Shown one piece after another: positions 1 through 60,666 of a DNA stretch of 60,666 nt (position 1 is the first letter of the stretch; every line of letters begins with the position of its first letter). The notes below the pieces were generated by a model. The model did not search any database and had not been told where the DNA came from. It saw only the letters and a list, made by a program, of their open reading frames with translations. The stretch spans positions 1-60,666 of the forward strand of contig JAUXAX010000008.1 in NCBI GenBank assembly GCA_030619685.1. Reading direction: 5' to 3'. This DNA comes from Dehalococcoidia bacterium (GTDB taxonomy: Bacteria > Chloroflexota > Dehalococcoidia > SZUA-161). Both the position numbers and the translations under genes were made by a program.

Positions 1-1
1 C

Positions 2-322
2 GACCCCGTCATGCTCCTCAACATCAATGGTGATGTCAGCGCCAGCGAGATTGCGGTGGCGCTCAAGGTCGACAGGCTCATCTTTCTGACCGATGTCCCT
101 GGCGTGCAGGACAGCGAGGGGAAATTACTACCAATGTTATCCCCTGCTGAAGCCAGGTCACTGATTGATTCGGGGGTTATTACGGGAGGCATGATCCCCA
201 AGGTAGAGGGGTGTCTCCGCGCCCTCTCCAGTGTCACCTCGACCCAGATCATCGATGGGCGCACTGAGGGAGCCCTGCTCGCCGCTGTCGAGGGCAGCGG
301 CAACGGCACCACGATTGAGTAG
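2..322 (+). CDS. argB: Acetylglutamate kinase, C-terminal part (5' end outside window)
   Basis: The reading frame is open from base 2, so only about the last 106 residues are present. ArgB phosphorylates N-acetyl-L-glutamate with ATP, the second step of cytoplasmic arginine synthesis. Visible family marks are NINGD (the NINAD motif that binds acetylglutamate and nucleotide), IFLTDVPGV, and GGMIPKVEGC with the conserved Lys of the active site near the C-terminus. The ATG at 11 is internal to the family alignment and is not the real start. The stop lies 9 bases before the next gene, and argD, argG and argH follow on the same strand, which fits an arginine operon; argC and argJ are probably upstream of the window. 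Identity is secure; only the N-terminus is unseen. Confidence 0.93.
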   Translation, partial: DPVMLLNINGDVSASEIAVALKVDRLIFLTDVPGVQDSEGKLLPMLSPAEARSLIDSGVITGGMIPKVEGCLRALSSVTSTQIIDGRTEGALLAAVEGSGNGTTIE

Positions 323-331
323 AGAGGTGTT

Positions 332-3322
332 ATGCATTGGTATAAACGAGATGACGAAGGTAGCGGAAACGGGCAACTCAAGTGGCCAGATATTTCACAG
401 ATACAGTTGCACATCCCACCCGGGCTGGTCAGGATAGCCAAGTGGTTGATAATCCCCGCCGTCCTGATAGTGCTCCTCATCATCTTCAACGTGCTGAAGG
501 GCGTCTGGACGGAGTGGCTCTGGTTCTCCAGCCTGGGGTTTGGCAGCGTCTACAGTAAAATCCTGGTTACCAAGGTCAGCATCTTCTTCGTGGCCGCGTT
601 CATTTTCCTCGTCCTGTTCGTAGGAAACATCCTTCTGGCGAAGCACCTAGGCCCAAAGGCTGGCATCCCCTACGTCGCCGCGGAAGGACTGAAGAATCTA
701 CGCAGGGTGTTGATAGTGGTCATAATCCTCGGGGCAATCGTGTTGAGCATCATCTTCGGCTCAATCGCTCAAGGGAACTGGGAAACAGTGTTGAGGTTTC
801 AAAACGGACAATCATTTGGCGTCGCCGACCCCATCTTCAGCAAGGACGTAAGCTTCTATATGTTCTCGCTGCCATTCCAGAAATTCGTTCAAGGATGGTT
901 GCTCAGCGCCCTGATCGTTACCCTGATTCTGACCTCTATCTTCTATGCATTCAACTACAGCGTGCGCCGGCTCAGCTTAGCCTTTAGCCGTGGGGGCAAA
1001 GCGCATCTCTCTGTGCTGTTTGCGGGAATAATGGGAATCATTGCCTGGCGCTACTTTCTGGACATCTACGGGCTGGTCTATTCGGAGCGGGGAGCGGTGT
1101 TCGGGGCAGGCTATGCCGACGTTCACGCACAGTTGATTGCCCTGAGAATTCTCATGGCCGCAGCCATCCTCCTGGGCATTGTGGTGCTGTTCAACATCCT
1201 TCGCCGCGGCATTCGGCTGCCTATCTATGCCTTCGGGGGTTTTATCATCGCCATAATCGTAGTCGGTATCATCTATCCCGCGATAGTGGAGAGGTTTCAG
1301 GTCAAGCCCAGCCAGCTAGCCAGGGAAGAAAAATACATCGAGTACAATATTGAGTTCACCAGGGAAGCTTTTGCTCTCAACAGGATCGAAGAACAGGACT
1401 TCCCCGCGGAGACAGAACTCACTGAAGAGGACATCAGCGCCAACCCGGCGACGATAAGCAATATCAGGCTCTGGGACAACCGGCCGCTAAAGGCTACCTA
1501 TCACCAGAAGCAAGCGCTGCGTCTCTACTACGACTTCTATGACATAGATATCGACCGCTATGAAATAGACGGTGAATACCGCCAGGTGATGCTCAGTGCC
1601 CGAGAGCTCTACCAGGAGAACCTGGACCCCAAAGCGAAAACGTGGGTCAACCAGCGCCTTGTCTATACCCATGGCTACGGGCTGGCCTTGAGCCCGGTCA
1701 CCGAGGTCACTGAGGAGGGCGCGCCCATCTTCCACATCGGGGACATCCCGCCGACGAGCGATTTCGAGGGGTTTCAGATAACGAGGTCTGAAATCTATTA
1801 CGGGGAGAAGACCAACAATTACATTATCGTCAATACCAATACCGAAGAATTCGATTACCCCCTGGGCGAGGAAAACATTTACACCGAACATGCCGCCGGC
1901 GGCGGGGTAACGCTCAGCTCCTTTTTCCGCAGGGTGGCCTATGCCTGGCAGCTCGGCGATTTTAACATCCTTATAAGCGGTGAGATCAACTCCGATAGCA
2001 GGGTACTCTACTACCGCAACATCCAGCAGCGAGTAAAGCACGCTGCTCCCTTCCTCCAGATCGACGATGACCCCTATTTGGTGGTCACCGAGGAAGGTAA
2101 ACTGGTCTGGATCCAGGATGCCTACACCTGGAGCGATAGATACCCCTACTCCGAGCCTCTCCCTGATGGCACCAACTACATCCGCAACAGCGTCAAGGCA
2201 GTCGTCGACGCCTATGACGGCTCGGTGATCCTGTACGTTGTCGAACCAGACGACCCCGTAGTCCAGACCTACTGGGCGATCTTCCCCGATCTGTTCACCC
2301 CGGGGGAGGAGATGCCCCAGGACATCAGGGCACACTTGCGCTATCCACAGGACCTGTTTATGAAGCAGGCACAGGTGTACCAAAGATACCATATGCGGGA
2401 TGCTAGGGTGTTCTACGGTAAAGAGGACCTGTGGACATTCCCTGACGAGATATACCAAGACACTGCGCAGCGGATGGAGCCATACTATATCATTATGCGC
2501 CTCCCAGGTGAGGAGAAGGAAGAGTTCCTGCTCATGCTACCTTTCACCCCGGAGAAAAAGAAGAACACCATCGCCTGGCTGGCAGCGCGCTCCGATGGCG
2601 ACAACTACGGGACACTGCTGGCATACTACCTGCCCAAAGACAAGCTGATCTACGGTCCCATGCAAATCGAGAACCGTATTGCGCAGGATACCGACATCAC
2701 AAAAGAGTTCACCCTTTGGCAGGGTGGCGGAGCCACCGTAAGGCACGGGAATCTGCTGATGATCCCCATCGAGGATTCTTTCCTCTACGTCGAGCCGATA
2801 TTCCTGGTAGCGACAGCGGGGGCAATACCTGAGCTAAAGCGGGTGATTGTTGCCACCGGCGACCGCATCGCTATGGAGCAGACGCTGGATGAGGCGCTGG
2901 CCGCTGTCTTCGGCGAGGCAGAGATCATGCAAGCAGAGTTCATGGGCGCACCAACAAGCGGCCTTGAGCCCCTTGTGGTTCAGTTCACAGATCAATCAAT
3001 GGGCACCGTCGCCACCTGGTCATGGGACTTCGGCGATGGACAAACGTCTGATGAGCAGAACCCATCCCATACCTATCAAAGCGCGGGAATCTATACTGTG
3101 TCTCTGACCGTCACCGGACCAGCGGGCTCGGACACAGAGACCAAGACCAACTACATAACGGTGACCACCGGAGCTGATATTGCGGACTTGGTAGGCCAGG
3201 CGCGGCAGCTTTATGATGATGCCCAGGTGTGTCTCCAGGCAGGCGACTTGGGGTGTTACGGAGAGAAGATAGAAGCCATAGCGGCTCTTCTGGAGCAAAT
3301 AGAGGAGCTGTTGGCAGAATAG
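332..3322 (+). CDS. UPF0182 family membrane protein with an inserted PKD domain
   Basis: A 996-residue protein of the UPF0182 (COG1615) family, function unknown. The first ~330 residues hold about seven hydrophobic segments (roughly 35-55, 78-100, 125-148, 190-212, 230-250, 270-292, 300-325). A long soluble region follows with the family's typical stretch of conserved Tyr/Trp/Asp residues. Residues about 871-944 form a PKD (immunoglobulin-like) domain, with the diagnostic WDFGDG near residue 896 and a closing YTVSLTVT strand. After it comes the short helical tail that usually ends UPF0182 proteins ([17 protein letters not shown]). The PKD domain therefore sits inside the family architecture rather than after it. 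The start is an ATG behind GAGAGGTGTT. The gene lies between argB and argD, 9 bases after one and 7 before the other, although no link to arginine synthesis is known. Confidence 0.9.
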
Positions 3323-3329
3323 GTAAGGT

Positions 3330-4526
3330 ATGACCAACTGGCAGGCGCTAGAGAAGAAATACTTTATGGACACGTTCAAACGCATGCCGCTGACCGTGGT
3401 CCAGGGTCAGGGGGCGCGGGTATGGGATGAGCACGGAAAGGAGTATCTCGACTTCACAGCGGGCTGGGGAGTGAATTGCCTGGGGCACTGCCATCCAGCG
3501 GTGGTGGGCGCTGTCAACTCACAGGCGAGGACACTGATCCAGGCATCAAACCAGTTCTACACAGTTCCCCAGATAAAACTCGCTGCGCTATTGGTGGAGA
3601 ATAGCTGCCTCGACAGGGTCTTTTTCTGCAACAGTGGCGTCGAGGCCACTGAGGGCGCAGTGAAGCTGGCACGCAGGTACGGTAAGCTCCATCTGAACGG
3701 TGCCTACGAGGTGATCACCACGATTAACTCCTTCCACGGGCGGACATTGGCCATGACCGCCGCTACCGGACAGCGCAAGTTCCAGGAGCCTTATACTCCG
3801 ATTCCCGACGGTTTCATCAATGTGGAATACAACAACGTCAATGCCATTAAAAAGGCAGCCACATCTCAGACCTGCGCCGTCATGCTGGAGCCAATACAGG
3901 GCGAGGGCGGCGTGAACATCCCCGATGACGACTACCTCAAGAGGGTGCGAGCCTGGTGCGACGAAAAGGGTCTTCTGCTCATCCTCGACGAGGTGCAAAC
4001 AGGGATAGGGCGCATCGGGACCCTTTTTGGCTACGAGCAGTTCGGGATCGAACCCGACATAATCACCCTGGGCAAAGGGCTCGGCGGAGGCGTACCCATC
4101 GGGGCGTTCCTGGCTAGGGAGAAGGCGTCTGTCTTTGCCCCGGGAGAGCATGGCTCCACCTTCGGTGGCAACCCGCTGGCCTGTGCAGCAGCCTGTGCCA
4201 CCTTGCAGTTTGTCATCGATAGTGATATACCAGGTAGGGTCAAACAGACCGGGGCCTACCTGATGTCCAAACTCAAGAAACTCAAGACTAAATTCGATTT
4301 CATTGTCGAGGTAAGAGGGCGCGGGCTTCTGGCGGCCGTTCAGTTCGACCGCGAGCGCTCCGATAAAGTGGTAAGGGCTTGCCTGGAGCACGGGCTCTTG
4401 CTTAACCCGGTAAAGCCTGACGCTATTCGCTTCATGCCGCCGCTGAACATAACCAAGAATGACATCGATGAAGCAATAACGATTCTGCATCCTGTACTAG
4501 CGGAGGTCGGCAAAGAAGAGACGTAG
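3330..4526 (+). CDS. argD: Acetylornithine aminotransferase
   Basis: A 398-residue class III PLP aminotransferase, the usual length for ArgD. It converts N-acetylglutamate semialdehyde to N-acetylornithine with glutamate as amino donor, and may also act in lysine synthesis as succinyl-DAP aminotransferase. The sequence shows NSGVEATEGAVKLAR (phosphate-binding region), FHGRT, LDEVQTGIGR with the Asp that contacts the PLP ring nitrogen, TLGKGLGGGVPIGA with the Schiff-base Lys, and GSTFGGNPLACAA. The start is an ATG 7 bases after the UPF0182 stop; argG begins 14 bases downstream. A related ornithine/GABA aminotransferase role cannot be excluded by sequence alone, but the arg context decides it. 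Confidence 0.95.
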   Translation: MTNWQALEKKYFMDTFKRMPLTVVQGQGARVWDEHGKEYLDFTAGWGVNCLGHCHPAVVGAVNSQARTLIQASNQFYTVPQIKLAALLVENSCLDRVFFCNSGVEATEGAVKLARRYGKLHLNGAYEVITTINSFHGRTLAMTAATGQRKFQEPYTPIPDGFINVEYNNVNAIKKAATSQTCAVMLEPIQGEGGVNIPDDDYLKRVRAWCDEKGLLLILDEVQTGIGRIGTLFGYEQFGIEPDIITLGKGLGGGVPIGAFLAREKASVFAPGEHGSTFGGNPLACAAACATLQFVIDSDIPGRVKQTGAYLMSKLKKLKTKFDFIVEVRGRGLLAAVQFDRERSDKVVRACLEHGLLLNPVKPDAIRFMPPLNITKNDIDEAITILHPVLAEVGKEET

Positions 4527-4540
4527 AAAGAGGAACGTAA

Positions 4541-5746
4541 TTGAAGGACAAGGTAGTATTAGCCTATAGTGGTGGACTTGATACCTCGGTGGCGATCAAG
4601 TGGATCGCTGAGAGGTACAATATGGATGTCGTTGCCCTGAGTATAGACCTGGGGGCGGAAGGGGAATATGAGTCGATTCGGCAAAAGGCGCTTAAGGTGG
4701 GAGCAGTCAAAGCGCTGGTAGTGGATGCCAAGGACGTCTTCATCAACGATTTTGTCTTCCCCGCCCTCCAGGCCGACACGATATATGAAGGACAATATAC
4801 CCTGGCTACCGCCCTCGCCCGCCCGCTCATAGCCAAGCTCCTGGTCGATACTGCTCGCCAGGAAGGAGCAACGGCAGTGGCTCACGGCTGCACCGGCAAG
4901 GGCAATGACCAGGTCAGGTTCGATGTTAGCGTCGCCGCCCTCGCCCCCCAGCTCAAGGTCATCGCACCGGCGCGGGAGTGGGGTATGACCAGAGAAGAGA
5001 CGATCGACTACGCCAAACGCCACGGAATCCCCGTGCCGGTCACTGTGACCAGCCCCTACTCCATAGACGAGAACCTTTGGGGCAAGAGCATCGAGTGTGG
5101 CGTGCTCGAGGACCCTTGGGTCGAGCCACCGGAGGAGGTGTTCACCTGGACTAAATCTCCAAATGATGCCCCCGACGAGCCCTGCTATGTCGAGATCGGG
5201 TTCGAGCGCGGCATCCCCACCAGCCTCGACGGGCAGGAGCTAAGCGGTGTTGCCCTGGTGGAGAAGCTAAACGCTCTTGCCGGGGAGCACGGCGTGGGCA
5301 GGATAGACCACGTGGAGAACCGCCTGGTGGGGATAAAGTCGAGGGAGATATACGAGGCGCCAGCGGCGACGGTGCTGCTTTCGGCGCACCTCGCCCTGGA
5401 GCAGATGACGCTGTCCAAAGACCAGCTTCGGTTCAAGCAGAAGGTAGCCCAGGAATACGCCGACCTTATCTACAACGGGCTCTGGTTCTCGGCGCTGCAC
5501 CGGGACCTCGCTGCCTACGTCCAGAGCACGCAGCGCCACGTCAGTGGGACGGTCAAGGTCAAGCTGTTCAAAGGGAAGGCCTCCATAGTCGGGCGCAAAT
5601 CGCCCAAGTCTCTATACAGCTACGGCCTCGCCACCTACGACAAGGAGGACCAGTTCGACCAGAGCGCCGCAGAGGGCTTCATCCACATATACGGCCTGCC
5701 CGTGAGGACCCAGGCGCAGGCGCAGGGTGTAGAGGAGGACAAATGA
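4541..5746 (+). CDS. argG: Argininosuccinate synthase
   Basis: A 401-residue protein of standard ArgG length. It joins citrulline and aspartate at the cost of ATP to AMP+PPi, making argininosuccinate. The N-terminal [14 protein letters not shown] is the PP-loop of the N-type ATP pyrophosphatase fold. [13 protein letters not shown] and [11 protein letters not shown] are family signatures for citrulline and aspartate binding. The start is TTG at 4541 behind AAAGAGG; no ATG lies nearby in frame, and the encoded [11 protein letters not shown] matches the family start. The next gene is radC, not argH, with a 116-base gap holding two hairpins. Confidence 0.95.
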
Positions 5747-5786
5747 CCCTACGTGGCCGCTTCGGGAAAGCAAATTCGAGCGTAGC

Positions 5787-5837
5787 GTTGCCACTCCGGG
5801 GGGCAACGGGTTCTTCGTCGTGACAGGGGTCATGACG
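5787..5837 (+). other. Two tandem hairpins between argG and radC
   Basis: A perfect 6-bp inverted repeat, GTTGCC (5787-5792) and GGCAAC (5802-5807), is followed by an 8-bp stem CGTCGTGA/TCATGACG (5816-5837) with one G-U pair. Neither is followed by a T-run, so a classical intrinsic terminator is unlikely. The pair may be a processing or attenuation site that uncouples radC-argH from argG, or the scar of an insertion. No gene is visible in the gap. Confidence 0.35.
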
Positions 5838-5862
5838 CTACAGACGGTCGAGGCAGGATACT

Positions 5863-6618
5863 GTGCAGTCAGAAACTCGGCAAGCCACTAAGGCGGGCGC
5901 TTCTCGGTTAATCAGGGAAGGACATAGAAAAAGACTACGAGAGAAGTTTATTAAATCTGGACTCAAGGGGTTCCACGATTACGAGGTCATTGAATTGCTG
6001 CTAACGTTAGGATCGCCTCGAAAGGACTGCAAGCCGCAAGCCAAAGAAGCAATAAAGAGGTTCAAGACCTTGAGAGGAGTTCTGGAAGCCTCTTCAGAGG
6101 AACTACAGGAAATCGACGGAATTGGCCCTCATAATGCCTTTGGAATCAAGCTGGTGCAGGAGGTAGCCAGGAAGTTTCTTAAGGAGCGAATTCTGGATAA
6201 ACCATTTTATCGCTCTTCTCAGGAGGTGTTTGACTACTTATATCATTCTATGCGAGACCTTAACAAGGAGGTCTTCAAGGTCATTTTCCTCGATGTCCAG
6301 AGTCAGGTTATCGAGGTGGAAGACCTCTTTGAGGGAACGCTGACCGCCGGGTCTGTTTATCCCCGTGAAATTATGAGGAGGGCCATCAAACATAACGCTG
6401 CCTCGCTGATTTTTGCCCATAACCACCCCTCAGGAAATCCTGCTCCCAGTGAAAGCGATGAGGAGATAACTCGGGATTTGGTCTTCGCGTCGAATACTAT
6501 GCAGATAAGGGTTTTAGACCATATAATAGTAGGTGAAAACAAATACTTCAGCTTTGCCGATGAAGGACTAATCGAGGAATTCGAACTGAACTTTATGAGC
6601 TTGAAGAGTAGAGGATAG
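5863..6618 (+). CDS. radC: RadC family JAB/MPN-domain protein
   Basis: A 251-residue RadC (UPF0758) protein. The N-terminal half (to about residue 105) is helical, with a helix-hairpin-helix EIDGIGPHNA that can contact DNA. The C-terminal half is a JAB1/MPN metalloprotease-like fold with the zinc motif HNHPSGNPAPSESD (His-x-His...Asp) near residues 187-200. RadC was once linked to recombination repair, but its biochemical role is unsettled; it often travels with mobile DNA. The start is GTG at 5863 after a GAGGCAGGA ribosome site. The gene separates argG from argH and is visibly more AT-rich than either, which suggests it was inserted into the arginine operon. Its stop is 2 bases before the argH ATG. 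Confidence 0.88.
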   Translation: MQSETRQATKAGASRLIREGHRKRLREKFIKSGLKGFHDYEVIELLLTLGSPRKDCKPQAKEAIKRFKTLRGVLEASSEELQEIDGIGPHNAFGIKLVQEVARKFLKERILDKPFYRSSQEVFDYLYHSMRDLNKEVFKVIFLDVQSQVIEVEDLFEGTLTAGSVYPREIMRRAIKHNAASLIFAHNHPSGNPAPSESDEEITRDLVFASNTMQIRVLDHIIVGENKYFSFADEGLIEEFELNFMSLKSRG

Positions 6619-6620
6619 GT

Positions 6621-7994
6621 ATGAACCCGCTACGCAGCCGCTTTGAAAAAGAGATGGATGACCGGGTGAAGGGATACAGCGTATCGGTGCCCGTCGACCG
6701 GCGCCTGTACAAGCAGGATATCGCTGGCTCCATTGCCCATGCCCGGATGCTGGCAAAGCAGGGCATAATCTCCGATAAAGACTCTGAGCTAATCGTCATG
6801 GGCCTCATCTCCATTAGGGAGGAGATCGAGCAGGGCAGGCTCGAGTTCAAGGAGGAACTCGAGGACATCCACATGAACATCGAGGCTCGCCTCATCGAGA
6901 AGATCGGCGATGGCGGGGCCAAGCTCCACACCGGCCGCTCTAGGAACGACCAGATCGCCCTCGACATGAGGCTGTTCACCAAGGAGGCGATCGCGCAGAC
7001 GATAACCCGGGTCAAGGCCCTTCAGCAAGCCCTCCTCGACCTGGCCGAAGCCAATAGGAGCGTAGTCTTTCCCGGCTACACCCACCTTCAGAGGGCGCAG
7101 CCGGTTCTATTCGCTCACCATCTCCTTGCCTACTTCGAGATGTTTCGGCGCGACATCGAGCGCTTCCAGCAGTGTCTTGAGAGAACCGATGTCCTGCCCT
7201 TGGGTAGCGGGGCCCTGGCCGGGGTGCCCTACTCTATCGACCGCGACTTTCTGGCAAAGGAGCTGGGCTTCAGCAAGGTGAGCGCCAACAGCCTGGACGC
7301 CGTCTCCGACCGCGACTTCATAATAGAGTACCAGGCAGCGGCCAGCCTGGCCATGATGCACCTCTCCCGTCTCGCCGAGGAGATCGTCCTGTGGTCAACA
7401 GCGGAGTTCGGCTTCATCGAGATCGACGACGCCTTTGCCACCGGCTCCAGCATAATGCCTCAGAAGAAGAACCCGGACGTAGCGGAGCTGGCGCGAGGTA
7501 AGACAGGTAAGGTCTACGGCCATCTGATGGCTATCCTGACCACAATGAAAGCGCTGCCCCTGTCCTATAACCGCGACCTGCAAGAGGACAAAGAGGGCCT
7601 GTTCGATTCCGTGGACACCCTACTCTCCACGCTTGAGGTTCTTGCCGCGATGATGGCCAGCTTGCGCGTAAAGGGCGATCGCTGCCGCCAGGCTGCTGAG
7701 GAGAATTACACCCTGGCCACCGATGTAGCCGACTATCTGGTGAGAAAGGGCATCCCCTTTCGCGAAGCCCACGCCATAGTAGGCAAGTTGGTGCGCTACG
7801 CCACTGAAACCGCGAAAACTCTATATGATCTCGACTTGGGCGAATACAAGAGGTTCTGCCCCGAGTTCGAGAACGACGTGAAGTCGATTACGGTGGAGTC
7901 CTCCCTTGCGGCACGTAGCGCCCCTGGAGGAACCGCCCCCGAGCAGGTAGAAAAGGCGCTGGCAGCAGCGAGAAGGATGCTTCATGGCAAATAG
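6621..7994 (+). CDS. argH: Argininosuccinate lyase
   Basis: A 457-residue member of the fumarase/aspartase superfamily, normal length for ArgH. It cleaves argininosuccinate into arginine and fumarate, the last step of the pathway. Diagnostic marks are HTGRSRNDQIALDMRL (substrate binding), PGYTHLQRAQPV with the conserved His, and the superfamily signature GSSIMPQKKNP with the catalytic Ser on its flexible loop. The ATG is 2 bases after the radC stop, and the last 11 bases overlap rpe, so translation of rpe is probably coupled. Function is secure. Confidence 0.96.
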   Translation: MNPLRSRFEKEMDDRVKGYSVSVPVDRRLYKQDIAGSIAHARMLAKQGIISDKDSELIVMGLISIREEIEQGRLEFKEELEDIHMNIEARLIEKIGDGGAKLHTGRSRNDQIALDMRLFTKEAIAQTITRVKALQQALLDLAEANRSVVFPGYTHLQRAQPVLFAHHLLAYFEMFRRDIERFQQCLERTDVLPLGSGALAGVPYSIDRDFLAKELGFSKVSANSLDAVSDRDFIIEYQAAASLAMMHLSRLAEEIVLWSTAEFGFIEIDDAFATGSSIMPQKKNPDVAELARGKTGKVYGHLMAILTTMKALPLSYNRDLQEDKEGLFDSVDTLLSTLEVLAAMMASLRVKGDRCRQAAEENYTLATDVADYLVRKGIPFREAHAIVGKLVRYATETAKTLYDLDLGEYKRFCPEFENDVKSITVESSLAARSAPGGTAPEQVEKALAAARRMLHGK

Positions 7995-8664
7995 GATCAA
8001 GCTTGCCCCGTCTATTCTTTCCGCCGACTTTGGGCGCGTGGGGGAGCAGGTCGCTGAGGCGACTAAGGCAGGTGCCGACTACATCCATGTCGATGTCATG
8101 GACGGACACTTCGTCCCCAACATCACCATCGGTCCGCTGGTGGTGGCAGCTATACGACCCCACACCTCCCTACCCCTTGACGTGCACCTGATGATCGAAT
8201 CGCCGGAGAAGTACATTCAGCAGTTCGCCCAGGCTGGTGCCGACATTATCACCGTCCATGCCGAGGTATGCCCTCACCTACACAGGATGGTGGAATCGAT
8301 AAAAGAGGCGGGATGCAAGGCAGGCGTATCCTTAAACCCAAGCACCCCGCTAACCGCACTCGATGAAACTCTGCCCGTCCTCGATCTGGCGTTGCTGATG
8401 TCGGTTAACCCCGGCTTCGGCGGGCAGCAATTTATCGAGAGCACGATCGGCAAGATCGCCCGCCTCAGGCGCAAGCTTGACGAACTGGGGCTAGCTGCTG
8501 AGCTTGAGGTGGACGGGGGGATTACTGCGGAGATTGCGCCCCGAGTAGCCCAAGCCGGGGCAAGGGTGCTGGTAGCCGGTGCTGCCATCTTCAACAAGAG
8601 GGAAAGCGTTTCTCAAGCTATTGCAAGGATCAGGGAGAGCCTTCACGGGCTCGAGGGAGGATAA
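7984..8664 (+). CDS. rpe: Ribulose-phosphate 3-epimerase
   Basis: A 226-residue TIM barrel that interconverts ribulose-5-phosphate and xylulose-5-phosphate in the pentose phosphate pathway. The sequence shows LAPSILSADFGRVGEQV, the metal-binding HVDVMDGHFVPNITIG, DVHLMIESPE, the MSVNPGFGGQQFI loop and EVDGGI with the second catalytic Asp. Length and motif order are typical. Its ATG lies within the end of argH (11-base overlap), so it is the terminal gene of this transcription unit; rpmB on the opposite strand converges 9 bases beyond. Confidence 0.96.
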   Translation: MANRIKLAPSILSADFGRVGEQVAEATKAGADYIHVDVMDGHFVPNITIGPLVVAAIRPHTSLPLDVHLMIESPEKYIQQFAQAGADIITVHAEVCPHLHRMVESIKEAGCKAGVSLNPSTPLTALDETLPVLDLALLMSVNPGFGGQQFIESTIGKIARLRRKLDELGLAAELEVDGGITAEIAPRVAQAGARVLVAGAAIFNKRESVSQAIARIRESLHGLEGG

Positions 8665-8673
8665 GAAGGCAGG

Positions 8674-8856
8674 CTAGCCAGTAACTTTGTGTTGGGTACG
8701 TAAACACCGGGTGCAGATAGTTACCCGCTTTCTCTTGCCATTTGTGACAATGGTGGTCGTCCTCAGGTTAGGCAACCAGCGCCGCTTGGTATGACGCTTG
8801 GAGTGGGATACATTGTGTCCAAACTGCGGCCCCTTGCCACACAACTCGCACTTCAA
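8674..8856 (-). CDS. rpmB: 50S ribosomal protein L28
   Basis: A 60-residue basic protein that begins [19 protein letters not shown], the L28 signature. It is the zinc-binding (C+) form, with a CxxC pair at the N-terminus (CELC) and a second near the end (CTRC). L28 is a late-assembly component of the large subunit near the E site. The ATG is preceded by a GGAGAA ribosome site, and a good sigma-70-type promoter lies about 50-80 bases upstream. The gene is monocistronic and converges on rpe. Confidence 0.96.
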
Positions 8857-8905
8857 CGCGTTCTCCTTTGACTAAAGCATCTTTTTCCTGTAAAATTCAG
8901 GATTA

Positions 8906-8934
8906 AGGATAACATACCCAAAAGGGTCTTGCAA
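8906..8934 (-). promoter_or_regulatory. Putative sigma-70-type promoter of rpmB
   Basis: On the minus strand, TTGCAA (8929-8934) and TATCCT (8906-8911) are separated by exactly 17 bases. The predicted transcription start near 8899 leaves a leader of about 43 bases containing the GGAGAA ribosome site. No equally clear promoter was seen for the divergent fakA-like gene. Confidence 0.55.
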
Positions 8935-9008
8935 GCGGATCCCGGACTACAAGGTTGGGCGACACCGGTCTCGGATAAGGAGAGGCCAGCGAATCAGGAG
9001 AATCTGGT

Positions 9009-10616
9009 GTGAGCGATATAACCTCCTGCGATGGGCGTGACCTGACAGGGATGTTCAGCGCTGCCACCCGCTGGCTGGAGCGCAACGCTCAGTCCATCAA
9101 CACGCTTAACGTCTTCCCCGTGCCCGATGGTGATACCGGCACTAACATGCTTTTGACCATGCGGGCGGCCATAGAAGAGGCTGGTCGCTGCCTCGACGGG
9201 AGTGCAGCGGCCGTAGCCCAAGCGATGGCAAAGGGTTCCCTCATGGGGGCCAGAGGGAACAGCGGCGTGATCCTATCCCAGATCCTTCGTGGGTTAGCCA
9301 AAGGGCTGGATGGCAAGCATTCCTTTAATGGCAATGACCTCGCCGCTGCCCTAGTTGAGTCATCCACCCTCGCCTATAAAGGGATGAGCAAGCCAGTCGA
9401 AGGGACCATCCTCACTGTCATCCGCGAAGTCGCCGATGCTGCCCAAACCGGGAGCGCTTCCTATAACGGCGACTTGCTGGCGATTATGGAAGTCATTGTC
9501 ACTGAGGCCAGAGCCTCAGTGGCGAGGACGCCAATGCTGCTCCCGGTGCTGCGCCAAGCCGGGGTGGTGGATGCCGGGGGGCAAGGGCTTTATGTAGTGC
9601 TTGAAGGCGCACTTCGCTATCTGCGCGGTGAGCTGGAAGAGGCTGAGATCGCACCAGTAGAAGCCGCAGTCAGCGCCAGCCTAGGTCCAGCAGAGGACGC
9701 CCAATACGGTTACTGCACTGAGTTCCTGCTTCAGGGCAAAGACCTCAACCTGGAAGCTGTCAGAGGAAAGCTAATCACCCTCGGCGAATCCGTCCTGGTG
9801 GTTGGCGATGAATCCACGGTAAGGGTCCACCTGCACACCTTCGACCCCGGGGCTGCCCTGAGCTACGCCACTTCCTTGGGCACCCTGCAGCAGGTTAAAG
9901 TGGAGAATATGGACGAACAGCACCGTGACTTCATTGTAGCCCAGCCTCAGTCGTCTTCGGCCGCTATCTCCACGATAGCTGTGGCCTCCGGCGAAGGGCT
10001 CACCAATGCGTTCTACAGCATCGGGGCGGCTATAGTCGTCCCCGGTGGCGAGACCATGAACCCCAGCGTTCAGGAGCTCCTCCAGGCTGTAGAGTCAGCC
10101 CCTTCAGACAAGGTTATCATCCTGCCCAATAACCCCAACATTTTGCTGGCAGCCGGCCAGCTTTCGGCATTGACACAGAAGAGGGTAGAGGTGGTGCCCA
10201 CAAAGACCATCCCCCAGGGGATAACAGCGCTTCTTGCCTTGAATCATGATGTTGATTTAGAGGCAAACTCCGCCGCCATGAGGAAAGCGCTGTCAACAGT
10301 CCGTAGCGGAGAGATCACCACAGCGGTGAGGTCGATGGAGTTTGACGGCCTCTCAGTCAAGAAAGGACAGACCATCGCCTTCCTCGATGGTAGGCTGGTA
10401 ATCGCCGATGGCAACATGCCGCAGGTTGTCCTCGATCTGCTGGCTATGATGGGTGTCGAAGAGGGGGAATTGATCACCATCTATTATGGGGCGGACACAG
10501 AGAGCGCCGAAACTGAGCAAATAGCAGAATCAGTCCAGAAGAAATACCCCTCTCAGGAAGTAGAGCTGGTTGCAGGGGGACAACCATACTATGACTACAT
10601 TGTCTCGGTAGAATGA
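9009..10616 (+). CDS. fakA: FakA/YloV-like fatty acid kinase (DAK2 domain protein)
   Basis: A 535-residue protein with an N-terminal DAK2 nucleotide-binding domain (NVFPVPDGDTGTNM, then GARGNSGVILSQILRG) and the C-terminal FakA domain (IILPNNPNILLAAGQ and the glycine/aspartate-rich segments near the end). FakA phosphorylates fatty acids bound to a DegV-family partner, giving acyl-phosphate for phospholipid synthesis. The very next gene is such a DegV protein, which supports the kinase role over glycerone kinase. The start is GTG at 9009; the stop overlaps a possible upstream start of the next gene, so the pair is probably translated together. Confidence 0.88.
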   Translation: MSDITSCDGRDLTGMFSAATRWLERNAQSINTLNVFPVPDGDTGTNMLLTMRAAIEEAGRCLDGSAAAVAQAMAKGSLMGARGNSGVILSQILRGLAKGLDGKHSFNGNDLAAALVESSTLAYKGMSKPVEGTILTVIREVADAAQTGSASYNGDLLAIMEVIVTEARASVARTPMLLPVLRQAGVVDAGGQGLYVVLEGALRYLRGELEEAEIAPVEAAVSASLGPAEDAQYGYCTEFLLQGKDLNLEAVRGKLITLGESVLVVGDESTVRVHLHTFDPGAALSYATSLGTLQQVKVENMDEQHRDFIVAQPQSSSAAISTIAVASGEGLTNAFYSIGAAIVVPGGETMNPSVQELLQAVESAPSDKVIILPNNPNILLAAGQLSALTQKRVEVVPTKTIPQGITALLALNHDVDLEANSAAMRKALSTVRSGEITTAVRSMEFDGLSVKKGQTIAFLDGRLVIADGNMPQVVLDLLAMMGVEEGELITIYYGADTESAETEQIAESVQKKYPSQEVELVAGGQPYYDYIVSVE

Positions 10617-10624
10617 GGGGCTTT

Positions 10625-11470
10625 ATGGCGGTTAAGGTGGTGACCGATAGTGTGGCTGACATCCCCGCTCCGATAGCCCGAGAGCTAGGGATTGTAGTGG
10701 TGCCGGCGTATGTACGCTTCGGCAACGAGGAATACAGAGATGGCATCGACCTCAGCACCGATGAGTTCTATCGTAAGCTGGTAGAAAACACAGACTTGCC
10801 TGCCACGTCCACCCCCTCGCCCGCAGCCTTCGCCGAGGTCTACGACAAACTCGCTGAGGAAACCAATGAGATAATATCCGTTCACCCCTCCGCCAAGTTC
10901 GGTGCCCTCTATGATGCGGCGCTCTTGGGCAGAGACATGGCCAAGAAGAAGGACTGCCGAATTGAGGTCATCGACACTCTAGCGGGGATAATGGGAGAGG
11001 GCTTAATAGTCATTGCCGCCGCGCAGTCGGCTCAAACTGGGGCCAGCCTTGACGAGGTCGTAGAAGCAGTGCACCGCATCATCCCTCGAGTGCATGTGCG
11101 CATTACCTTCGATACCCTGGAGTACCTGAGGAGAGGTGGGCGCGTCGGCAAGGCACAGGTGCTGCTGGGAAGTCTGCTCAAGATAAATCCGATCCTTGGC
11201 ATCAAGGATGGCGAGGCCTATCCCTTTGGCAAGGTGCGTGGCAGGGCCAGGGCTATTGAATACCTATACGATTTTGTAGGTAGCTTCTCCCATATCAGCA
11301 GCCTTGCTGTTGAACATGCCACTACTCCTGATGAAGCGGAGATGCTCATCAACCGTTTGGACTCCCTGTTTCCCAAAGAGCGCATCTATAGGTCGAAGGT
11401 CAGCCCGGTAGTAGGAGCCCATGTCGGCCCCCATGTGATCGCGGTATCCGTATTGGAAGGGAAAATTTGA
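10625..11470 (+). CDS. DegV family fatty-acid-binding protein (FakB-like)
   Basis: A protein of about 281 residues of the DegV family, which carries a fatty acid in a two-domain fold and presents its carboxyl to FakA. It begins MAVKVVTDSVADIP, the usual start, and contains TSTPSPAAFAEVY, the mid-protein LEYLRRGGRVGKAQ signature, and a GAHVGPHVI motif near the C-terminus (the conserved H-x-GPG/H-x-GPH element). I chose ATG 10625 because GAGGGG sits just before it; an ATG at 10613, overlapping the fakA stop, would add four residues. recG begins inside the stop codon region (4-base overlap). Confidence 0.88.
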   Translation: MAVKVVTDSVADIPAPIARELGIVVVPAYVRFGNEEYRDGIDLSTDEFYRKLVENTDLPATSTPSPAAFAEVYDKLAEETNEIISVHPSAKFGALYDAALLGRDMAKKKDCRIEVIDTLAGIMGEGLIVIAAAQSAQTGASLDEVVEAVHRIIPRVHVRITFDTLEYLRRGGRVGKAQVLLGSLLKINPILGIKDGEAYPFGKVRGRARAIEYLYDFVGSFSHISSLAVEHATTPDEAEMLINRLDSLFPKERIYRSKVSPVVGAHVGPHVIAVSVLEGKI

Positions 11471-13875
11471 ACGTAGCAATTGACCAGTTACGTAAGGTCC
11501 TCGAACTGGAGCAAGCCAAAGGATACCGCGATCTTGCAGTAATGGGCGGCCTGGACAAGTTCTTGCGCAACTTGACCCCGACCGACCCAAAGCTCACTCG
11601 CCTGCTTTCGCTGAGCTACTCCGCCCTGGACGAAGAGGAACGGGGGAAATGGGTCAAGAGCGTACTGGAGCAACTTGCCACTGGGGTACCAGAAGCCCAG
11701 CCCCTGCCTCAAACCCCCGCCAGTGGAAGAGGACCTCCCCCACAGCGCCCCGAGAGCAATATCGACCGATATCTGGATGCCCCAATTACATCGATTAAGG
11801 GTATAAGCTCAAGCCTTGCCGCTAAATTCGCCAAGCTGGGAGTGAAAACACTGTGCCAGCTTCTCTACTTCTTCCCCAGGCGCCATATCGACTACAGCCA
11901 GAGAAAGCTCATCTCAGAGCTTGAAGTGGGGTTGGAGCAGACTATCGTGGCCACCATCTGGGAGGCCGCTGAGATGACTACCTCAAACCGCAAGCGAGCC
12001 ACAGAAGCTATCGTTGGCGACGAATCAGGCAATATACGGGTTGTGTGGTTCAATCAACCATATCTTGCCAAGAAGCTCACCCCCAATAGCCAGGTGGTGA
12101 TTAGCGGCAGGGTCGGCGTCTTTCGCGGGAGAAAGGTGTTCGAATCCCCTGAGTGGGAGCATCTAGAGTCCGACGACCTGATTCACACCGGGAGGCTTGT
12201 ACCCGTTTATCCGCTAACCGCGGGGCTAGCGCCTCGGCTGGTGCGGAGGTTGGTCAAGGGGACCCTCGACCGTTGGCTAGCCAAGCTGCCGGATTTCCTC
12301 CCCGAAGGTGTTATGAAGAGGGCTGGGCTGCTCCCACTTTCCGAAGCAATCGGACAAGCACACTATCCGGATAACGAGCTCAGGAAAGACCAGGCCAGGA
12401 GGCGACTGGCTTTCGACGAACTCTTCCTCATCCAGCTCGGCGTGCTATCTAAGAAAAGGGACTGGCAGGAAGAGGGGACAGGTAATGCCTTCGAAGTAGA
12501 TGGCCACTGCCTTGAGCACTTCTTCAATTCCCTGCCTTTCACTATGACCACCGCTCAGAAACGCGCTTTTGCCGAGATTCAGGAGGACCTGGGCAAATCC
12601 AAGCCGATGAGCCGGCTCTTGCAGGGAGAAGTTGGCAGCGGCAAGACAGTGGTCGCCACAGCAGCGATGCTCCTCGCTGCCGCCACCGGCTATCAGGCTG
12701 CCCTTATGGCACCAACAGAGATCCTGGCAGAACAGCACTTCGAGAGCATATGTGGCCTACTGAGTAGGGCAAGCGAGGAGGCAGGCAATGGTAAGCCCGT
12801 CAGCCACTATGCTACGCTGCTCCCCCACCCTATCGGCGTTGGCCTCCTGACCAGTGGCCTCAAAGAGAGCTCGAAGCGGGATCTCAGGGAAAGTATCTCC
12901 TCAGGAGAAATCAACATTATCATCGGCACCCACGCCCTGATCCAGAAAGGGGTGGAGTTCCAGCAGCTAGGGCTCTGTGTGGTTGATGAGCAACATCGCT
13001 TCGGGGTCATGCAGCGTTCGGAGCTGCGTTCGAAAGGCTCGAGTCCCCATATCCTGGTGATGAGCGCCACCCCCATCCCCCGCACTCTCGCGCTCACCCT
13101 CTACGGCGATCTCGACCTCTCGGTAATCGACGAACTCCCTCCGGGGAGAATTGAGATCAAGACCAAATGGGTTAGCTCGAGGCAGCGGCAGAGCGCCTAC
13201 GATTTCATTCGCAAACAGATTGCTGATGGGCGCCAAGCGTTTATTATCTGCCCCCTGATCGAGGAATCGGAGGCTATCGATACCAAGGCAGCGATCACCG
13301 AATACCAGCGCCTCTCCCAGGGCGTCTTCCCCGAACTACGGCTGGGGCTGCTCCACGGACGGCTTTCCAGCGCGGAAAAAGAAGAGGCGATGCAGCGCTT
13401 TCGCAGCGGCGAGCTTGACATATTGGTATCGACGCCGGTGGTGGAAGTAGGAATAGATATCCCCAATGCCACGGTGATGCTAATCGAGGGCGCCGACCGT
13501 TTCGGGATGGCGCAGCTACACCAGTTTCGCGGCCGCGTGGGAAGAGGAGAGCACCAGAGCTACTGCCTGCTCCTCGCCGAGACCGCATCGGCAGACGCAA
13601 AGCAGCGTCTCTCTCTCTTCGAACGCACTCGGGACGGGTTTGTCCTCGCCGAGGAGGATTTGAGGCTCAGGGGGCCAGGCGAGTTCTTCGGCACCCGCCA
13701 GAGTGGGCTCCCCGACTTGAAGATGGCCAAGCTCTCCGATATGGAGCTTTTGGAGCTTGCCCGCAAGGAGGCAATTCGCCTTTTCGACGCCGATCCCTAC
13801 CTACAGCAGTCAGAGCACAGATTCCTTGCCAGGGAGGTAAGCCGACTGTGGGAGAGTGGAGGGGAGTTGAACTAG
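11467..13875 (+). CDS. recG: ATP-dependent DNA helicase RecG
   Basis: An 802-residue RecG, which remodels stalled replication forks and branched DNA. Residues 1-105 are an extra N-terminal segment, seen in some lineages. The wedge OB-fold domain follows (ISSSLAAKFAKLGVKTL, LLYFFPRRHIDYS). The helicase core shows Walker A GEVGSGKTVVA, motif II VDEQHRFGV (DEQH rather than DEAH), SATPIPRTLALTLYGDLDLS, and motif VI HQFRGRVGRGEHQSYC. The start is TTG 11467, overlapping the degV stop by 4 bases; no ATG fits. Position in the operon is probably incidental to lipid metabolism. Confidence 0.95.
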   Translation: MNVAIDQLRKVLELEQAKGYRDLAVMGGLDKFLRNLTPTDPKLTRLLSLSYSALDEEERGKWVKSVLEQLATGVPEAQPLPQTPASGRGPPPQRPESNIDRYLDAPITSIKGISSSLAAKFAKLGVKTLCQLLYFFPRRHIDYSQRKLISELEVGLEQTIVATIWEAAEMTTSNRKRATEAIVGDESGNIRVVWFNQPYLAKKLTPNSQVVISGRVGVFRGRKVFESPEWEHLESDDLIHTGRLVPVYPLTAGLAPRLVRRLVKGTLDRWLAKLPDFLPEGVMKRAGLLPLSEAIGQAHYPDNELRKDQARRRLAFDELFLIQLGVLSKKRDWQEEGTGNAFEVDGHCLEHFFNSLPFTMTTAQKRAFAEIQEDLGKSKPMSRLLQGEVGSGKTVVATAAMLLAAATGYQAALMAPTEILAEQHFESICGLLSRASEEAGNGKPVSHYATLLPHPIGVGLLTSGLKESSKRDLRESISSGEINIIIGTHALIQKGVEFQQLGLCVVDEQHRFGVMQRSELRSKGSSPHILVMSATPIPRTLALTLYGDLDLSVIDELPPGRIEIKTKWVSSRQRQSAYDFIRKQIADGRQAFIICPLIEESEAIDTKAAITEYQRLSQGVFPELRLGLLHGRLSSAEKEEAMQRFRSGELDILVSTPVVEVGIDIPNATVMLIEGADRFGMAQLHQFRGRVGRGEHQSYCLLLAETASADAKQRLSLFERTRDGFVLAEEDLRLRGPGEFFGTRQSGLPDLKMAKLSDMELLELARKEAIRLFDADPYLQQSEHRFLAREVSRLWESGGELN

Positions 13876-13877
13876 CT

Positions 13878-15536
13878 GTGCCTAGACACAAGATCGCCGA
13901 GCTGTTGGAGCAAGCAGCCAAAGAAGCCCAAACAAAGGACCTGCTGCCGCCGATTGCCTTGCCTGAAATCACTTTGGAACACCCACAGAACCCGGAGCAC
14001 GGTGACTATGCCTCCAGCCTCCCGCTGAAGATGGGGAGAGCAGCCCGGCTGGAGCCTATGGCCATAGCCGAGATATTGGCAAACCTCTTGCCTCAAATCG
14101 AGGGGATAGAGAAGGTATCAGTGGCAGCCCCGGGCTTCATCAACTTCTTCCTAACGAGTAAATGGCTCACCCAGCAGGTAGAGGAGATATTGAGTGCTGG
14201 AGAAGATTATGGAAACCTCGATCTAGGGAGAGGTTCGAAAGTCCAGATCGAATTCGTTAGCGTCAACCCTACAGGGCCGATCCACGTCGGGCATGGGCGG
14301 GGTGCCGTCCTTGGCAGCACGCTGGCCAACATGCTTAGCGCCGCTGGCTATGCCGTGGAAAAGGAATATTATGTCAATGACACTGGCAACCAGATGGACG
14401 CTTTCTATCGCTCCCTCTATTGCCGCTATCTACAGGCCCTGGGTAAGGAGAGCGAAATGCCTCCTAATGGCTACCAGGGCTCTTATCCAGTGGAGCTTGC
14501 CCAGGAGATTATCGCCGAAAAGGGAGATGCTTTCCTTGCCCTAACTCCCGAGGAAGCAATTCAGGAGCTGGGAGCAATCGGGCTGCACAAGACTATTAGA
14601 GCTATCAGGTCTGATCTTGAGTCCTTGGGAGTCAAGTTCGATACCTGGTTCAGCGAACGCAGCCTCTTTGAAAATAGCCAATATGAACAGGCAATGGCTC
14701 TGTTGAGGCAGGGTGGCCACATCAAAGAGAGAGAAGGGGCACAATGGTTTGTCTCTACTGCTCTCGGGGAGGACAAGGATAACGTACTGGTGCGCAGCAA
14801 CGGGGTCCCCACCTACTTTGCCTCAGATGTCGCCTATCACTACAACAAGTTTCTGGAACGCGGGTTTGATCGTGTGGTCAACATCTGGGGAGCTGACCAT
14901 CAGGGCCATGTCTCACGGATGAAGGCGGTGATCGGTGCACTGGGGGTCGGCCCCGAGAAGCTGGGGGTAATAATATCCCAGATGGTCACCCTGCGCCGCG
15001 GGGAGAACGTGCTCAGAGTCTCAAAGCGTACCGGGGAGCTCGTAACCCTGCGCGAGCTGGTGGACGAGGTGGGGGCAGACGCCTGCCGTTTCTTCTTCCT
15101 CTCGCGTTCTGCAGACAGCCAAATGGACTTCGACCTGGAGCTGGCAAAGCGCGAATCGGCTGATAACCCCGTCTATTACGTCCAATACGCGCACGCCCGT
15201 ATCGCCAGCATCCAGCGCTTTGCCCAGGAGAGGAATATCGACTGCACCCACGGTGATGTGGCCTTGCTCACCACTGACACGGAACTCAACCTGATCCGCA
15301 AAATGGTGTTGTTCCCCGAGGTAATAGAGCTTGCTGCTAGAAATCTCGAACCCCACCACCTACCCTACTTCGCCCAGGAACTGGCAACCGCTTTCCACAG
15401 CTTCTACAAGCAATATCGGGTCGTTTCCGCCGACGAGAAGTTGACCTGGGCTCGGCTCAAGCTGGTCAATGCAGCGCAAATCGTCCTCGCCAAGACCCTG
15501 GGGCTCATGGGAATGACCGCCCCCGAGCACATGTGA
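13878..15536 (+). CDS. argS: Arginyl-tRNA synthetase
   Basis: About 552 residues, the usual size of a class I ArgRS. An N-terminal additional domain (residues 1-95, ending in VAAPGFINFFL) is followed by the catalytic Rossmann fold with NPTGPIHVGHGRGAVLG (the HIGH-type motif), YVNDTGNQMD, and the LRVSKRTGE loop in place of KMSKS. The C-terminal DALR anticodon-binding domain follows, with YVQYAHARI and HSFYKQYRV. The start is uncertain: GTG 13878 (3 bases after the recG stop) gives a normal N-terminus, while GTG 13848 would overlap recG by 28 bases and add ten residues. Function is secure. Confidence 0.93.
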   Translation: MPRHKIAELLEQAAKEAQTKDLLPPIALPEITLEHPQNPEHGDYASSLPLKMGRAARLEPMAIAEILANLLPQIEGIEKVSVAAPGFINFFLTSKWLTQQVEEILSAGEDYGNLDLGRGSKVQIEFVSVNPTGPIHVGHGRGAVLGSTLANMLSAAGYAVEKEYYVNDTGNQMDAFYRSLYCRYLQALGKESEMPPNGYQGSYPVELAQEIIAEKGDAFLALTPEEAIQELGAIGLHKTIRAIRSDLESLGVKFDTWFSERSLFENSQYEQAMALLRQGGHIKEREGAQWFVSTALGEDKDNVLVRSNGVPTYFASDVAYHYNKFLERGFDRVVNIWGADHQGHVSRMKAVIGALGVGPEKLGVIISQMVTLRRGENVLRVSKRTGELVTLRELVDEVGADACRFFFLSRSADSQMDFDLELAKRESADNPVYYVQYAHARIASIQRFAQERNIDCTHGDVALLTTDTELNLIRKMVLFPEVIELAARNLEPHHLPYFAQELATAFHSFYKQYRVVSADEKLTWARLKLVNAAQIVLAKTLGLMGMTAPEHM

Positions 15537-15541
15537 GCCCA

Positions 15542-15640
15542 CTAAAGCCCCTCCTCCCTGTATCGCTCCGCCAGGTTGGGATAGAAGTCCTCATGCCCTT
15601 CCATCCAGTCCCTCTGTTTCTCAAGGATGAAGGGGAAATT
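15542..15640 (-). pseudogene. Orphan C-terminal coding fragment, cut by a repeat
   Basis: On the minus strand a 32-codon stretch reads as a convincing protein tail (LEKQRDWMEGHEDFYPNL, then AERYREEGL and stop). It has no start codon, and a TAG lies immediately upstream where a dispersed repeat (15645-15667) begins. The composition and amphipathic pattern look protein-coding, but the family is not recognised. Most likely it is the tail of a gene destroyed by repeat insertion or deletion. Confidence 0.35.
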
Positions 15641-15644
15641 CTAT

Positions 15645-15667
15645 CCCCCTCCCTCGAAGGGAGAGGG
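15645..15667. repeat. Dispersed GA-rich inverted repeat, copy 1
   Basis: The core CTCCCT-cga-AGGGAG is palindromic and shared with fuller copies at 17603-17640 and 35652-35692. This copy lacks the CCCTCACC arm that the others have. It lies between argS and trpS, next to a broken coding fragment. Confidence 0.55.
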
Positions 15668-15813
15668 TGAATAGGAGTAGCAGGGTGGGTGCGGAGGGTA
15701 GTCCCCGAAGGTGCCTTAGGGCGGGAAGAAACGAGTTGATAACAAGCCCATCTCAGCTTGTCCGCACCCTCATTTTATGTTACACTCCACGAGGATACAA
15801 AGGGGGGAAGGGA

Positions 15814-16791
15814 TTGAAAAAAGGTCGTGTCTTTTCCGGCGCCAGGCCGACAGGCAGGCAACACATCGGCAACTACCTGGGAGCAATCCAAAGTTATGTC
15901 AAGCTTCAACAGGATTACGACTGCATCTACTGCATCGTAGATGTCCACGCCCTGACCACCCTCGAGGACACGCATGTGCTCAAAGAGAACACCCATGAGA
16001 TGATGCTCGACTGGCTGGCAGCGGGACTCGATCCCGAAAAGAGCATCCTTTTCGTGCAGTCCCATGTCCCCGAGGTGATGGAGCTCCACACCCTGCTCAG
16101 CATGGTGACGCCTCTCGGCTGGCTGCTTCGTGTTACCACCTTTAAGGAGAAGGTTAAAGCACAGCCTCACAACGTCAACTACGGGCTGGTGGGCTATCCG
16201 GTGCTAATGACAGCGGATATCGTGCTCTACAAAGCAGACACTGTTCCCGTGGGCGAGGATCAGTTGCCTCACCTGGAGGTGGCGCGAGAGATCGTACGCC
16301 GCTTCCACTATTTGTTCGGCCCCACCTTCCCCGAACCGAAGGCCAAGCTCACCACCTTCCCCCTGGTGCTCGGGCTTGACGGGGAAAGAAAGATGAGCAA
16401 GAGCTACGATAACGATATCGAGCTCGCAGCCTCCCCGGAGGAAACTACTCAGAGGATAATGGCCGCCTTCACCGATCCCGCCCGTCAGTACCGCAACGAC
16501 CTCGGGCACCCCGAGGTTTGCAATGTCTACAGCCTGCACCATTTCTATAACCTTGAGCGGCTGGTCGAGATTGCCGAGCAATGCCGCAGAGCAGCAATAG
16601 GCTGTGTTGATTGCAAGCAGCTCCTCGCCGAGGCGATTAACAAAGACCTTGCACCCTTCCGCGAGAGGCGGGCCGAAATCGCCCAAAGGGCAGGGTATGT
16701 AGATGAAGTCCTCACCGACGGAGCACGCCGCGCCCATGCCATAGCCAAGGAGACCATTAAAGAGGTCAAAGAGAAGATGGGGCTGCTATGA
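15814..16791 (+). CDS. trpS: Tryptophanyl-tRNA synthetase
   Basis: A class I synthetase that charges tRNA-Trp. From the chosen start it has 325 residues, the normal length. Motifs are FSGARPTGRQHIGNYLGA (HIGH-type), PVGEDQLPHLEVARE and GERKMSKSYDN (KMSKS). The frame stays open back to 15667, but those 49 extra residues are low-complexity and unlike any TrpRS, so I use TTG 15814, which follows GGGGGGAAGGGA and gives the N-terminus KKGRVFSGARP. The stop overlaps the next ATG (ATGA). Upstream DNA (15537-15813) holds a broken gene tail and a dispersed repeat, with no other gene. Confidence 0.93.
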   Translation: MKKGRVFSGARPTGRQHIGNYLGAIQSYVKLQQDYDCIYCIVDVHALTTLEDTHVLKENTHEMMLDWLAAGLDPEKSILFVQSHVPEVMELHTLLSMVTPLGWLLRVTTFKEKVKAQPHNVNYGLVGYPVLMTADIVLYKADTVPVGEDQLPHLEVAREIVRRFHYLFGPTFPEPKAKLTTFPLVLGLDGERKMSKSYDNDIELAASPEETTQRIMAAFTDPARQYRNDLGHPEVCNVYSLHHFYNLERLVEIAEQCRRAAIGCVDCKQLLAEAINKDLAPFRERRAEIAQRAGYVDEVLTDGARRAHAIAKETIKEVKEKMGLL

Positions 16792-17591
16792 CCACTTTGC
16801 CTCTGTCCAGAAGCGGGAAGGCAGCTTTTGATGTAGCCGCTATGGCGGCGAGCAAGGCGGGGGAAATCCTCAAAGCTCATTTCCGGGAAGAAAGGCAGGT
16901 AAAGTACAAGGGAAGAGCCAACATCGTCACCGACGTGGACCTTCAGGTGGAGAATAGCCTCAAATCACTCCTCCAATCCGAGTATCCCGATCATGGCATC
17001 CTCGCCGAGGAATCGGAGCCCCTCAGAGGAGATTCAAACTACACCTGGATCCTCGATCCCCTGGATGGCACAAACAACTACTCCTTCGGCATCCCCTTTT
17101 TCTCGACCGTCATCGCCTTAACAGAAGGCGAGGATGTTTTGCTGAGCATTGTGTACGAGCCGCTGCGGGACGAGCTATTCTCGGCCCAGAAAGGCAAGGG
17201 GGCTTTTCTCAACAACCATCCTATCTCTGTCAGCAAGAAAATGACGGTCGAAGACTCGCTCATCGGCCTCGATCTTGGTTATGTCAATGAGGAAGGGAAA
17301 AGGATCCTGGAGTTTATCACCCGCCTATGGCCAGATATGTACGCCTATAGAATAATGGGCTCCTCAGCCCTGGGGATGGCCTATACCGCCTGCGGGCGGC
17401 TTGACCTCTACTTCCACCTGCTCGTATACCCCTGGGAGCTTGCCAGCGGCCAGCTGCTGGTGACCGAGGCCGGTGGAGTGGCGACCGACTGGGAGGGGAG
17501 GCCGCTGACAACAGGTGAGAGCTCCATCATCGCCTCCAACAGGACCGTTCACGCCGACTTCCTGAGGATGGTGCGAGAAGAAGCCCGCTGA
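16788..17591 (+). CDS. Inositol monophosphatase family protein
   Basis: A 267-residue member of the Mg-dependent, Li-sensitive phosphatase family. Metal ligands appear in order: AEESEPL (Glu), then WILDPLDGTNNYSFG (the DPLDGT signature), and a C-terminal WELASGQLLVTEAGG, where the usual WDxAAG is WELASG, so the ligand Asp is replaced by Glu. Possible substrates are myo-inositol-1-phosphate, fructose-1,6-bisphosphate or PAP; the sequence does not decide. The ATG overlaps the trpS stop by 4 bases, so translation is coupled. Confidence 0.87.
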   Translation: MTTLPLSRSGKAAFDVAAMAASKAGEILKAHFREERQVKYKGRANIVTDVDLQVENSLKSLLQSEYPDHGILAEESEPLRGDSNYTWILDPLDGTNNYSFGIPFFSTVIALTEGEDVLLSIVYEPLRDELFSAQKGKGAFLNNHPISVSKKMTVEDSLIGLDLGYVNEEGKRILEFITRLWPDMYAYRIMGSSALGMAYTACGRLDLYFHLLVYPWELASGQLLVTEAGGVATDWEGRPLTTGESSIIASNRTVHADFLRMVREEAR

Positions 17592-17602
17592 GCGTAACCG
17601 TT

Positions 17603-17640
17603 CACCCTCACCCAACCTCTCCCTTGAAGGGAGAGGAATT
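17603..17640. repeat. Dispersed repeat CACCCTCAC...AAGGGAGAGG, copy 2
   Basis: The unit has a CACCCTCACC(C/T)AACC arm followed by the palindrome CTCTCCCTT-g-AAGGGAGAG. The copy at 35652-35692 is its inverted counterpart with only a few differences. It lies between the inositol-phosphatase gene and the convergent ferredoxin gene, where it could also act as a weak terminator. Confidence 0.65.
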
Positions 17641-17675
17641 TCCCGATCCTCCCTCCGTGATCTCCACGCAAACTC

Positions 17676-18401
17676 TCAGGACAAAATGTCACCCCTGATC
17701 CCGACCGTTACCTCCCTGAAGGGGATATCCTTGCCGCTGGCGTACATCGCCTGCTTTGCCATATGCACCAGCCCGGAGCAGCAGGGCACCTCCATGTGTA
17801 CCACGGCAAGGCTCTTCACATCCGACTGGCGCAGGATTTCGGTCAGCTTCCTCAGGTGGGCCTGGAAGTCATCCAGCTTGGGGCAAGCCACCAGCAGAGC
17901 ATGATCCCTCAGAAAGTCGCGGTGAAAGTCAGGGTAGGCAAAGGGTACGCAGTCCGCAACCAGCACCAAGTCGGCCCCTTGAAGAAAAGGCGCACCCGGA
18001 GGGACAAGGGTAAGCTGAACCGGCCAGTGACCGAGCATTGACGATTGACGCGCTGTCTCTGCTGGGGCAACGCTGGTTGCCTCGCGCCTCTCAAATTGAG
18101 TGACCGTAGCCGAAGGGCAGCCACAGGGAAGCTCCTCTTCAATTCGCTCCCTCTGGTGCAGGTGGTGTTCCACCGCCTCTTCATCGAAATCCTCAGCCTC
18201 CCTCTCCTCGATGGTTATAGCTCCTTGAGGACATTCCCCGAGGCAGGCGCCCAGGCCGTCGCAGTATGTCTCGCTGATAAGTTTCGCCTTGCCATCGACG
18301 ATCTGAAGAGCTCCCTCGGCGCACGCTGGGACGCAGACGCCACAGCCATTGCACTTCTCCTCATCGATCCTGACGATCTTTCTCAAAACCTTTGTTACCA
18401 T
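17676..18401 (-). CDS. Two-[4Fe-4S] ferredoxin-domain protein with a C-terminal extension
   Basis: A 241-residue protein. Residues 8-75 form a 2[4Fe-4S] ferredoxin: CNGCGVCVPAC is a full cluster motif, and the second half is CDGLGACLGECPQG. A linker with a CGCPSA segment follows. The remaining ~130 residues repeat the theme of a Cys-containing alpha/beta domain (ADCVPFAYPDF, LLVACPKLDD, MEVPCCSGL), seen in anaerobe iron-sulfur proteins near hybrid cluster or CO/formate systems. The product probably shuttles electrons, but its partner is unknown. The ATG has an excellent GAGGAGGT site. The two small Cys proteins just upstream on the same strand (18436-18609, 18697-18927) probably share its transcript. 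Confidence 0.82.
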   Translation of the reverse strand: MVTKVLRKIVRIDEEKCNGCGVCVPACAEGALQIVDGKAKLISETYCDGLGACLGECPQGAITIEEREAEDFDEEAVEHHLHQRERIEEELPCGCPSATVTQFERREATSVAPAETARQSSMLGHWPVQLTLVPPGAPFLQGADLVLVADCVPFAYPDFHRDFLRDHALLVACPKLDDFQAHLRKLTEILRQSDVKSLAVVHMEVPCCSGLVHMAKQAMYASGKDIPFREVTVGIRGDILS

Positions 18402-18435
18402 TTCATACCTCCTCAGAGCAGGTTTATCATCGATG

Positions 18436-18609
18436 CTATGGGAAACAACCTAACTGGCAGCTAGATATCTTTATGTTTAGCTTGTTCGCCATATCCCCGA
18501 CCTGTCTTGGGGCGACTTTGAGCTTCTTCGCTATCCTGAACGCCTCAGCACAAGGGAGCTTGCCGTTGACCAGGGATGCCTGCAGTTCTTCCTCCAACGT
18601 CCTGTTCAT
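18436..18609 (-). CDS. Small helix-turn-helix-like protein ending in CQLGCF
   Basis: A 57-residue protein starting MNRTLEEELQASL. It has a single predicted helical domain with a compact helix-turn-helix feel (GKLPCAEAFRIAKKLKV, then PRQVGDMANKL) and a closing CQLGCF motif. Three Cys (one in LPC, two in CQLGC) could bind metal or a cluster. I do not recognise a named family. The start at 18609 is fixed by GGAGG with five bases of spacing; the longer open frame to 18696 has no such site. It sits between a zinc-ribbon protein and the ferredoxin protein, in one minus-strand run. Confidence 0.68.
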   Translation of the reverse strand: MNRTLEEELQASLVNGKLPCAEAFRIAKKLKVAPRQVGDMANKLNIKISSCQLGCFP

Positions 18610-18696
18610 ATGTCCTCCATTCCAGTCCTTATGTGATCCGGGAGTTGTGACCACCACAGAGATCACGCCAAAGTCTGCCGCATGTCGAGTTCGCAA

Positions 18697-18927
18697 TCAC
18701 GTGCCGCCCTTCACCTGTTTCCATCTCTCCTCCCCCAGGCACTGGCGGGCTGCTGCGCACCAGTCGATGCAGGAGGGCAGTTTCTCCTTATAGATCCACT
18801 CGCCGCACCCGTGGCACTTCACCCTGGTCTCGTTGGAGAAAATCTCCTCCTCGGCGCTGCAATTGGGGCACTTGTAGAGTTCCACTCGCAGCCATCTGTT
18901 ATCCTGACCGGGACATCGAACCCCCAT
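18697..18927 (-). CDS. Small Cys-rich zinc-ribbon protein
   Basis: A 76-residue protein with a rubredoxin/zinc-ribbon knuckle arrangement: CPNC near residue 19, CHGC near residue 36, then a tail with CIDWC and a last Cys. The tail (KLPSCIDWC, GEERWKQV) is unusual for a plain zinc ribbon. The start is ATG 18927 behind GGAGG; the frame is open to 19056, but the added 43 residues have no conserved look. It is the first gene of a probable three-gene redox operon running down to 17676. Function is unknown. Confidence 0.68.
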   Translation of the reverse strand: MGVRCPGQDNRWLRVELYKCPNCSAEEEIFSNETRVKCHGCGEWIYKEKLPSCIDWCAAARQCLGEERWKQVKGGT

Positions 18928-19097
18928 CTCACTCACCTCCTCGATCGGCACGTGCCGAGCTTTGTTGCCTTCCAAGAACCATGATAAAGGAATATCACAC
19001 GTCCTACCATGATTTGAATCATAAACACACGAATTCAAGTCGGAATACTCGCACAAATAAACTTGCTTTGCTAGATGTCAGAAGCTTTAGAGGAATC

Positions 19098-19217
19098 GTG
19101 AAGTGGTTCACATATCCAGTGCTGTCGCTGCTGATCTTGGCGCTTGGCCTCGGCGCAACAGGTTGCTATTGGGGTGAGCAAGGCCCAAGTTCAAGACGCA
19201 TTGAAGCTGGATTGTAG
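19098..19217 (+). pseudogene. Truncated lipoprotein gene (signal peptide only)
   Basis: A GTG start at 19098 opens a 39-residue product that is nearly all signal peptide: a Lys, a hydrophobic core (YPVLSLLILALGLG), then the lipobox LGATGC. Translation stops 16 residues after the Cys, so no mature domain exists. The DNA just after the Cys reads better on the other strand as a transposase relic, which suggests an insertion truncated the gene. A tiny genuine lipoprotein is possible but less likely. Confidence 0.4.
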
Positions 19218-19326
19218 CTGAGAAAGCGGCATCCCCGGGGAAGACGCAGTGAGCCAGCGGAAAGCCATCCCCAATCATCACCAGCCCCGGCAGCACCCTG
19301 ACACAGTCCCCATTAGTGGCCCGGCC
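19170..19326 (-). mobile_element. Relic of an IS4/IS1634-type transposase
   Basis: A minus-strand reading frame contains GDGFPLAHCVFPGD followed by FSATIQ. This resembles the central block of IS1634/IS4-superfamily transposases (GL.....GFPL....FPGN..D..T), with the usual Asn of PGN replaced by Asp. Only about 50 codons remain; no ends or inverted repeats were found. A 21-base stretch at 19206-19226 recurs with one difference at 50813-50833. The assignment rests on pattern memory and should be treated as tentative. Confidence 0.4.
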
Positions 19327-19367
19327 GGCCAAAAAAGACCGCTGATGCAGGGCTAATTATGCCCCCT

Positions 19368-19871
19368 TCAATCCACTTTCAGGAAATCGGTTCGAGCTGC
19401 GCCACAGACCGGGCACCTGTCCGGGGCTTTGCCGTCGGCAGTGAACCCACACACCTGGCAGACAAAGTATTCCTTGACCTGAGGCGTGCCACCAGCTGGC
19501 AGGGCATCCAGTGCCGACCAGTAGAGCGACTCGTGGATCATCTCCACCCTGCGCGCCCAATCGAAGGTGCGCTCCGCTCTCGGCTTTTGCTCCTTGTTTG
19601 CTTGCTCGATGAACTCGGGATACATCTTCACATGCTCCATGTTCTCGCCCGCGATGGCTTCTTTGAGGTTATCCTGAGTGGAATGCACCCCTTCCATGGT
19701 CTCCAGGTGGTTGCGCGCATGCACTACCTCCGCCGCTGCCGCGGCACGGAACAGCTTGGCCACCTGAGGATATCCCTCCTGATCCGCCTTGCGCGCAAAT
19801 GCCAGGTACCTAGTGCTCGCCTGGCTCTCGCCGGCGAATGCAGCCTTGAGATTGTCTGCCGTCTTTGCCAT
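19368..19871 (-). CDS. Rubrerythrin
   Basis: A 167-residue rubrerythrin, a non-haem iron peroxidase that removes hydrogen peroxide in anaerobes. The N-terminal four-helix bundle supplies the diiron ligands (FAGESQASTRY, AEVVHARNH, AIAGENMEHV, MIHESLYWSAL), and the C-terminal rubredoxin domain has two CxxC knuckles (CQVCG, CPVCGA) that carry the FeS4 electron-entry site. Length and order are canonical. A strong GGAGGTGA site precedes the ATG. The gene lies in a run of redox genes, as expected for an oxidative-stress function. Confidence 0.94.
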   Translation of the reverse strand: MAKTADNLKAAFAGESQASTRYLAFARKADQEGYPQVAKLFRAAAAAEVVHARNHLETMEGVHSTQDNLKEAIAGENMEHVKMYPEFIEQANKEQKPRAERTFDWARRVEMIHESLYWSALDALPAGGTPQVKEYFVCQVCGFTADGKAPDRCPVCGAARTDFLKVD

Positions 19872-20004
19872 GCGGTCACCTCCGTTCTATGAATTTGATG
19901 CTCTTGCCCGTACAGGCCAGGGTTTTCCCAACTGACTTCTGTTACCGTCACCTCATTATCAGAGACGTTGTAACCGTGTCTTTGTACGCTCCCTGCATAC
20001 CCAC

Positions 20005-20430
20005 TTAAATCTCGTCTTCCCGGCCCAGCCGGCGCAGCACCTCCTTTTTCATGCAACGGTCCATTATGACTGTTAGGCCGGCCTCTCTTGCCCTGGCTGC
20101 AGCCTCCTCATTGATTATGCCTTCTTGCATCCATAGCGCTTTGGCTTTGATGGCAATGGCCCCGTCTACTATAGGCAGGACCTCTTCAGGACGGCGGAAG
20201 ACATCCACAACCTCTACCTGCTCCGGGATGGAAGCCAAATCAGGATAAGCGGTCTCGCCCAGTATTCTCTCAGCTTTGGGCGTTACCGGTATTATGCGGT
20301 AGCCCTCGCCCTTTAGAAACTCAGCCACCCTGTGGCTGGGACGTTGGGGTTTATCCGAGGCACCTACTATAGCAATGGTGCGGTATTGAGTCAACACCTT
20401 TTCGATGGCAGCGTTAACGTCACTTCGCAT
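20005..20430 (-). CDS. CoA-binding domain protein (YccU-like)
   Basis: A 141-residue single Rossmann-fold CoA-binding protein. The N-terminal TIAIVGASDKPQRPSHRVAEFL is the typical nucleotide loop, followed by GYRIIPVTPKAERILGE and ALWMQEGIINEEAAARA, all family features. The C-terminal DRCMKKEV carries the conserved Cys. Members bind CoA, but the physiological role is not settled. A GGAGG site lies three bases before the ATG. The gene follows nitroreductase and precedes rubrerythrin on the same strand; a joint role in redox or thiol stress is conceivable. Confidence 0.87.
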   Translation of the reverse strand: MRSDVNAAIEKVLTQYRTIAIVGASDKPQRPSHRVAEFLKGEGYRIIPVTPKAERILGETAYPDLASIPEQVEVVDVFRRPEEVLPIVDGAIAIKAKALWMQEGIINEEAAARAREAGLTVIMDRCMKKEVLRRLGREDEI

Positions 20431-20493
20431 GGGCCTCCTCCTTCCGGGCAGAATGACATAGCATAAAGGAAACTTGCTATTTACTGTGGACGC

Positions 20494-21006
20494 CTAGAAC
20501 TTCTCGCAATGTATCTTTGACTCATCAAATTCGCTGGCGGAATGTTCTGGAAGCCCTTTTGCGGGATAGCCGATTGGCATTATGCATTGCACCCTATATC
20601 GATTGGGAACCCCTAATAACTCCTTCACATAGTCCTCCGCGTTACCATGAGAACCCTCTGCATCTGCTACCTGAACAAAGCAGCTCCCGAGTCCCTGATT
20701 GACTGCCTCCAGGTGTATGTGCTCAGCACATATCGACGCATCCTCTTTGAATCTCCCCCCTAAACCAATGTCATAACAGACTACAATTGCAACGGGCGCT
20801 TCCTTAACAAACGAGGCATAGGGAGTAGTTTCAGACAGCGCGCTCTTTGTTGCATCATCCCTTACAACAATAAACTCCCATGCCCTGCTTGCCCCGGCTG
20901 ATGGAGAGAACATGGCTGCCTTCAGTATCGCTTTCAATCTCTCCTCTTCCACATCATCGGCTAGATACGACCTGATGCTCCTTCTTTTCCTGATTACTTC
21001 TAGCAC
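20494..21006 (-). CDS. Nitroreductase family protein
   Basis: A 170-residue FMN-dependent nitroreductase-fold protein. RKRRSIRSYLAD contains the Arg-Ser-x-Arg FMN-phosphate contact, PSAGASRAWEFIVV is the middle FMN-binding segment, and GLGSCFVQ with IMPIGYPAKG completes the family pattern. Such enzymes reduce nitro groups, quinones or flavins with NAD(P)H; the real substrate is not evident. The start is GTG behind GGAGGTGCAGA. It is the first gene of the minus-strand run leading to rubrerythrin and diverges from the phosphoribosyltransferase fusion gene. Confidence 0.9.
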   Translation of the reverse strand: MLEVIRKRRSIRSYLADDVEEERLKAILKAAMFSPSAGASRAWEFIVVRDDATKSALSETTPYASFVKEAPVAIVVCYDIGLGGRFKEDASICAEHIHLEAVNQGLGSCFVQVADAEGSHGNAEDYVKELLGVPNRYRVQCIMPIGYPAKGLPEHSASEFDESKIHCEKF

Positions 21007-21212
21007 TCTGCACCTCCTCGTAGAGAGTCTCGCACATCTCCGCTGCAGGCCCTTTCCTATCGCAACGCACCGGCGTTCTGTGACCTACAGTTCAATCGTC
21101 AGTATCTTTGAGAGTTTGCCTCAAGTCTATCGTTCCCCTATAATGGAGCTAACCTTTCTTGCTGAAGGGCAAGAGGAGTGATTCTCACAGAGGATATCAC
21201 GAGAGACCCGTT

Positions 21213-22649
21213 ATGAGCAAGCAGACGCTCGCCTTGAATAGAGCTCTCGGCGATATAGCGGAAGCGCTTAACTCAGACATCACCGCCAGCGAGAAGCTCC
21301 ACCTCCTGGTAAGAGCCACACCACGGGCCCTGGGGGTGCGCGGTTGCTCCTTAATGCTTCTCGACGCACAAAGGGCGAGACTCTTTCATACCGCCTCACA
21401 TGGTCTCAGCGAACGCTACCTCAGAAAGGGCTTTCTTGAAGCGGAGAGGAGCCTCACTGAGCTGCTCGGCGAAGGGGTAGTAGCCATACCCGATGTAGCA
21501 ACTGACCCCCGCATACAGTTCCAGGAGTTAGCCCAGCAGGAACGCATCACCTCTATCTTGAGTGTTCCCGTCAGAATCAAGGGAGAGGTAGTGGGCATCC
21601 TACGTATCTACAGCCGCACTCGGCGCGAGTTCACCTCAGAGGAAGAGCGGTTTCTCATCACTGTAGCCAACCTAGCCGCCGTTGTCCTGGAGTCAGGCCG
21701 CTTCAACGAAGTAGGTATGCGACCCAGGGAAGCCAAAGACGAACCTTTATCTCACCCTGCCCCTCTAGCATCGCAACTCAAGCCAGCCACTTTCGCCCAT
21801 CCCAGCGAGGAGGAGTTCGCAAGGCTCCTCGACTTCTACCAGATCGAGTGGCTTTACGAGCCCCGCTCCTTCGTATTGCAATGGGAGGGGAAGGCCTCCG
21901 AGAGGTTCACCCCTGATTTCTACTTGCCTGTTCTGGATCTCTATGTAGAGATGACCACCCTGAAGCCCAGGCTCACGAGGGAGAAAAGGCGCAAGGTGCA
22001 TCGCGTACAAGAGCTCTATCCCGAGGTCAATATCAAGCTCCTTGCTCGTCGAGATTATGATCGCCTACTGGCTAAGTACGGGCATGGTCCCCTGGCGGGG
22101 GCGAAAACCCATGGCGTGGGGAGAGTACTCCTCAGCGCTCCCCAGATCCAGAAAAGGGTGCGCCAACTGGCCAAGGAAATCTCGCATGACTACGAAGGGC
22201 ACCACCCCGTTCTGGTAGGAGTGCTGAGAGGGGTATTCTGCTTTATGGCAGACCTAATGCGTTACCTCACGGTATCAGCAGATGTGGACTTCATGGCTCT
22301 TTCTTACTATGGGGGAGAGAGTGGAGAGGCGGTGCGCGTCACCACGGATGTTGGTGTAAATCTAGAAGGACGCCACATCCTTCTTGTAGAAGATATTGTA
22401 GATACAGGGATGACCTTGAGCTTCGTGCTGAGCCACCTAAAGGCGCGTAACCCAGCCAGTCTACAAGTCTGTACCCTCCTGGATAAGCGAGTGCGTCGGC
22501 TAGCAAATGTTCGCCTGGATTATGTGGGCTTTGAGGTCCCTGATGAATTCCTGGTGGGGTATGGGCTGGACTACCAGGAGGAATACCGGAACCTGCCCTT
22601 TGTCGCTTTGATGGAGAGAAAGGGCTCTAAGAAAGAGCCGAAGGCATAA
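21213..22649 (+). CDS. GAF / nuclease-like / hypoxanthine phosphoribosyltransferase fusion
   Basis: A 478-residue three-domain protein. Residues 5-165 are a GAF sensor domain (LLVRATPRALGVRGCSLMLLD, SVPVRIKGEVVGILRIYSR). Residues 195-290 resemble a small PD-(D/E)xK nuclease: an early Glu pair (EEEF), YEP, PDFYLP with PD at 234-235, and YVEMTT with Glu246. The expected catalytic Lys is not obvious, so the domain may be inactive. Residues 305-470 are a type I phosphoribosyltransferase of the HPRT kind (LVGVLRGVFCFMADLM, LVEDIVDTGMTL as the PRPP loop at 392-400, GFEVPDEFLVGYGLDY). HPRT salvages hypoxanthine/guanine to IMP/GMP. ATG 21213 is preferred; a TTG at 21159 would add 18 residues. Confidence 0.83.
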   Translation: MSKQTLALNRALGDIAEALNSDITASEKLHLLVRATPRALGVRGCSLMLLDAQRARLFHTASHGLSERYLRKGFLEAERSLTELLGEGVVAIPDVATDPRIQFQELAQQERITSILSVPVRIKGEVVGILRIYSRTRREFTSEEERFLITVANLAAVVLESGRFNEVGMRPREAKDEPLSHPAPLASQLKPATFAHPSEEEFARLLDFYQIEWLYEPRSFVLQWEGKASERFTPDFYLPVLDLYVEMTTLKPRLTREKRRKVHRVQELYPEVNIKLLARRDYDRLLAKYGHGPLAGAKTHGVGRVLLSAPQIQKRVRQLAKEISHDYEGHHPVLVGVLRGVFCFMADLMRYLTVSADVDFMALSYYGGESGEAVRVTTDVGVNLEGRHILLVEDIVDTGMTLSFVLSHLKARNPASLQVCTLLDKRVRRLANVRLDYVGFEVPDEFLVGYGLDYQEEYRNLPFVALMERKGSKKEPKA

Positions 22650-23027
22650 AACTACCTCGGGTGACCTCCCCAGCTTCCGTAGACCCCGTCCGCCCCCCGG
22701 TCCCTTTGGTTTCCTACTCGTTCCCGTCTTGCGGACTGGCCTCTTCTTGCTGGTTCACCCACCCGAGGACTTTAAGAATATAGCACTTTTTCGCGCCTTT
22801 GTCAATAGGCGTACGCGAGGAGTACGGCTTCTTTTCGTGCTCATTCCTGAAGCCAACCTTATCTTGCACCATCCCACGCCACCCTACCTGCAACAACCGG
22901 GACGCATTAATCCCACCCCACCGTGAGACAAAAGTCACTTACAGGCAGTATTTTGCGAAGTAAACTGTCTCCCTGAGAAGGCAAAAAGGGTTGAGAGAGA
23001 AGACAGCGATAGGGGGGCGAGGGAGAG
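22650..23027. other. Intergenic stretch without a recognisable gene
   Basis: This 378-base stretch lies after the phosphoribosyltransferase fusion. Short open frames exist on both strands, but none shows a conserved motif or ribosome site. No tRNA, terminator or known repeat was found. A small pyrimidine-rich segment (22690-22760) and a possible -10/-35-free leader precede the next zinc-ribbon gene. Confidence 0.5.
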
Positions 23028-23219
23028 ATGTGGAGATTCAAGAGTTGTCCAAAATGCAAAGGGGATATATACCTCGAAAAAGACTATGGTGGCTGGTACG
23101 AGCGATGCCTGCAGTGCGGCTACAACCGGGACCTGAAGTGCGTAGTTGAGGTCAGGGAGCACCCGACTGAGAAGAAGGAGCTTGCCACAGCCGGCACCGC
23201 GAAGACCCCGGCCAAATGA
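23028..23219 (+). CDS. Small zinc-ribbon protein
   Basis: A 63-residue protein with two CxxC knuckles, CPKC near residue 8 and CLQC near residue 28, spaced as in a treble-clef zinc ribbon. A short Lys/Ala-rich tail follows. The ATG follows GAGGGAGAG. Similar stand-alone ribbons are common and may bind nucleic acid or partner proteins; no specific role can be given. It is followed by a dispersed repeat and the convergent acetyltransferase gene. Confidence 0.7.
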   Translation: MWRFKSCPKCKGDIYLEKDYGGWYERCLQCGYNRDLKCVVEVREHPTEKKELATAGTAKTPAK

Positions 23220-23223
23220 CCCA

Positions 23224-23258
23224 GGTGGTGGGTTTCGCTGCGCTACACCCACCCTACC
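23224..23258. repeat. Dispersed GGTGGGT...ACCCACCCTACC repeat, copy 1
   Basis: GGTGGGT and ACCCACC form an inverted repeat with a loop of about 16 bases, closed by CCTACC. A second copy, with a different loop, is at 36495-36529. It lies between convergent genes, so a terminator-like effect is possible. Confidence 0.55.
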
Positions 23259-23272
23259 TTGTCTCAGGCTGC

Positions 23273-23782
23273 TTAAACCTCGTTAAACTCTGGACGATAT
23301 TTGACGGTGCCCCTTACTTCTTTGAGGGCCCCTTGGCGAAGTTCCTTGATCATGAACGCTTCTTCAGGGACATCGTGTTCCCACCGTATGCCATATTTCT
23401 TCGCTGGAACAAAACCGAAGCGAGGATAGTATTCTGGATGACCGATGACGATGACGATATCGTGCCCCGCAGCCCTAATTCTATCGAGGCCTTCTTCGAC
23501 AAGCTGAGAGCCGATACCGTTCCTCTGCAATCCCGGCGAAACCGCCATCGTGCCAAGCGCTACAGCATCGACAGCCCCCTGATCGGACTCGATGGTAACC
23601 GGGCTGAATGTAATATGACCTACGATCTCGCTGTCCTTGACTGCCACCAGGGATAACGTCATCGCATTTGCTGCCCGCAGGCTATTGACCAGGTCTGCCT
23701 CAACAGTCCTTTCAAACGCCTCCTGATTCAGGCTATAGATAGCTTCGATATCTGCGGGTAATTCGCTGCGAATCCTAATCAT
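23273..23782 (-). CDS. GNAT family N-acetyltransferase
   Basis: A 169-residue GNAT-fold protein. The acetyl-CoA pyrophosphate loop is LQRNGIGSQLV (the Q/RxxGxG/A motif A), preceded by the strand ALGTMAVSP. HPEYYPRFGFVPA is typical of the YhbS/Eis-like subgroup of putative acetyltransferases. The substrate is unknown. The start is ATG 23782; no strong ribosome site is visible. The gene is convergent with the zinc-ribbon gene and lies next to an apparently decayed zone (23783-24000) where only short coding-like pieces are seen. Confidence 0.88.
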   Translation of the reverse strand: MIRIRSELPADIEAIYSLNQEAFERTVEADLVNSLRAANAMTLSLVAVKDSEIVGHITFSPVTIESDQGAVDAVALGTMAVSPGLQRNGIGSQLVEEGLDRIRAAGHDIVIVIGHPEYYPRFGFVPAKKYGIRWEHDVPEEAFMIKELRQGALKEVRGTVKYRPEFNEV

Positions 23783-24000
23783 TCACGTTGCCTCTGATCT
23801 GGGAATGTAGCCAGCATAATTGAGTTGTGGTATCTGCTTATCGACCAAGCCAGCCGCGCCACGATAGTGCCGTCGGCTGCAACGCCCTCATAGATGTAAG
23901 CCTAGCGTTTATTATACATGACAACTCCGATATTGAATACTAGGCGGAACGAGATTAGGGGAACTTTCCTAGCTATGCATGCGTATATATATTTTAGAAG

Positions 24001-24291
24001 GTGATTAGACCAGACTACAAGGGGGAATTGTGCGTTCCAAGCACCTCTATACCACCCTTCGTGGTTGAGGACTCAGGCCGGGCTTACGTGGCTGTGACCT
24101 CCAGCTATTTGACCCAGACCATCGAAGGGCTGGAGGGGCTTATCCAGATGCCGTTCGGCTGTGGCGAACAGAATATGATTGTGTTTGCCCCAGACGTCTT
24201 TATCACCAAATACCTTAAGGAGAGCGGACAGCTCAAGCCGGAGATAAGGGGTGAGACGCTGGGCCAAGCGATGGTTGTTATTGGGGAGTAA
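24001..24291 (+). pseudogene. Alpha-2-macroglobulin thioester-domain fragment
   Basis: A 96-codon frame starts abruptly at 24001 with a stop just upstream. It contains the A2M thioester signature GCGEQNM within QMPFGCGEQNMIVFAPDVF, together with the flanking family sequence (SSYLTQTIEGLEGLIQMP, then YLKESGQLKPE). Full bacterial A2M proteins exceed 1500 residues, so this is only the centre of the thioester-containing domain. The frame ends at 24291, just before the restriction-modification operon. It is best read as a relic of a large gene lost when that operon arrived; expression is unlikely. Confidence 0.72.
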
Positions 24292-24331
24292 TTTGGTTAG
24301 GAGGGAGATTATGAGCGGAAGCAGGTCAGTG

Positions 24332-25678
24332 TTATGCGGTTGCTCCTTTCTCAATCATGTCCTCAACCGTCCGCTTCGCCTCCTCCAGAAGCTGCTTTGC
24401 TTTCTGCCGCGCCCAGCGTGCATCAGTGATCAGTTGGACTATCTGCTGCCGCGCCTCTACAGGAGGTAATGCGATTGGCATCCTCAGCAAGTCAACAGTC
24501 GAGATGGCCGGATACATCGAAGCGGACGTCTTCAGGTCCAAAATCTCGCAGATGATAGGCAGCCGCAGGAAAACAAGAAGCACCTCAGGCTCGATAGCCC
24601 TCGGTTGTAGGACTGCGAAACCAGACGAACACACGAACCCATCCTGTTCGGGTTCGATAAATGCCGATAGGCGACGAATAGGACGTACAGTTGAGGTGAT
24701 AACGTCATTACCACGCACAACCCAGGTCGCCCGACTTGGGGCATCTTGGCCCATTAATGTTTGGCTGCTTGCGTGTCCGTTCGCATCTAGGTCGCTGATT
24801 TCGATGTAATCAAAAGATTCCACCATGTTTGGCTTGAAACGGTCTTTCCTAAGCTTGGCCACATCTGCAATCTCCTGCCCCGACTGCCCCACCAACGCCA
24901 TTGCGCGCTCATACTTGGGCTGGAAATGCTCGGCATCAAGGCGGTTGGCCTCCTTGGTCTTCTTGAAGGCCACGGTGTAGCAGAGTTGGTGGTTCAAGTC
25001 GAGGTCTTTGAAACCCAACTCATCCAAAAGGAGCTGCTCAGCTTGAAGGTAGAGATGGTTGGAATCTTTTTGTTTCTGTCTGGCTTGCTGGACAAGGTTT
25101 TCTAACTCAGTCTGTCTCTCCACGGGAATCTTCGGTATCCTCAATTGGCATATTTGATGCGAATTGAGGTATTGTTGGGCATTTCCTGTGACTAAGCGCC
25201 TAATTTGAAATTGCCCCCAGTAAGTGGACAGGAATACAGCTACATATGCAGGCAGAAAGTCGCTGGAGATAATATTCACTCTCGCAATGTTTTGGTTTAT
25301 GTTAGCCTCTGCCAGGTCCGATGGGGCGATTGCAACTTGCCCAATAGTAGCACCTACAGCCGCAAGCAGCACGTCACCCGGCCCAACCGCAGATTTCAGA
25401 TTCTGCCTATGAAATTCGTTAGTGCAATAAGTCAGCGATGGTATATCAACGCTTAACAGCGCAAAGTTTTGCGAGCGGATGAATGGAACGCCGTTTTGCT
25501 CAAAGACTCCACCCATTGGGGTAGTGCCATAGGCTACCTTCCCTATTGCCCCGATTTCGGAGTAGCCGATGTTTTCAATATGTTTAGCCCATTGTACGTA
25601 GTTAGGCTGGTAATACTCGGCATCCAGCCTCATTGCACTTTCGAGTTGCGACTTCCAAACAATAGAGGTTTGAGCCAT
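24332..25678 (-). CDS. hsdS: Restriction-modification specificity subunit (HsdS)
   Basis: A 448-residue specificity subunit with two target recognition domains separated and closed by long helices. The first half has LDAEYYQPNY, PFIRSQNF, GDVLLAAVGATIGQ and LNSHQICQLRIPKIP. The second repeats this order (LDAEHFQPKYE, DYIEISDLD, GNDVITSTVRP, STVDLLRMPIALPP). Two recognition halves predict a bipartite DNA target. The start is ATG 25678, four bases after the methylase stop behind GGAGGGG; the frame is open to 25747, but that part overlaps hsdM. It is the last gene of the RHH-methylase-specificity operon. Confidence 0.92.
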   Translation of the reverse strand: MAQTSIVWKSQLESAMRLDAEYYQPNYVQWAKHIENIGYSEIGAIGKVAYGTTPMGGVFEQNGVPFIRSQNFALLSVDIPSLTYCTNEFHRQNLKSAVGPGDVLLAAVGATIGQVAIAPSDLAEANINQNIARVNIISSDFLPAYVAVFLSTYWGQFQIRRLVTGNAQQYLNSHQICQLRIPKIPVERQTELENLVQQARQKQKDSNHLYLQAEQLLLDELGFKDLDLNHQLCYTVAFKKTKEANRLDAEHFQPKYERAMALVGQSGQEIADVAKLRKDRFKPNMVESFDYIEISDLDANGHASSQTLMGQDAPSRATWVVRGNDVITSTVRPIRRLSAFIEPEQDGFVCSSGFAVLQPRAIEPEVLLVFLRLPIICEILDLKTSASMYPAISTVDLLRMPIALPPVEARQQIVQLITDARWARQKAKQLLEEAKRTVEDMIEKGATA

Positions 25679-25682
25679 TACC

Positions 25683-27557
25683 CTATCCCCTCCAGAAATC
25701 GAGCCCCTGGTCTCGGGCAAACCGAATGAATGCTTCAGCAATATCATCTAAGTCATGCTCAACCTGCCGCTTGCCGTTCTCATCCAAGAGGTAAGAGCCA
25801 TCAGGGGCCTTCTTGAAAACATAACTCCCGCTATTGTCCTTGCCCGGCTTCTCCGAGGCAGCCATAAAGATCGGGTAATCACTGGTAATCTCGTCTTCAT
25901 TCCGCCACTTGTGTAGGAAGATGACGCTGGTCTTGGTGCCAGTGAAGCGCTTGAAGGTGTTGACATGCAACCCCACGATGGCGAGAACCCTGGCCTTGTC
26001 GCCTACGAAGTTACGGACATACTCAGCGTTTGTGTTGTTGAGGTTACCCTGGGGTGAGACAATAGCCATCCTGCCTCCGGGCTTGAGGAAGCGCAGACAG
26101 CGCTCAATGAAGAGGACATCACGAGTCAGCCTGTTTACCCTGTTGTGTTTAGTGCTATCCCCCTTATATGCGAGGTCAAAGGTGCCCAGAATCTCCGGCT
26201 GTTTTATTTCGCCAGCAAATGGGGGATTGGTCATCACCACATCAAATTCGCCATCATAGATAGCATCTACCAGGCCATCGGTGCGGTTTTTCCACTCTCT
26301 TGGGTCAAGAGAGTTAACCCGATAAACATGGGCTTTGCCATCACCGGCGATAAGCATCATAGCTTTAGCAACACGGGCAAGTCTCGGATCAAAGTCAATG
26401 GCGAAAAGCTTGGAGTTGGCATACTGGACTTTGTGCGCCTTCCAGTCAGCGCCATATTTTGGCTTGAGGTAGCGCTCCGTAACCCAGTTGAGCGTGTGGA
26501 TCATAAAGCCGCACGGGCCGCAAGCAGGGTCAAGGGCTACCTCGTCAGGTTCAGGATTAAGCATCTTGACGCACATCTTGACCACCTGGCGAGGGGTGAA
26601 GAACTGTCCTTTGTCTGGCTTCTGCTCCGGGTTAATCATGTACTCAAAAGCAGCGTCTATGACATCAAGGTCGGTATCGAAGAACTTCTTGGTCTGAAAG
26701 GCGGAGGCTACGGTCACCAGCGCTTCAGGGGTAAGTTCTATCCTGTCGGCATCGAGGAAGATACCAGGCCAAGCATCTTTTGCCTTCTTGAATAGCCCAT
26801 CCAGCCTTCGGTGCTGTTCCTGGGGTGTAGCCGTGGTGGTGCGAAACTCCATGGTGTCATTATCGCCCTTATGGAACTCATCCCATAGCTTGGCGAAGAC
26901 GAGGGGGAAGATAGCATCGAAGGCGCTCACCCCGGCGTTGGCCAAAACGGTATTCTCCAGTTCCAGCACCATTTCCTTCAAGTCGTGAATGGGTTCCAGC
27001 TCGGACTTTCTGATCGGAGTCTTTACATCGTCCAAACCTTCGTTGACTGCAGGTATCCGCTTGAGGGTTTCAAAGAGGTTGGGCTCGGTTCGGAGTTGGT
27101 AAACTTCTTCGTTCCCGTTGATCCACCCGCCGTAGTAAACGCCTGTAGCGTTCATATAGGAATGAAGTTGCTCCAGCCCGTCTTTGCGGAGAGGTTTCTT
27201 AACCTCGATGATAATATAGGTGTTCTCCTTGCTGTCTTCAGCGTAGACCACTATGTCGGCCTTCTTGCTGGCATAGGTTGAGCCCATCTTTATGGGAACC
27301 TCTACGTCGAGGCGCTTCAGCGGGTAGTGGAGGTCGTCGGTGAGCTTGTTGATAGTAAGCTGGCGGATGACTTCCTCTGGCTTGGCAACCTTCTTTTTAT
27401 TGGAGACTGGACATTTTATAGAGAACTTGCCGTCCTCCTCGGAGATGTTCAGTTTTGCCAGCTGCTCAGATGGAAAAATCTTAAGCCCGTGCTTTACTTC
27501 AGGGTCCTTGAAAATCAGGTCGATAATTTCATCTCTGGTTTTTGCCTGGCTTACCAT
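25683..27557 (-). CDS. hsdM: Nuclease-N6-adenine methyltransferase fusion (HsdM-like, BcgI-type A subunit)
   Basis: A 624-residue protein. Residues 60-160 match the N-terminal nuclease domain of type I R subunits, with KADIVVY (Asp101) and IIIEVKKP (Glu118, Lys120) giving a PD-(D/E)xK site. Residues 300-560 are the gamma-class adenine methylase: GQFFTPR, motif I DPACGPCGF (usually DPACGSGGF), and motif IV NPPF at 444-447. The helical HsdM N-domain lies between. No HsdR translocase gene is present, so cleavage probably depends on this fused nuclease with the separate S subunit, as in BcgI-like type IIB enzymes. The ATG follows GGAGG, two bases after the regulator's stop. Confidence 0.88.
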   Translation of the reverse strand: MVSQAKTRDEIIDLIFKDPEVKHGLKIFPSEQLAKLNISEEDGKFSIKCPVSNKKKVAKPEEVIRQLTINKLTDDLHYPLKRLDVEVPIKMGSTYASKKADIVVYAEDSKENTYIIIEVKKPLRKDGLEQLHSYMNATGVYYGGWINGNEEVYQLRTEPNLFETLKRIPAVNEGLDDVKTPIRKSELEPIHDLKEMVLELENTVLANAGVSAFDAIFPLVFAKLWDEFHKGDNDTMEFRTTTATPQEQHRRLDGLFKKAKDAWPGIFLDADRIELTPEALVTVASAFQTKKFFDTDLDVIDAAFEYMINPEQKPDKGQFFTPRQVVKMCVKMLNPEPDEVALDPACGPCGFMIHTLNWVTERYLKPKYGADWKAHKVQYANSKLFAIDFDPRLARVAKAMMLIAGDGKAHVYRVNSLDPREWKNRTDGLVDAIYDGEFDVVMTNPPFAGEIKQPEILGTFDLAYKGDSTKHNRVNRLTRDVLFIERCLRFLKPGGRMAIVSPQGNLNNTNAEYVRNFVGDKARVLAIVGLHVNTFKRFTGTKTSVIFLHKWRNEDEITSDYPIFMAASEKPGKDNSGSYVFKKAPDGSYLLDENGKRQVEHDLDDIAEAFIRFARDQGLDFWRG

Positions 27558-27559
27558 CG

Positions 27560-27757
27560 CTACCGCCTCCTCTTTGATTCCCCAGATGTCCTCTTCTTGG
27601 GCGGTTGCTCCTCGACCGAATATTCTCCCAGGCTCTCGGCGATCAGCTTGGCTACGTACTCCCGCATGGAGGTGTCCTCATAGACGCATTTCACCTTGAG
27701 CTTCTTATAGATTTCGTCAGGTATCCTTACGTGGAGTTGCTTTTCCTCGTCCTTCAT
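27560..27757 (-). CDS. Ribbon-helix-helix regulator of the R-M operon
   Basis: A 65-residue protein starting MKDEEKQLHVRIPDEIYKKL. The beta-strand KQLHVRIP followed by two helices (DEIYKKLKVKCVYED, then MREYVAKLIAESL) is the ribbon-helix-helix fold of CopG/Arc-type repressors. A basic tail (KKRTSGESKRRR) follows. It is the first gene of the operon and ends two bases before the methylase ATG. A palindrome sits on its own promoter at 27783-27798, which fits autorepression and control of methylase/nuclease timing. Alternative upstream Met codons exist, but this start matches the fold. An antitoxin role is possible, but no toxin gene is adjacent. Confidence 0.78.
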   Translation of the reverse strand: MKDEEKQLHVRIPDEIYKKLKVKCVYEDTSMREYVAKLIAESLGEYSVEEQPPKKRTSGESKRRR

Positions 27758-27782
27758 GACTTTGGCTAGTCCGGATGGATTG

Positions 27783-27817
27783 TGGTATAAATATACCAAC
27801 ATACCACGAAATGTCAA
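27783..27817 (-). promoter_or_regulatory. R-M operon promoter overlapped by a palindromic operator
   Basis: On the minus strand TTGACA (27812-27817) and TATATT (27790-27795) are 16 bases apart, a near-consensus promoter whose start falls about 25 bases before the RHH gene. The palindrome TGGTATA-AA-TATACCA (27783-27798) covers the -10 and start site. An extra ATACCA half-site at 27801-27806 lies in the spacer, 8 bases from the last half-site. This spacing is typical of RHH dimers binding side by side. Confidence 0.72.
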
Positions 27818-27905
27818 GGGCTGCGGACAGGTAAATCTAAAAAAGCATGTTTCAGAGGACGTGTTGCTTAGAGACAAAGTTTCCTTCACTTTCAACGCAA
27901 AAAAC

Positions 27906-27934
27906 TTGACAACTCGCCTGGCATCGCCTATAAA
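27906..27934 (+). promoter_or_regulatory. Promoter of the GT4 glycosyltransferase gene
   Basis: TTGACA (27906-27911), a 17-base spacer and TATAAA (27929-27934) give an almost perfect sigma-70-type promoter. The predicted start (about 27941) falls within two bases of the ATG at 27943, so the message would be essentially leaderless. It is divergent from the R-M promoter about 90 bases away. Confidence 0.68.
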
Positions 27935-27942
27935 AAGGCGAA

Positions 27943-29172
27943 ATGAGAATATGCCTCCTAACCTACAGGGGCAACATGTACTGCGGCGGGCAGGGGGTTT
28001 ACGTCTGCTGCCTGGCCAAGGCGCTCCAGGAACTGGGGCACGAGGTTCACGTGATCGCAGGCCCCCCCTACCCCACACCCCCCGAGGGCGTCAAGCTACA
28101 TAAGCTCGAAGGCCTCAATCTATACGAGACAAACGGCTTCTCCTTGCTGTCGAACCCCCTGCGCATGTTCACCCCCATCAATCTCTACGAGGCTGCGGCG
28201 GTGCATATCGGGTTCCTCCCCGACATATTCACCTTCAGCGTGAGGGCATATCTGAGATTGCGCGACCTCATGTCCAGGCAGAGGTTCGACATCATTCACG
28301 ATAACCAGACGCTGGGCTACGGCCTGCTTCTGGCCAAGAGCCTGGGGGTGCCCATCGTCGCCACCATACACCATCCGATCACAGTCGATTTGGCTGCCTC
28401 TTTGTCCGAGTCCGAGACCTGGCTGCGCAGGCTTAGATGGACGATGTTCTATTCCTTCCTCACCATGCAGAGCATCGTGAGCAAGAGGATGGCCAGGGTG
28501 ATAGCAGTGTCGAAAACATCGGCAGAGGATACGATTCGCGCCTTCAAACTGCGCGAGGATAGGGTGAGGATAGTCCACAACGGTATCGACACCGGTATTT
28601 TCAGAAGACTCGATCACGTCGAGAAAGAGCCCAATAGCCTCGTCATAGTGGGCAAAACTGAGGACAAGAAAAAGGGTGTTCCTTTCCTGCTGGAAGCGGT
28701 AAGCCTGTTAAAGGACGACGTCGACGTGAAGGTCAGCGTTGTCGGCATGCAGGGCCCCGATGACGGGTACCGGACGAAGCTAGTACAGCAACTCGGGATC
28801 GGCGATAGGGTCACTTTCACCGGGCACATAGGCGCAGATGAGTTAGCCAGGCTCTATTCGTCAGCGGAGATCGCGGTTACCGCTTCTCTCTACGAGGGCT
28901 TTGGACTGCCCGCTGCTGAAGCAATGGCCTGCGGTACCCCTGTTATAGCCACTAGAGCGGGGGCGCTGCCTGAGATAGTGGGGGAGTATGGAACCGGCGT
29001 ACTTATACCCCCCGCAGACCCCCCTGCGCTGGCAGCAGCGATAAAGCGCCTTCTTGCCGATCAGCCCCTAAGACAAAGGATGGGGGAGGCAGCCAGAAAA
29101 AGGATCGAGGAGTCCTTTAGCTGGGAAGTTTCAGCAAGAAAGACCCTGGAGGTCTACGAGGAGGTCTTGTAG
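27943..29172 (+). CDS. GT4 family glycosyltransferase
   Basis: A 409-residue retaining glycosyltransferase of the GT-B fold (GT4). The N-terminal domain begins MRICLLTYRGNMYCGGQGVYV with the Gly-rich acceptor loop and has HDNQTLGYG. The C-terminal domain begins at NSLVIVGKTEDKKKG, which is the donor domain start, and carries EGFGLPAAEAMACGTPV, the E-x7-E signature for nucleotide-sugar binding. GT4 enzymes add sugars to lipid or polysaccharide acceptors at the cytoplasmic membrane face. No other glycan gene is adjacent; the surface-glycan cluster lies 16 kb away. The start codon may be read from a leaderless mRNA. Confidence 0.92.
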   Translation: MRICLLTYRGNMYCGGQGVYVCCLAKALQELGHEVHVIAGPPYPTPPEGVKLHKLEGLNLYETNGFSLLSNPLRMFTPINLYEAAAVHIGFLPDIFTFSVRAYLRLRDLMSRQRFDIIHDNQTLGYGLLLAKSLGVPIVATIHHPITVDLAASLSESETWLRRLRWTMFYSFLTMQSIVSKRMARVIAVSKTSAEDTIRAFKLREDRVRIVHNGIDTGIFRRLDHVEKEPNSLVIVGKTEDKKKGVPFLLEAVSLLKDDVDVKVSVVGMQGPDDGYRTKLVQQLGIGDRVTFTGHIGADELARLYSSAEIAVTASLYEGFGLPAAEAMACGTPVIATRAGALPEIVGEYGTGVLIPPADPPALAAAIKRLLADQPLRQRMGEAARKRIEESFSWEVSARKTLEVYEEVL

Positions 29173-29188
29173 CTTCAAAGCCTGACAC

Positions 29189-29208
29189 CAACCTAAATAC
29201 TCAGGTTG
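29189..29208 (+). terminator. Weak intrinsic terminator after the GT4 gene
   Basis: CAACCT (29189-29194) and AGGTTG (29203-29208) form a 6-bp stem with an 8-base loop, followed by only a short TTTG. The stem is AT-containing and the T-run poor, so efficiency would be low. Confidence 0.3.
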
Positions 29209-29247
29209 TTTGAGGGAGAAGTAAAAAGGGCGGTTTTCATCATCGCG

Positions 29248-29285
29248 CTTGCGATATTCTACTGCGATATGTATAGTAGTGCAAG
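29248..29285 (+). repeat. 38-bp duplicated element, copy 1
   Basis: A 38-base sequence from CTTGCGATATTCTACTGCGA to GTGCAAG, 35/38 identical to 30974-31011 in the same orientation. It contains a TGCGATA direct repeat 13 bases apart, and its ends CTTGC and GCAAG are inverted. Copy 1 lies 90 bases before the HEPN-like gene. It could be a shared operator/promoter or the ends of a 1.7-kb inserted cassette. Confidence 0.75.
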
Positions 29286-29374
29286 GAGTCTCGCTGGCAT
29301 TCTACGGGAGGTCGTCTGAGGCTTGGATCTACCCAGCTTATTTGAAACGTAAGCTAAACAGGAGGATTAGCGCC

Positions 29375-29830
29375 GTGGAAACGCCAAATCTGTCTCAACA
29401 GCGTGCGGAAGTTATTGAGAAATTCATCAATCTTGAGTGGATAATCAATGCGATTATTTCTCAGCATTACTTCGGCAAGGTTCGCATCGACTTCATTTTA
29501 CAGGTTCTGTATGACGAACGGTGCAGCTTCAGTCTCAAGCGTGAGGTCTTGAAGAAAATCGTACCGACACTTGACCAGATGCAGATTGAAAAGCTGAATC
29601 GTCTAAACAACATTCGTAACTACTTTGCTCACACAGGACAGCAGATATTCAATACCGCAAAGATCACTCCAGGTGAGAGCGATGTGGGCTACGTTCCAGA
29701 CCCACGCAATTTAGATAAGGTGATTGATTTCACACAACTCTTTGAGGAATTCCAAAAGACGGAACCCAGCGTAACCAAATACCTATTTGATGTATTTATT
29801 GAACACGGTGGGGAAGCTGTCGAAGGATAG
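29375..29830 (+). CDS. HEPN-like protein of unknown function
   Basis: A 151-residue, mostly helical protein. The segment LNNIRNYFAHTG has R81-x4-H86, the R-x(4-6)-H motif of HEPN-fold RNases, placed near the end of a long helical array as in HEPN toxins and effectors. The rest (EKFINLEWIINAIISQHYF) is not recognised. I chose GTG 29375 because GGAGG sits nine bases before it and the N-terminus then begins cleanly; the frame is open from 29249, but that part covers the 38-bp repeat. The gene is much more AT-rich than the backbone. HEPN assignment rests on the motif and helical character only. Confidence 0.62.
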   Translation: METPNLSQQRAEVIEKFINLEWIINAIISQHYFGKVRIDFILQVLYDERCSFSLKREVLKKIVPTLDQMQIEKLNRLNNIRNYFAHTGQQIFNTAKITPGESDVGYVPDPRNLDKVIDFTQLFEEFQKTEPSVTKYLFDVFIEHGGEAVEG

Positions 29831-29933
29831 CGAGAGCAGTTTCGGATCATGGTAGAGGTGAGAGCGGTGAGCCTACGATTGCAGAGATTTTCATACCGCT
29901 TTGCTCGGTCGCAAATTTCTCAGTTTGAAAATT

Positions 29934-29955
29934 CCCTGCTTGGCTGCAGGGTTTT
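29934..29955. terminator. Intrinsic terminator between convergent genes
   Basis: CCCTGC (29934-29939), a 6-base loop and GCAGGG (29946-29951) are followed by TTTTGCTTTCTT on the plus strand. The other side has AATTTTC on the minus strand, so it may stop both the HEPN-like gene and the convergent 315-residue gene. Confidence 0.6.
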
Positions 29956-29976
29956 GCTTTCTTAATTTGATGGCAT

Positions 29977-30924
29977 TTAGCTTGATCCTGACCACCTCCC
30001 AGACATCACATTTGCTTCAGCTTGTCTCCAAAACATGTCGTAGTTCTCTTGGAGCAGCTTCTTCAATATTCGCTCCATTGTTACAACAGGCACAGGTGTA
30101 TAGGCAGCCATGCTCATTACAATTGGATCGGGCAACAGCACGTTCATGGAGGGATTATTAAGCCATTTGTTTATTTCGTCTTCACTTGCTCCCTCTATCA
30201 CTGGGAAAACCCTTGACCAGGGTTGGAGTCTAGCGTAACTCACCTTTTTTGTGATTATGTTTGATTCAGCACGACTGAGATGTTTTCCACCACGAATGCT
30301 CATCCGCAACGTGCCTTCCAGTCGAAATATCTCCTCCAAGATTTCTGCCTTGGAAACGTCTGGTTTCGTTTCCTCTTCTTCGGTGGCCTCTCTACTGGAA
30401 AATGGAGTGCTCAATGGTTTGCTACAGACTATCTCTCTTATCCCTTCAAAGCTTGATGGGGAAATAGCGTAGGTAGCCAGCCGATTCTTATATGAATTCA
30501 TTAGGTTTATGGCTTCACTCTCAGTTAAACCCTCCTCCTCCTTGAGTTCGTCCACTGTTATTCTCCACAATCCGTCACCGATAGCTTGGTTCTTTGTAAT
30601 TGGATAACCCCTGTGTGGAAGTGAGTGCCATAGTTGGATAACCGCTGCTCCGTTGAGCCATAGGAACTTGTGTTGGTCTGGGTTTGTATACTTCGAGAAC
30701 TCAGATGCTGCTGACAGTAGTGCATTTGCAAGTAGCACATAGGCATCACCTTCCTTTTGGTCACTTTGTATTGAGATTTGGCAGAGCCGAACAACATCTG
30801 CGCACGCCTTTTGTGCGCTTTCATCATCACCCTGCAGTAGGAAATTCTGGCGTCGACGCCAATGCTCGGCAGCTTCATTGAATAGCTTGCCAGCAGACCT
30901 AGCTTGACCAAATCGCTTCCACAT
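29977..30924 (-). CDS. Unrecognised 315-residue protein, accessory segment
   Basis: A soluble protein with no clear family. Residues 1-110 are helical and look like a TPR-type array (AGKLFNEAAEHWRRR, DAYVLLANALLSAASEFSKY). The central part has an acidic stretch (EATEEEETKPD). The C-terminal third contains a further helical region with SMAAYTPVPVV. No signal peptide, membrane segment or catalytic motif is visible. ATG 30924 has a GGAGG site about 12 bases upstream. The gene faces the HEPN-like gene, and its start lies 50 bases from the second 38-bp element, which it shares with the divergent membrane protein gene. Confidence 0.62.
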   Translation of the reverse strand: MWKRFGQARSAGKLFNEAAEHWRRRQNFLLQGDDESAQKACADVVRLCQISIQSDQKEGDAYVLLANALLSAASEFSKYTNPDQHKFLWLNGAAVIQLWHSLPHRGYPITKNQAIGDGLWRITVDELKEEEGLTESEAINLMNSYKNRLATYAISPSSFEGIREIVCSKPLSTPFSSREATEEEETKPDVSKAEILEEIFRLEGTLRMSIRGGKHLSRAESNIITKKVSYARLQPWSRVFPVIEGASEDEINKWLNNPSMNVLLPDPIVMSMAAYTPVPVVTMERILKKLLQENYDMFWRQAEANVMSGRWSGSS

Positions 30925-30973
30925 TATGTATCACACCTCCTTCCCTCTCGCATGATCTCTTATAGATTATTAA

Positions 30974-31011
30974 CTTGCGATATTCTACTGCGATAAGTAT
31001 ACTACTGCAAG
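30974..31011 (+). repeat. 38-bp duplicated element, copy 2
   Basis: Same sequence and orientation as 29248-29285 with three differences (positions 23, 29 and 32 of the element). It sits in the divergent gap between the unknown 315-residue gene and the membrane protein gene, 26 bases before the latter's ATG. The right part AAGTATACTACTGCAAG contains the palindrome AGTATACT. Confidence 0.75.
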
Positions 31012-31036
31012 ATTTGTATTTGAAGGTCACAAAGGC

Positions 31037-31696
31037 ATGTTTGAGCTTGAGTGTTTATTGAAGTCTGGCGCAACGGTAATCAGCCTCGATATATTAGCAG
31101 GTCTTCTTATGGCAATTAATATTATTGTCAGTAGAAGACGATATCGTAGGTTAAATACAAGAGCTAAATATTGTTTAAAGCAACTCAAAAGAGGCAAGGG
31201 TAATGCTAGGAAACAGCTAGTAATAGTAGCTACTATCATAGCCGTTATAGTTCCACTGGCGTTTATTATCCATGGTCTCATCGTAGACATACCAAAGGGT
31301 ACCCTTTCAGCATCGGAACTAGTAATACAAAGCGTTTTAACAATAGTTGGTGCACTAGTTGGAATGGGGTTTTTGATTTTCATTCTGTGGACATTGCTTA
31401 AATTCATTGAAAAAAGGCGTTATTCAGAAGTAGCTGCGATGTATGTGTTTAATGCAGTTTTCTACGTTGGGTTAGGCTTATCTGTGCCAGCGATAATATC
31501 CCTTCGCTTCATCTCAATGCCTAGTGCAGCTTTTATGGTTGGATTCGCGTTTAATAGCATGCTCTTAGGATTACTGCTTGGACTTTTTCCGCTAATGATT
31601 CGCTTGCTTGCACTTACTGATTACAGGGTAGTTAAAATCGGATTGGTAGTCTTCGTATTCAGTAAGTTTCTTCAGCTATATCAGCATTTCTTATGA
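31037..31696 (+). CDS. Unrecognised multi-pass membrane protein
   Basis: A 219-residue protein with about five hydrophobic segments: near residues 12-32, 60-82, 92-115, 136-156, and a long region 165-215. A very basic cytoplasmic loop (SRRRYRRLNTRAK, then KQLKRGKGNARKQ) lies after the first segment, predicting the N-terminus outside. No known family motif was found. The DNA is distinctly AT-rich compared with flanking housekeeping genes, which suggests transfer. Its ATG lies 26 bases after the second 38-bp element, so control by that element is likely. A link with the HEPN-like gene is a guess from the shared element. Confidence 0.66.
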   Translation: MFELECLLKSGATVISLDILAGLLMAINIIVSRRRYRRLNTRAKYCLKQLKRGKGNARKQLVIVATIIAVIVPLAFIIHGLIVDIPKGTLSASELVIQSVLTIVGALVGMGFLIFILWTLLKFIEKRRYSEVAAMYVFNAVFYVGLGLSVPAIISLRFISMPSAAFMVGFAFNSMLLGLLLGLFPLMIRLLALTDYRVVKIGLVVFVFSKFLQLYQHFL

Positions 31697-31825
31697 TAGA
31701 GGTGTCAGACGTGAGAACCACCCCACCTACGACCCTCCTTTTCGGACAGGAAAGCTCAGGGACCCTCTGAACACTTCAGCAAGACGCTCCCTGTTCTGGA
31801 AAATCCAGACTTCTCCTCCAGACGG

Positions 31826-31855
31826 TTGACTTCGTGCGTGGATTAGTTATATCAT
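31826..31855 (+). promoter_or_regulatory. Putative promoter of the DUF1059 gene
   Basis: TTGACT (31826-31831), 18 bases, then TATCAT (31850-31855). The predicted start is about 30 bases before the AGGAGG ribosome site at 31881. Confidence 0.5.
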
Positions 31856-31893
31856 ACGGGTCTATTCGCCAACGAGGGAAAGGAGGTATGACA

Positions 31894-32067
31894 ATGCCAT
31901 CGCTTAGGTGCAAGGACACAGGCGCAGACTGTGACTTTGAGGCAACAGCAGCGACGGAAGAGGAACTTTTGAAGAAAGTGGCGGAACATGCCGAGAAGGT
32001 ACATGACATGAAGACCATTCCGCCTGATGTGATGGATAGGGTTAAGAAAGCGATTAGGACGCCCTGA
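31894..32067 (+). CDS. DUF1059 family small protein
   Basis: A 57-residue protein of the DUF1059 family, small alpha/beta proteins of unknown role common in archaea and anaerobic bacteria. The family features are the opening PSLRCKDTGADCDFEA with two Cys, then EEELLKKVAEHAEKVHD, with His residues that may bind metal. ATG 31894 is preferred, seven bases after AGGAGG; the ATG at 31888 is too close to the same site. The gene stands alone behind its own promoter. Confidence 0.82.
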   Translation: MPSLRCKDTGADCDFEATAATEEELLKKVAEHAEKVHDMKTIPPDVMDRVKKAIRTP

Positions 32068-32273
32068 TACCGTGAAGGACATAGTCCTTGTGAAGCTTCA
32101 GCAAACGGCACAGTCTATTCCTCCAAGGAGCTGATTGCAAAGGCGTGGCGTAGTTTGTGCGCATGAAGCATATATCTTAGGGATTTCAGCCAAGTAAGAG
32201 CCGCTTATATGTAGCGACCATAACGACGTTGATTAGAAGAACAGGCCCCCCGTATCCCATTCCTGTGCCTCAC

Positions 32274-32302
32274 TTGACACAGCTTGGTTCTTTATTTACA
32301 CT
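32274..32302 (+). promoter_or_regulatory. Putative promoter of the zf-TFIIB gene
   Basis: TTGACA (32274-32279) and TACACT (32297-32302) are separated by 17 bases, with the ATG at 32332. The intergenic DNA before it (32068-32273) holds no recognisable gene. Confidence 0.5.
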
Positions 32303-32331
32303 TTGCGCAGCGCCGTTCGGAGAACATACCT

Positions 32332-32751
32332 ATGAAATGTCCCGCCTGCAGCAATTTGATGATAGTGGTTGAGCACGAGAATATCGAGCTTGACTATTGC
32401 GTGGATTGCTCAGGGGTCTGGTTCGATGCGGGGGAGCTGGAGCTTTTGCTGGAGACTATGCAGCTGGAGGGGTCCAGCTTGTCTCTGGATAGTATCCTCA
32501 CCTCGCCCGAAGCCAGGTCATCGGAGAAGAAGCGGAAGTGCCCCATATGCCGCCAGAGAATGAAAAAGGCAACCGTGGGCCACGAACCGGAGGTGCTTAT
32601 CGATGCCTGCCAGCGGGGAGACGGGCTGTGGTTTGACAAGGGGGAGGTGGGACAGTTGATAACACAGCTATCCGACAAGCCATCCCAAGAGTCGGACTCA
32701 CAAGGACGTGTTATCACCTTCCTGGGAGAGGTATTCAGAGCCCGGGACTAA
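32332..32751 (+). CDS. Double TFIIB-type zinc-finger protein
   Basis: A 139-residue protein with two zf-TFIIB (COG3809) modules. Module 1 (residues 2-40) has CPAC, then CVDCSGVWFDAGELE, giving four Cys ligands. Module 2 (residues 70-110) has CPIC, then CQRGDGLWFDKGEVG, where the fourth Cys is a Gly, so this finger lacks one standard ligand. The family is widespread, and its role is unproven. ATG 32332 follows GGAGAACATACCT. It is the first of a probable three-gene group with lemA and htpX, which are also membrane/quality-control proteins. Confidence 0.84.
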   Translation: MKCPACSNLMIVVEHENIELDYCVDCSGVWFDAGELELLLETMQLEGSSLSLDSILTSPEARSSEKKRKCPICRQRMKKATVGHEPEVLIDACQRGDGLWFDKGEVGQLITQLSDKPSQESDSQGRVITFLGEVFRARD

Positions 32752-32849
32752 GCCGGGTCGGGAAGAAGCGGCAGGGATAGCACGCTCCTTTTGATTTTGG
32801 GTTTGAGCCTTGAGGCTGGCCATAAAGAAAACTGTTGCGGAGGTGTTTC

Positions 32850-33416
32850 ATGCCTATTGCAGTGTGGGTCATTATCGGCATCGTAGCGGTAGTTATTGTC
32901 ATGTTTGTCGTAACCTATAACAGCCTGGTGAGGGTGCGCAACCAGATGAGGAACGCGTGGGCGCAGATCGATGTGCAGCTCAAGAGAAGGCACGACCTCA
33001 TCCCCAATCTGGTGGAGACAGTCAAAGGCTATGCGGCGCACGAGCGAGAGACATTGGAATCAGTTACCAATGCCCGCAACCTGGCGCAGGGGGCAATCGG
33101 CAAGGGTGTTGGTGCCCAGTCCAAAGCTGAGGGTGAACTCAGCGGGGCGCTTTCCAGGCTGCTGGCCGTGGTCGAGAACTACCCCGACCTGAAGGCCAAC
33201 CAGAACTTCCTCGCGCTCCAGGAGGAGTTGACCTCCACTGAGAACAAGATAAGCTTCTCACGCCAGTTCTACAACGATTCCGTACTGCATTGTAACAATA
33301 GGATCCAGATGTTCCCCTCGAACATAATAGCAAATATAACTGGTTTCAAAGCCGGCGAATTCTTCGAGGTTGAGGTGCCCGCGGAGAAGGAAGCACCCAA
33401 GGTTAGTTTCACCTAG
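32850..33416 (+). CDS. lemA: LemA family protein
   Basis: A 188-residue protein with one N-terminal membrane helix (PIAVWVIIGIVAVVIVMFVV) and a helical bundle outside. Family marks are YNSLVRVRNQMRNAWAQIDVQLKRRHDLIPNLVE and YPDLKANQNFLALQEEL near the end, with the C-terminal NDSVLHCNNRIQMFPSN. LemA proteins have an unclear envelope role; one next to htpX is a standard arrangement. ATG 32850 has GGAGG upstream; an ATG at 32835 would add five residues before it. Confidence 0.92.
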   Translation: MPIAVWVIIGIVAVVIVMFVVTYNSLVRVRNQMRNAWAQIDVQLKRRHDLIPNLVETVKGYAAHERETLESVTNARNLAQGAIGKGVGAQSKAEGELSGALSRLLAVVENYPDLKANQNFLALQEELTSTENKISFSRQFYNDSVLHCNNRIQMFPSNIIANITGFKAGEFFEVEVPAEKEAPKVSFT

Positions 33417-33433
33417 CCCGGAGACACTCAGCT

Positions 33434-34645
33434 ATGTGGCAACAGATCAGAGCTAATCAGATCAGGTCGGCAATTCTGGTAGCAGGGATGCTGGCGATGC
33501 TGCTTCTGGTTGGCTACTTGCTCGGCGTAGCCTTTCTGGATAGCGGTGTGGCGGGCCTGTTCATAGCCCTTGTGATATGGGGGGTGATGAACCTGGTCGC
33601 CTTCTTCCAGGGGGACAGCATATTGCTGGCGCTTTCCAAGGCAAAGAAAATCGAGCGCGATGACCACCCCCGCCTCTACAACGTAGTTGAGGAGATGAAG
33701 ATTGCCTCGGGCCTGGAGAAGATGCCCAACATCTACATCATCGACGACCCGGCGCTCAATGCCTTCGCCACCGGCCGCGATCCCAAGCGGGCGTCCGTGG
33801 CTATCACCTCCGGCCTCCTGCAGAAACTCAACCGCGACGAGCTACAGGGCGTCATCGGACATGAAATAGCCCACGTAAAGAACCGCGATGTGCTGTTGAT
33901 GTCGTTGTGCAGCATCCTTCTGGGGACTATCGTCATTCTGGCCTATTACGGGACATATATGCTCTTCTTCAGCTCCATGAGTGGCGGCAGGAGAAGCTCA
34001 GGGGGAGGCGGCGGCGCGGGGGGGATAATTCTCATCATAGGAATAGTGTTGATGATACTGGCGCCGATTTTCGCTCGGTTGATCTACTTCGCCATCTCGA
34101 GGAAGAGGGAATACCTGGCTGATGCCTCCTCTGCCCTCTACACCAGATACCCGGAGGGACTGGCCTCCGCACTGGAAAAGCTTGGCGCTTCAACCCCACA
34201 ACTGCAGTCGGCTAACCAGGCTACAGCCCCAATGTACATCATTAATCCCTTCCGCAAGAAGGGGAAGCCGGCCACCGACCTCAGCAGCACCCACCCACCT
34301 ATCTCAGAGCGGGTACGTATCCTGCGCTCCATGGCCGGGGGCGCCTCCCTCGGCGACTACGACGCTGCTTTCCAGCAGGTACATAAGGGCGGCAGGGGGG
34401 TTATTCAGCCCGCCGCCATCGCCAGCGCCGGAGCCATCGGGCTGCGGGCAGCCGCGCCTGAAGCCGCACCCAGAGAGCCCGAACCCAGCAAGCTGGAACG
34501 CACTCGCGAGGTCTCAGACCTGATGTGGCGGATGAACGACTATAAGACTATTACCTGCGATTGCGGCACCAAGCTGAAGGTGCCCGCCAAACTCAAAAGG
34601 GCCAAAGTCAAGTGTCCGCACTGCGGCCGCACCCACCCCATCTAA
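33434..34645 (+). CDS. htpX: HtpX-like M48 metalloprotease with a C-terminal zinc ribbon
   Basis: A 403-residue inner-membrane protease. Two hydrophobic segments (12-32, 38-60) precede the catalytic part. The zinc site is HEIAH at 143-147, with the third ligand in the REYLADASSA segment (Glu) after two further hydrophobic segments. A glycine-rich loop (GGRRSSGGGGGAGG) lies between them. HtpX degrades damaged membrane proteins. The last 30 residues, with CDCG and CPHCGR knuckles, form a zinc ribbon that ordinary HtpX proteins lack. It follows lemA by 17 bases, probably on one mRNA. Confidence 0.9.
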   Translation: MWQQIRANQIRSAILVAGMLAMLLLVGYLLGVAFLDSGVAGLFIALVIWGVMNLVAFFQGDSILLALSKAKKIERDDHPRLYNVVEEMKIASGLEKMPNIYIIDDPALNAFATGRDPKRASVAITSGLLQKLNRDELQGVIGHEIAHVKNRDVLLMSLCSILLGTIVILAYYGTYMLFFSSMSGGRRSSGGGGGAGGIILIIGIVLMILAPIFARLIYFAISRKREYLADASSALYTRYPEGLASALEKLGASTPQLQSANQATAPMYIINPFRKKGKPATDLSSTHPPISERVRILRSMAGGASLGDYDAAFQQVHKGGRGVIQPAAIASAGAIGLRAAAPEAAPREPEPSKLERTREVSDLMWRMNDYKTITCDCGTKLKVPAKLKRAKVKCPHCGRTHPI

Positions 34646-34756
34646 GTCAACGGGGAAAAGGGAATGTTTTGAGTCTCCCACATCCAGAACTCAAAGCTCG
34701 GAACCTGCGGTGGAATCCAGGGCCTCTTGCCCCCTATTGATACCCCAATCCCAGGC

Positions 34757-35584
34757 TTACGGTGATTTCCCGGGTTTTTGGAAATAGCGACCCGTATAGT
34801 CAACTCGAACCAGCCTCACATCAAGAGACCGCTCTTTCAGAAACTCATCGGTTGCCCTTCTGCAGCCCTCCCAGTGCCCATAGTCATCGACGACAACAAA
34901 TCCCCCTGGCCGGACATTGTCATAGAATCTCTCCAAACACAATTTGACGCTTTCGTACCAGTCTGCGTCTATATGTAGCAAGGCTATGTCTTGGACTTGC
35001 GCCGAGGGAAAGGTATCCTGGAACCAACCTTTGACAATGCAAACGTGAGACTCGGGAACGCATAGCCTCTGGAATATCGTTTTGACCTTCGCCAAGTCCC
35101 CGTGGCACCACCATGCGCAGGTTTGAGCTTCATCGCCGTCCTTGTCAGTGGGATTGGGCAGTCCCTCAAACGAGTCAAAGAGCCATATGTTTCTGTTCAG
35201 AGGAGACTGTGTGCAAATAGAAGCCATCAGAGCAGCTGATCCCCCGTTATAGACGCCGCACTCAACGACATCGCCCGGCACAGACCCTATGTCAATCTCC
35301 CTGCTCAGTTTGTGCAGAGCAGCCAATCTAGGAGGGAGCACGGCTGTATACCGCCTCACCCCGTGGATTAGCCGCACCATCCTGAGAGACTCGAGGAAAG
35401 AGTCTGGACGCGACAGCCGAAGACTTCGTAGATAAACCCCCAATAGTTGACGGTAGTAGAGGCTGTACAAAGCGCATGCAGCAGCTAGCAGCGAAGCCTG
35501 ATGACAGGCCTTATCCCACGATGTTATCCCCGACCTCTTCAATCGGCTGTAGCGCAACACGACCACAGTATAGGCGCAAGCCAC
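34757..35584 (-). CDS. TylF/MycF-type methyltransferase
   Basis: A 275-residue class I SAM methyltransferase of the macrocin O-methyltransferase type. The fold begins near residue 85 with GDVVECGVYNGGSAALMA (SAM loop), then LFDSFEGLP, and the metal-ligand region LLHIDADWYESVKLCLE plus VVDDYGHW. Family enzymes methylate sugar hydroxyls and need Mg2+. The substrate may be a surface-glycan sugar. The first 80 residues are less conserved, and GTG 35584 is uncertain; an internal Met near residue 68 is an alternative start. It is isolated, convergent with htpX and divergent from rnhB. The 111 bases before it (34646-34756) are empty. Confidence 0.8.
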   Translation of the reverse strand: MACAYTVVVLRYSRLKRSGITSWDKACHQASLLAAACALYSLYYRQLLGVYLRSLRLSRPDSFLESLRMVRLIHGVRRYTAVLPPRLAALHKLSREIDIGSVPGDVVECGVYNGGSAALMASICTQSPLNRNIWLFDSFEGLPNPTDKDGDEAQTCAWWCHGDLAKVKTIFQRLCVPESHVCIVKGWFQDTFPSAQVQDIALLHIDADWYESVKLCLERFYDNVRPGGFVVVDDYGHWEGCRRATDEFLKERSLDVRLVRVDYTGRYFQKPGKSP

Positions 35585-35651
35585 ACGACCTGCAACTTCA
35601 GTGGCCGCCTAACAACGGACGCCTAAATCCGCGGATCCTGTGGGTTGGATG

Positions 35652-35692
35652 AATTCCCCCTCTCCCTTGAAGGGAGAGGTTAGGTGAGGGTG
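35652..35692. repeat. Dispersed repeat AAGGGAGAGG...GTGAGGGTG, copy 3 (inverted)
   Basis: This is the inverted relative of 17603-17640. Its reverse complement reads CACCCTCACCTAACCTCTCC and then CTTCAAGGGAGAGG, with the same arms. It lies just upstream of the rnhB promoter. Confidence 0.65.
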
Positions 35693-35712
35693 TAAAACGG
35701 CCGTCAGGTTCT

Positions 35713-35741
35713 TTGACAACCGTGTTTGTTCGTGGTACGAT
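35713..35741 (+). promoter_or_regulatory. Putative rnhB promoter
   Basis: TTGACA (35713-35718), a 17-base spacer and TACGAT (35736-35741). The predicted start is near 35748, so a GTG at 35754 would be almost leaderless while GTG 35772 would have a short leader. Confidence 0.5.
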
Positions 35742-35753
35742 GTCCCAAATTCA

Positions 35754-36452
35754 GTGAAGGTAACTGTCGCGGTGAGCCAGGCACCAACCTTTATCGAAGA
35801 AGAGAGACTAAGGGCGCAGGGGTATAGGCTCATCGCTGGCATCGACGAGGCCGGTCGCGGGCCACTGGCTGGCCCGGTGGTAGCCGCAGCGGTTATCCTG
35901 CCCCTGGAGGATCGGCCATCCTGGCTGCGCCTGGTTCGAGACAGCAAGCAGCTTACCCCTCAGAAGCGGGAGCTAATCTTCGACTGCATCCAAGGGGACG
36001 GGACGTCGTTTGCGGTAGGGATAGTCCGCCACGACGTGATCGACAAGCAAGGCATCATCGCCGCTACCAGGCAAGCGATGCGCCATGCCACACAGCAGCT
36101 CTCAACCCGCCCCGATTTCCTTCTAGTAGACTTCCTCCGTCTGCCTAACATCCGTCTACCGCAAAAAAGCATCACCAACGGGGACAGCCTGTGCCTTTCA
36201 ATCGCGGCGGCATCTATCGTTGCCAAGGTCACCCGTGACCGGCTCATGATGGAATTGGACAGGAAATTCCCCGGCTATGGCCTGGCTCGAAACAAAGGCT
36301 ACGGCACCTTTGAGCACATGGAGGCTTTGCAGCGCCTGGGCCCCTGTCCCATCCATCGCAAGACCTTTGCCCCGGTGCGAGCCGCTGGTTTCACTTTCCC
36401 AACAACCACCCAGCAAACTCTACACTATACGTCCGTGGCAGCGGATCCATAG
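35754..36452 (+). CDS. rnhB: Ribonuclease HII
   Basis: A protein of about 232 residues that nicks RNA in RNA-DNA hybrids and removes single misincorporated ribonucleotides. Catalytic residues appear in GIDEAGRGPLAGP (Asp-Glu), then the DSKQLT element, the LLVDFLRLP strand with the second Asp, and the C-terminal NKGYGTFEH region. The start is GTG 35754, with GTG 35772 an alternative six codons later that lies behind GAAGG. The gene stands alone behind its own promoter. Confidence 0.92.
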   Translation: MKVTVAVSQAPTFIEEERLRAQGYRLIAGIDEAGRGPLAGPVVAAAVILPLEDRPSWLRLVRDSKQLTPQKRELIFDCIQGDGTSFAVGIVRHDVIDKQGIIAATRQAMRHATQQLSTRPDFLLVDFLRLPNIRLPQKSITNGDSLCLSIAAASIVAKVTRDRLMMELDRKFPGYGLARNKGYGTFEHMEALQRLGPCPIHRKTFAPVRAAGFTFPTTTQQTLHYTSVAADP

Positions 36453-36494
36453 CACCAGCCTCAACTTGAGAAATAGTTTTCATCTCCATTTGGC

Positions 36495-36529
36495 AAGGTG
36501 GGTTCCATTTCATTTCACCCACCCTACCC
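36495..36529. repeat. Dispersed GGTGGGT...ACCCACCCTACC repeat, copy 2
   Basis: Same arms as 23224-23258 (GGTGGGT / ACCCACCCTACC) with a different loop. It lies in the 253-base gap between rnhB and the acyl-CoA synthetase gene, where no gene is visible. Confidence 0.55.
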
Positions 36530-36599
36530 AAGACTTCGGAGGCCCAGGCAGACCTCCAGCCTCCCCGTTTGAGCCCAAACGCTAGCTCTTGGGCGAACG

Positions 36600-36628
36600 T
36601 TGAAATCCACTCAGGCTTCCTTCATAAT
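36600..36628 (+). promoter_or_regulatory. Putative promoter of the acyl-CoA synthetase gene
   Basis: TTGAAA (36600-36605), a 17-base spacer and CATAAT (36623-36628). It leaves a leader of about 70 bases that ends in TGAGGAGAACGAA before the ATG at 36706. Confidence 0.45.
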
Positions 36629-36705
36629 TCATATATCATTTGATGCCACCGCGAACCCTTTTGCAGCTTTGGGCATCTTGAAGGATCAACAATGAGGAGA
36701 ACGAA

Positions 36706-38139
36706 ATGACACGAGACGGGGGGTTCGGACAGGGTTTTCCCCCAAGAACAATCGCCATCGTCGGCGTTTCCAGAAGCGAGCACATGCATCACCCCGGCTA
36801 CACAGGATCGAGGCTCTTTCGAATTCTCCGAGAATCGGAGTTCCAGGGACGCATATATCCCGTCAATCCCAAGGCCGACATGATCGACGGGGTCAAGGCG
36901 TATCCAAGTGTAACTTCGGTTCCTGAGCCTTTGGATTTTGTCATAATAGGCGTGCCGGCTGCTGCGGTGCCTCAAGTGCTGGAAGACTGCATAGCAGCCG
37001 GGGCACTCAATGTGCAGATACTCACCTCCGGTTTTGGTGAGACGGGGGAAGCGGGGGGAAAGAGGCTGGAGGGCAGGATACGGGAGATAGCACTAAGGGG
37101 AGGCCTTCGGATAATAGGGCCGAACTGCATGGGCTTCCACATACCCTCCATCCGCATGAAAATGTTCGAGGAGGTCGAGTTAGTACAGGGACCAGTCGCT
37201 TTCGTCTCTCAGAGCGGGGGCCATGCGCGTATATACCTGCTGCAAGGTCCACACCGCGGGATCGGCTTCAGCAAGGTGATAAGCTACGGAAACGCGCTCA
37301 TAATGGATGCGACCGACTTCCTGGAGTACCTGGCCACCGATCCCGAAACCCAGATCATCTGTATGTATCTCGAGGGTATTAAGGATGGCGGGAGGCTTAC
37401 CGAGCTGGTGAGGCAGTTGAACCCGACGAAGCCGGTCGTTATCTGGAAGGGTGGCCTGACGTACTCAGGGGCAAGGGCAGCTTCATCGCACACCGGTTCT
37501 CTGGCGGGAGACAGGCAGATTTGGGATGCCTTCTTCAAGCAGACAGGGGCGATAGAGGTGGACTCGATTGAGGAGATGGCCGAAGTCACCATGGCCCTCC
37601 TTCGTTTGAAGCCGTCGCCGGGCAAGCGGGTGGCGGTGTTGGGGGCAGGCGGAGGCGATAGCGTAGCCACCGGAGATATCTGTGCCGAGGAAGGGCTTGA
37701 AATGCCAGCCATCTCAGCACATACGAGAGCGGGGCTGCTTGAGTTTGTCTCTTTGGTAAACCAGGGTGTGATGAATCCGCTGGATATACCCATGGTGTTT
37801 GGGGATATTTCTACTCTACAGCGAACCTTCGAACTGCTGGCCGCTGACCCTCTAGTAGACATTATCATTTTGCATGTGAGCGCTGAGTTCTTTCCCAGAA
37901 TCTGGGGCCATAGGATGGCCGAGTTCGGGGAGTGTATCTCGAGCGTGGCTCACAAGGATCCTGGGGGCAAGCCGATAGTTCTCGCTATAACGGATGAGAG
38001 TAAGACAGAGGCGCCCGAAAGGTATGTCAGGGAATTGGTAGCAGCGGGCATCCCCGCCTATACGTCCCTGCGCGGAGCCTGCCGTGCCCTGCGCCGGTTT
38101 GCCAGCTACCACGAATTCATAGCGGAGAGCGGGACATAG
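36706..38139 (+). CDS. ADP-forming acyl-CoA synthetase, alpha subunit
   Basis: A 477-residue protein of the acetate-CoA ligase (ADP-forming) alpha type. It has a CoA-binding Rossmann domain (TIAIVGVSRSEHMHHPG, IYPVNPKA), a succinyl-CoA-ligase-like domain (IIGPNCMGFHIPS, VAFVSQSGGHA), and the phosphohistidine segment SSHTGSLAGD. Such enzymes make acyl-CoA or, in the reverse direction, ATP from acyl-CoA in anaerobic fermentation. The ATP-grasp beta subunit is neither fused nor adjacent here, so its partner must be elsewhere, or the protein has another use. The start has a GGAG site eight bases before the ATG. It converges on cysK, with 1 base between their stops. Confidence 0.86.
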   Translation: MTRDGGFGQGFPPRTIAIVGVSRSEHMHHPGYTGSRLFRILRESEFQGRIYPVNPKADMIDGVKAYPSVTSVPEPLDFVIIGVPAAAVPQVLEDCIAAGALNVQILTSGFGETGEAGGKRLEGRIREIALRGGLRIIGPNCMGFHIPSIRMKMFEEVELVQGPVAFVSQSGGHARIYLLQGPHRGIGFSKVISYGNALIMDATDFLEYLATDPETQIICMYLEGIKDGGRLTELVRQLNPTKPVVIWKGGLTYSGARAASSHTGSLAGDRQIWDAFFKQTGAIEVDSIEEMAEVTMALLRLKPSPGKRVAVLGAGGGDSVATGDICAEEGLEMPAISAHTRAGLLEFVSLVNQGVMNPLDIPMVFGDISTLQRTFELLAADPLVDIIILHVSAEFFPRIWGHRMAEFGECISSVAHKDPGGKPIVLAITDESKTEAPERYVRELVAAGIPAYTSLRGACRALRRFASYHEFIAESGT

Positions 38140-38140
38140 C

Positions 38141-39049
38141 CTACGGCGGGCACTTGGCGCAGGTAGACATGAAGAGGCAGGTACTTAAATAGCGATCGCC
38201 ACGGTCTGGCAGTAGTACCACCAACGTGCCGGAGTCCATCTCCCTCGCAACCTTTAGCGCCCCCGCTAACGCCGCTCCACTTGACATCCCAACGAACAGA
38301 CCCTCTCGTGTCGCAAGTAACCTGGTGTTTTCAAATGCCTCTTCATCCGAGATGGTAAGCTGATCATCCAGGGCATCCTTCTGAAAAATACGGGGGACGA
38401 TGGATTCGTGCATATTCTTGAGCCCCTGGATTTTGTGGTCCAGCTCGGGTTCTATACCCACTATCCGCGCCGATGGCTTGCGTTCTTTGAGGTACTTGGA
38501 GACGCCCATCAGGGTCCCGGTTGTACCCAACCCGGCGACGAACACATCGACCTCACCGTTTGTCTGTGCAAGTATCTCGGGGCCGGTTGTCTCGTAATGA
38601 GCCAGTACATTGTTCTCGTTGTCGAACTGGTTTGGCATGTAGTATTGATCAGGGTTCTCCTGGAGAATTTGATGTGCTCGTATGATAGCGCCATCGGTTG
38701 CTTTATCCCCGGGGGTGAGATCGATCACCGCGCCAAAGGCTTCGATGGCGCGTTGTCTCTCAACGCTGACGCATTGGGGCATGGTCAGCTCTACCTTGTA
38801 ACCCATAGCCGCCCCCATCATAGCCAGGGCAATCCCGGTATTGCCTGAGGTGGGCTCGATGATGGTCTTGCCCCGAGACAACTCGCCCGACTGGATGGCT
38901 TCTTTTAGCATGTAGTAAGCAGCACGGTCCTTGACCGAGCCGCCGGGATTGCTTCCCTCTAGCTTGGCCATTAGCCTGACCCGCGGGTTTCCATTCAGGT
39001 TGTTCAGCTCCACAAGCGGCGTGTTCCCGATAGAATCAATGACGCTCAT
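38141..39049 (-). CDS. cysK: Cysteine synthase (PLP-dependent, CysK/CysM type)
   Basis: A 302-residue fold-type II PLP enzyme that makes cysteine from O-acetylserine (or O-phosphoserine) and sulfide. SIGNTPLVELN opens the protein, NPGGSVKDRAA has the PLP lysine, PTSGNTGIALA is the substrate loop, and GLGTTGTLMG binds the phosphate of PLP. The C-terminal VLLPDRGDRYLST is also conserved. CysK versus CysM cannot be settled by sequence here. ATG 39049 follows AGGATAA. A promoter with a consensus -10 lies upstream. Confidence 0.93.
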   Translation of the reverse strand: MSVIDSIGNTPLVELNNLNGNPRVRLMAKLEGSNPGGSVKDRAAYYMLKEAIQSGELSRGKTIIEPTSGNTGIALAMMGAAMGYKVELTMPQCVSVERQRAIEAFGAVIDLTPGDKATDGAIIRAHQILQENPDQYYMPNQFDNENNVLAHYETTGPEILAQTNGEVDVFVAGLGTTGTLMGVSKYLKERKPSARIVGIEPELDHKIQGLKNMHESIVPRIFQKDALDDQLTISDEEAFENTRLLATREGLFVGMSSGAALAGALKVAREMDSGTLVVLLPDRGDRYLSTCLFMSTCAKCPP

Positions 39050-39112
39050 TTATCCTCTCCGCATTTAGACAGTTGCTAGCTGATTATCAGCAGCCTAACA
39101 TCCACCCTGTAT

Positions 39113-39142
39113 ATTATACGGCGTTAACCCAGTACAACGCAA
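39113..39142 (-). promoter_or_regulatory. Putative cysK promoter
   Basis: On the minus strand TTGCGT (39137-39142) and a consensus TATAAT (39113-39118) are 18 bases apart. The start falls about 57 bases before the cysK ATG. Confidence 0.5.
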
Positions 39143-39206
39143 AGCGCTGTACCTAGTGCATATCCACGGGGGCTTTCAGGGTTGATCAAACAATTCCGGC
39201 TATCTC

Positions 39207-40043
39207 TCAAATGCAGAAGATGTTGCAGTCCCGGCACACCTCGCACTCGGTCCCCCGGCCCTCCTCGTGCATAGTAACATAGTGCTGACGCTCCTGGGAG
39301 GACCACACTTCAGCAACCGTTTGATCGTTCAAATCGCCGAATATCTTTCTGCCAAGCGGGTCCATGCAGCACAGGTTTACCCTGCCATCCCAGAGGACGG
39401 TCATGTGGCTGGTGGCGTGGATACAGCGGGTGAAGTTGTTCTCCAGGGCAGGGCAAGTAAGACCGGCAAAGTTCAGGTGCTGGAACACATAGGGTGTTCG
39501 AGATGACGAACTCGACGTTACCTGTCCCCATCTGCGGTTAAAAGCCTCTTCCTCTTCCTCGGTAAGGGAGGGATGCTGCACCAGCGACACAGTATGAGGT
39601 ATGCGAAGGGCGTCGACGTAATCTATCATCCTGGCCACGTATTCGTAGTCGTCGAGCCCCGTCAACCTCTTTCTCCCTTCTGGTGAAGCTCCGTTTAGTG
39701 AGATGTTAAGGCGGAAACCAGGTATTTCCGAAAGCTCCCTGATCGTCTCCTCCGTGAGAAGGCTGCCATTGGTGTACAAATGAATCTCACTCCCGGGCAG
39801 CGCCGCCCGTGCCTCTCTTACCCTGTCTACTATCTGCGGGTCGAGAAAAGGCTCTCCGGTAAGCATGGGGATAAACGTTTCAGGATGGGGGTCAAGCCTG
39901 CTGGCATCGGACAGAATCTTGGTGTAGAGCCTATCGGACATAGTGCCGTGCTGCTCGATCCGTCCGTGGGCACAGAAAATGCAACGCGCATTGCAAAGAT
40001 TTGTGGTCTCAACCTGAAGCACTTCCAGCATATGCCCGCTCAC
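39207..40043 (-). CDS. Radical SAM protein with a SPASM-like C-terminus
   Basis: A 278-residue radical SAM enzyme. The cluster motif is CNARCIFC (C-x3-C-x2-C), within TTNLCNARCIFCAHG. LTGEPFLDP is the GxxP-type SAM contact, and SEIHLYTNGSLLT follows. The C-terminus has CIHATSHMTVLWDGRVNLCC and CEVCRDCNIFC, a SPASM-type auxiliary cluster region. The substrate is unknown; such enzymes modify peptides or sugars, or act on methyl groups. The start is GTG 40043 or an ATG four codons later. It is preceded on the same strand, 17 bases upstream, by the GIY-YIG gene. Confidence 0.87.
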   Translation of the reverse strand: MSGHMLEVLQVETTNLCNARCIFCAHGRIEQHGTMSDRLYTKILSDASRLDPHPETFIPMLTGEPFLDPQIVDRVREARAALPGSEIHLYTNGSLLTEETIRELSEIPGFRLNISLNGASPEGRKRLTGLDDYEYVARMIDYVDALRIPHTVSLVQHPSLTEEEEEAFNRRWGQVTSSSSSRTPYVFQHLNFAGLTCPALENNFTRCIHATSHMTVLWDGRVNLCCMDPLGRKIFGDLNDQTVAEVWSSQERQHYVTMHEEGRGTECEVCRDCNIFCI

Positions 40044-40060
40044 CCAACCGATGGTTTCTC

Positions 40061-40393
40061 TTATTCCAAAAATAGGTTTTCTTCCGTTCGCCCTGAGCCT
40101 GTCGAAGGGTGATTTGCCCTACCCTTTGAATACTCGACCAAGCTGGACCAGTCTCCAGCAATCAATGCTTGCTTCTTTCTGCGTGACCATCCCTTTATTT
40201 GCCTCTCCCTGGCCAATGCATCCTCTCGAGTTTCAAATTCACAAGAATAAACAAGCCTCACGGGAAGTCTTTTGGATGTATAGCACTTGAACAGGTTTTG
40301 TTCATGCTCATACAAACGCTTTTCCAGGTTATCGGTATGACCAATGTAATAGCTCTTGTCGGCACATTCCAGTATGTAGACCCCAAAAACCAT
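40061..40393 (-). CDS. GIY-YIG nuclease domain protein bounded by dispersed repeats
   Basis: A 110-residue protein consisting of one GIY-YIG (UvrC-type) endonuclease domain: FGVYILECADKSYYIGHT is the G-Y-I...Y-I-G core, followed by the Arg region DNLEKRLYEHE and the catalytic-type Glu segment in REDALARERQIKGWSRRKK. The C-terminal residues (HPSTGSGRTEE) are read from the dispersed repeat at 40085-40109, so the repeat is part of the coding sequence. A second copy begins 13 bases before the start codon. The start is ATG 40393 (a second ATG is at 40396). The gene looks like a small mobile unit. Confidence 0.86.
   Translation of the reverse strand: MVFGVYILECADKSYYIGHTDNLEKRLYEHEQNLFKCYTSKRLPVRLVYSCEFETREDALARERQIKGWSRRKKQALIAGDWSSLVEYSKGRANHPSTGSGRTEENLFLE
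40085..40109 (+). repeat. Dispersed repeat CGTTCGCCCTGAGC...GTCGAAGGG, copy 1
   Basis: A 25-base sequence that differs in one base from 40406-40430, in the same orientation. The two copies flank the GIY-YIG gene; this one forms the end of its coding region. Confidence 0.7.
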
Positions 40394-40405
40394 CATTGCT
40401 TGTTT

Positions 40406-40462
40406 CGTTCGCCCTGAGCTTGTCGAAGGGCCCTTCATGGTTCGACAAGCTCACCACGAACG
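40406..40462. repeat. Dispersed repeat with inverted partner, copy 2
   Basis: The arm 40406-40427 (CGTTCGCCCTGAGCTTGTCGAA) is followed, after a 13-base loop, by its inverted match at 40441-40462, 19 of 22 positions paired. The whole makes a long hairpin just upstream of the GIY-YIG start on the minus strand. This is the well-known CTTCGACAAGCTCA-type dispersed repeat. Confidence 0.7.
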
Positions 40463-40474
40463 GCATCTGACACA

Positions 40475-41143
40475 TCAATTTTCATGATTCGTTGGTGGAC
40501 AGCCACCCATGAGGGTTTTCTTAGTCAGTAAAACGATATGCTTTTCCTTTATTTCGTGGACTTCACTTATCTCGTCTCTATGCTCCCCTATTAACCCGTC
40601 GATAGTCTCGGTAACTTCCGGCAAGTCAAAATCATAGTCGTGGAAGCCGACGCTGCCTCCTGGAACAAGGTTGCGCCAGACAAGGTAGAAGTCATTTCTC
40701 ACGTACTCTGGCTGGTGATTGCCATCGATGAATCCGAAAATGAAACTCTGTTCTTCGGGAAATTCAACCTCTTTAGAATCCATGTCCAGTGTTATTATGT
40801 TGTCGAAACCCCGCGTAGTCTCACGATAGACCTCCAACTGTGAGCGACCCTGGAGAAATGCCTCGTAGATGTCGCACATCCTGGTTCCGCTTGCATCGCG
40901 GGTCCTATCACACCTGGGGTCGAAAATGTCGATAGCGAATACCTTCTTGCCATACCTTTGGGCAAACCTCGCCAATTTGACGGTGCCGCCGCCTATGAAC
41001 GCTCCGATCTCGATTATGTCTCCTCCCAACTCATGCAACGCCCGTTCCTTCATGAAGTCGATAAGGACTTCATAGCCCACAAAATCGTTGGCGGCGATTT
41101 CTGGTGACGGAATCTCTCCCAAAACCCCTCCAATGCTGGGCAA
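40475..41143 (-). CDS. Class I SAM-dependent methyltransferase
   Basis: A 222-residue Rossmann methyltransferase (Methyltransf_24-like). GGDIIEIGAFIGGGTVKLARF is the SAM loop (motif I), KVFAIDIFDP follows as motif II, and FGFIDGNHQPEYVRNDF carries a metal/acid region; VPGGSVGFHDYDF completes the fold. The substrate is unknown. The start is TTG 41143; upstream frame is open but offers no ATG/GTG. It lies next to the radical SAM/GIY-YIG pair and the alpha/alpha-barrel protein, so it could belong to a modification pathway. Confidence 0.8.
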   Translation of the reverse strand: MPSIGGVLGEIPSPEIAANDFVGYEVLIDFMKERALHELGGDIIEIGAFIGGGTVKLARFAQRYGKKVFAIDIFDPRCDRTRDASGTRMCDIYEAFLQGRSQLEVYRETTRGFDNIITLDMDSKEVEFPEEQSFIFGFIDGNHQPEYVRNDFYLVWRNLVPGGSVGFHDYDFDLPEVTETIDGLIGEHRDEISEVHEIKEKHIVLLTKKTLMGGCPPTNHEN

Positions 41144-41177
41144 TAGACCGCTGTCAAAGTCTGATACCGACTGGGCG

Positions 41178-42170
41178 CTAAGCCTTGGCCAGGGCTGCTA
41201 TCGCCATTATCAGTGCTGCCGATGTCCAGGTGGCCCTCTCACGGGGGCAGGCTTCCTGTTGCGGCAGCTTTATACCCCGGCAGAATCCACTCTCGCCATC
41301 TCGAAGCCGCAGAGTCCAATCCAACAGCAGCTTCGCCCTGTTGTGTTCTCCTATAAGGCACAAGGCTATGACCAGCTCGCTGGTCTCAGCTACTGCAGTC
41401 ACATCTTCGTCGGCAGTGACCCTGCATCCCCAGTTATCGATAATGAAATCCGCCCACTCCCTCTCGATACGCTCCTTCGCTTCTTTCCCTCCGATCACCC
41501 CGGTAAGGATGGGGTAGAACCAGTTCATAGAATAACGGCGTTTGTTCTCGCCCATCTTATCGAACAGCTCAGGGTGTTCTTTGATTGCCTTAAGAAGCCT
41601 CTCGCTGGCCCTATCCCAATCAGGCCTGTCCTGTCCCAATGTCTTTGAGATATTGATGCCGTTCCTAATACTATGCCAGATACAACATGATGAGGTTACA
41701 ATAGCCCCGGGCCAGACCTCACCCTTGTCACCAGAGGCCCAAGGTATCTCGCCCATTGGCTGTTGTAAACTCAGGCCAAAGTCTATGCCCTTCTCGACCG
41801 TAGGCCATATCCGGCGGAGGAAGCCCAAGTCCTTAGTGGCCAGATAATGAAACCACGTCCCGGTAGCTATGTAGGAAGCAAAGTTCGTATCTTTTACTGA
41901 ATCTTGCGCTTTGTCGTCCAGATAACCGGAATACCAGCTGCCATCGGGATTCTGCATATCACGCGACCACACGTAGGCCGCGGCAGCCTCCTGGAACCTG
42001 CCAGAAAAATCGAGGGCTATGGCGCCTTCCACGTGATCCCAGGGGTCTGTGACGCCACCTCGATACCAGGGGATGGCTCCAGAGGAAAGCTGGTTTCCCA
42101 CGATAAAGTCCGCTTGGCTGTCGATCAGCTCTTGAAGATTCTCAGGTGTTTCTTTGAGTCTGGGATCCAT
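41178..42170 (-). CDS. Alpha/alpha-barrel protein (prenyltransferase/glycosidase-like)
   Basis: A protein of about 330 residues (minus strand) with repeated helical hairpins, including SSGAIPWYRGGVTDPWDHVEGA, NPDGSWYSGYLDD, and QPMGEIPWAS, and ending in WTSAALIMAIAALAK. Repeats of the type GxxPWxxG and DGSW suggest a six-hairpin alpha/alpha barrel, as in squalene/prenyl cyclase-like or family-15-like sugar-cleaving proteins. Databases often name this type a prenyltransferase-like protein; the reaction is not known. The start is ATG 42170; the longer frame to 42245 adds a hydrophobic but weakly supported lead. It shares the minus strand with the methyltransferase and radical SAM genes. Confidence 0.7.
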   Translation of the reverse strand: MDPRLKETPENLQELIDSQADFIVGNQLSSGAIPWYRGGVTDPWDHVEGAIALDFSGRFQEAAAAYVWSRDMQNPDGSWYSGYLDDKAQDSVKDTNFASYIATGTWFHYLATKDLGFLRRIWPTVEKGIDFGLSLQQPMGEIPWASGDKGEVWPGAIVTSSCCIWHSIRNGINISKTLGQDRPDWDRASERLLKAIKEHPELFDKMGENKRRYSMNWFYPILTGVIGGKEAKERIEREWADFIIDNWGCRVTADEDVTAVAETSELVIALCLIGEHNRAKLLLDWTLRLRDGESGFCRGIKLPQQEACPRERATWTSAALIMAIAALAKA

Positions 42171-42258
42171 CAATCTGCTGCGCCAAAGGCATGTTGAGGG
42201 GAAACTGATTGATAGGGTAGCAAAGGAGAAGAGCGCTGTCAACATAGGGCCAGCGAGC

Positions 42259-42327
42259 CTGTTCGAGTTTTTAGGGTTCTAGGTTCTAAGTTCAAGGTTA
42301 ACCTAGAACGTAGAACTTAGAACATTT
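42259..42327. repeat. 69-bp dispersed element, copy 1
   Basis: The reverse complement of this stretch matches 51841-51910 with a single base difference (T/G), from AAATGTTCTAAG through to the ACTCGAACAG end. Internal TTCTAGGTT / AACCTAGAA arms make it self-complementary, so it could fold as a hairpin. It lies in the 273-base gap before rnc, which also holds the rnc promoter. Confidence 0.8.
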
Positions 42328-42384
42328 CCAAATGTGAGAGACTGTAACTAATACAATCCACTGATTGGGGTAGCGGCGGTTTCC

Positions 42385-42413
42385 TTGACAACCTAAAGCT
42401 GGCAACTTATGAT
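42385..42413 (+). promoter_or_regulatory. Promoter of the rnc-ftsY group
   Basis: TTGACA (42385-42390), a 17-base spacer and TATGAT (42408-42413), a near-consensus promoter. The start would be near 42420, 24 bases before the rnc TTG. Confidence 0.68.
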
Positions 42414-42443
42414 AAACTCAAATCCGTACTCGGTTCGGCAACT

Positions 42444-43136
42444 TTGTTAGATTTCGTTGACCTTCAAGCTACCCTGGGCGTTACCTTTAGAGACCTATCC
42501 CTCCTCCAGCAAGCTCTCGTCCATCGCTCCTATCTCAACGAAAACCCTGACCTGCCATTGGCCTCCAACGAGAGGCTTGAGTTCCTGGGAGATGCTGTCC
42601 TCGGCTTCGTGGTGGCGCAGGAAATCTATCACCGCTTCCCTGACTTAGCTGAAGGGGAGCTGACAAAGCTCAGATCGGCACTGGTGCGCGGAGAGACGCT
42701 GGGCCGTGTTGCTCTGTCCTTGAACCTCGGAGAGTATCTGTACCTGGGGCGTGGGGAAGAGGAGGGTGGTGGACGCCGCCGTACAAGGAACCTGGGCTGT
42801 ACCCTGGAAGCAGTTATCGGCGCTGTCCTAGTTGACCAGGGGTTGGATGCCGCCAAGAGCTTCATCCTGAGGATACTGGGCAGCGAGCTTGAGCGAGCAA
42901 TCGAACACAAGCTCGTTGCCGACTACAAGTCGAGACTACAACAGATTATTCAATCCGAACGCAGGGTAACACCCGTTTACCGAACTATCGAAGAGATGGG
43001 GCCTGACCACGAGAAGGTTTTCACCGTGGAGGTGCTGGCTGGAGACTCGATACTGGGCAAAGGTTCGGGCCGCAACAAGCGTGCAGCAGAGATGCAGGCA
43101 GCACGCAAGGCATTGGAGAACCTAACTGGAGAGTAG
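42444..43136 (+). CDS. rnc: Ribonuclease III
   Basis: A 230-residue double-strand RNA endonuclease that processes rRNA and other transcripts. The catalytic signature NERLEFLGDAVLGFVV and the second acidic site near GAVLVDQGLD are present, followed by the dsRNA-binding domain (DYKSRLQQIIQ, VEVLAGDSILGKGSG, KRAAEMQAARKAL). Length is standard. The start is TTG 42444, short of a strong ribosome site but downstream of a good promoter. ftsY starts 7 bases after its stop. Confidence 0.94.
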   Translation: MLDFVDLQATLGVTFRDLSLLQQALVHRSYLNENPDLPLASNERLEFLGDAVLGFVVAQEIYHRFPDLAEGELTKLRSALVRGETLGRVALSLNLGEYLYLGRGEEEGGGRRRTRNLGCTLEAVIGAVLVDQGLDAAKSFILRILGSELERAIEHKLVADYKSRLQQIIQSERRVTPVYRTIEEMGPDHEKVFTVEVLAGDSILGKGSGRNKRAAEMQAARKALENLTGE

Positions 43137-43142
43137 CGAGAC

Positions 43143-44069
43143 GTGCTTGGCTTCTTCAAAAAGTCGGAAGGAAAGACGGATCAGGGCGTGCAACGTACCC
43201 GGGAGGCCTGGTGGGGCAGGGTAGTGCGCCTCTTCGACCGTTCCACATTAGGGGATGAGCTCTGGGATGAGTTGGAGGAGCTTCTTATCTCTGCTGACGT
43301 CGGTATGAGCACCACCGCCAAACTTGTCGAACGACTCAAACAGAGGGTAGAGGGAGAGAAGATCATAGAAACCACCCAGGTAAGAACCGCTCTGAAGGAA
43401 GAGATTATCTCCCTCTTAACAGTGGTCGAGGCGGAGCCTTTCCCTTCAGGAAACGGGAGAGTAGGCGTAATACTGGTGGTTGGGGTCAATGGTGTGGGCA
43501 AGACCACGAGCATCGCCAAGCTGGCCTATGGCCTCAAAGTGCAGGGGAAGAGGGTTATACTGGCGGCGAGCGACACCTTCAGGGCAGCGGCTATTGACCA
43601 GCTCAAGGTATGGGGAGAACGAATAGGTGTGCCAGTAATAGCTCACCAGCCTGGGGGGGACCCCGCTGCGGTGGTTTTCGATGCCATAGAGACTGCAAGG
43701 AGAAACGCCGATTTTGTCATCGTCGACACCGCAGGTCGCATACATACCAAAACCAACCTCATGGAGGAACTGAAGAAGATCAGGCGAGTAGTAGACAAGG
43801 CCAGTATCGAGCCCCAGGTGCTGCTCGTCCTCGATGCTACCACTGGCCAGAATGGGCTGAGCCAGGCCCGCTATTTTACAGAGGCAGTGAAGGTCAACGG
43901 CATCCTCATGGCCAAATTGGACAGCACATCCAAGGGAGGGATTGTCCTCGCAATTTGCGATGAGCTCAATATACCGATCCTTTACATCGGCACCGGGCAG
44001 GAGTTGGACGATTTGGCCCCTTTCTACCCCGAAGAGTTTGCGGAAGCGCTGTTTTCTCCAGAGAGTTAG
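43143..44069 (+). CDS. ftsY: Signal recognition particle receptor FtsY
   Basis: A 308-residue SRP-family GTPase that docks ribosome-nascent-chain complexes at the membrane. The N domain is short. The G domain shows GVNGVGKTTSIAKLA (P-loop), DTFRAAAIDQLK, DTAGRIHTKTNLMEEL, AKLDSTSKGG (base-specific loop, where TKLD is the usual form) and GTGQELDDLAPF at the end. The long acidic N-terminal region of E. coli FtsY is missing, as in many Gram-positives. The start is GTG 43143. It shares the rnc promoter and probably heads into the membrane-protein gene 12 bases on. Confidence 0.94.
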   Translation: MLGFFKKSEGKTDQGVQRTREAWWGRVVRLFDRSTLGDELWDELEELLISADVGMSTTAKLVERLKQRVEGEKIIETTQVRTALKEEIISLLTVVEAEPFPSGNGRVGVILVVGVNGVGKTTSIAKLAYGLKVQGKRVILAASDTFRAAAIDQLKVWGERIGVPVIAHQPGGDPAAVVFDAIETARRNADFVIVDTAGRIHTKTNLMEELKKIRRVVDKASIEPQVLLVLDATTGQNGLSQARYFTEAVKVNGILMAKLDSTSKGGIVLAICDELNIPILYIGTGQELDDLAPFYPEEFAEALFSPES

Positions 44070-44081
44070 TGAGGAACGGTT

Positions 44082-46436
44082 GTGATCCATCTGTTCATAT
44101 GGTGGCTCCTGGTCCAGCTACTGGGCATAATAGCACTGCCCTTAACCTCGATCCTTTTCAGAAACCTTCCCGATAGGGGATACGCCTTTGGCAAGGCGCT
44201 GGCTATCCTCATCGTCTCCTTCATTCTATGGCTTGCCGCCTATGCCCATATCCTGCCCAACAGTCGCTGGGCCATTCTTCTGATCATCGCCCTGCTTGCG
44301 GTGGGCTCCCTCATTCTCTTCATACGCCGCCGCCACGAAATAGCCGGCTTCATCTCCGAGAACCGAGGGGTGATCATCGCCACCGAGGCTATATTCCTCC
44401 TCTCATTTGTCCTCTATGCTTGGGTGCATGCCTATAGCCCTGATATTAGCTTCGGTGAGAAGCCCATGGACTTCGCCTTCTTCAATGGCATCCTCAGGAG
44501 CGAATACTTCCCTCCCGTGGACCCGTGGCTCAGCGGGCATTCCATCAGCTACTACCACTTTGGCTATCTAATGATGGCTACCCTGACCAAGACTGCTGGG
44601 ACAGCCCCAGCCATTGCCTTCAATATCTCACTATCCCTGATCTTCGCGCTAACAGCCATCGGCGCTTTCAGCATCGTCTATAACCTGGTTAGGCTGAGTC
44701 GCGGAGGCTTCAAGGCAGCGATCGGTTTCGGTCTGGTGGCGTTGGGGTTTTTGCTGATGCTGGGCAACCTGATGGGGGTGCTGGACCTACTGTATGCCCA
44801 CGGGTGGGGCAGTGAAGGCTTCTGGGATTGGGTGGGCATCGCAGGACGGGATCAGCCCTATCATAGTGCGCATTGGTATCCCACGGCCCATTGGTGGTGG
44901 TGGGGCGCCACTCGAGTCATAAATACGCTGACACCTGGCGTGGAATGGGGTCTGGACTATACTATAACGGAGTTTCCTTTCTTCAGCTTTATCTTCGCCG
45001 ATCTCCACCCCCACCTCATGGCGCTGCCTTTTGTATTGCTTAACCTGGCCCTTTGCCTGCAGATCATGAACTCCTCCACCTCTTTTGGCCTCGACTGGCT
45101 GAGGAGGAACTGGCCAAAGTTGTTGGTTTTCGCCATCTGCTTGGGGGCACTGGGCTTTATCAATACCTGGGACCTGCCGACCTACATCTTACTGTTCATT
45201 TTTGCGGCGCTAATAGGAGCATACCTGGCGCGAGGGAGAATAGATTCTCGGTTATTGAGAGATGTGGGTATATTTTGTCTCGTGCTAATAGCCTGTGCTG
45301 TGCTATTCTACCTTCCCTTCTATCTAAAAGTGCAAACCGAGATTAAGGGCTTGGGCCTTGTTAACAATATAGACACTCAGCCCTTTCACTTTTTCATCTT
45401 CTGGGGACTTTTCCTCTTCGTGACCATTTCCTTCATTTTGGCTCAGGCCTGGGGATTGGTAAGGAAATTGTTTTCTCCATGGCAGCATATCCTTTGGGCG
45501 ATTCTAATTCCCCTGCTGCCGCTGGCGATTTGGACAGTTTGGGCGCTGCTAACAGAAGACGGCAACCTCTCCATACCGGAGAAGTGGTGGCACGTCCTAC
45601 CCTTACTGGCAGCGCTTTCCCTTATCCTGTTGATCGTTATGAAAAGGTCACAAAGGGCGGTGAAACCTGAGAATAGCAGCGAAAAGGCCTCTCTCTTTGT
45701 AATTCTGCTCCTCTTTACCGGCTTCCTGCTTCTCATGGGCTTAGAACTCTTCTACGTCCGAGACCCCCACGGCATTCGTCGCATGAACACCATGTTCAAG
45801 GGTTACTACCAGGTATGGGTCTTTATGACCCTCGCCTCCGCCTTCGGCCTCTACTGGCTGGCATCGCGCTGGCGGCCGGCAACCCTCCTCAGAAAACTGG
45901 GCCGTGCTTCCTGGTGGGCGGTATGTGTTGTGTTGGTGGCCGGCAGCCTGATCTATCCCATCGCTGCCACCATCACCTTTACCGGTAGCTTCGGCGGTGA
46001 GCCGACCCTCAACGGGCTCGCCTTTGTGGAGCGCAGCAGACCTTCAGAGTATGAGGCGATTCAGTGGCTGAATAGCAACGTAAAGGGTACTCCGGTGATC
46101 GTCGAGGCCGCGGGAGAAGACCTCGGCGAGGGCTATTTTCAAATCTCGGGGCGCACCGGGTTGCCTACTGTTCTAGGCCCCTCCGGGAAAGAGCGCCTGT
46201 GGCGGGGCTCTGACATTCTGTTTCGGGGTAGAAAGGAGGACATCAACCTCATCTACCAGAGCGAGGATGTAAGCCAAGTACAGGAGTTGCTGGAGAAGTA
46301 CGAGGTCAGCTATGTCTATGTGGGACATTTAGAGAGGGAGAAGTATGGCGACGAGGTGGGAGAGAAATTCGCCGACTTCATGGATGTGGCCTTTGAGAAC
46401 GAAGGGGTAACCATCTTCAAGGTGAGTGATGAGTAG
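44082..46436 (+). CDS. DUF2298 (Chlor_Arch_YYY) membrane protein
   Basis: A 784-residue protein with about 14 hydrophobic segments, the Chlor_Arch_YYY/DUF2298 type found in Chloroflexota and archaea. Marks are YSPDISFGEKPMDFAFFNGIL, the aromatic HWYPTAHWWWWGATR, EFPFFSFIFADLHPHLMALP and GMRRMNTMFKGY-like (here GIRRMNTMFKGYYQVW) near residue 575. The final ~110 residues are a soluble domain. The family has a GT-C-like look and is thought to transfer sugars from polyprenyl phosphate, though this is unproven. The start is GTG 44082, with GAGG 8 bases upstream. Its TAG overlaps the GTG of the next gene. Confidence 0.85.
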   Translation: MIHLFIWWLLVQLLGIIALPLTSILFRNLPDRGYAFGKALAILIVSFILWLAAYAHILPNSRWAILLIIALLAVGSLILFIRRRHEIAGFISENRGVIIATEAIFLLSFVLYAWVHAYSPDISFGEKPMDFAFFNGILRSEYFPPVDPWLSGHSISYYHFGYLMMATLTKTAGTAPAIAFNISLSLIFALTAIGAFSIVYNLVRLSRGGFKAAIGFGLVALGFLLMLGNLMGVLDLLYAHGWGSEGFWDWVGIAGRDQPYHSAHWYPTAHWWWWGATRVINTLTPGVEWGLDYTITEFPFFSFIFADLHPHLMALPFVLLNLALCLQIMNSSTSFGLDWLRRNWPKLLVFAICLGALGFINTWDLPTYILLFIFAALIGAYLARGRIDSRLLRDVGIFCLVLIACAVLFYLPFYLKVQTEIKGLGLVNNIDTQPFHFFIFWGLFLFVTISFILAQAWGLVRKLFSPWQHILWAILIPLLPLAIWTVWALLTEDGNLSIPEKWWHVLPLLAALSLILLIVMKRSQRAVKPENSSEKASLFVILLLFTGFLLLMGLELFYVRDPHGIRRMNTMFKGYYQVWVFMTLASAFGLYWLASRWRPATLLRKLGRASWWAVCVVLVAGSLIYPIAATITFTGSFGGEPTLNGLAFVERSRPSEYEAIQWLNSNVKGTPVIVEAAGEDLGEGYFQISGRTGLPTVLGPSGKERLWRGSDILFRGRKEDINLIYQSEDVSQVQELLEKYEVSYVYVGHLEREKYGDEVGEKFADFMDVAFENEGVTIFKVSDE

Positions 46437-48202
46437 TGGAGAAGGTTAGGGCATCACTGGGTGACCGCTTGCGCTCTTCCCTCAACCGGGAGGTTGGCCT
46501 CTATGTCTTGCTTGTCCTCATCGCTCTGGTGATACGGCTCTGGGCCTTGGAAGCCCGCGCCATCCACTACGATGAAGGCCTGCATGCTCTATATAGCTGG
46601 AGACTCTTCACAGGACTGGGCTACCACCACGAGCCCTGGATGCACGGCCCGTTTCAGTTCTACGGCACATGGCCGATTTACTGGCTCTTCGGGGCAAGTG
46701 ACTATACAGCACGCCTCCTCCCCGCCATCTTCGGCACGGCATTGGTCGCGCTTCCCTATTTCTTGCGTCGCCAGGTCGGTCGCTGGGGGGCTCTCGCCAT
46801 TGCCGTCCTCCTCACCTTTTCGCCACTCCTCCTCTACTACAGTCGCTACGCCCGAAACGACATCTATAGCGCCTTCTGGACGCTCCTCTTGATCGTATGC
46901 ATGTGGCGCTATTTCGAGGAAAGAAAGGCCAGATACCTCTATGTCGGCGCTGCTGCCTTGAGCTTCAGCTTCTGCACCAAGGAGGTGACCTATGTCACCG
47001 CGGGCATCCTCGCGCTCTTCCTCCTCATCGTATCCGCCAGAGAGTTGGTTGCCAGGGTTAGAAGGAAGTTCGACCTAAGAGAGCTCTCCGCTCCCGCCGA
47101 ATTTCTGATACTGATTGGGACCCTATCGCTGCCCCTTTTCTCCGCATTCATTCAGCTAATACCCGGGGTGGAGCTTCCGGGCGGCTTCCACTGGACGAAG
47201 CTGCTGACCCTCGTACTGTTCCTTGTCATCTCCCTAGGGATTGGGCTCAGGTGGAACTGGCGCCGCTGGCTGATTTCTGCTCTCATCTTCTATGGCATCT
47301 TTATCCTCCTCCACACCTCCCTCTTCACCAACACCAGCTCGGGCCTAGCTAGTAGCTTCTGGGGCTCCGTGGATTACTGGTGGGAGCAGCACGCGGAGGA
47401 AAGAGGGGGGCAACCCTGGTATTACTATCTTGTCCTACTGCCTATCTATGAGTTCTTGCCCCTGACCTTTGCCTTTGTCGGCGGCATCTACTATACGATA
47501 AAGGGCAAGCTCTTCTCCAGGTTCCTGGTCTACTGGGCGGCATTGAGCCTGATCCTCTATTCATTCTTTGGAGAGAAAATGCCCTGGCTCTCCGTACATA
47601 TGGCCCTCCCCGTGATACTCCTCGGCGGCATGTTCATCGGCCGCCTTCTCCAGGCCTTTGATCGGGAGGGGGCCAAGGCCTGGGCGATAAGGGGAGCTGC
47701 TGTGCTCGTCCTACTCCTGCTCTTCTCCTACACAGTGCATGTCGCCTTTCAGGAAAGCTACCAAAAGGGCGATGAGCCCCCCCAGATGCTGCTTTACGCC
47801 GGCATATCATCGGACGTGCCCCCGATCATGGCGCAGATCGAGAAACTGGCAGAGGAGACAGGGGAGGGACGTGAGCTGGCTATCACCATCGATGGCAAGA
47901 TCTTCTATAACGGCCCCGCCTGGTATCTCAGGGACTACAAGAATATCGACTTCTCCATCAACCAGCCCAGGGGCTCAGTGCTTATCGTGCACGAATCAAA
48001 TAGGCCCGCTGGTAACGAGAGCTACTTGGAAAAGTATGGCGAGGGGCAGAGGTTCCGCCACCTGATATGGTTTCCTGAGGAGTATAGGGATTTCGACCTA
48101 GGGTGGTGGTGGGGCTATTTCCTGCACCGAGAGACCCGAGGCTCCTACAGGGAAGGGGGAGCTCAAGAGGGTATAGTCTATTTCCCCCGGACACCGCCGT
48201 GA
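46436..48202 (+). CDS. GT-C glycosyltransferase-like membrane protein (TIGR03663 type)
   Basis: A 588-residue multi-pass protein of the GT39-related TIGR03663 group. The first outer loop holds AIHYDEGLHALY with the Asp-Glu pair (Asp46-Glu47), the expected catalytic site of GT-C enzymes. SRYARNDIYSAFW and FCTKEVTYVT are further family marks. Around ten helices follow up to about residue 455, and a C-terminal soluble domain of ~130 residues. It would move a sugar from a polyprenyl-phosphate donor to an acceptor outside the membrane. The GTG start overlaps the previous stop by one base. Confidence 0.85.
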   Translation: MEKVRASLGDRLRSSLNREVGLYVLLVLIALVIRLWALEARAIHYDEGLHALYSWRLFTGLGYHHEPWMHGPFQFYGTWPIYWLFGASDYTARLLPAIFGTALVALPYFLRRQVGRWGALAIAVLLTFSPLLLYYSRYARNDIYSAFWTLLLIVCMWRYFEERKARYLYVGAAALSFSFCTKEVTYVTAGILALFLLIVSARELVARVRRKFDLRELSAPAEFLILIGTLSLPLFSAFIQLIPGVELPGGFHWTKLLTLVLFLVISLGIGLRWNWRRWLISALIFYGIFILLHTSLFTNTSSGLASSFWGSVDYWWEQHAEERGGQPWYYYLVLLPIYEFLPLTFAFVGGIYYTIKGKLFSRFLVYWAALSLILYSFFGEKMPWLSVHMALPVILLGGMFIGRLLQAFDREGAKAWAIRGAAVLVLLLLFSYTVHVAFQESYQKGDEPPQMLLYAGISSDVPPIMAQIEKLAEETGEGRELAITIDGKIFYNGPAWYLRDYKNIDFSINQPRGSVLIVHESNRPAGNESYLEKYGEGQRFRHLIWFPEEYRDFDLGWWWGYFLHRETRGSYREGGAQEGIVYFPRTPP

Positions 48203-48282
48203 GGCCTTGAAGCTGTGCCTGCCTCTTGCTATACTTCGGGCTGATCTCGACGCGTGTGACTGTTCACCGCCGCAGTGCTGCT

Positions 48283-48435
48283 ATGTATCCCAAAATAAGG
48301 GTTTTTTTGTCTCGACCTAGAGTTCAAGTTGCGGCTCTCCTGGGCGCCGTACTCATGTGCGCGCTGGGCCTTCGCTTGTACGGCATTGTCTGGGACGAAG
48401 GCTGAGTGGTTCACCCCGACGAAGATACAGTATAA
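48283..48435 (+). pseudogene. GT39-type glycosyltransferase N-terminal relic with in-frame stop
   Basis: ATG 48283 opens 40 codons reading as a signal anchor of GT39 enzymes (LLGAVLMCALGLRLYGIVWDEG), then TGA at 48403, after which the same frame continues VVHPDED and a stop at 48433. In functional relatives the sequence RLYG-x-WD-x(2-6)-HPDE is unbroken, and HPDE holds the catalytic Asp-Glu. The TGA and early end make this a clear relic of a further membrane mannosyltransferase. A suppressed stop is very unlikely, as no downstream coding remains. Confidence 0.7.
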
Positions 48436-48456
48436 TAGGCGCTTAGGGAGCGAACA

Positions 48457-49482
48457 TTGCTGAAAAGCTACCGTTTTTGGATCGGAATGGGGATCACTAT
48501 CCTCTTCCTTTTCCTCTTCCTTTACCGAACGGACTTCGCAGAGATGGGCGAGGCGCTGGGCGAGGCAAATTATCTCTTTCTCCTCCCCGGAATACTGATC
48601 TTCTTTGTAGGCGTTTTCTTTCGCTCGCTGCGCTGGCGGTATCTCTTGAAGCCCCTGGGGAGCTTCTCCCCCCTCCGACTCCTCCGGCTAATAGTCATCG
48701 GGTTCCTGGTGAACAATGTCCTGCCCGCCCGCCTGGGCATAGTTGCCCGAGCCTACATCCTGGGGGAAAGAGAGGGCATTAGCAAGATGACGATCGGGGG
48801 CACCATTGTGGTGGAGCAGGTTTTCGATGGGGTGACGCTTCTTCTATTCGCTGCCATTATCTCCCTTTTTATCTCCCTTGAGGGCTTGCTGCAACAGGCG
48901 GTCTATGTTGCGGCTGGGCTCTTTCTGGGGGCTCTGGCGTTATGCTTCATCCTCGCTTCCTCTCAGAGACTTGCCCAAAGGGCGATAGCGCTGCTGCTGC
49001 ACCTCCTGCCCAAGCGGTGGCGGCGAAGGATAGAGGAGTGGCTGACTCTTCTTATCGAAGGATTGGGGGTAATGCGCAGCCCGGGCAAGCTCCTCACAGT
49101 GCTCACAATATCAACTCTGGTCTGGCTCTCTGAGGCAGGCATGTTCTACATGGTGGGGTTGTCCTTTGATTTAGGGTTGCCCTTCCATGTCTTTTTGCTG
49201 GCGGCATCAATCTCCAATCTAGCTTGGGCGCTATTTATGACCCCAGGAGGCTTGGGGCCTTTTGATTACCTCTGCCAGCAAACCCTGATCTACTTTGGAG
49301 TCACTGGGGCTGTCGCTACCTCCTACGTAGTTGCGTTGCACGCCATCATTCTCCTGCCCGTGATTGCGCTCGGCTTCGTGTTCCTCTGGATGGAGAACCT
49401 CTCTCTAGCCAGGATAATGCCCGAGGAAAGAAGACTGGCACGAGATCATGACCCTTCTCCAGGAAAGCGAGGCGAGGGATGA
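48457..49482 (+). CDS. Flippase-like membrane protein (LPG_synthase_TM, AglD/YbhN type)
   Basis: A 341-residue protein with about eight helices, of the lysylphosphatidylglycerol synthetase TM-region family. Early RSLRWRYLLKPLG and GFLVNNVLPARLGIVARAYILGEREGISKM are the family signature; MTPGGLGPFDYLCQQ near residue 263 is the second. Relatives include AglD, which acts in archaeal dolichol sugar transfer. The start is TTG 48457. It ends overlapping the next ATG by 4 bases (ATGA), so the FAD enzyme is probably translated with it. The C-terminal tail is basic and cytoplasmic. Confidence 0.84.
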   Translation: MLKSYRFWIGMGITILFLFLFLYRTDFAEMGEALGEANYLFLLPGILIFFVGVFFRSLRWRYLLKPLGSFSPLRLLRLIVIGFLVNNVLPARLGIVARAYILGEREGISKMTIGGTIVVEQVFDGVTLLLFAAIISLFISLEGLLQQAVYVAAGLFLGALALCFILASSQRLAQRAIALLLHLLPKRWRRRIEEWLTLLIEGLGVMRSPGKLLTVLTISTLVWLSEAGMFYMVGLSFDLGLPFHVFLLAASISNLAWALFMTPGGLGPFDYLCQQTLIYFGVTGAVATSYVVALHAIILLPVIALGFVFLWMENLSLARIMPEERRLARDHDPSPGKRGEG

Positions 49483-50786
49483 ACGTTGGGATTATCGGTG
49501 CCGGTATCGCCGGGCTTACCGCAGCCTACGAACTTGGCAAAGCGGGACACGAGGTAGCCCTCTTCGAAAAGGAGGCATACCTTGGCGGGCAGGCGGCTAC
49601 CTTCGAGGTCGCAGGGAAACGCCTGGAGAGGTTCTACCACCATATTTTCGTTAGCGATGTTGATATAGTAAACCTAATGGCGGAGCTTGGGTTGGCAGAT
49701 AGACTGATTTGGGAGGAATCAAAGGTTGGCTTCTGGTACCGGGGAAGGATATACGACTTTGTCACTCCCTTGGACCTCCTCAGGTTCAGCCCGATAGGTT
49801 TTCTTGATCGGCTTCGCCTCGGTGTCGCGGGCCTCTACCTACGGTGGTTTAAGGACTGGCATCGGTTTGAGGGCATTACTGCCAAGGAGTGGATCACAAG
49901 GTATGCAGGCAGGCGAAACTATGAGGTGGTTTGGGGGCCGCTATTGCGGAGCAAATTCGGTCAGAGCTCTGATGAGGTTGGCATGGTTTGGTTCTGGGGC
50001 AAGGTTCATTTGCGCTTTGCTTCACGCAGCAAGGTGGTAGGCCGGGAGCGGCTTGGCTACCTCAATGGGAGTTTTGGGAATTTGATCGATGCCTTAGCCC
50101 AGCGAATTCTGACTTCAGGAGGGGGAATCCATCCAAATTCTCCAGTAAGCCGGGTAGTTGTCGAGCAGGGAAGAGCAGTAGGTTTGGAGGTAGGCCATGG
50201 TGATGCTGCAGGCTTCCATCCCTTTGAGGCAATCATAGCCACTGTGCCCTCGACGACCTTTCTCAATCTCGTACCCCAGCTTGCCAGTGACTACGCGGCA
50301 AAGCTCAAGAAGACACGCTACCAGGCGGCTGTTTGCCTTGTTCTGATTTTGAAGAAGTCACTATCACACATCTATTGGCTTAACATTAGTGATCCTTCCA
50401 TTCCCTTCGTTGCCGCCATTGAACACACAAACTTTATCGATGGATCGGTCTATGGCGGCAAGCACATTCTCTATCTATCAAACTATCTAGCCGAAGATAG
50501 CCCTCTCTATCAGGCAGGCGTTGATGAGTTGCTGGCAGCATACCTTCCTCATCTAAAGCGGATCAACCCGCAGTTCGAACCCGGGTGGATTGAAGGCTGT
50601 CATCTGTTCGCCGACGATGCCGGCCAGCCGATAGTCGGTACCAATTACTCACGACAAATCCCCGAACACCGTACCCCTATCGCCGGGCTTTACCTGGCCA
50701 ATACCACTCAGATCTATCCAGAGGACCGGGGCATGAACTACAGCGTTCGCCTGGGAATGACCATAAGCAAGATGGCAGCAGAGTAG
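49479..50786 (+). CDS. FAD-dependent amine oxidase/desaturase-like oxidoreductase
   Basis: A 435-residue NAD(P)/FAD-dependent oxidoreductase. MNVGIIGAGIAGLTAAYELGKAG is the GxGxxG Rossmann motif, and ALFEKEAYLGGQAAT the adenine/ribose-binding Glu and following GG. ATVPSTTFL and the C-terminal GLYLANTTQIYPEDRGMNY bind the flavin. Relatives are protoporphyrinogen oxidase, phytoene desaturase and UDP-galactopyranose mutase-like proteins. Translation is likely coupled to the flippase-like protein, so a role on a polyprenyl lipid or a sugar-lipid is likely. The start overlaps the previous stop; about 70 bases separate its end from the convergent SDR gene. Confidence 0.86.
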   Translation: MNVGIIGAGIAGLTAAYELGKAGHEVALFEKEAYLGGQAATFEVAGKRLERFYHHIFVSDVDIVNLMAELGLADRLIWEESKVGFWYRGRIYDFVTPLDLLRFSPIGFLDRLRLGVAGLYLRWFKDWHRFEGITAKEWITRYAGRRNYEVVWGPLLRSKFGQSSDEVGMVWFWGKVHLRFASRSKVVGRERLGYLNGSFGNLIDALAQRILTSGGGIHPNSPVSRVVVEQGRAVGLEVGHGDAAGFHPFEAIIATVPSTTFLNLVPQLASDYAAKLKKTRYQAAVCLVLILKKSLSHIYWLNISDPSIPFVAAIEHTNFIDGSVYGGKHILYLSNYLAEDSPLYQAGVDELLAAYLPHLKRINPQFEPGWIEGCHLFADDAGQPIVGTNYSRQIPEHRTPIAGLYLANTTQIYPEDRGMNYSVRLGMTISKMAAE

Positions 50787-50854
50787 CGTTCAGTTTGTTC
50801 ATGATTTTCCCTGCTGGATTGCAGCTGAGAAAGGAATGCAGCCTCTGCACAGGA

Positions 50855-51787
50855 CTAGGACTTCGGTGGCTGGGGTGGTGCGGGGTTCACCAGCCCGGCT
50901 GCTAGTGTGCTGGGCACAATGGCTGACAGCTCATCGAGAGTCCATCTCCCCTTTTTGCTGTAGGCAGTCTTGATTTCTTCCGGCTCGGAGTAGAGGGCTA
51001 TCTTGTCCCCACTGATGAGGAAGGTACGCCCGTTTATGTTGGCAGCCTCATCGGTTGCAAGGTATATGACGAATGGGACGATTTCCTCAGGCTGCGGCAG
51101 GGAGCCAATCACGTCCGCCCCTGGAGGCAGTGCGGTGCCTTCGGCCTTTGCCTTTTCAATAGCAGCCTCCAGCTCCGGAGATACCGTAATTCTCGTCGCA
51201 GCGCGTGGCCGAACGGCATTGCAGGTTACCCCGTATCTGCCCATGTCCCGGGCCACTGTCCTGGTGAAACCGATGACTCCCTCTTTAGCAGCGCTGTAGT
51301 TGGCTTGACCCATGTTCCCCAGACCCGCTTCAGAGGAGGTGTTTATTATGCGCCCGCTTCTCTGTTGTCTGAATATCACGCACGCGGGTTTAGTGCAATT
51401 GTAGAGTCCGTACAGGTCAACCTTCAAAACAATGTCCCATTCCTCAGGGCTCATATTGTAGATCATCCGATCTCTGTAAAGGCCAGCATTGTTCACCAGG
51501 ATATCCAACCTGCCAAAGGCATCGATAGCGGTCTTGATGATGTTCTCCCCACCCTCCGTGCTGGCTACATCATCGTAGTTGGCAACCGCTTCTCCACCTT
51601 TGTCCTTGATTTCCTTGACCACATCGTCTGCGGGCGAGGTTGACTTTCCTGAACCATCGGGCTCGCTTCCCAAGTCGTTAACCACCACCTTGGCACCTTC
51701 CTCAGCTAACAAGAGCGCCTCAGCCCTGCCAATGCCTCGGCCAGCGCCGGTGACTACAGCCACCTTGCTCTTTAGTCTGTCTGCCAT
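50855..51787 (-). CDS. Short-chain dehydrogenase/reductase (peroxisomal MFE-like)
   Basis: A 310-residue SDR. TGAGRGIGRAEALLLAEEGA is the NAD(P)-binding motif, LVNNAGLYRDRMIY the NNAG strand, and the catalytic triad appears as INTSSEAG (Ser), then ANYSAAKEG (Tyr-x3-Lys, YSAAK). The segment GSEPDGSGKSTSPAD after strand 2 is typical of the 17beta-HSD4/MFE-type (3R)-hydroxyacyl-CoA dehydrogenase branch. It probably oxidises a hydroxyacyl thioester; the exact substrate is not known. The C-terminal ~45 residues are an extension. It is a single gene; 51788-52002 before gpsA is intergenic and holds two repeats. Confidence 0.88.
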   Translation of the reverse strand: MADRLKSKVAVVTGAGRGIGRAEALLLAEEGAKVVVNDLGSEPDGSGKSTSPADDVVKEIKDKGGEAVANYDDVASTEGGENIIKTAIDAFGRLDILVNNAGLYRDRMIYNMSPEEWDIVLKVDLYGLYNCTKPACVIFRQQRSGRIINTSSEAGLGNMGQANYSAAKEGVIGFTRTVARDMGRYGVTCNAVRPRAATRITVSPELEAAIEKAKAEGTALPPGADVIGSLPQPEEIVPFVIYLATDEAANINGRTFLISGDKIALYSEPEEIKTAYSKKGRWTLDELSAIVPSTLAAGLVNPAPPQPPKS

Positions 51788-51840
51788 CTTTTCTTTTGAC
51801 CTCCTAGTCTCTTTTTGCGAGTCTTCAGCTATCAGCTTTG

Positions 51841-51910
51841 CAAATGTTCTAAGTGCTACGTTCTAGGTTAACCTTGAACTTAGAACCTAGAACCCTAAAA
51901 ACTCGAACAG
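51841..51910. repeat. 69-bp dispersed element, copy 2 (inverted)
   Basis: The inverted partner of 42259-42327, with one base difference over about 69 positions. Together the two copies bracket a 9.5-kb block containing rnc, ftsY, the surface-glycan genes and the SDR. Confidence 0.8.
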
Positions 51911-51928
51911 GGTCGCAAAATCTCCCTA

Positions 51929-51962
51929 AATCCCCCTTTTCTAAAGGGGGACTAAGGGGGAT
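51929..51962. repeat. CCCCCTTT/AAAGGGGG hairpin repeat
   Basis: AATCCCCCTTT and AAAGGGGG make an 8-bp stem (51932-51939 with 51943-51950) with a 3-base loop. A GGGGGATT arm follows, which matches the AATCCCCC on the left, so two nested arms compete. It has the look of a common dispersed repeat and could also act as a terminator for gpsA on the minus strand. Confidence 0.5.
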
Positions 51963-52002
51963 TAGCCGAAAGCTGACGGCTTGAACGCTTATTATTTTAG
52001 CA

Positions 52003-53049
52003 CTATAGATGCTCAATGGCACTACTTAAGATATCGGCGAACTCGTGTTTCAACTCCCGCCCCATTAGCTCTGCTATCCCCTGGCGGACATCATGGCCTT
52101 CATAAAGCACCCGGCATACCTGCTGAGCAATGGGCATCTCCACTTTGAACTCGCCAGCCAGCTTGAGGGCGGCGACAGTGGTGGTAACCCCCTCAGCGAT
52201 GCCCGTCATGGAAGCCGTTATCTCCTGCAGAGGGCGTCCCCTGGCAAGCTCCTGGCCGACATAGCGATTGCGGCTCAGTGGGCTAGCGCAGGTGGCCACC
52301 AGATCCCCCAGGCCAGCAAGGCCAGCGAAGGTCAGCGGGTTGGCGCCTGCCGCCACTCCCAGGCGGGTGATCTCGGCAAGCCCCCGCGTCACCAAGCCAG
52401 CCTTGGTATTATCCCCATACCCCAGGCCGTCGACCATCCCCGCCGCCAGCGCAATAACGTTTTTGAGCACGCCGCCTAACTCCACACCGACAACATCGGT
52501 ATTGACGTAAGCACGAAACAGGGGTGTGGCCACCATCTTTTGCACCCTCGCCGCCACCGAGGCATCGCGGGCAGCAACCACGGTTGTCGCTGGCAGGCCA
52601 CGGGCGATCTCCTTGGACAGGTTAGGTCCGGAGAGGACGCATATATTGGGATGAAAACGACGGTCAAGCTCCTCAGAGATCACCTGTGACATTCGCATGG
52701 CACTATCAAGCTCAAGCCCCTTGGCAGCGCTCAGGATAAGCATAGAGCTATCGAGATGTCCTCTAACCAGTCTCACGTTGGATCTCATATCCTTCGCGGG
52801 CACAGCCAGGATTACCAGACCTGCCCTGTCCAGCGCCTCATCAAGCGAAGCTGTGGCCCGAAGTCCCTCGGGAAATGGGAAGCCGGGGAGGCGCGCGGTG
52901 TTTTCCCGCTCCCGATTCAGCTTCTCCGCTTCCTCCTCGGTTCGCGCCCAGAGGCTGACCCTCATCCCCTTGCGGCGGAGCATTATCCCCAGGGTCGTGC
53001 CCCATTCCGTGGTGCCAATGACAGCGACCTCTTCCATCTCGCGCCTCAC
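52003..53049 (-). CDS. gpsA: Glycerol-3-phosphate dehydrogenase [NAD(P)+]
   Basis: A 348-residue GpsA, which reduces dihydroxyacetone phosphate to sn-glycerol-3-phosphate for phospholipids. The nucleotide loop is VAVIGTTEWGTTLGIML; family members have GAGSWGTALA, so the second Gly is replaced by Thr here. Further marks are LSGPNLSKEIARGLPATTVV, VELGGVLKNVIALAAG with the catalytic Lys, and GLGDLVATCASPLSRN. The start is GTG 53049, overlapping the plsY stop; an ATG at 53037 is possible. It is the last of a der-plsY-gpsA run, which joins G3P supply to its acylation. Confidence 0.92.
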   Translation of the reverse strand: MRREMEEVAVIGTTEWGTTLGIMLRRKGMRVSLWARTEEEAEKLNRERENTARLPGFPFPEGLRATASLDEALDRAGLVILAVPAKDMRSNVRLVRGHLDSSMLILSAAKGLELDSAMRMSQVISEELDRRFHPNICVLSGPNLSKEIARGLPATTVVAARDASVAARVQKMVATPLFRAYVNTDVVGVELGGVLKNVIALAAGMVDGLGYGDNTKAGLVTRGLAEITRLGVAAGANPLTFAGLAGLGDLVATCASPLSRNRYVGQELARGRPLQEITASMTGIAEGVTTTVAALKLAGEFKVEMPIAQQVCRVLYEGHDVRQGIAELMGRELKHEFADILSSAIEHL

Positions 53050-53666
53050 TGAGTTTGTCTCCTCTCACCCCTCCGCCCCAGCTTGCTCTCCGAGCCCGAC
53101 AACAGCCTTGCTATATTATCCCGATGTTGCAAAACAATCAAGGCAGCAGCGACCCCGACATAAATGAGGTACTGTGCCGGAGCCTCGTCCAGAGCCACAA
53201 AAGCAGCCATGATCGCCACCGCACTCAGGCCACCTAGCATGGACCCCAGGGAAACATAGCGAGACACAGCAGCGATAATGACAAAGATCGCAATTCCGGA
53301 AGCGGCAACCAGCGGTGCCATCGCAAAAAGTCCGCCCACTGAAGTGGCAACGCCACGTCCACCACGGAACCTGATGAACACCGACCAGTTATGCCCAGCG
53401 ACGGCGGCGAAGCCCGTAGCCATCTCCCCAACAGGGGACCCCAGGACGTACCTGGCAAGGAGAACGGCAATCACACCCTTAAGCACATCGGCGACTAGGG
53501 CTACAGCAGCAGCCCTGGTGCCAAGAGTGCGCAACACATTGGCGGTACCAGTCTTGCCACTGCCATATTCCCTGACATCCACACCGCGAAGCTTCCCCAG
53601 TATCAGCCCGGAGGGAATAGAGCCAATCAGGTAACTGCCGATGACCACGGCAGCGAACTCGATCAT
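53046..53666 (-). CDS. plsY: Acyl-phosphate:glycerol-3-phosphate acyltransferase
   Basis: A 206-residue membrane enzyme with about five helices. It transfers an acyl group from acyl-phosphate to glycerol-3-phosphate. The three PlsY motifs are visible: SIPSGLILGKLRGVDVREYGSGKTGTANV, then GHNWSVFIRFRGGRGVATSVGG, and a third Gly-rich segment VSLGSMLGGLSAV. Because FakA/DegV (9-11 kb) make acyl-phosphate, the two systems meet here. The ATG overlaps the der stop by 4 bases, and the stop overlaps the gpsA GTG. Confidence 0.94.
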   Translation of the reverse strand: MIEFAAVVIGSYLIGSIPSGLILGKLRGVDVREYGSGKTGTANVLRTLGTRAAAVALVADVLKGVIAVLLARYVLGSPVGEMATGFAAVAGHNWSVFIRFRGGRGVATSVGGLFAMAPLVAASGIAIFVIIAAVSRYVSLGSMLGGLSAVAIMAAFVALDEAPAQYLIYVGVAAALIVLQHRDNIARLLSGSESKLGRRGERRQTQ

Positions 53667-54982
53667 CCTTTGCCCTTTCGCTTGAAGACAAGCTTCAGCG
53701 GGATGCCGGCAAAGCCGAAAGCCTCACGAAGCTTATTCTCCAGGTACCGCTGATAGGAAAAGTGAAGCAGCCTGGGATCGTTTACAAAGAAAACGAAGGT
53801 TGGCGGGTTGACCTCGGCCTGGGTGACGTACGAGACCTTGAGCTGTCTCCCCCGCACCGAGGGAGGCGAATGAGCCGCCAGGATCCGACCCATCTCTTCG
53901 TTCAACAAGGCTGTGGGAAGGCGCTTCTGCCTGTCCTGGGAAATCCCCTTGGCCGTGGGCAATACCTGGTCGATACCGCTTCCGAACTGGGCTGAAACAA
54001 ACAATATGGGTATACCCGGGAAGAATTTGAGCCTCTGCAGGATCTCCGTGGTACACGCGGCCGCGTCTATTCCCAGCTCGCCGGCTAGGTCCCACTTATT
54101 CACCACCAGCACCATCCCCTTTAGCGCCTGATGGATATAGCCAGCGATGTGGGTGTCCTGCGCAGTAATCACCTCGGCAGCCTCGGTTACCAAAATGGCG
54201 ACATCCGCCCTCGAAATAGCGCGAAGAGAGCGCATCACGCTGTAGCGTTCGATCCCCCCTTCAATCCGACCGCGGCGGCGAATCCCGGCGGTATCGATAA
54301 ACAAGATGGGCTCACCGTCGTACTGGAATACGGTATCTATGGCGTCACGGGTCGTCCCCGGGGTCTCGCTCACAATCGCCCTCTCCTGGCCAAGGATGGT
54401 ATTGAGCAGCATCGATTTGCCTACATTGGGACGGCCGACGATGGCGATCTTCAACATCCCCGGCTCTTCCTCTATGGGGGTGGGTGGAAGCAACCTGGCG
54501 GCGACCTCATCCAGCAAGTCTGAAACGCCAGTACCGTGATGGGCGCTGATCGCTATCGGCTCGCCGATGCCCAGCTCGTGGAACTGAAACGCCTGATCGC
54601 GACGCTGGTCGTTGTCCGCCTTATTCACCGCCAGGAGGATCGGCTTCTGCGAGCGCCTGAGCGCCTCAGCCACCTCAGAATCGGAGAGAGTCACCCCCTC
54701 CAGAACATCCACCATAAAGATGATGACCTCCGCCTCCTCGATGGCCGCTTCAGCCTGATACTGCACCTTTTGCCGCAGGCTGGAGTCAGGCCTGGGCTCG
54801 AGCCCGCCGGTGTCGATCAGGGTTAGCTCGTGGTCCCCCCAGAAGATGTCGGCATAGACCCTGTCGCGGGTGGTGCCCGGAAGGTCCTCGACGATAGCGA
54901 GGCGCTCGCCGACCAGGCGGTTAAACAGCGTTGACTTGCCTACGTTGGGTCGGCCCACGATGGCGACGATAGGTCTGGTCAC
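53663..54982 (-). CDS. der: Ribosome-assembly GTPase Der (EngA)
   Basis: A 439-residue protein with two GTPase domains in tandem and a C-terminal KH-like domain, needed for 50S maturation. G1 motifs GRPNVGKSTLFNRLV and GRPNVGKSMLLNTIL, G3 motifs DTGGL and DTAGIRRRG, and G4 motifs NKAD and NKWD are all present. The KH-like region ends with LKLVFKRKGKG, rich in Lys. The ATG overlaps the argF stop by 4 bases. It is in a tight minus-strand run argF-der-plsY-gpsA, which looks like one operon. Confidence 0.96.
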   Translation of the reverse strand: MTRPIVAIVGRPNVGKSTLFNRLVGERLAIVEDLPGTTRDRVYADIFWGDHELTLIDTGGLEPRPDSSLRQKVQYQAEAAIEEAEVIIFMVDVLEGVTLSDSEVAEALRRSQKPILLAVNKADNDQRRDQAFQFHELGIGEPIAISAHHGTGVSDLLDEVAARLLPPTPIEEEPGMLKIAIVGRPNVGKSMLLNTILGQERAIVSETPGTTRDAIDTVFQYDGEPILFIDTAGIRRRGRIEGGIERYSVMRSLRAISRADVAILVTEAAEVITAQDTHIAGYIHQALKGMVLVVNKWDLAGELGIDAAACTTEILQRLKFFPGIPILFVSAQFGSGIDQVLPTAKGISQDRQKRLPTALLNEEMGRILAAHSPPSVRGRQLKVSYVTQAEVNPPTFVFFVNDPRLLHFSYQRYLENKLREAFGFAGIPLKLVFKRKGKG

Positions 54983-56103
54983 GGCTTACCTTTCTCCAGT
55001 TCGCGGGCGTGCTCATAGGCGGCGAGGGCTTGTTTCCACTGCCCCAGCTTCTCCAGAGCCACGCCTTTGTTGTACCACGCCTCGGCATAATCGGGCTTCA
55101 GCCGCAACGCCTCCTCAAGGCAGGCCAGAGCCTCCTCAAGCCGATTAAGATTCCCCAGAGCTATGCCTTTGTTGCACCATGCCTCGGCATGATCCGGCTT
55201 GCGGTAGAGATCCTCTAGAATCGCCTTTTGAACGTGCAGCCTGTTCTCCGCCTGGTCGAAGACTACCGACTGGGGCGAGTCGATGAGCCCGGGGGCAATC
55301 TCCTCGTCGTGGTGCGCTGGCAGCGGGTGCATCAAAATGGCGTCCTCTGCTGCCAGCGACAGTAGCTCGGCAGTGACCTGATAGCCAGCGAAATCCTCGC
55401 GCCGCTTCCCTGCCGCTGCCTCTTGCCCCATGCTTGTCCAGACGTCGGTGTAGACCACGTCAGCGCCTTCAGCCGCAGCCTTAGGCTGCTCAACACGGAG
55501 GACTTTGCTACCCTGCGCGAGATCGCGCCCCAAGGCCGCAATCTCATCTGAAACCTCATAACCCTTGGGAGAGGCAATCCTGAAGTTCATTCCCACCAGG
55601 GCAGAGGCAAGCAAAAGGCTACTAGCGACATTGTTGCCATCGCCGATGAAGGCAAGAGTCAAGCCCTTCAGTTCACCTTTCTTCTCGTAGATAGTCAGAA
55701 GATCGGCGAGGGCCTGGCAGGGGTGCTCCTTGTCCGAGAGGGCGTTGATAACAGGTACGGTCGCATGCTCTGCCAGCGACTCCACAGTAGCATGAGAGAA
55801 GGTGCGAGCGGCAATAACGTTGACATAACGACTAAGCGTCCGAGCCACGTCCGAGACAGACTCTCTACTCCCCAAGCCGACTTCGCTCTGGAAAAGATAG
55901 ATGGTATGTCCCCCGAGCTGATGCATGGCGATATCAAAGCTGACCCTGGTGCGCAGAGAAGGCTTCTCAAAGAGCAAGGCTAAAGTCTGTCCCGCAAGGG
56001 CAGAGCTAATGCCTTGCCGCTTCATTTCGACAGCGTTGTTGATGATGCGCCAGGCATCCTCCGGCGCAAGGTCGCCTATAGAGAGCAAGTCTTTCCCCTT
56101 CAT
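54979..56103 (-). CDS. argF: Ornithine carbamoyltransferase with C-terminal TPR repeats
   Basis: Residues 1-302 are a transcarbamoylase: FEKPSLRTRVSF (carbamoyl-phosphate site), HPCQALADLLTI, FIGDGNNVA, TDVWTSMGQE and the loop MHPLPAHHDEEI (259-262). The Cys of the usual HCLP is Pro, so ornithine contact may be altered; citrulline synthesis fits best since no other argF is in view. Residues 303-370 are two TPR units (AEAWCNKGIALGNLNRLEEA, AEAWYNKGVALEKLGQWKQA), absent from normal ArgF (~310 residues). They may mediate binding to another arg enzyme or regulation. It heads the der-plsY-gpsA run. Confidence 0.9.
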   Translation of the reverse strand: MKGKDLLSIGDLAPEDAWRIINNAVEMKRQGISSALAGQTLALLFEKPSLRTRVSFDIAMHQLGGHTIYLFQSEVGLGSRESVSDVARTLSRYVNVIAARTFSHATVESLAEHATVPVINALSDKEHPCQALADLLTIYEKKGELKGLTLAFIGDGNNVASSLLLASALVGMNFRIASPKGYEVSDEIAALGRDLAQGSKVLRVEQPKAAAEGADVVYTDVWTSMGQEAAAGKRREDFAGYQVTAELLSLAAEDAILMHPLPAHHDEEIAPGLIDSPQSVVFDQAENRLHVQKAILEDLYRKPDHAEAWCNKGIALGNLNRLEEALACLEEALRLKPDYAEAWYNKGVALEKLGQWKQALAAYEHARELEKGKP

Positions 56104-56234
56104 GCTTCTCTCCCTTCACTACCATCTTAAGAGTTCTTAAGAGTTAAGTATAATACAACGCAGCAGGCTTCGCCACCAGCAGCGGGCTTGTTAGGACTCT
56201 ATCCTCAATGATATAATAGCCGCGATTTCGGCCG

Positions 56235-57590
56235 ATGAACTACCCCGCAGCCGTTGACTTTATCCTGGAACGTACCGACTATGAGAGGTGGCCAGGATAC
56301 GCCTATGCCAACAGGTTCGACCTGAGGCGGATGGAAGACCTGCTGCGTCGCTTGGGCGACCCCCATCTCAGCGCCAGGTCTGTTCACATCGCCGGCTCCA
56401 AGGGCAAGGGCAGTACCGCAGCCATGATCGCTGCGGGGCTTCGCGCTGCCGGTCGTAAAACCGGCCTTTACACCTCCCCCCACCTCATTACCCTCCGCGA
56501 ACGGATTAACGTGGATGGAAAACCGGTTCTCAAGCGAGAACTGGCAGATGTAGTAGCCAGACTGCGACCCCATGCTCAAGAAATGGACCGTGACCGCACC
56601 TATGGGGAACTTACCACCTTCGAGCTACTAACCGCCGCCGCTTTCCTCCACTTTCAGCAGAAGGGCGTCGATTTTCAGGTGCTGGAGACAGGACTGGGGG
56701 GAAGACTTGACGCCACCAATGTGGTGACTCCTGAGGTCTGCGTGATTACCTCGATAAGCCTTGATCACCAGGAGGTATTGGGCAATACCCTGGCACAGAT
56801 CGCCGCTGAAAAGGCGGGCATCATCAAGCCAGGGACTCCTGTAGTCAGTTCACCACAAGCCAGAGAGGCAGCGACGGTGATCAGGGAGACCTGCCTCGAA
56901 AGAGGGGCCAGACTGATCGCCGTGGGCAGCGATATCTCCTGGCAAGAGATTAGCGCCAACCTTTCAGGGCAATCCCTGGAGGTCAAAGGGACCAGAGGCT
57001 CCTACCACCTCACCCTACCCCTGCTTGGCTCCTACCAGTTGCAGAATGCTGCCACAGCGGTTGCCACTTTGGAGGCCCTGGATGTCCCTAGGGAGAGCAT
57101 AGAGGTCGGATTGGCCAATACCTGTTGGCCGGGTCGCCTGCAAATTATCAGACGCAGACCGATGTTGGTCGTCGATGGCGCCCATAGCGGTGATTCGGCA
57201 AGGAAGCTCAAAGAAGCCCTTGACCAGCACTTCCACTTTGACCACTTAATACTTATAATAGGGACATCGGGCGACAAGGATATGTCTGGGATCGTAGCTG
57301 AGCTTGCGCCGATGGCCGATAGCGTTATTGCGACACGGTCTCGCCACCCGCGAGCTACCACCGCCGAGGGGGTGGCTGGTGAGTTCGCTCGCCAAGGGCT
57401 AAGGGCCGAGGTGGCAGAGGACGTCGCCCAGGCCATAGCGAAGGCGCAGGCGAAAGCAGGAGAGCGGGACCTTATCTGCGCCACCGGCTCACTATTCCTC
57501 GTCGGCGAGGTGATAGAAAACGTTAGGGGCTTGCGTCCAGAGCTCTACCCCCTAATGAAGAGGCAGGAAACAGGCGATGCAGCGAGGTAA
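56235..57590 (+). CDS. folC: Folylpolyglutamate synthase / dihydrofolate synthase
   Basis: A 451-residue Mur-ligase-fold enzyme that adds glutamates to folates, or the first Glu to dihydropteroate. Marks are HIAGSKGKGSTAAMI (P-loop), KTGLYTSPHLITLRERI, the VITSISLDHQEVLGNTLAQIAAEKAGI segment with the Lys and acidic ligands, and LVVDGAHSGDSARKL of the C-terminal domain. The ATG lies about 130 bases from the divergent argF ATG; no strong promoter was found between. The C-terminal tail after residue 425 is short and of low conservation. Confidence 0.93.
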   Translation: MNYPAAVDFILERTDYERWPGYAYANRFDLRRMEDLLRRLGDPHLSARSVHIAGSKGKGSTAAMIAAGLRAAGRKTGLYTSPHLITLRERINVDGKPVLKRELADVVARLRPHAQEMDRDRTYGELTTFELLTAAAFLHFQQKGVDFQVLETGLGGRLDATNVVTPEVCVITSISLDHQEVLGNTLAQIAAEKAGIIKPGTPVVSSPQAREAATVIRETCLERGARLIAVGSDISWQEISANLSGQSLEVKGTRGSYHLTLPLLGSYQLQNAATAVATLEALDVPRESIEVGLANTCWPGRLQIIRRRPMLVVDGAHSGDSARKLKEALDQHFHFDHLILIIGTSGDKDMSGIVAELAPMADSVIATRSRHPRATTAEGVAGEFARQGLRAEVAEDVAQAIAKAQAKAGERDLICATGSLFLVGEVIENVRGLRPELYPLMKRQETGDAAR

Positions 57591-57854
57591 GCCGTGTCCG
57601 CGGCCGGTTGACCGTGTCGGGATACGAGAAAATGAGGTAAAATGCAAAGTGTCTTGGTGGGAATAGCAAGAGGGTGAGCGGTGAGATGAAATACCAACTT
57701 CTTTTGGTGAGAGGTTTCAAACATATGACTGAAAAAGAGTATTCGGAGTAGAGAGTGGATTATGAGAGGGTTAGCCAAATGCTAACCAAACTTGGGGGTC
57801 TTTAGCAAAACAACGGATACGGGTCACGTATCCGGGACACGATACGAGGGGGTC
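57591..57854 (+). promoter_or_regulatory. fabF leader with two hairpins and four GATACG boxes
   Basis: In this 264-base leader GGTTAGC/GCTAACC (57769-57775 and 57781-57787) form a 7-bp stem. The TTAGC at 57802-57806 could pair with the GCTAA at 57781-57785 instead, so two structures exclude each other. Next is GGATACG (57815-57821) with CGTATCC (57827-57833), a 7-bp stem. GATACG occurs at 57621, 57816, 57827-57832 (inverted) and 57841, the last just before GGGGG of the ribosome site. This looks like an attenuator or operator array; no protein gene is here. Confidence 0.45.
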
Positions 57855-59255
57855 ATGATGAGGCATGCAAGATCGGGAACAGGGCAACAAACAGAAGCGG
57901 TTACCACAGTGGTTGATAAGCAAATCAACGATCTGCTTGGCAGTGTCGTGAAAGAAGAAACGGTCGAGCCTTCCCCCAAACCACGCCCAAAGAGAGCAGG
58001 CAAGGCGAAGAGGGAAAGGCGCCACGTGGTAATTACCGGGATGGGAGCGATAACACCTCTGGGGCTCACCGTCGATAAATACTGGCAGGCATTGATCGAA
58101 GGCAGGTCGGGTATCGGCAAGATTACTCTCTGCGACGTTACCGGGCTGACCTGCCAGATAGCTGGCGAGGTAAAGGGCTTCGATCCCCACGACTACATGG
58201 AGTACAAAGAGACACGAAGGATGGCTCGGTTCAGTCACCTAATCGTCGCCTCCACCAGAATGGCCGTAGAAGACTCTGGACTCGACCTCAGCCGTGAGAA
58301 GGCGGAGCGCATGGGCGTGGTCGTCGGCAATGGCATCGGCGGCTTCCCCGAAGCGGAGGCGGGACACAACGTCCTCCTGGAAAGGGGGGGAATGAGGCTC
58401 ACCCCCTTTTTCATGCCCATAGTCCTGCCCAACATGGCGGCGGGGCAGATCAGCCTTATCTTCGGGCTCAAGGGATTTTCCTCCACCATAACCACCGCCT
58501 GCGCTGCCGCAACCCAGGCCATCGGTGACGCTGTAGAGGTCATAAGGCAGAACAAAGCAGACGTCATGGTGGCTGGGGGCACCGAGGCAGCGATATCTGC
58601 GACAGGGGTAGCCGGGTTCTGCGTCATGAAGGCCTTGACCACCAGAAATGACGAGCCGACCAAAGCCAGTCGTCCTTTCGACGCCAAGCGAGATGGCTTC
58701 GTTCCCTCAGAGGGGGCTGGGGTCCTGATCCTCGAGAGCCTAGAGCATGCTCTGGGTCGCGGCGCTCGAATCTACGCCGAGGTTGCTGGCGTCGGTATCT
58801 CCTCAGATGCCTACCATGTGACGGCTCCCGATACTGATGGCGCCGGGGCTGTCCGGGCAATGCGTTGGGCTATTGAAGACGCCAACCTAAAACCCAACGA
58901 GATCGACTACATCAACGCCCACGGCACCTCAACACCGATCAACGACCGCATCGAGACCCTGGCAATCAAGACGCTCTTCGGAGATTACGCCTATCAGTTG
59001 CCCATAAGCTCCACCAAATCGATGATCGGCCATCTTTTGGGCGCGTCGGGGGTAGTGGAGGGCATCGCGTGCATTAAAGCAATCACCGAGGGCATTATCC
59101 CTCCCACCATAAATTACGAATACCCTGACCCCGATTGCGACCTCGACTATGTACCCAATGCAGCTAGAAGCAAGGATGTCAAAGCGGCTCTATCCAATAG
59201 CTTCGGCTTCGGGGGCCAAAACGCCTGCCTGGTCTTTAAGAAATTCGAGGAATAG
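57855..59255 (+). CDS. fabF: 3-oxoacyl-ACP synthase II with an N-terminal extension
   Basis: A 466-residue thiolase-fold condensing enzyme that extends acyl-ACP with malonyl-ACP. The catalytic triad is Cys216 (TTACAAATQ), His356 (NAHGTST) and His393 (MIGHLLGASG). Family core begins at residue ~56 (RRHVVITGMGAI). The first 55 residues are extra: charged, Lys/Arg/Pro-rich (PSPKPRPKRAGKAKRERR) and probably disordered. Known FabF proteins are about 410 residues. ATG 57855 has GGGGG three bases before it; a GTG-started frame from 57792 is less likely. A KAS-like polyketide role is possible, but no other synthase genes are near. Confidence 0.9.
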   Translation: MMRHARSGTGQQTEAVTTVVDKQINDLLGSVVKEETVEPSPKPRPKRAGKAKRERRHVVITGMGAITPLGLTVDKYWQALIEGRSGIGKITLCDVTGLTCQIAGEVKGFDPHDYMEYKETRRMARFSHLIVASTRMAVEDSGLDLSREKAERMGVVVGNGIGGFPEAEAGHNVLLERGGMRLTPFFMPIVLPNMAAGQISLIFGLKGFSSTITTACAAATQAIGDAVEVIRQNKADVMVAGGTEAAISATGVAGFCVMKALTTRNDEPTKASRPFDAKRDGFVPSEGAGVLILESLEHALGRGARIYAEVAGVGISSDAYHVTAPDTDGAGAVRAMRWAIEDANLKPNEIDYINAHGTSTPINDRIETLAIKTLFGDYAYQLPISSTKSMIGHLLGASGVVEGIACIKAITEGIIPPTINYEYPDPDCDLDYVPNAARSKDVKAALSNSFGFGGQNACLVFKKFEE

Positions 59256-59721
59256 CGTGAAAGGGGACAGTTGAGGGCGCGCAGGCGCTCCAAGAAGCCC
59301 CTATGGGCTGTTATCTTCACGCTACCTTCAGCCTTATCCTAGCCTTCGCTGTCCGGCCCCCCCGAGCAAAATATCCTTTAGGCTAATTTTTTCGTTTTCC
59401 CAAAAATCCCGGGGAAATATCTTGACCCCAGCCCCGCCGTCTGTTATTCTTGCACCCGGATTTCCTAAGCAGTTGTCTTCTTTTTTCCTTATTCAAAGTA
59501 TTACCTCGCCTTCCCCCCTCTCCCCCCCCAGAAGTGCCGCTGCTAAAGGAAATGCATCTCTCTTGGGAGATGCGAAACGGTGAAAAGTGCCTCTTCCGAT
59601 AGGTAGTGCACTTTCCACCCAGTGTTCACAAGGACAATCTGATGTTGTTCTTGCTTGTGCGCTAAAACACCGCTCATCGGTGCCGAGGCCGCTTTGTCAA
59701 GTTTTAGCAACGAGGGATGGC
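59256..59721 (+). promoter_or_regulatory. dnaA promoter and structured leader
   Basis: This 466-base stretch before dnaA holds a promoter, TTGACC (59422-59427), 17 bases, TATTCT (59445-59450), with a start near 59457. The leader has a hairpin GCATCTC/GAGATGC (59554-59560 with 59567-59573), CACCG/CGGTG (59668-59682), and a long stem GCTAAAAC (59661-59668) with GTTTTAGC (59701-59708) ending 5 bases before the GAGGG ribosome site. Only one loose DnaA-box-like word (TGTTCACAA) is seen, so no origin is supported. Confidence 0.5.
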
Positions 59722-60666
59722 ATGAAGGCGAGATCAGCAGCAGAGGTCTGGCAGGCAGCACTCCAAGAGCTACAAGTCAAAGTAAGCCCAGCAAACTATC
59801 AAACTTGGCTAAAGAATACGGTGGGGCTGGCCCAACGGGATGGCAATTTCATCGTTGGGGTCCCAAGCAGTTTCGTCACCGAGTCATTGGAAAGGCGCCT
59901 GAACCCTTTGATCGAGAAGACCTTAAGCGGCATTACTGGACGCAGTTTAAAGGTACAATTTCAAGTCCATCTGGGTGACGAGGCTGGAGAATTGGGCCCT
60001 GCACCTCCCTCTCTCTCCAATCAGCAACTCAGTCAACGAGCCAGCCCACCAAAGTTCAATCGCAGGTACACATTCGACACATTCTTGGTGGGCACCTGCA
60101 ATCGCCTGGCACATGCCGCGGCTCAAAGAGTAGCCTGTGATCCTGGCAACAGCTATAATCCTCTGTTCATTTACAGCGGGGTGGGGCTGGGAAAAACTCA
60201 CCTCCTGCATGCCATCGGTTGGGTGTCGTGCCGATCCTGTCCGCGGGTCATGTATGTAACCGCCGAGCAGTTCACCAACGAGTTCATCAGCGCTATCAAA
60301 GATGGGAGGAGCGCGGACTTCAGGAACAAATATCGCGGTGTGGATGTCCTGCTCCTCGACGACATACAGTTTATCGCCGGCAAAGAGCAAACTCAAGAGT
60401 GTCTTTTTCATACCTTCAACGACCTGCACAACGCAAGCAGACAGATCGTCATTAGCTGTGATCGCCCCCCAAGGTCCCTGAGCCTTCTCGAAGATAGGTT
60501 GCGCTCCCGCTTCGAGTGGGGACTGATCGTTGATATGCAGCCGCCGGACCTGGAAACCAGGATCGCCATCCTCCAGAAGAAGGCAGAAGAGCAGAAGACA
60601 GCGGTGCCCCCCGAGGTGCTGGACCTAATCGCCCGTCGCATCCAGAAGAATATCAGAGAGCTTGAG
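59722..60666 (+). CDS. dnaA: Chromosomal replication initiator DnaA (3' end outside window)
   Basis: The frame is open from ATG 59722 to the last base (315 codons), so the C-terminal part is missing. Domain I (about residues 1-80) starts with [14 protein letters not shown] and [10 protein letters not shown] short linker precedes the AAA+ domain, with [22 protein letters not shown], Walker [15 protein letters not shown], Walker B LLLDDIQF, sensor 1 ISCDRPP and the box [16 protein letters not shown]. DnaA opens the origin and also represses its own gene. GAGGG lies seven bases before ATG. The frame in 59655-59978 is only a shadow. Confidence 0.93.

Follow-up and report, generated by a model that had tools for sequence, protein, structure and literature searches.

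The 38-nt element that occurs twice in the 60,666-nt stretch of DNA analyzed here (hereafter the window) belongs to a dispersed family that is almost wholly confined to one order of Dehalococcoidia (Chloroflexota). Judged from its sequence, it is a real, conserved, and clade-specific promoter-like module, whose anatomy and placement support a two-way reading. We consider it probable that it is a shared bidirectional promoter module of this clade that undergoes turnover between genes. The arguments for this are the existence of the family, its position-specific conservation, the presence of start codons on both sides, and one gene whose orthologs have what looks like an ordinary promoter. If this is true, a single standard, symmetric promoter that moves from gene to gene serves scattered genes of the lineage. 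Promoter reuse and the way in which foreign genes gain expression could then be tested in bacteria known here mostly as metagenome assemblies, and shared control would be predicted for dozens of neighboring genes.

The two copies lie at 29248..29285 (copy 1) and 30974..31011 (copy 2), both on the plus strand, and are identical at 35 of 38 positions; each contains TGCGATA twice and has CTTGC and GCAAG at its ends, all as given in a preliminary description of this DNA. Their initial 22 nt are identical to each other, and this 22-mer, with up to three mismatches, is found at just two places in the whole window and at none in 100 dinucleotide shuffles, so the copies are beyond chance. A model built from sequence only, with 29 copies including the window's two, likewise found two copies and no third in the window (copy 1 with an E-value of 1.2e-14, itself being among the sequences of the model). 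The surrounding segment, previously described as AT-rich, is so only mildly: its GC content is 43–47% at 29–32 kb, the rest of the window being mostly at 50–60%. Copy 1 is located 89 nt ahead of the GTG (29375) of a HEPN-like gene, and copy 2 is flanked by divergent open reading frames (ORFs): ORF315, on the minus strand, starts 49 nt away at 30924, and a membrane-protein ORF has its ATG 25 nt away at 31037. A longer, TTG-started version of the HEPN ORF would begin within copy 1; the alignment of homologs of the HEPN-like protein fits a start near 29375.

The glycosyltransferase encoded in the window is 84–88% identical to those of genomes G261, G087, and G071 and 76–77% identical to those of G194, G117, and G102, which places the window with this group. 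By searching 393 genomes of the class with the 22-mer (up to three mismatches), we obtained 31 matches in eight genomes (14 in G194, 5 in G117, 4 in G071, 3 in G261, 2 in G216, and 1 each in G087, G102, and G393); the reversed pattern, used as a control, matched once in the same 393 genomes. With the 29-copy model at E ≤ 1e-4, eight of 18 genomes from the order contained the element, at 2–22 copies each (G194, 22; G117, 10; G216, 6; G261, 5; G071, 4; G183, 3; G087, 2; G102, 2), and ten had none at this threshold. There was no copy in G226, which is fairly close to the window (glycosyltransferase 71% identical), and among 400 phylum-wide genomes, scanned with stricter filters, G194 alone matched at E ≤ 1e-5. 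One good copy was seen beyond the order, in G393 (L144), 37 nt from an ATC-hydrolase-like gene; either a gene was transferred with its promoter or the contig is mis-binned. Neither the exact 22-mer nor a degenerate form matched viral contigs, the 61 nt around copy 1 matched no phage, and a 2.6-kb region matched no plasmid; a phage or plasmid origin was rejected on these grounds.

The 29-copy alignment yields the consensus CTTGCGATATTCTACTGCGATATGTATACTAnCGCAAGAAGTC. On the plus strand it presents TTGCGA and TATAnT with a 17-nt spacing, and its minus strand has TTGyr with TAGAAT, likewise 17 nt apart. Such an arrangement is consistent with a pair of sigma-70-type core promoters that overlap in antiparallel orientation, the CTTGC/GCAAG ends then being the two −35 boxes. 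In copy 1, the forward −35-like TTGCGA (29249..29254) and −10-like TATAGT (29272..29277) are separated by a 17-nt spacer, as are the reverse −35-like TTGCAC (29279..29284) and −10-like TAGAAT (29256..29261). The corresponding hexamers of copy 2 are TTGCGA (30975..30980) and TATACT (30998..31003) in the forward direction and TTGCAG (31005..31010) and TAGAAT (30982..30987) in reverse. Both reverse −35-like hexamers match TTGACA at only three of six positions, and a consensus promoter scan picked up the forward pair of each window copy but neither reverse pair, TTGCAC being absent from its output. Promoter-like sites in the region as a whole were not in excess (6 vs. 5.4 in shuffles). Mean matches to TTGACA and TATAAT were 3.9 and 4.7 of 6 in the forward direction and 3.1 and 4.9 in reverse, and hexamer pairs on both strands arose once in 200,000 shuffles of the 38-nt consensus, a test chosen after the fact. 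A larger alignment has 59 rows, drawn from the window and from loci retrieved around hits with a cut-off of E ≤ 0.05; many weaker places whose loci were not retrieved are excluded. Conservation is position-specific (chi2 = 412, 40 df, a value uncorrected for relatedness or seeding); columns 17, 36, and 40 vary freely beside nearly fixed positions, and the central GCGA (columns 18–21) is kept in 49–56 of the 59 copies. In G261, a shortened element (L151) lacks 13 nt between the direct repeats and is reduced to a 25-nt near-palindrome, CTTGCGATATGTATACTACCGCAAG.

Because the first scan was seeded with the left half only, the right half is independent of the selection of copies. In the 27 non-window copies, a −10-like hexamer stands at the predicted place in 25 (at most 5 elsewhere among the places tested), and CAA, the complement of the reverse −35 TTG, is found at one place in 16. 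Conversely, a scan of six genomes with the right half alone gave ten places in four genomes, five of them already known. Nine of the ten could be read on the left, where TTGCG at the expected spacing was exact in six and had one mismatch in two, the ninth copy having a deletion of 13 nt between its direct repeats, and where ATTCTA was intact in five, changed to ATTCCA in one, and lost in three. None of the four new readable copies had an intact ATTCTA, as first-scan selection predicts; since the scans were seeded with ATTCTA, its near-invariance is partly an effect of ascertainment. These controls thus give the predicted forward promoter independent support and the reverse −10 less, and certain copies may work one way only.

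The placement of the copies relative to genes also bears on a two-way function. Genes were called with a simple custom ORF caller that, in the window, overlooked the membrane ORF and called ORF315 too short, and the following counts are therefore approximate. No copy among the 59 falls within a called gene. Contig or locus edges account for ten, and the 49 that could be placed comprise 28 in divergent gaps, 12 at which the reverse-side gene alone starts, 6 at which the forward-side gene alone does, and 3 in convergent gaps. Element-free gaps of at least 80 nt from the same loci (105 in total) comprise 17 divergent, 68 codirectional, and 20 convergent ones, so that copies are biased to divergent gaps (28/49 vs. 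17/105, p = 4e-7); for convergent gaps p = 0.05. Of the 59 copies, 41 have a start codon no more than 150 nt away on one side or both, including 13 with one on each side (reverse side, 33; forward side, 21), and 18 have no called start within this distance. Among one-sided copies, the start is within 118 nt in 11 of the 12 reverse-only ones and within 150 nt in 2 of the 6 forward-only ones; placement thus favors the reverse direction, whereas the hexamers favor the forward one. The preliminary description had proposed that occurrence at unrelated sites, away from any gene context, would refute its reading: the genes concerned are indeed unrelated, but in position the copies are strongly enriched upstream of start codons relative to element-free gaps.

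Evidence on turnover comes from comparisons of copies and of their flanks. An HMG-CoA-synthase-like gene of G261 has an element 62 nt upstream, and six homologs of this gene (81, 77, 77, 76, 72, and 63% identical) have none upstream, their element scores being −16 to −23 versus +42 in G261, and the best of 200 random pieces reaching −6.9. At that place three of the six, in G194, G117, and G216, carry TTGACA-17-TATAAA, as read by eye. In a similar comparison for DXP synthase, the G261 element lies 288 nt upstream of the called start, beyond the 260 nt examined. Orthologous positions in G194 and G117 are occupied by some copies, and the flanks of L106/L126 and of L116/L135 align over 1.5 kb to either side. 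Others (the L108 pair, the L114 pair, L113/L129/L133, and L125/L140) share one flank only, with similarity stopping at the element; this is compatible with a gene having been duplicated or reshuffled along with its promoter, but also with ordinary intergenic breakpoints. Similarity between copies is 0.730 within genomes and 0.720 between them (permutation p = 0.145), and being not clearly higher within genomes gives no sign of a recent burst.

Under the bidirectional promoter reading, RNA polymerase with the main sigma factor would bind the element in either orientation, as the same 38 bp would carry two complete antiparallel core promoters. The left −35 (TTGCGA) would pair with the right −10 (TATAnT), and the right −35 (TTGyr, minus strand) with the left −10 (TAGAAT, seen as ATTCTA). 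The predicted starts would point outward, approximately 35 bp apart, so that binding in one orientation should preclude binding in the opposite one. Copy 1 would drive the HEPN-like gene, copy 2 would drive ORF315 in its reverse direction and the membrane-protein ORF in its forward direction, and the same module would front dozens of unrelated genes of the clade, its placement shifting between species. The GCGA center, conserved beyond what a promoter would need, may be a regulator binding site and hints at a common regulator. The parts of this scheme that we infer are transcription either way, its mutually exclusive nature, a regulator, and the manner in which the module spreads. The fuller scenario, in which a bidirectional module spreads through one order, replaces ordinary promoters, and plugs new genes (e.g., the HEPN/ORF315/membrane insertion) into two-way transcription under one shared putative regulator, seems to us unlikely as a whole.

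Two kinds of known promoters offer a comparison. Matus-Garcia in 2012 and van Passel in 2014 reportedly described putative mobile promoters, short repeated sequences taken as promoters before unrelated genes. Such promoters are mentioned in a citing passage of PMC8049555. The element resembles them in being short, repeated, and promoter-like and in fronting unrelated genes, and near-identical promoter-like sequences do precede non-homologous genes within a single genome (G194, 22 copies with mixed neighbors). It is unlike them in its predicted bidirectionality, its presence in several species of one order, its position-specific conservation, and the lack of signs of a recent burst; the promoter difference at one set of orthologs and the one-flank pairs would suggest propagation, but within-genome homogeneity is lacking. 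The bidirectional promoters of Grainger and colleagues, according to PMC10268837 and PMC12825309, are pseudo-symmetrical DNA on which polymerase is placed in two mutually exclusive orientations, with divergent starts 7–25 bp apart, usually 18, and overlapping −10 boxes, and the chromosomal ones lie mostly between divergent genes. The element shares with these, as so described, its pseudo-symmetry and its bias to divergent gaps. It differs in that its predicted starts, estimated from hexamer positions, fall outside the 7–25 bp definition given in PMC10268837, in that two complete −35/−10 sets would be interleaved, and in that one nearly fixed sequence is repeated genome-wide. Our search of the open-access literature found no description of the motif, of a Dehalococcoidia repeat or promoter, or of regulons of this group, which is not proof of absence in print.

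Possible, but in our opinion rather doubtful, is that the element is primarily an operator: a clade-wide regulator would control a regulon by binding either the directly repeated GCGATA or the CTTGCGnTA arms, the hexamers being simply where operators sit. Operators of global regulators are conserved motifs upstream of many genes, which the element resembles, although its roughly 38 conserved positions extend over whole core promoters. The spacing of the direct repeats, which are 13 nt apart, the retention of GCGA, and the orthologous positions of some copies in G194 and G117 all suit an operator, and comparable similarity within and between genomes is expected if a shared factor holds the site. 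However, the set of genes differs between species, and the hexamers with their 17-nt spacings suit promoters on both strands. Moreover, the neighbors have no function in common. Outside the window, 60 neighbors start within 300 nt of an element; 50 of these were scanned and 35 had a Pfam family at E ≤ 1e-4, including CoA and acyl-CoA enzymes, a glycyl-radical enzyme, a sugar kinase, a nitroreductase, DXP synthase, TIR, GmrSD with HNH, MarR, and others, with no common theme and no recurring regulator gene among the 50. By domain, three of the 50 are defense-like (NucS_C, GmrSD with HNH, and TIR), and at 15 loci elsewhere that encode HEPN-like homologs there was no element near the gene, the one weak match (E = 0.023, L005) being 4 kb off. 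A defense-specific operator was rejected on this basis. The proposal of a shared operator for the three window genes survives in part: a shared promoter- or operator-like sequence does lie 25–89 nt from all three start codons, but it does not mark a coordinated defense unit, as the family precedes unrelated genes across the clade.

We regard as improbable that the element is a dif- or attC-like recombination or cassette-boundary site at which genes are joined and exchanged. Such a site would account for the pairs that share one flank up to the element, but breakpoints are intergenic anyway, the L106/L126 and L116/L135 copies are collinear on both sides, and placement beside start codons is not predicted. 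The attC core motif contains GTT, which the consensus lacks. The window copies do lie within an insertion, but are not its limits. In the relative G071 (L088) the site is empty: 98 nt separate the glycosyltransferase gene from the Zn-ribbon gene directly after it, which LemA and M48 genes follow. At this point, between the first two of these genes, the window carries an accessory insertion of ∼3.07 kb (about 29193..32264, edges placed where similarity to the empty site stops). Within it are four ORFs (HEPN-like, ORF315, membrane, and DUF1059) as well as both elements, of which copy 1 begins 55 nt inside the left edge and copy 2 is more than 1.2 kb from the right one. This empty site led us to reject the earlier suggestion that the two copies bound a 1.7-kb cassette.

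More improbable still is a REP- or MITE-like dispersed repeat without function that is tolerated in intergenic DNA; the element is short, repeated, intergenic, and imperfectly palindromic, with a copy number that varies among genomes, but its strongly position-specific conservation, its enrichment beside start codons, and a similarity no higher within genomes all argue against it. Least probable is an RNA element (a leader hairpin) acting post-transcriptionally, as CTTGC can pair with GCAAG but copies serve genes on both sides, the fold z-scores of the 38-mers are just −1.1 to −2.0, and no Rfam family matched, this weak folding and lack of a family having led us to reject RNA structure.

The insertion encodes the HEPN-like protein (29375..29830, plus strand, 151 aa), the predicted forward target of copy 1; ORF315 (29977..30924, minus strand, 315 aa, no assigned function) and the membrane-protein-like ORF (31037..31696, plus strand, 219 aa), the predicted reverse and forward targets of copy 2; and a DUF1059 ORF (31894..32067, plus strand; domain scan begun at 31882), which has no element of its own. 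The HEPN and membrane genes were found in none of the 18 genomes of the order, by searches that, lacking a positive control, are uninformative on their own, and an ORF315 homolog was found in one; this distribution favors a gain in the window's line, although a single empty site cannot prove direction. The ORF315 homolog, in G102, is 53% identical over 169 aa, has one internal stop, and lies in a different neighborhood; a weak match to the right half of the element, 60 nt upstream (E = 0.19; 0.03 in a second scan), is only suggestive of an association. A search of limited sensitivity found no homolog of the membrane ORF except itself.

The hallmark of HEPN domains is an R-x4-6-H motif, which the gene at 29375 encodes as R-N-x-F-A-H, with R81, N82, F84, A85, and H86 invariant across 51 aligned sequences. 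The Pfam HEPN profile gave E-values of 0.03–0.07, short of the cut-offs, and the PADLOC Csx1/Cas13b profiles gave 0.002–0.007. The structure model is helical and confident, and Foldseek returned nothing at E ≤ 0.001, the best match being MtlR and the next Csm6. From the motif alone, we infer a putative RNase activity. Homologs are encoded at 15 loci of other genomes (L001–L015), three of them titled Dehalococcoidia or Dehalococcoidales, and a family scan of viral contigs gave no confirmed relative. This small family is patchy, occurring in archaea, candidate-phyla bacteria, Acidobacteria, Verrucomicrobia, and Dehalococcoidia, which suggests horizontal transfer.

Elsewhere in the window, Type I-like restriction-modification genes are found at 24332–27757 (a methyltransferase with an HSDR_N-like N-terminus, a specificity subunit, and, upstream, a 65-aa ORF with no PADLOC match). 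A second short repeat, TTCGTTCGCCCTGAGC...TCGAAGGG, occurs in direct and inverted copies at 40079–40109, 40400–40430, and 40441–40462, and a string resembling it lies upstream of a G194 gene (L175).
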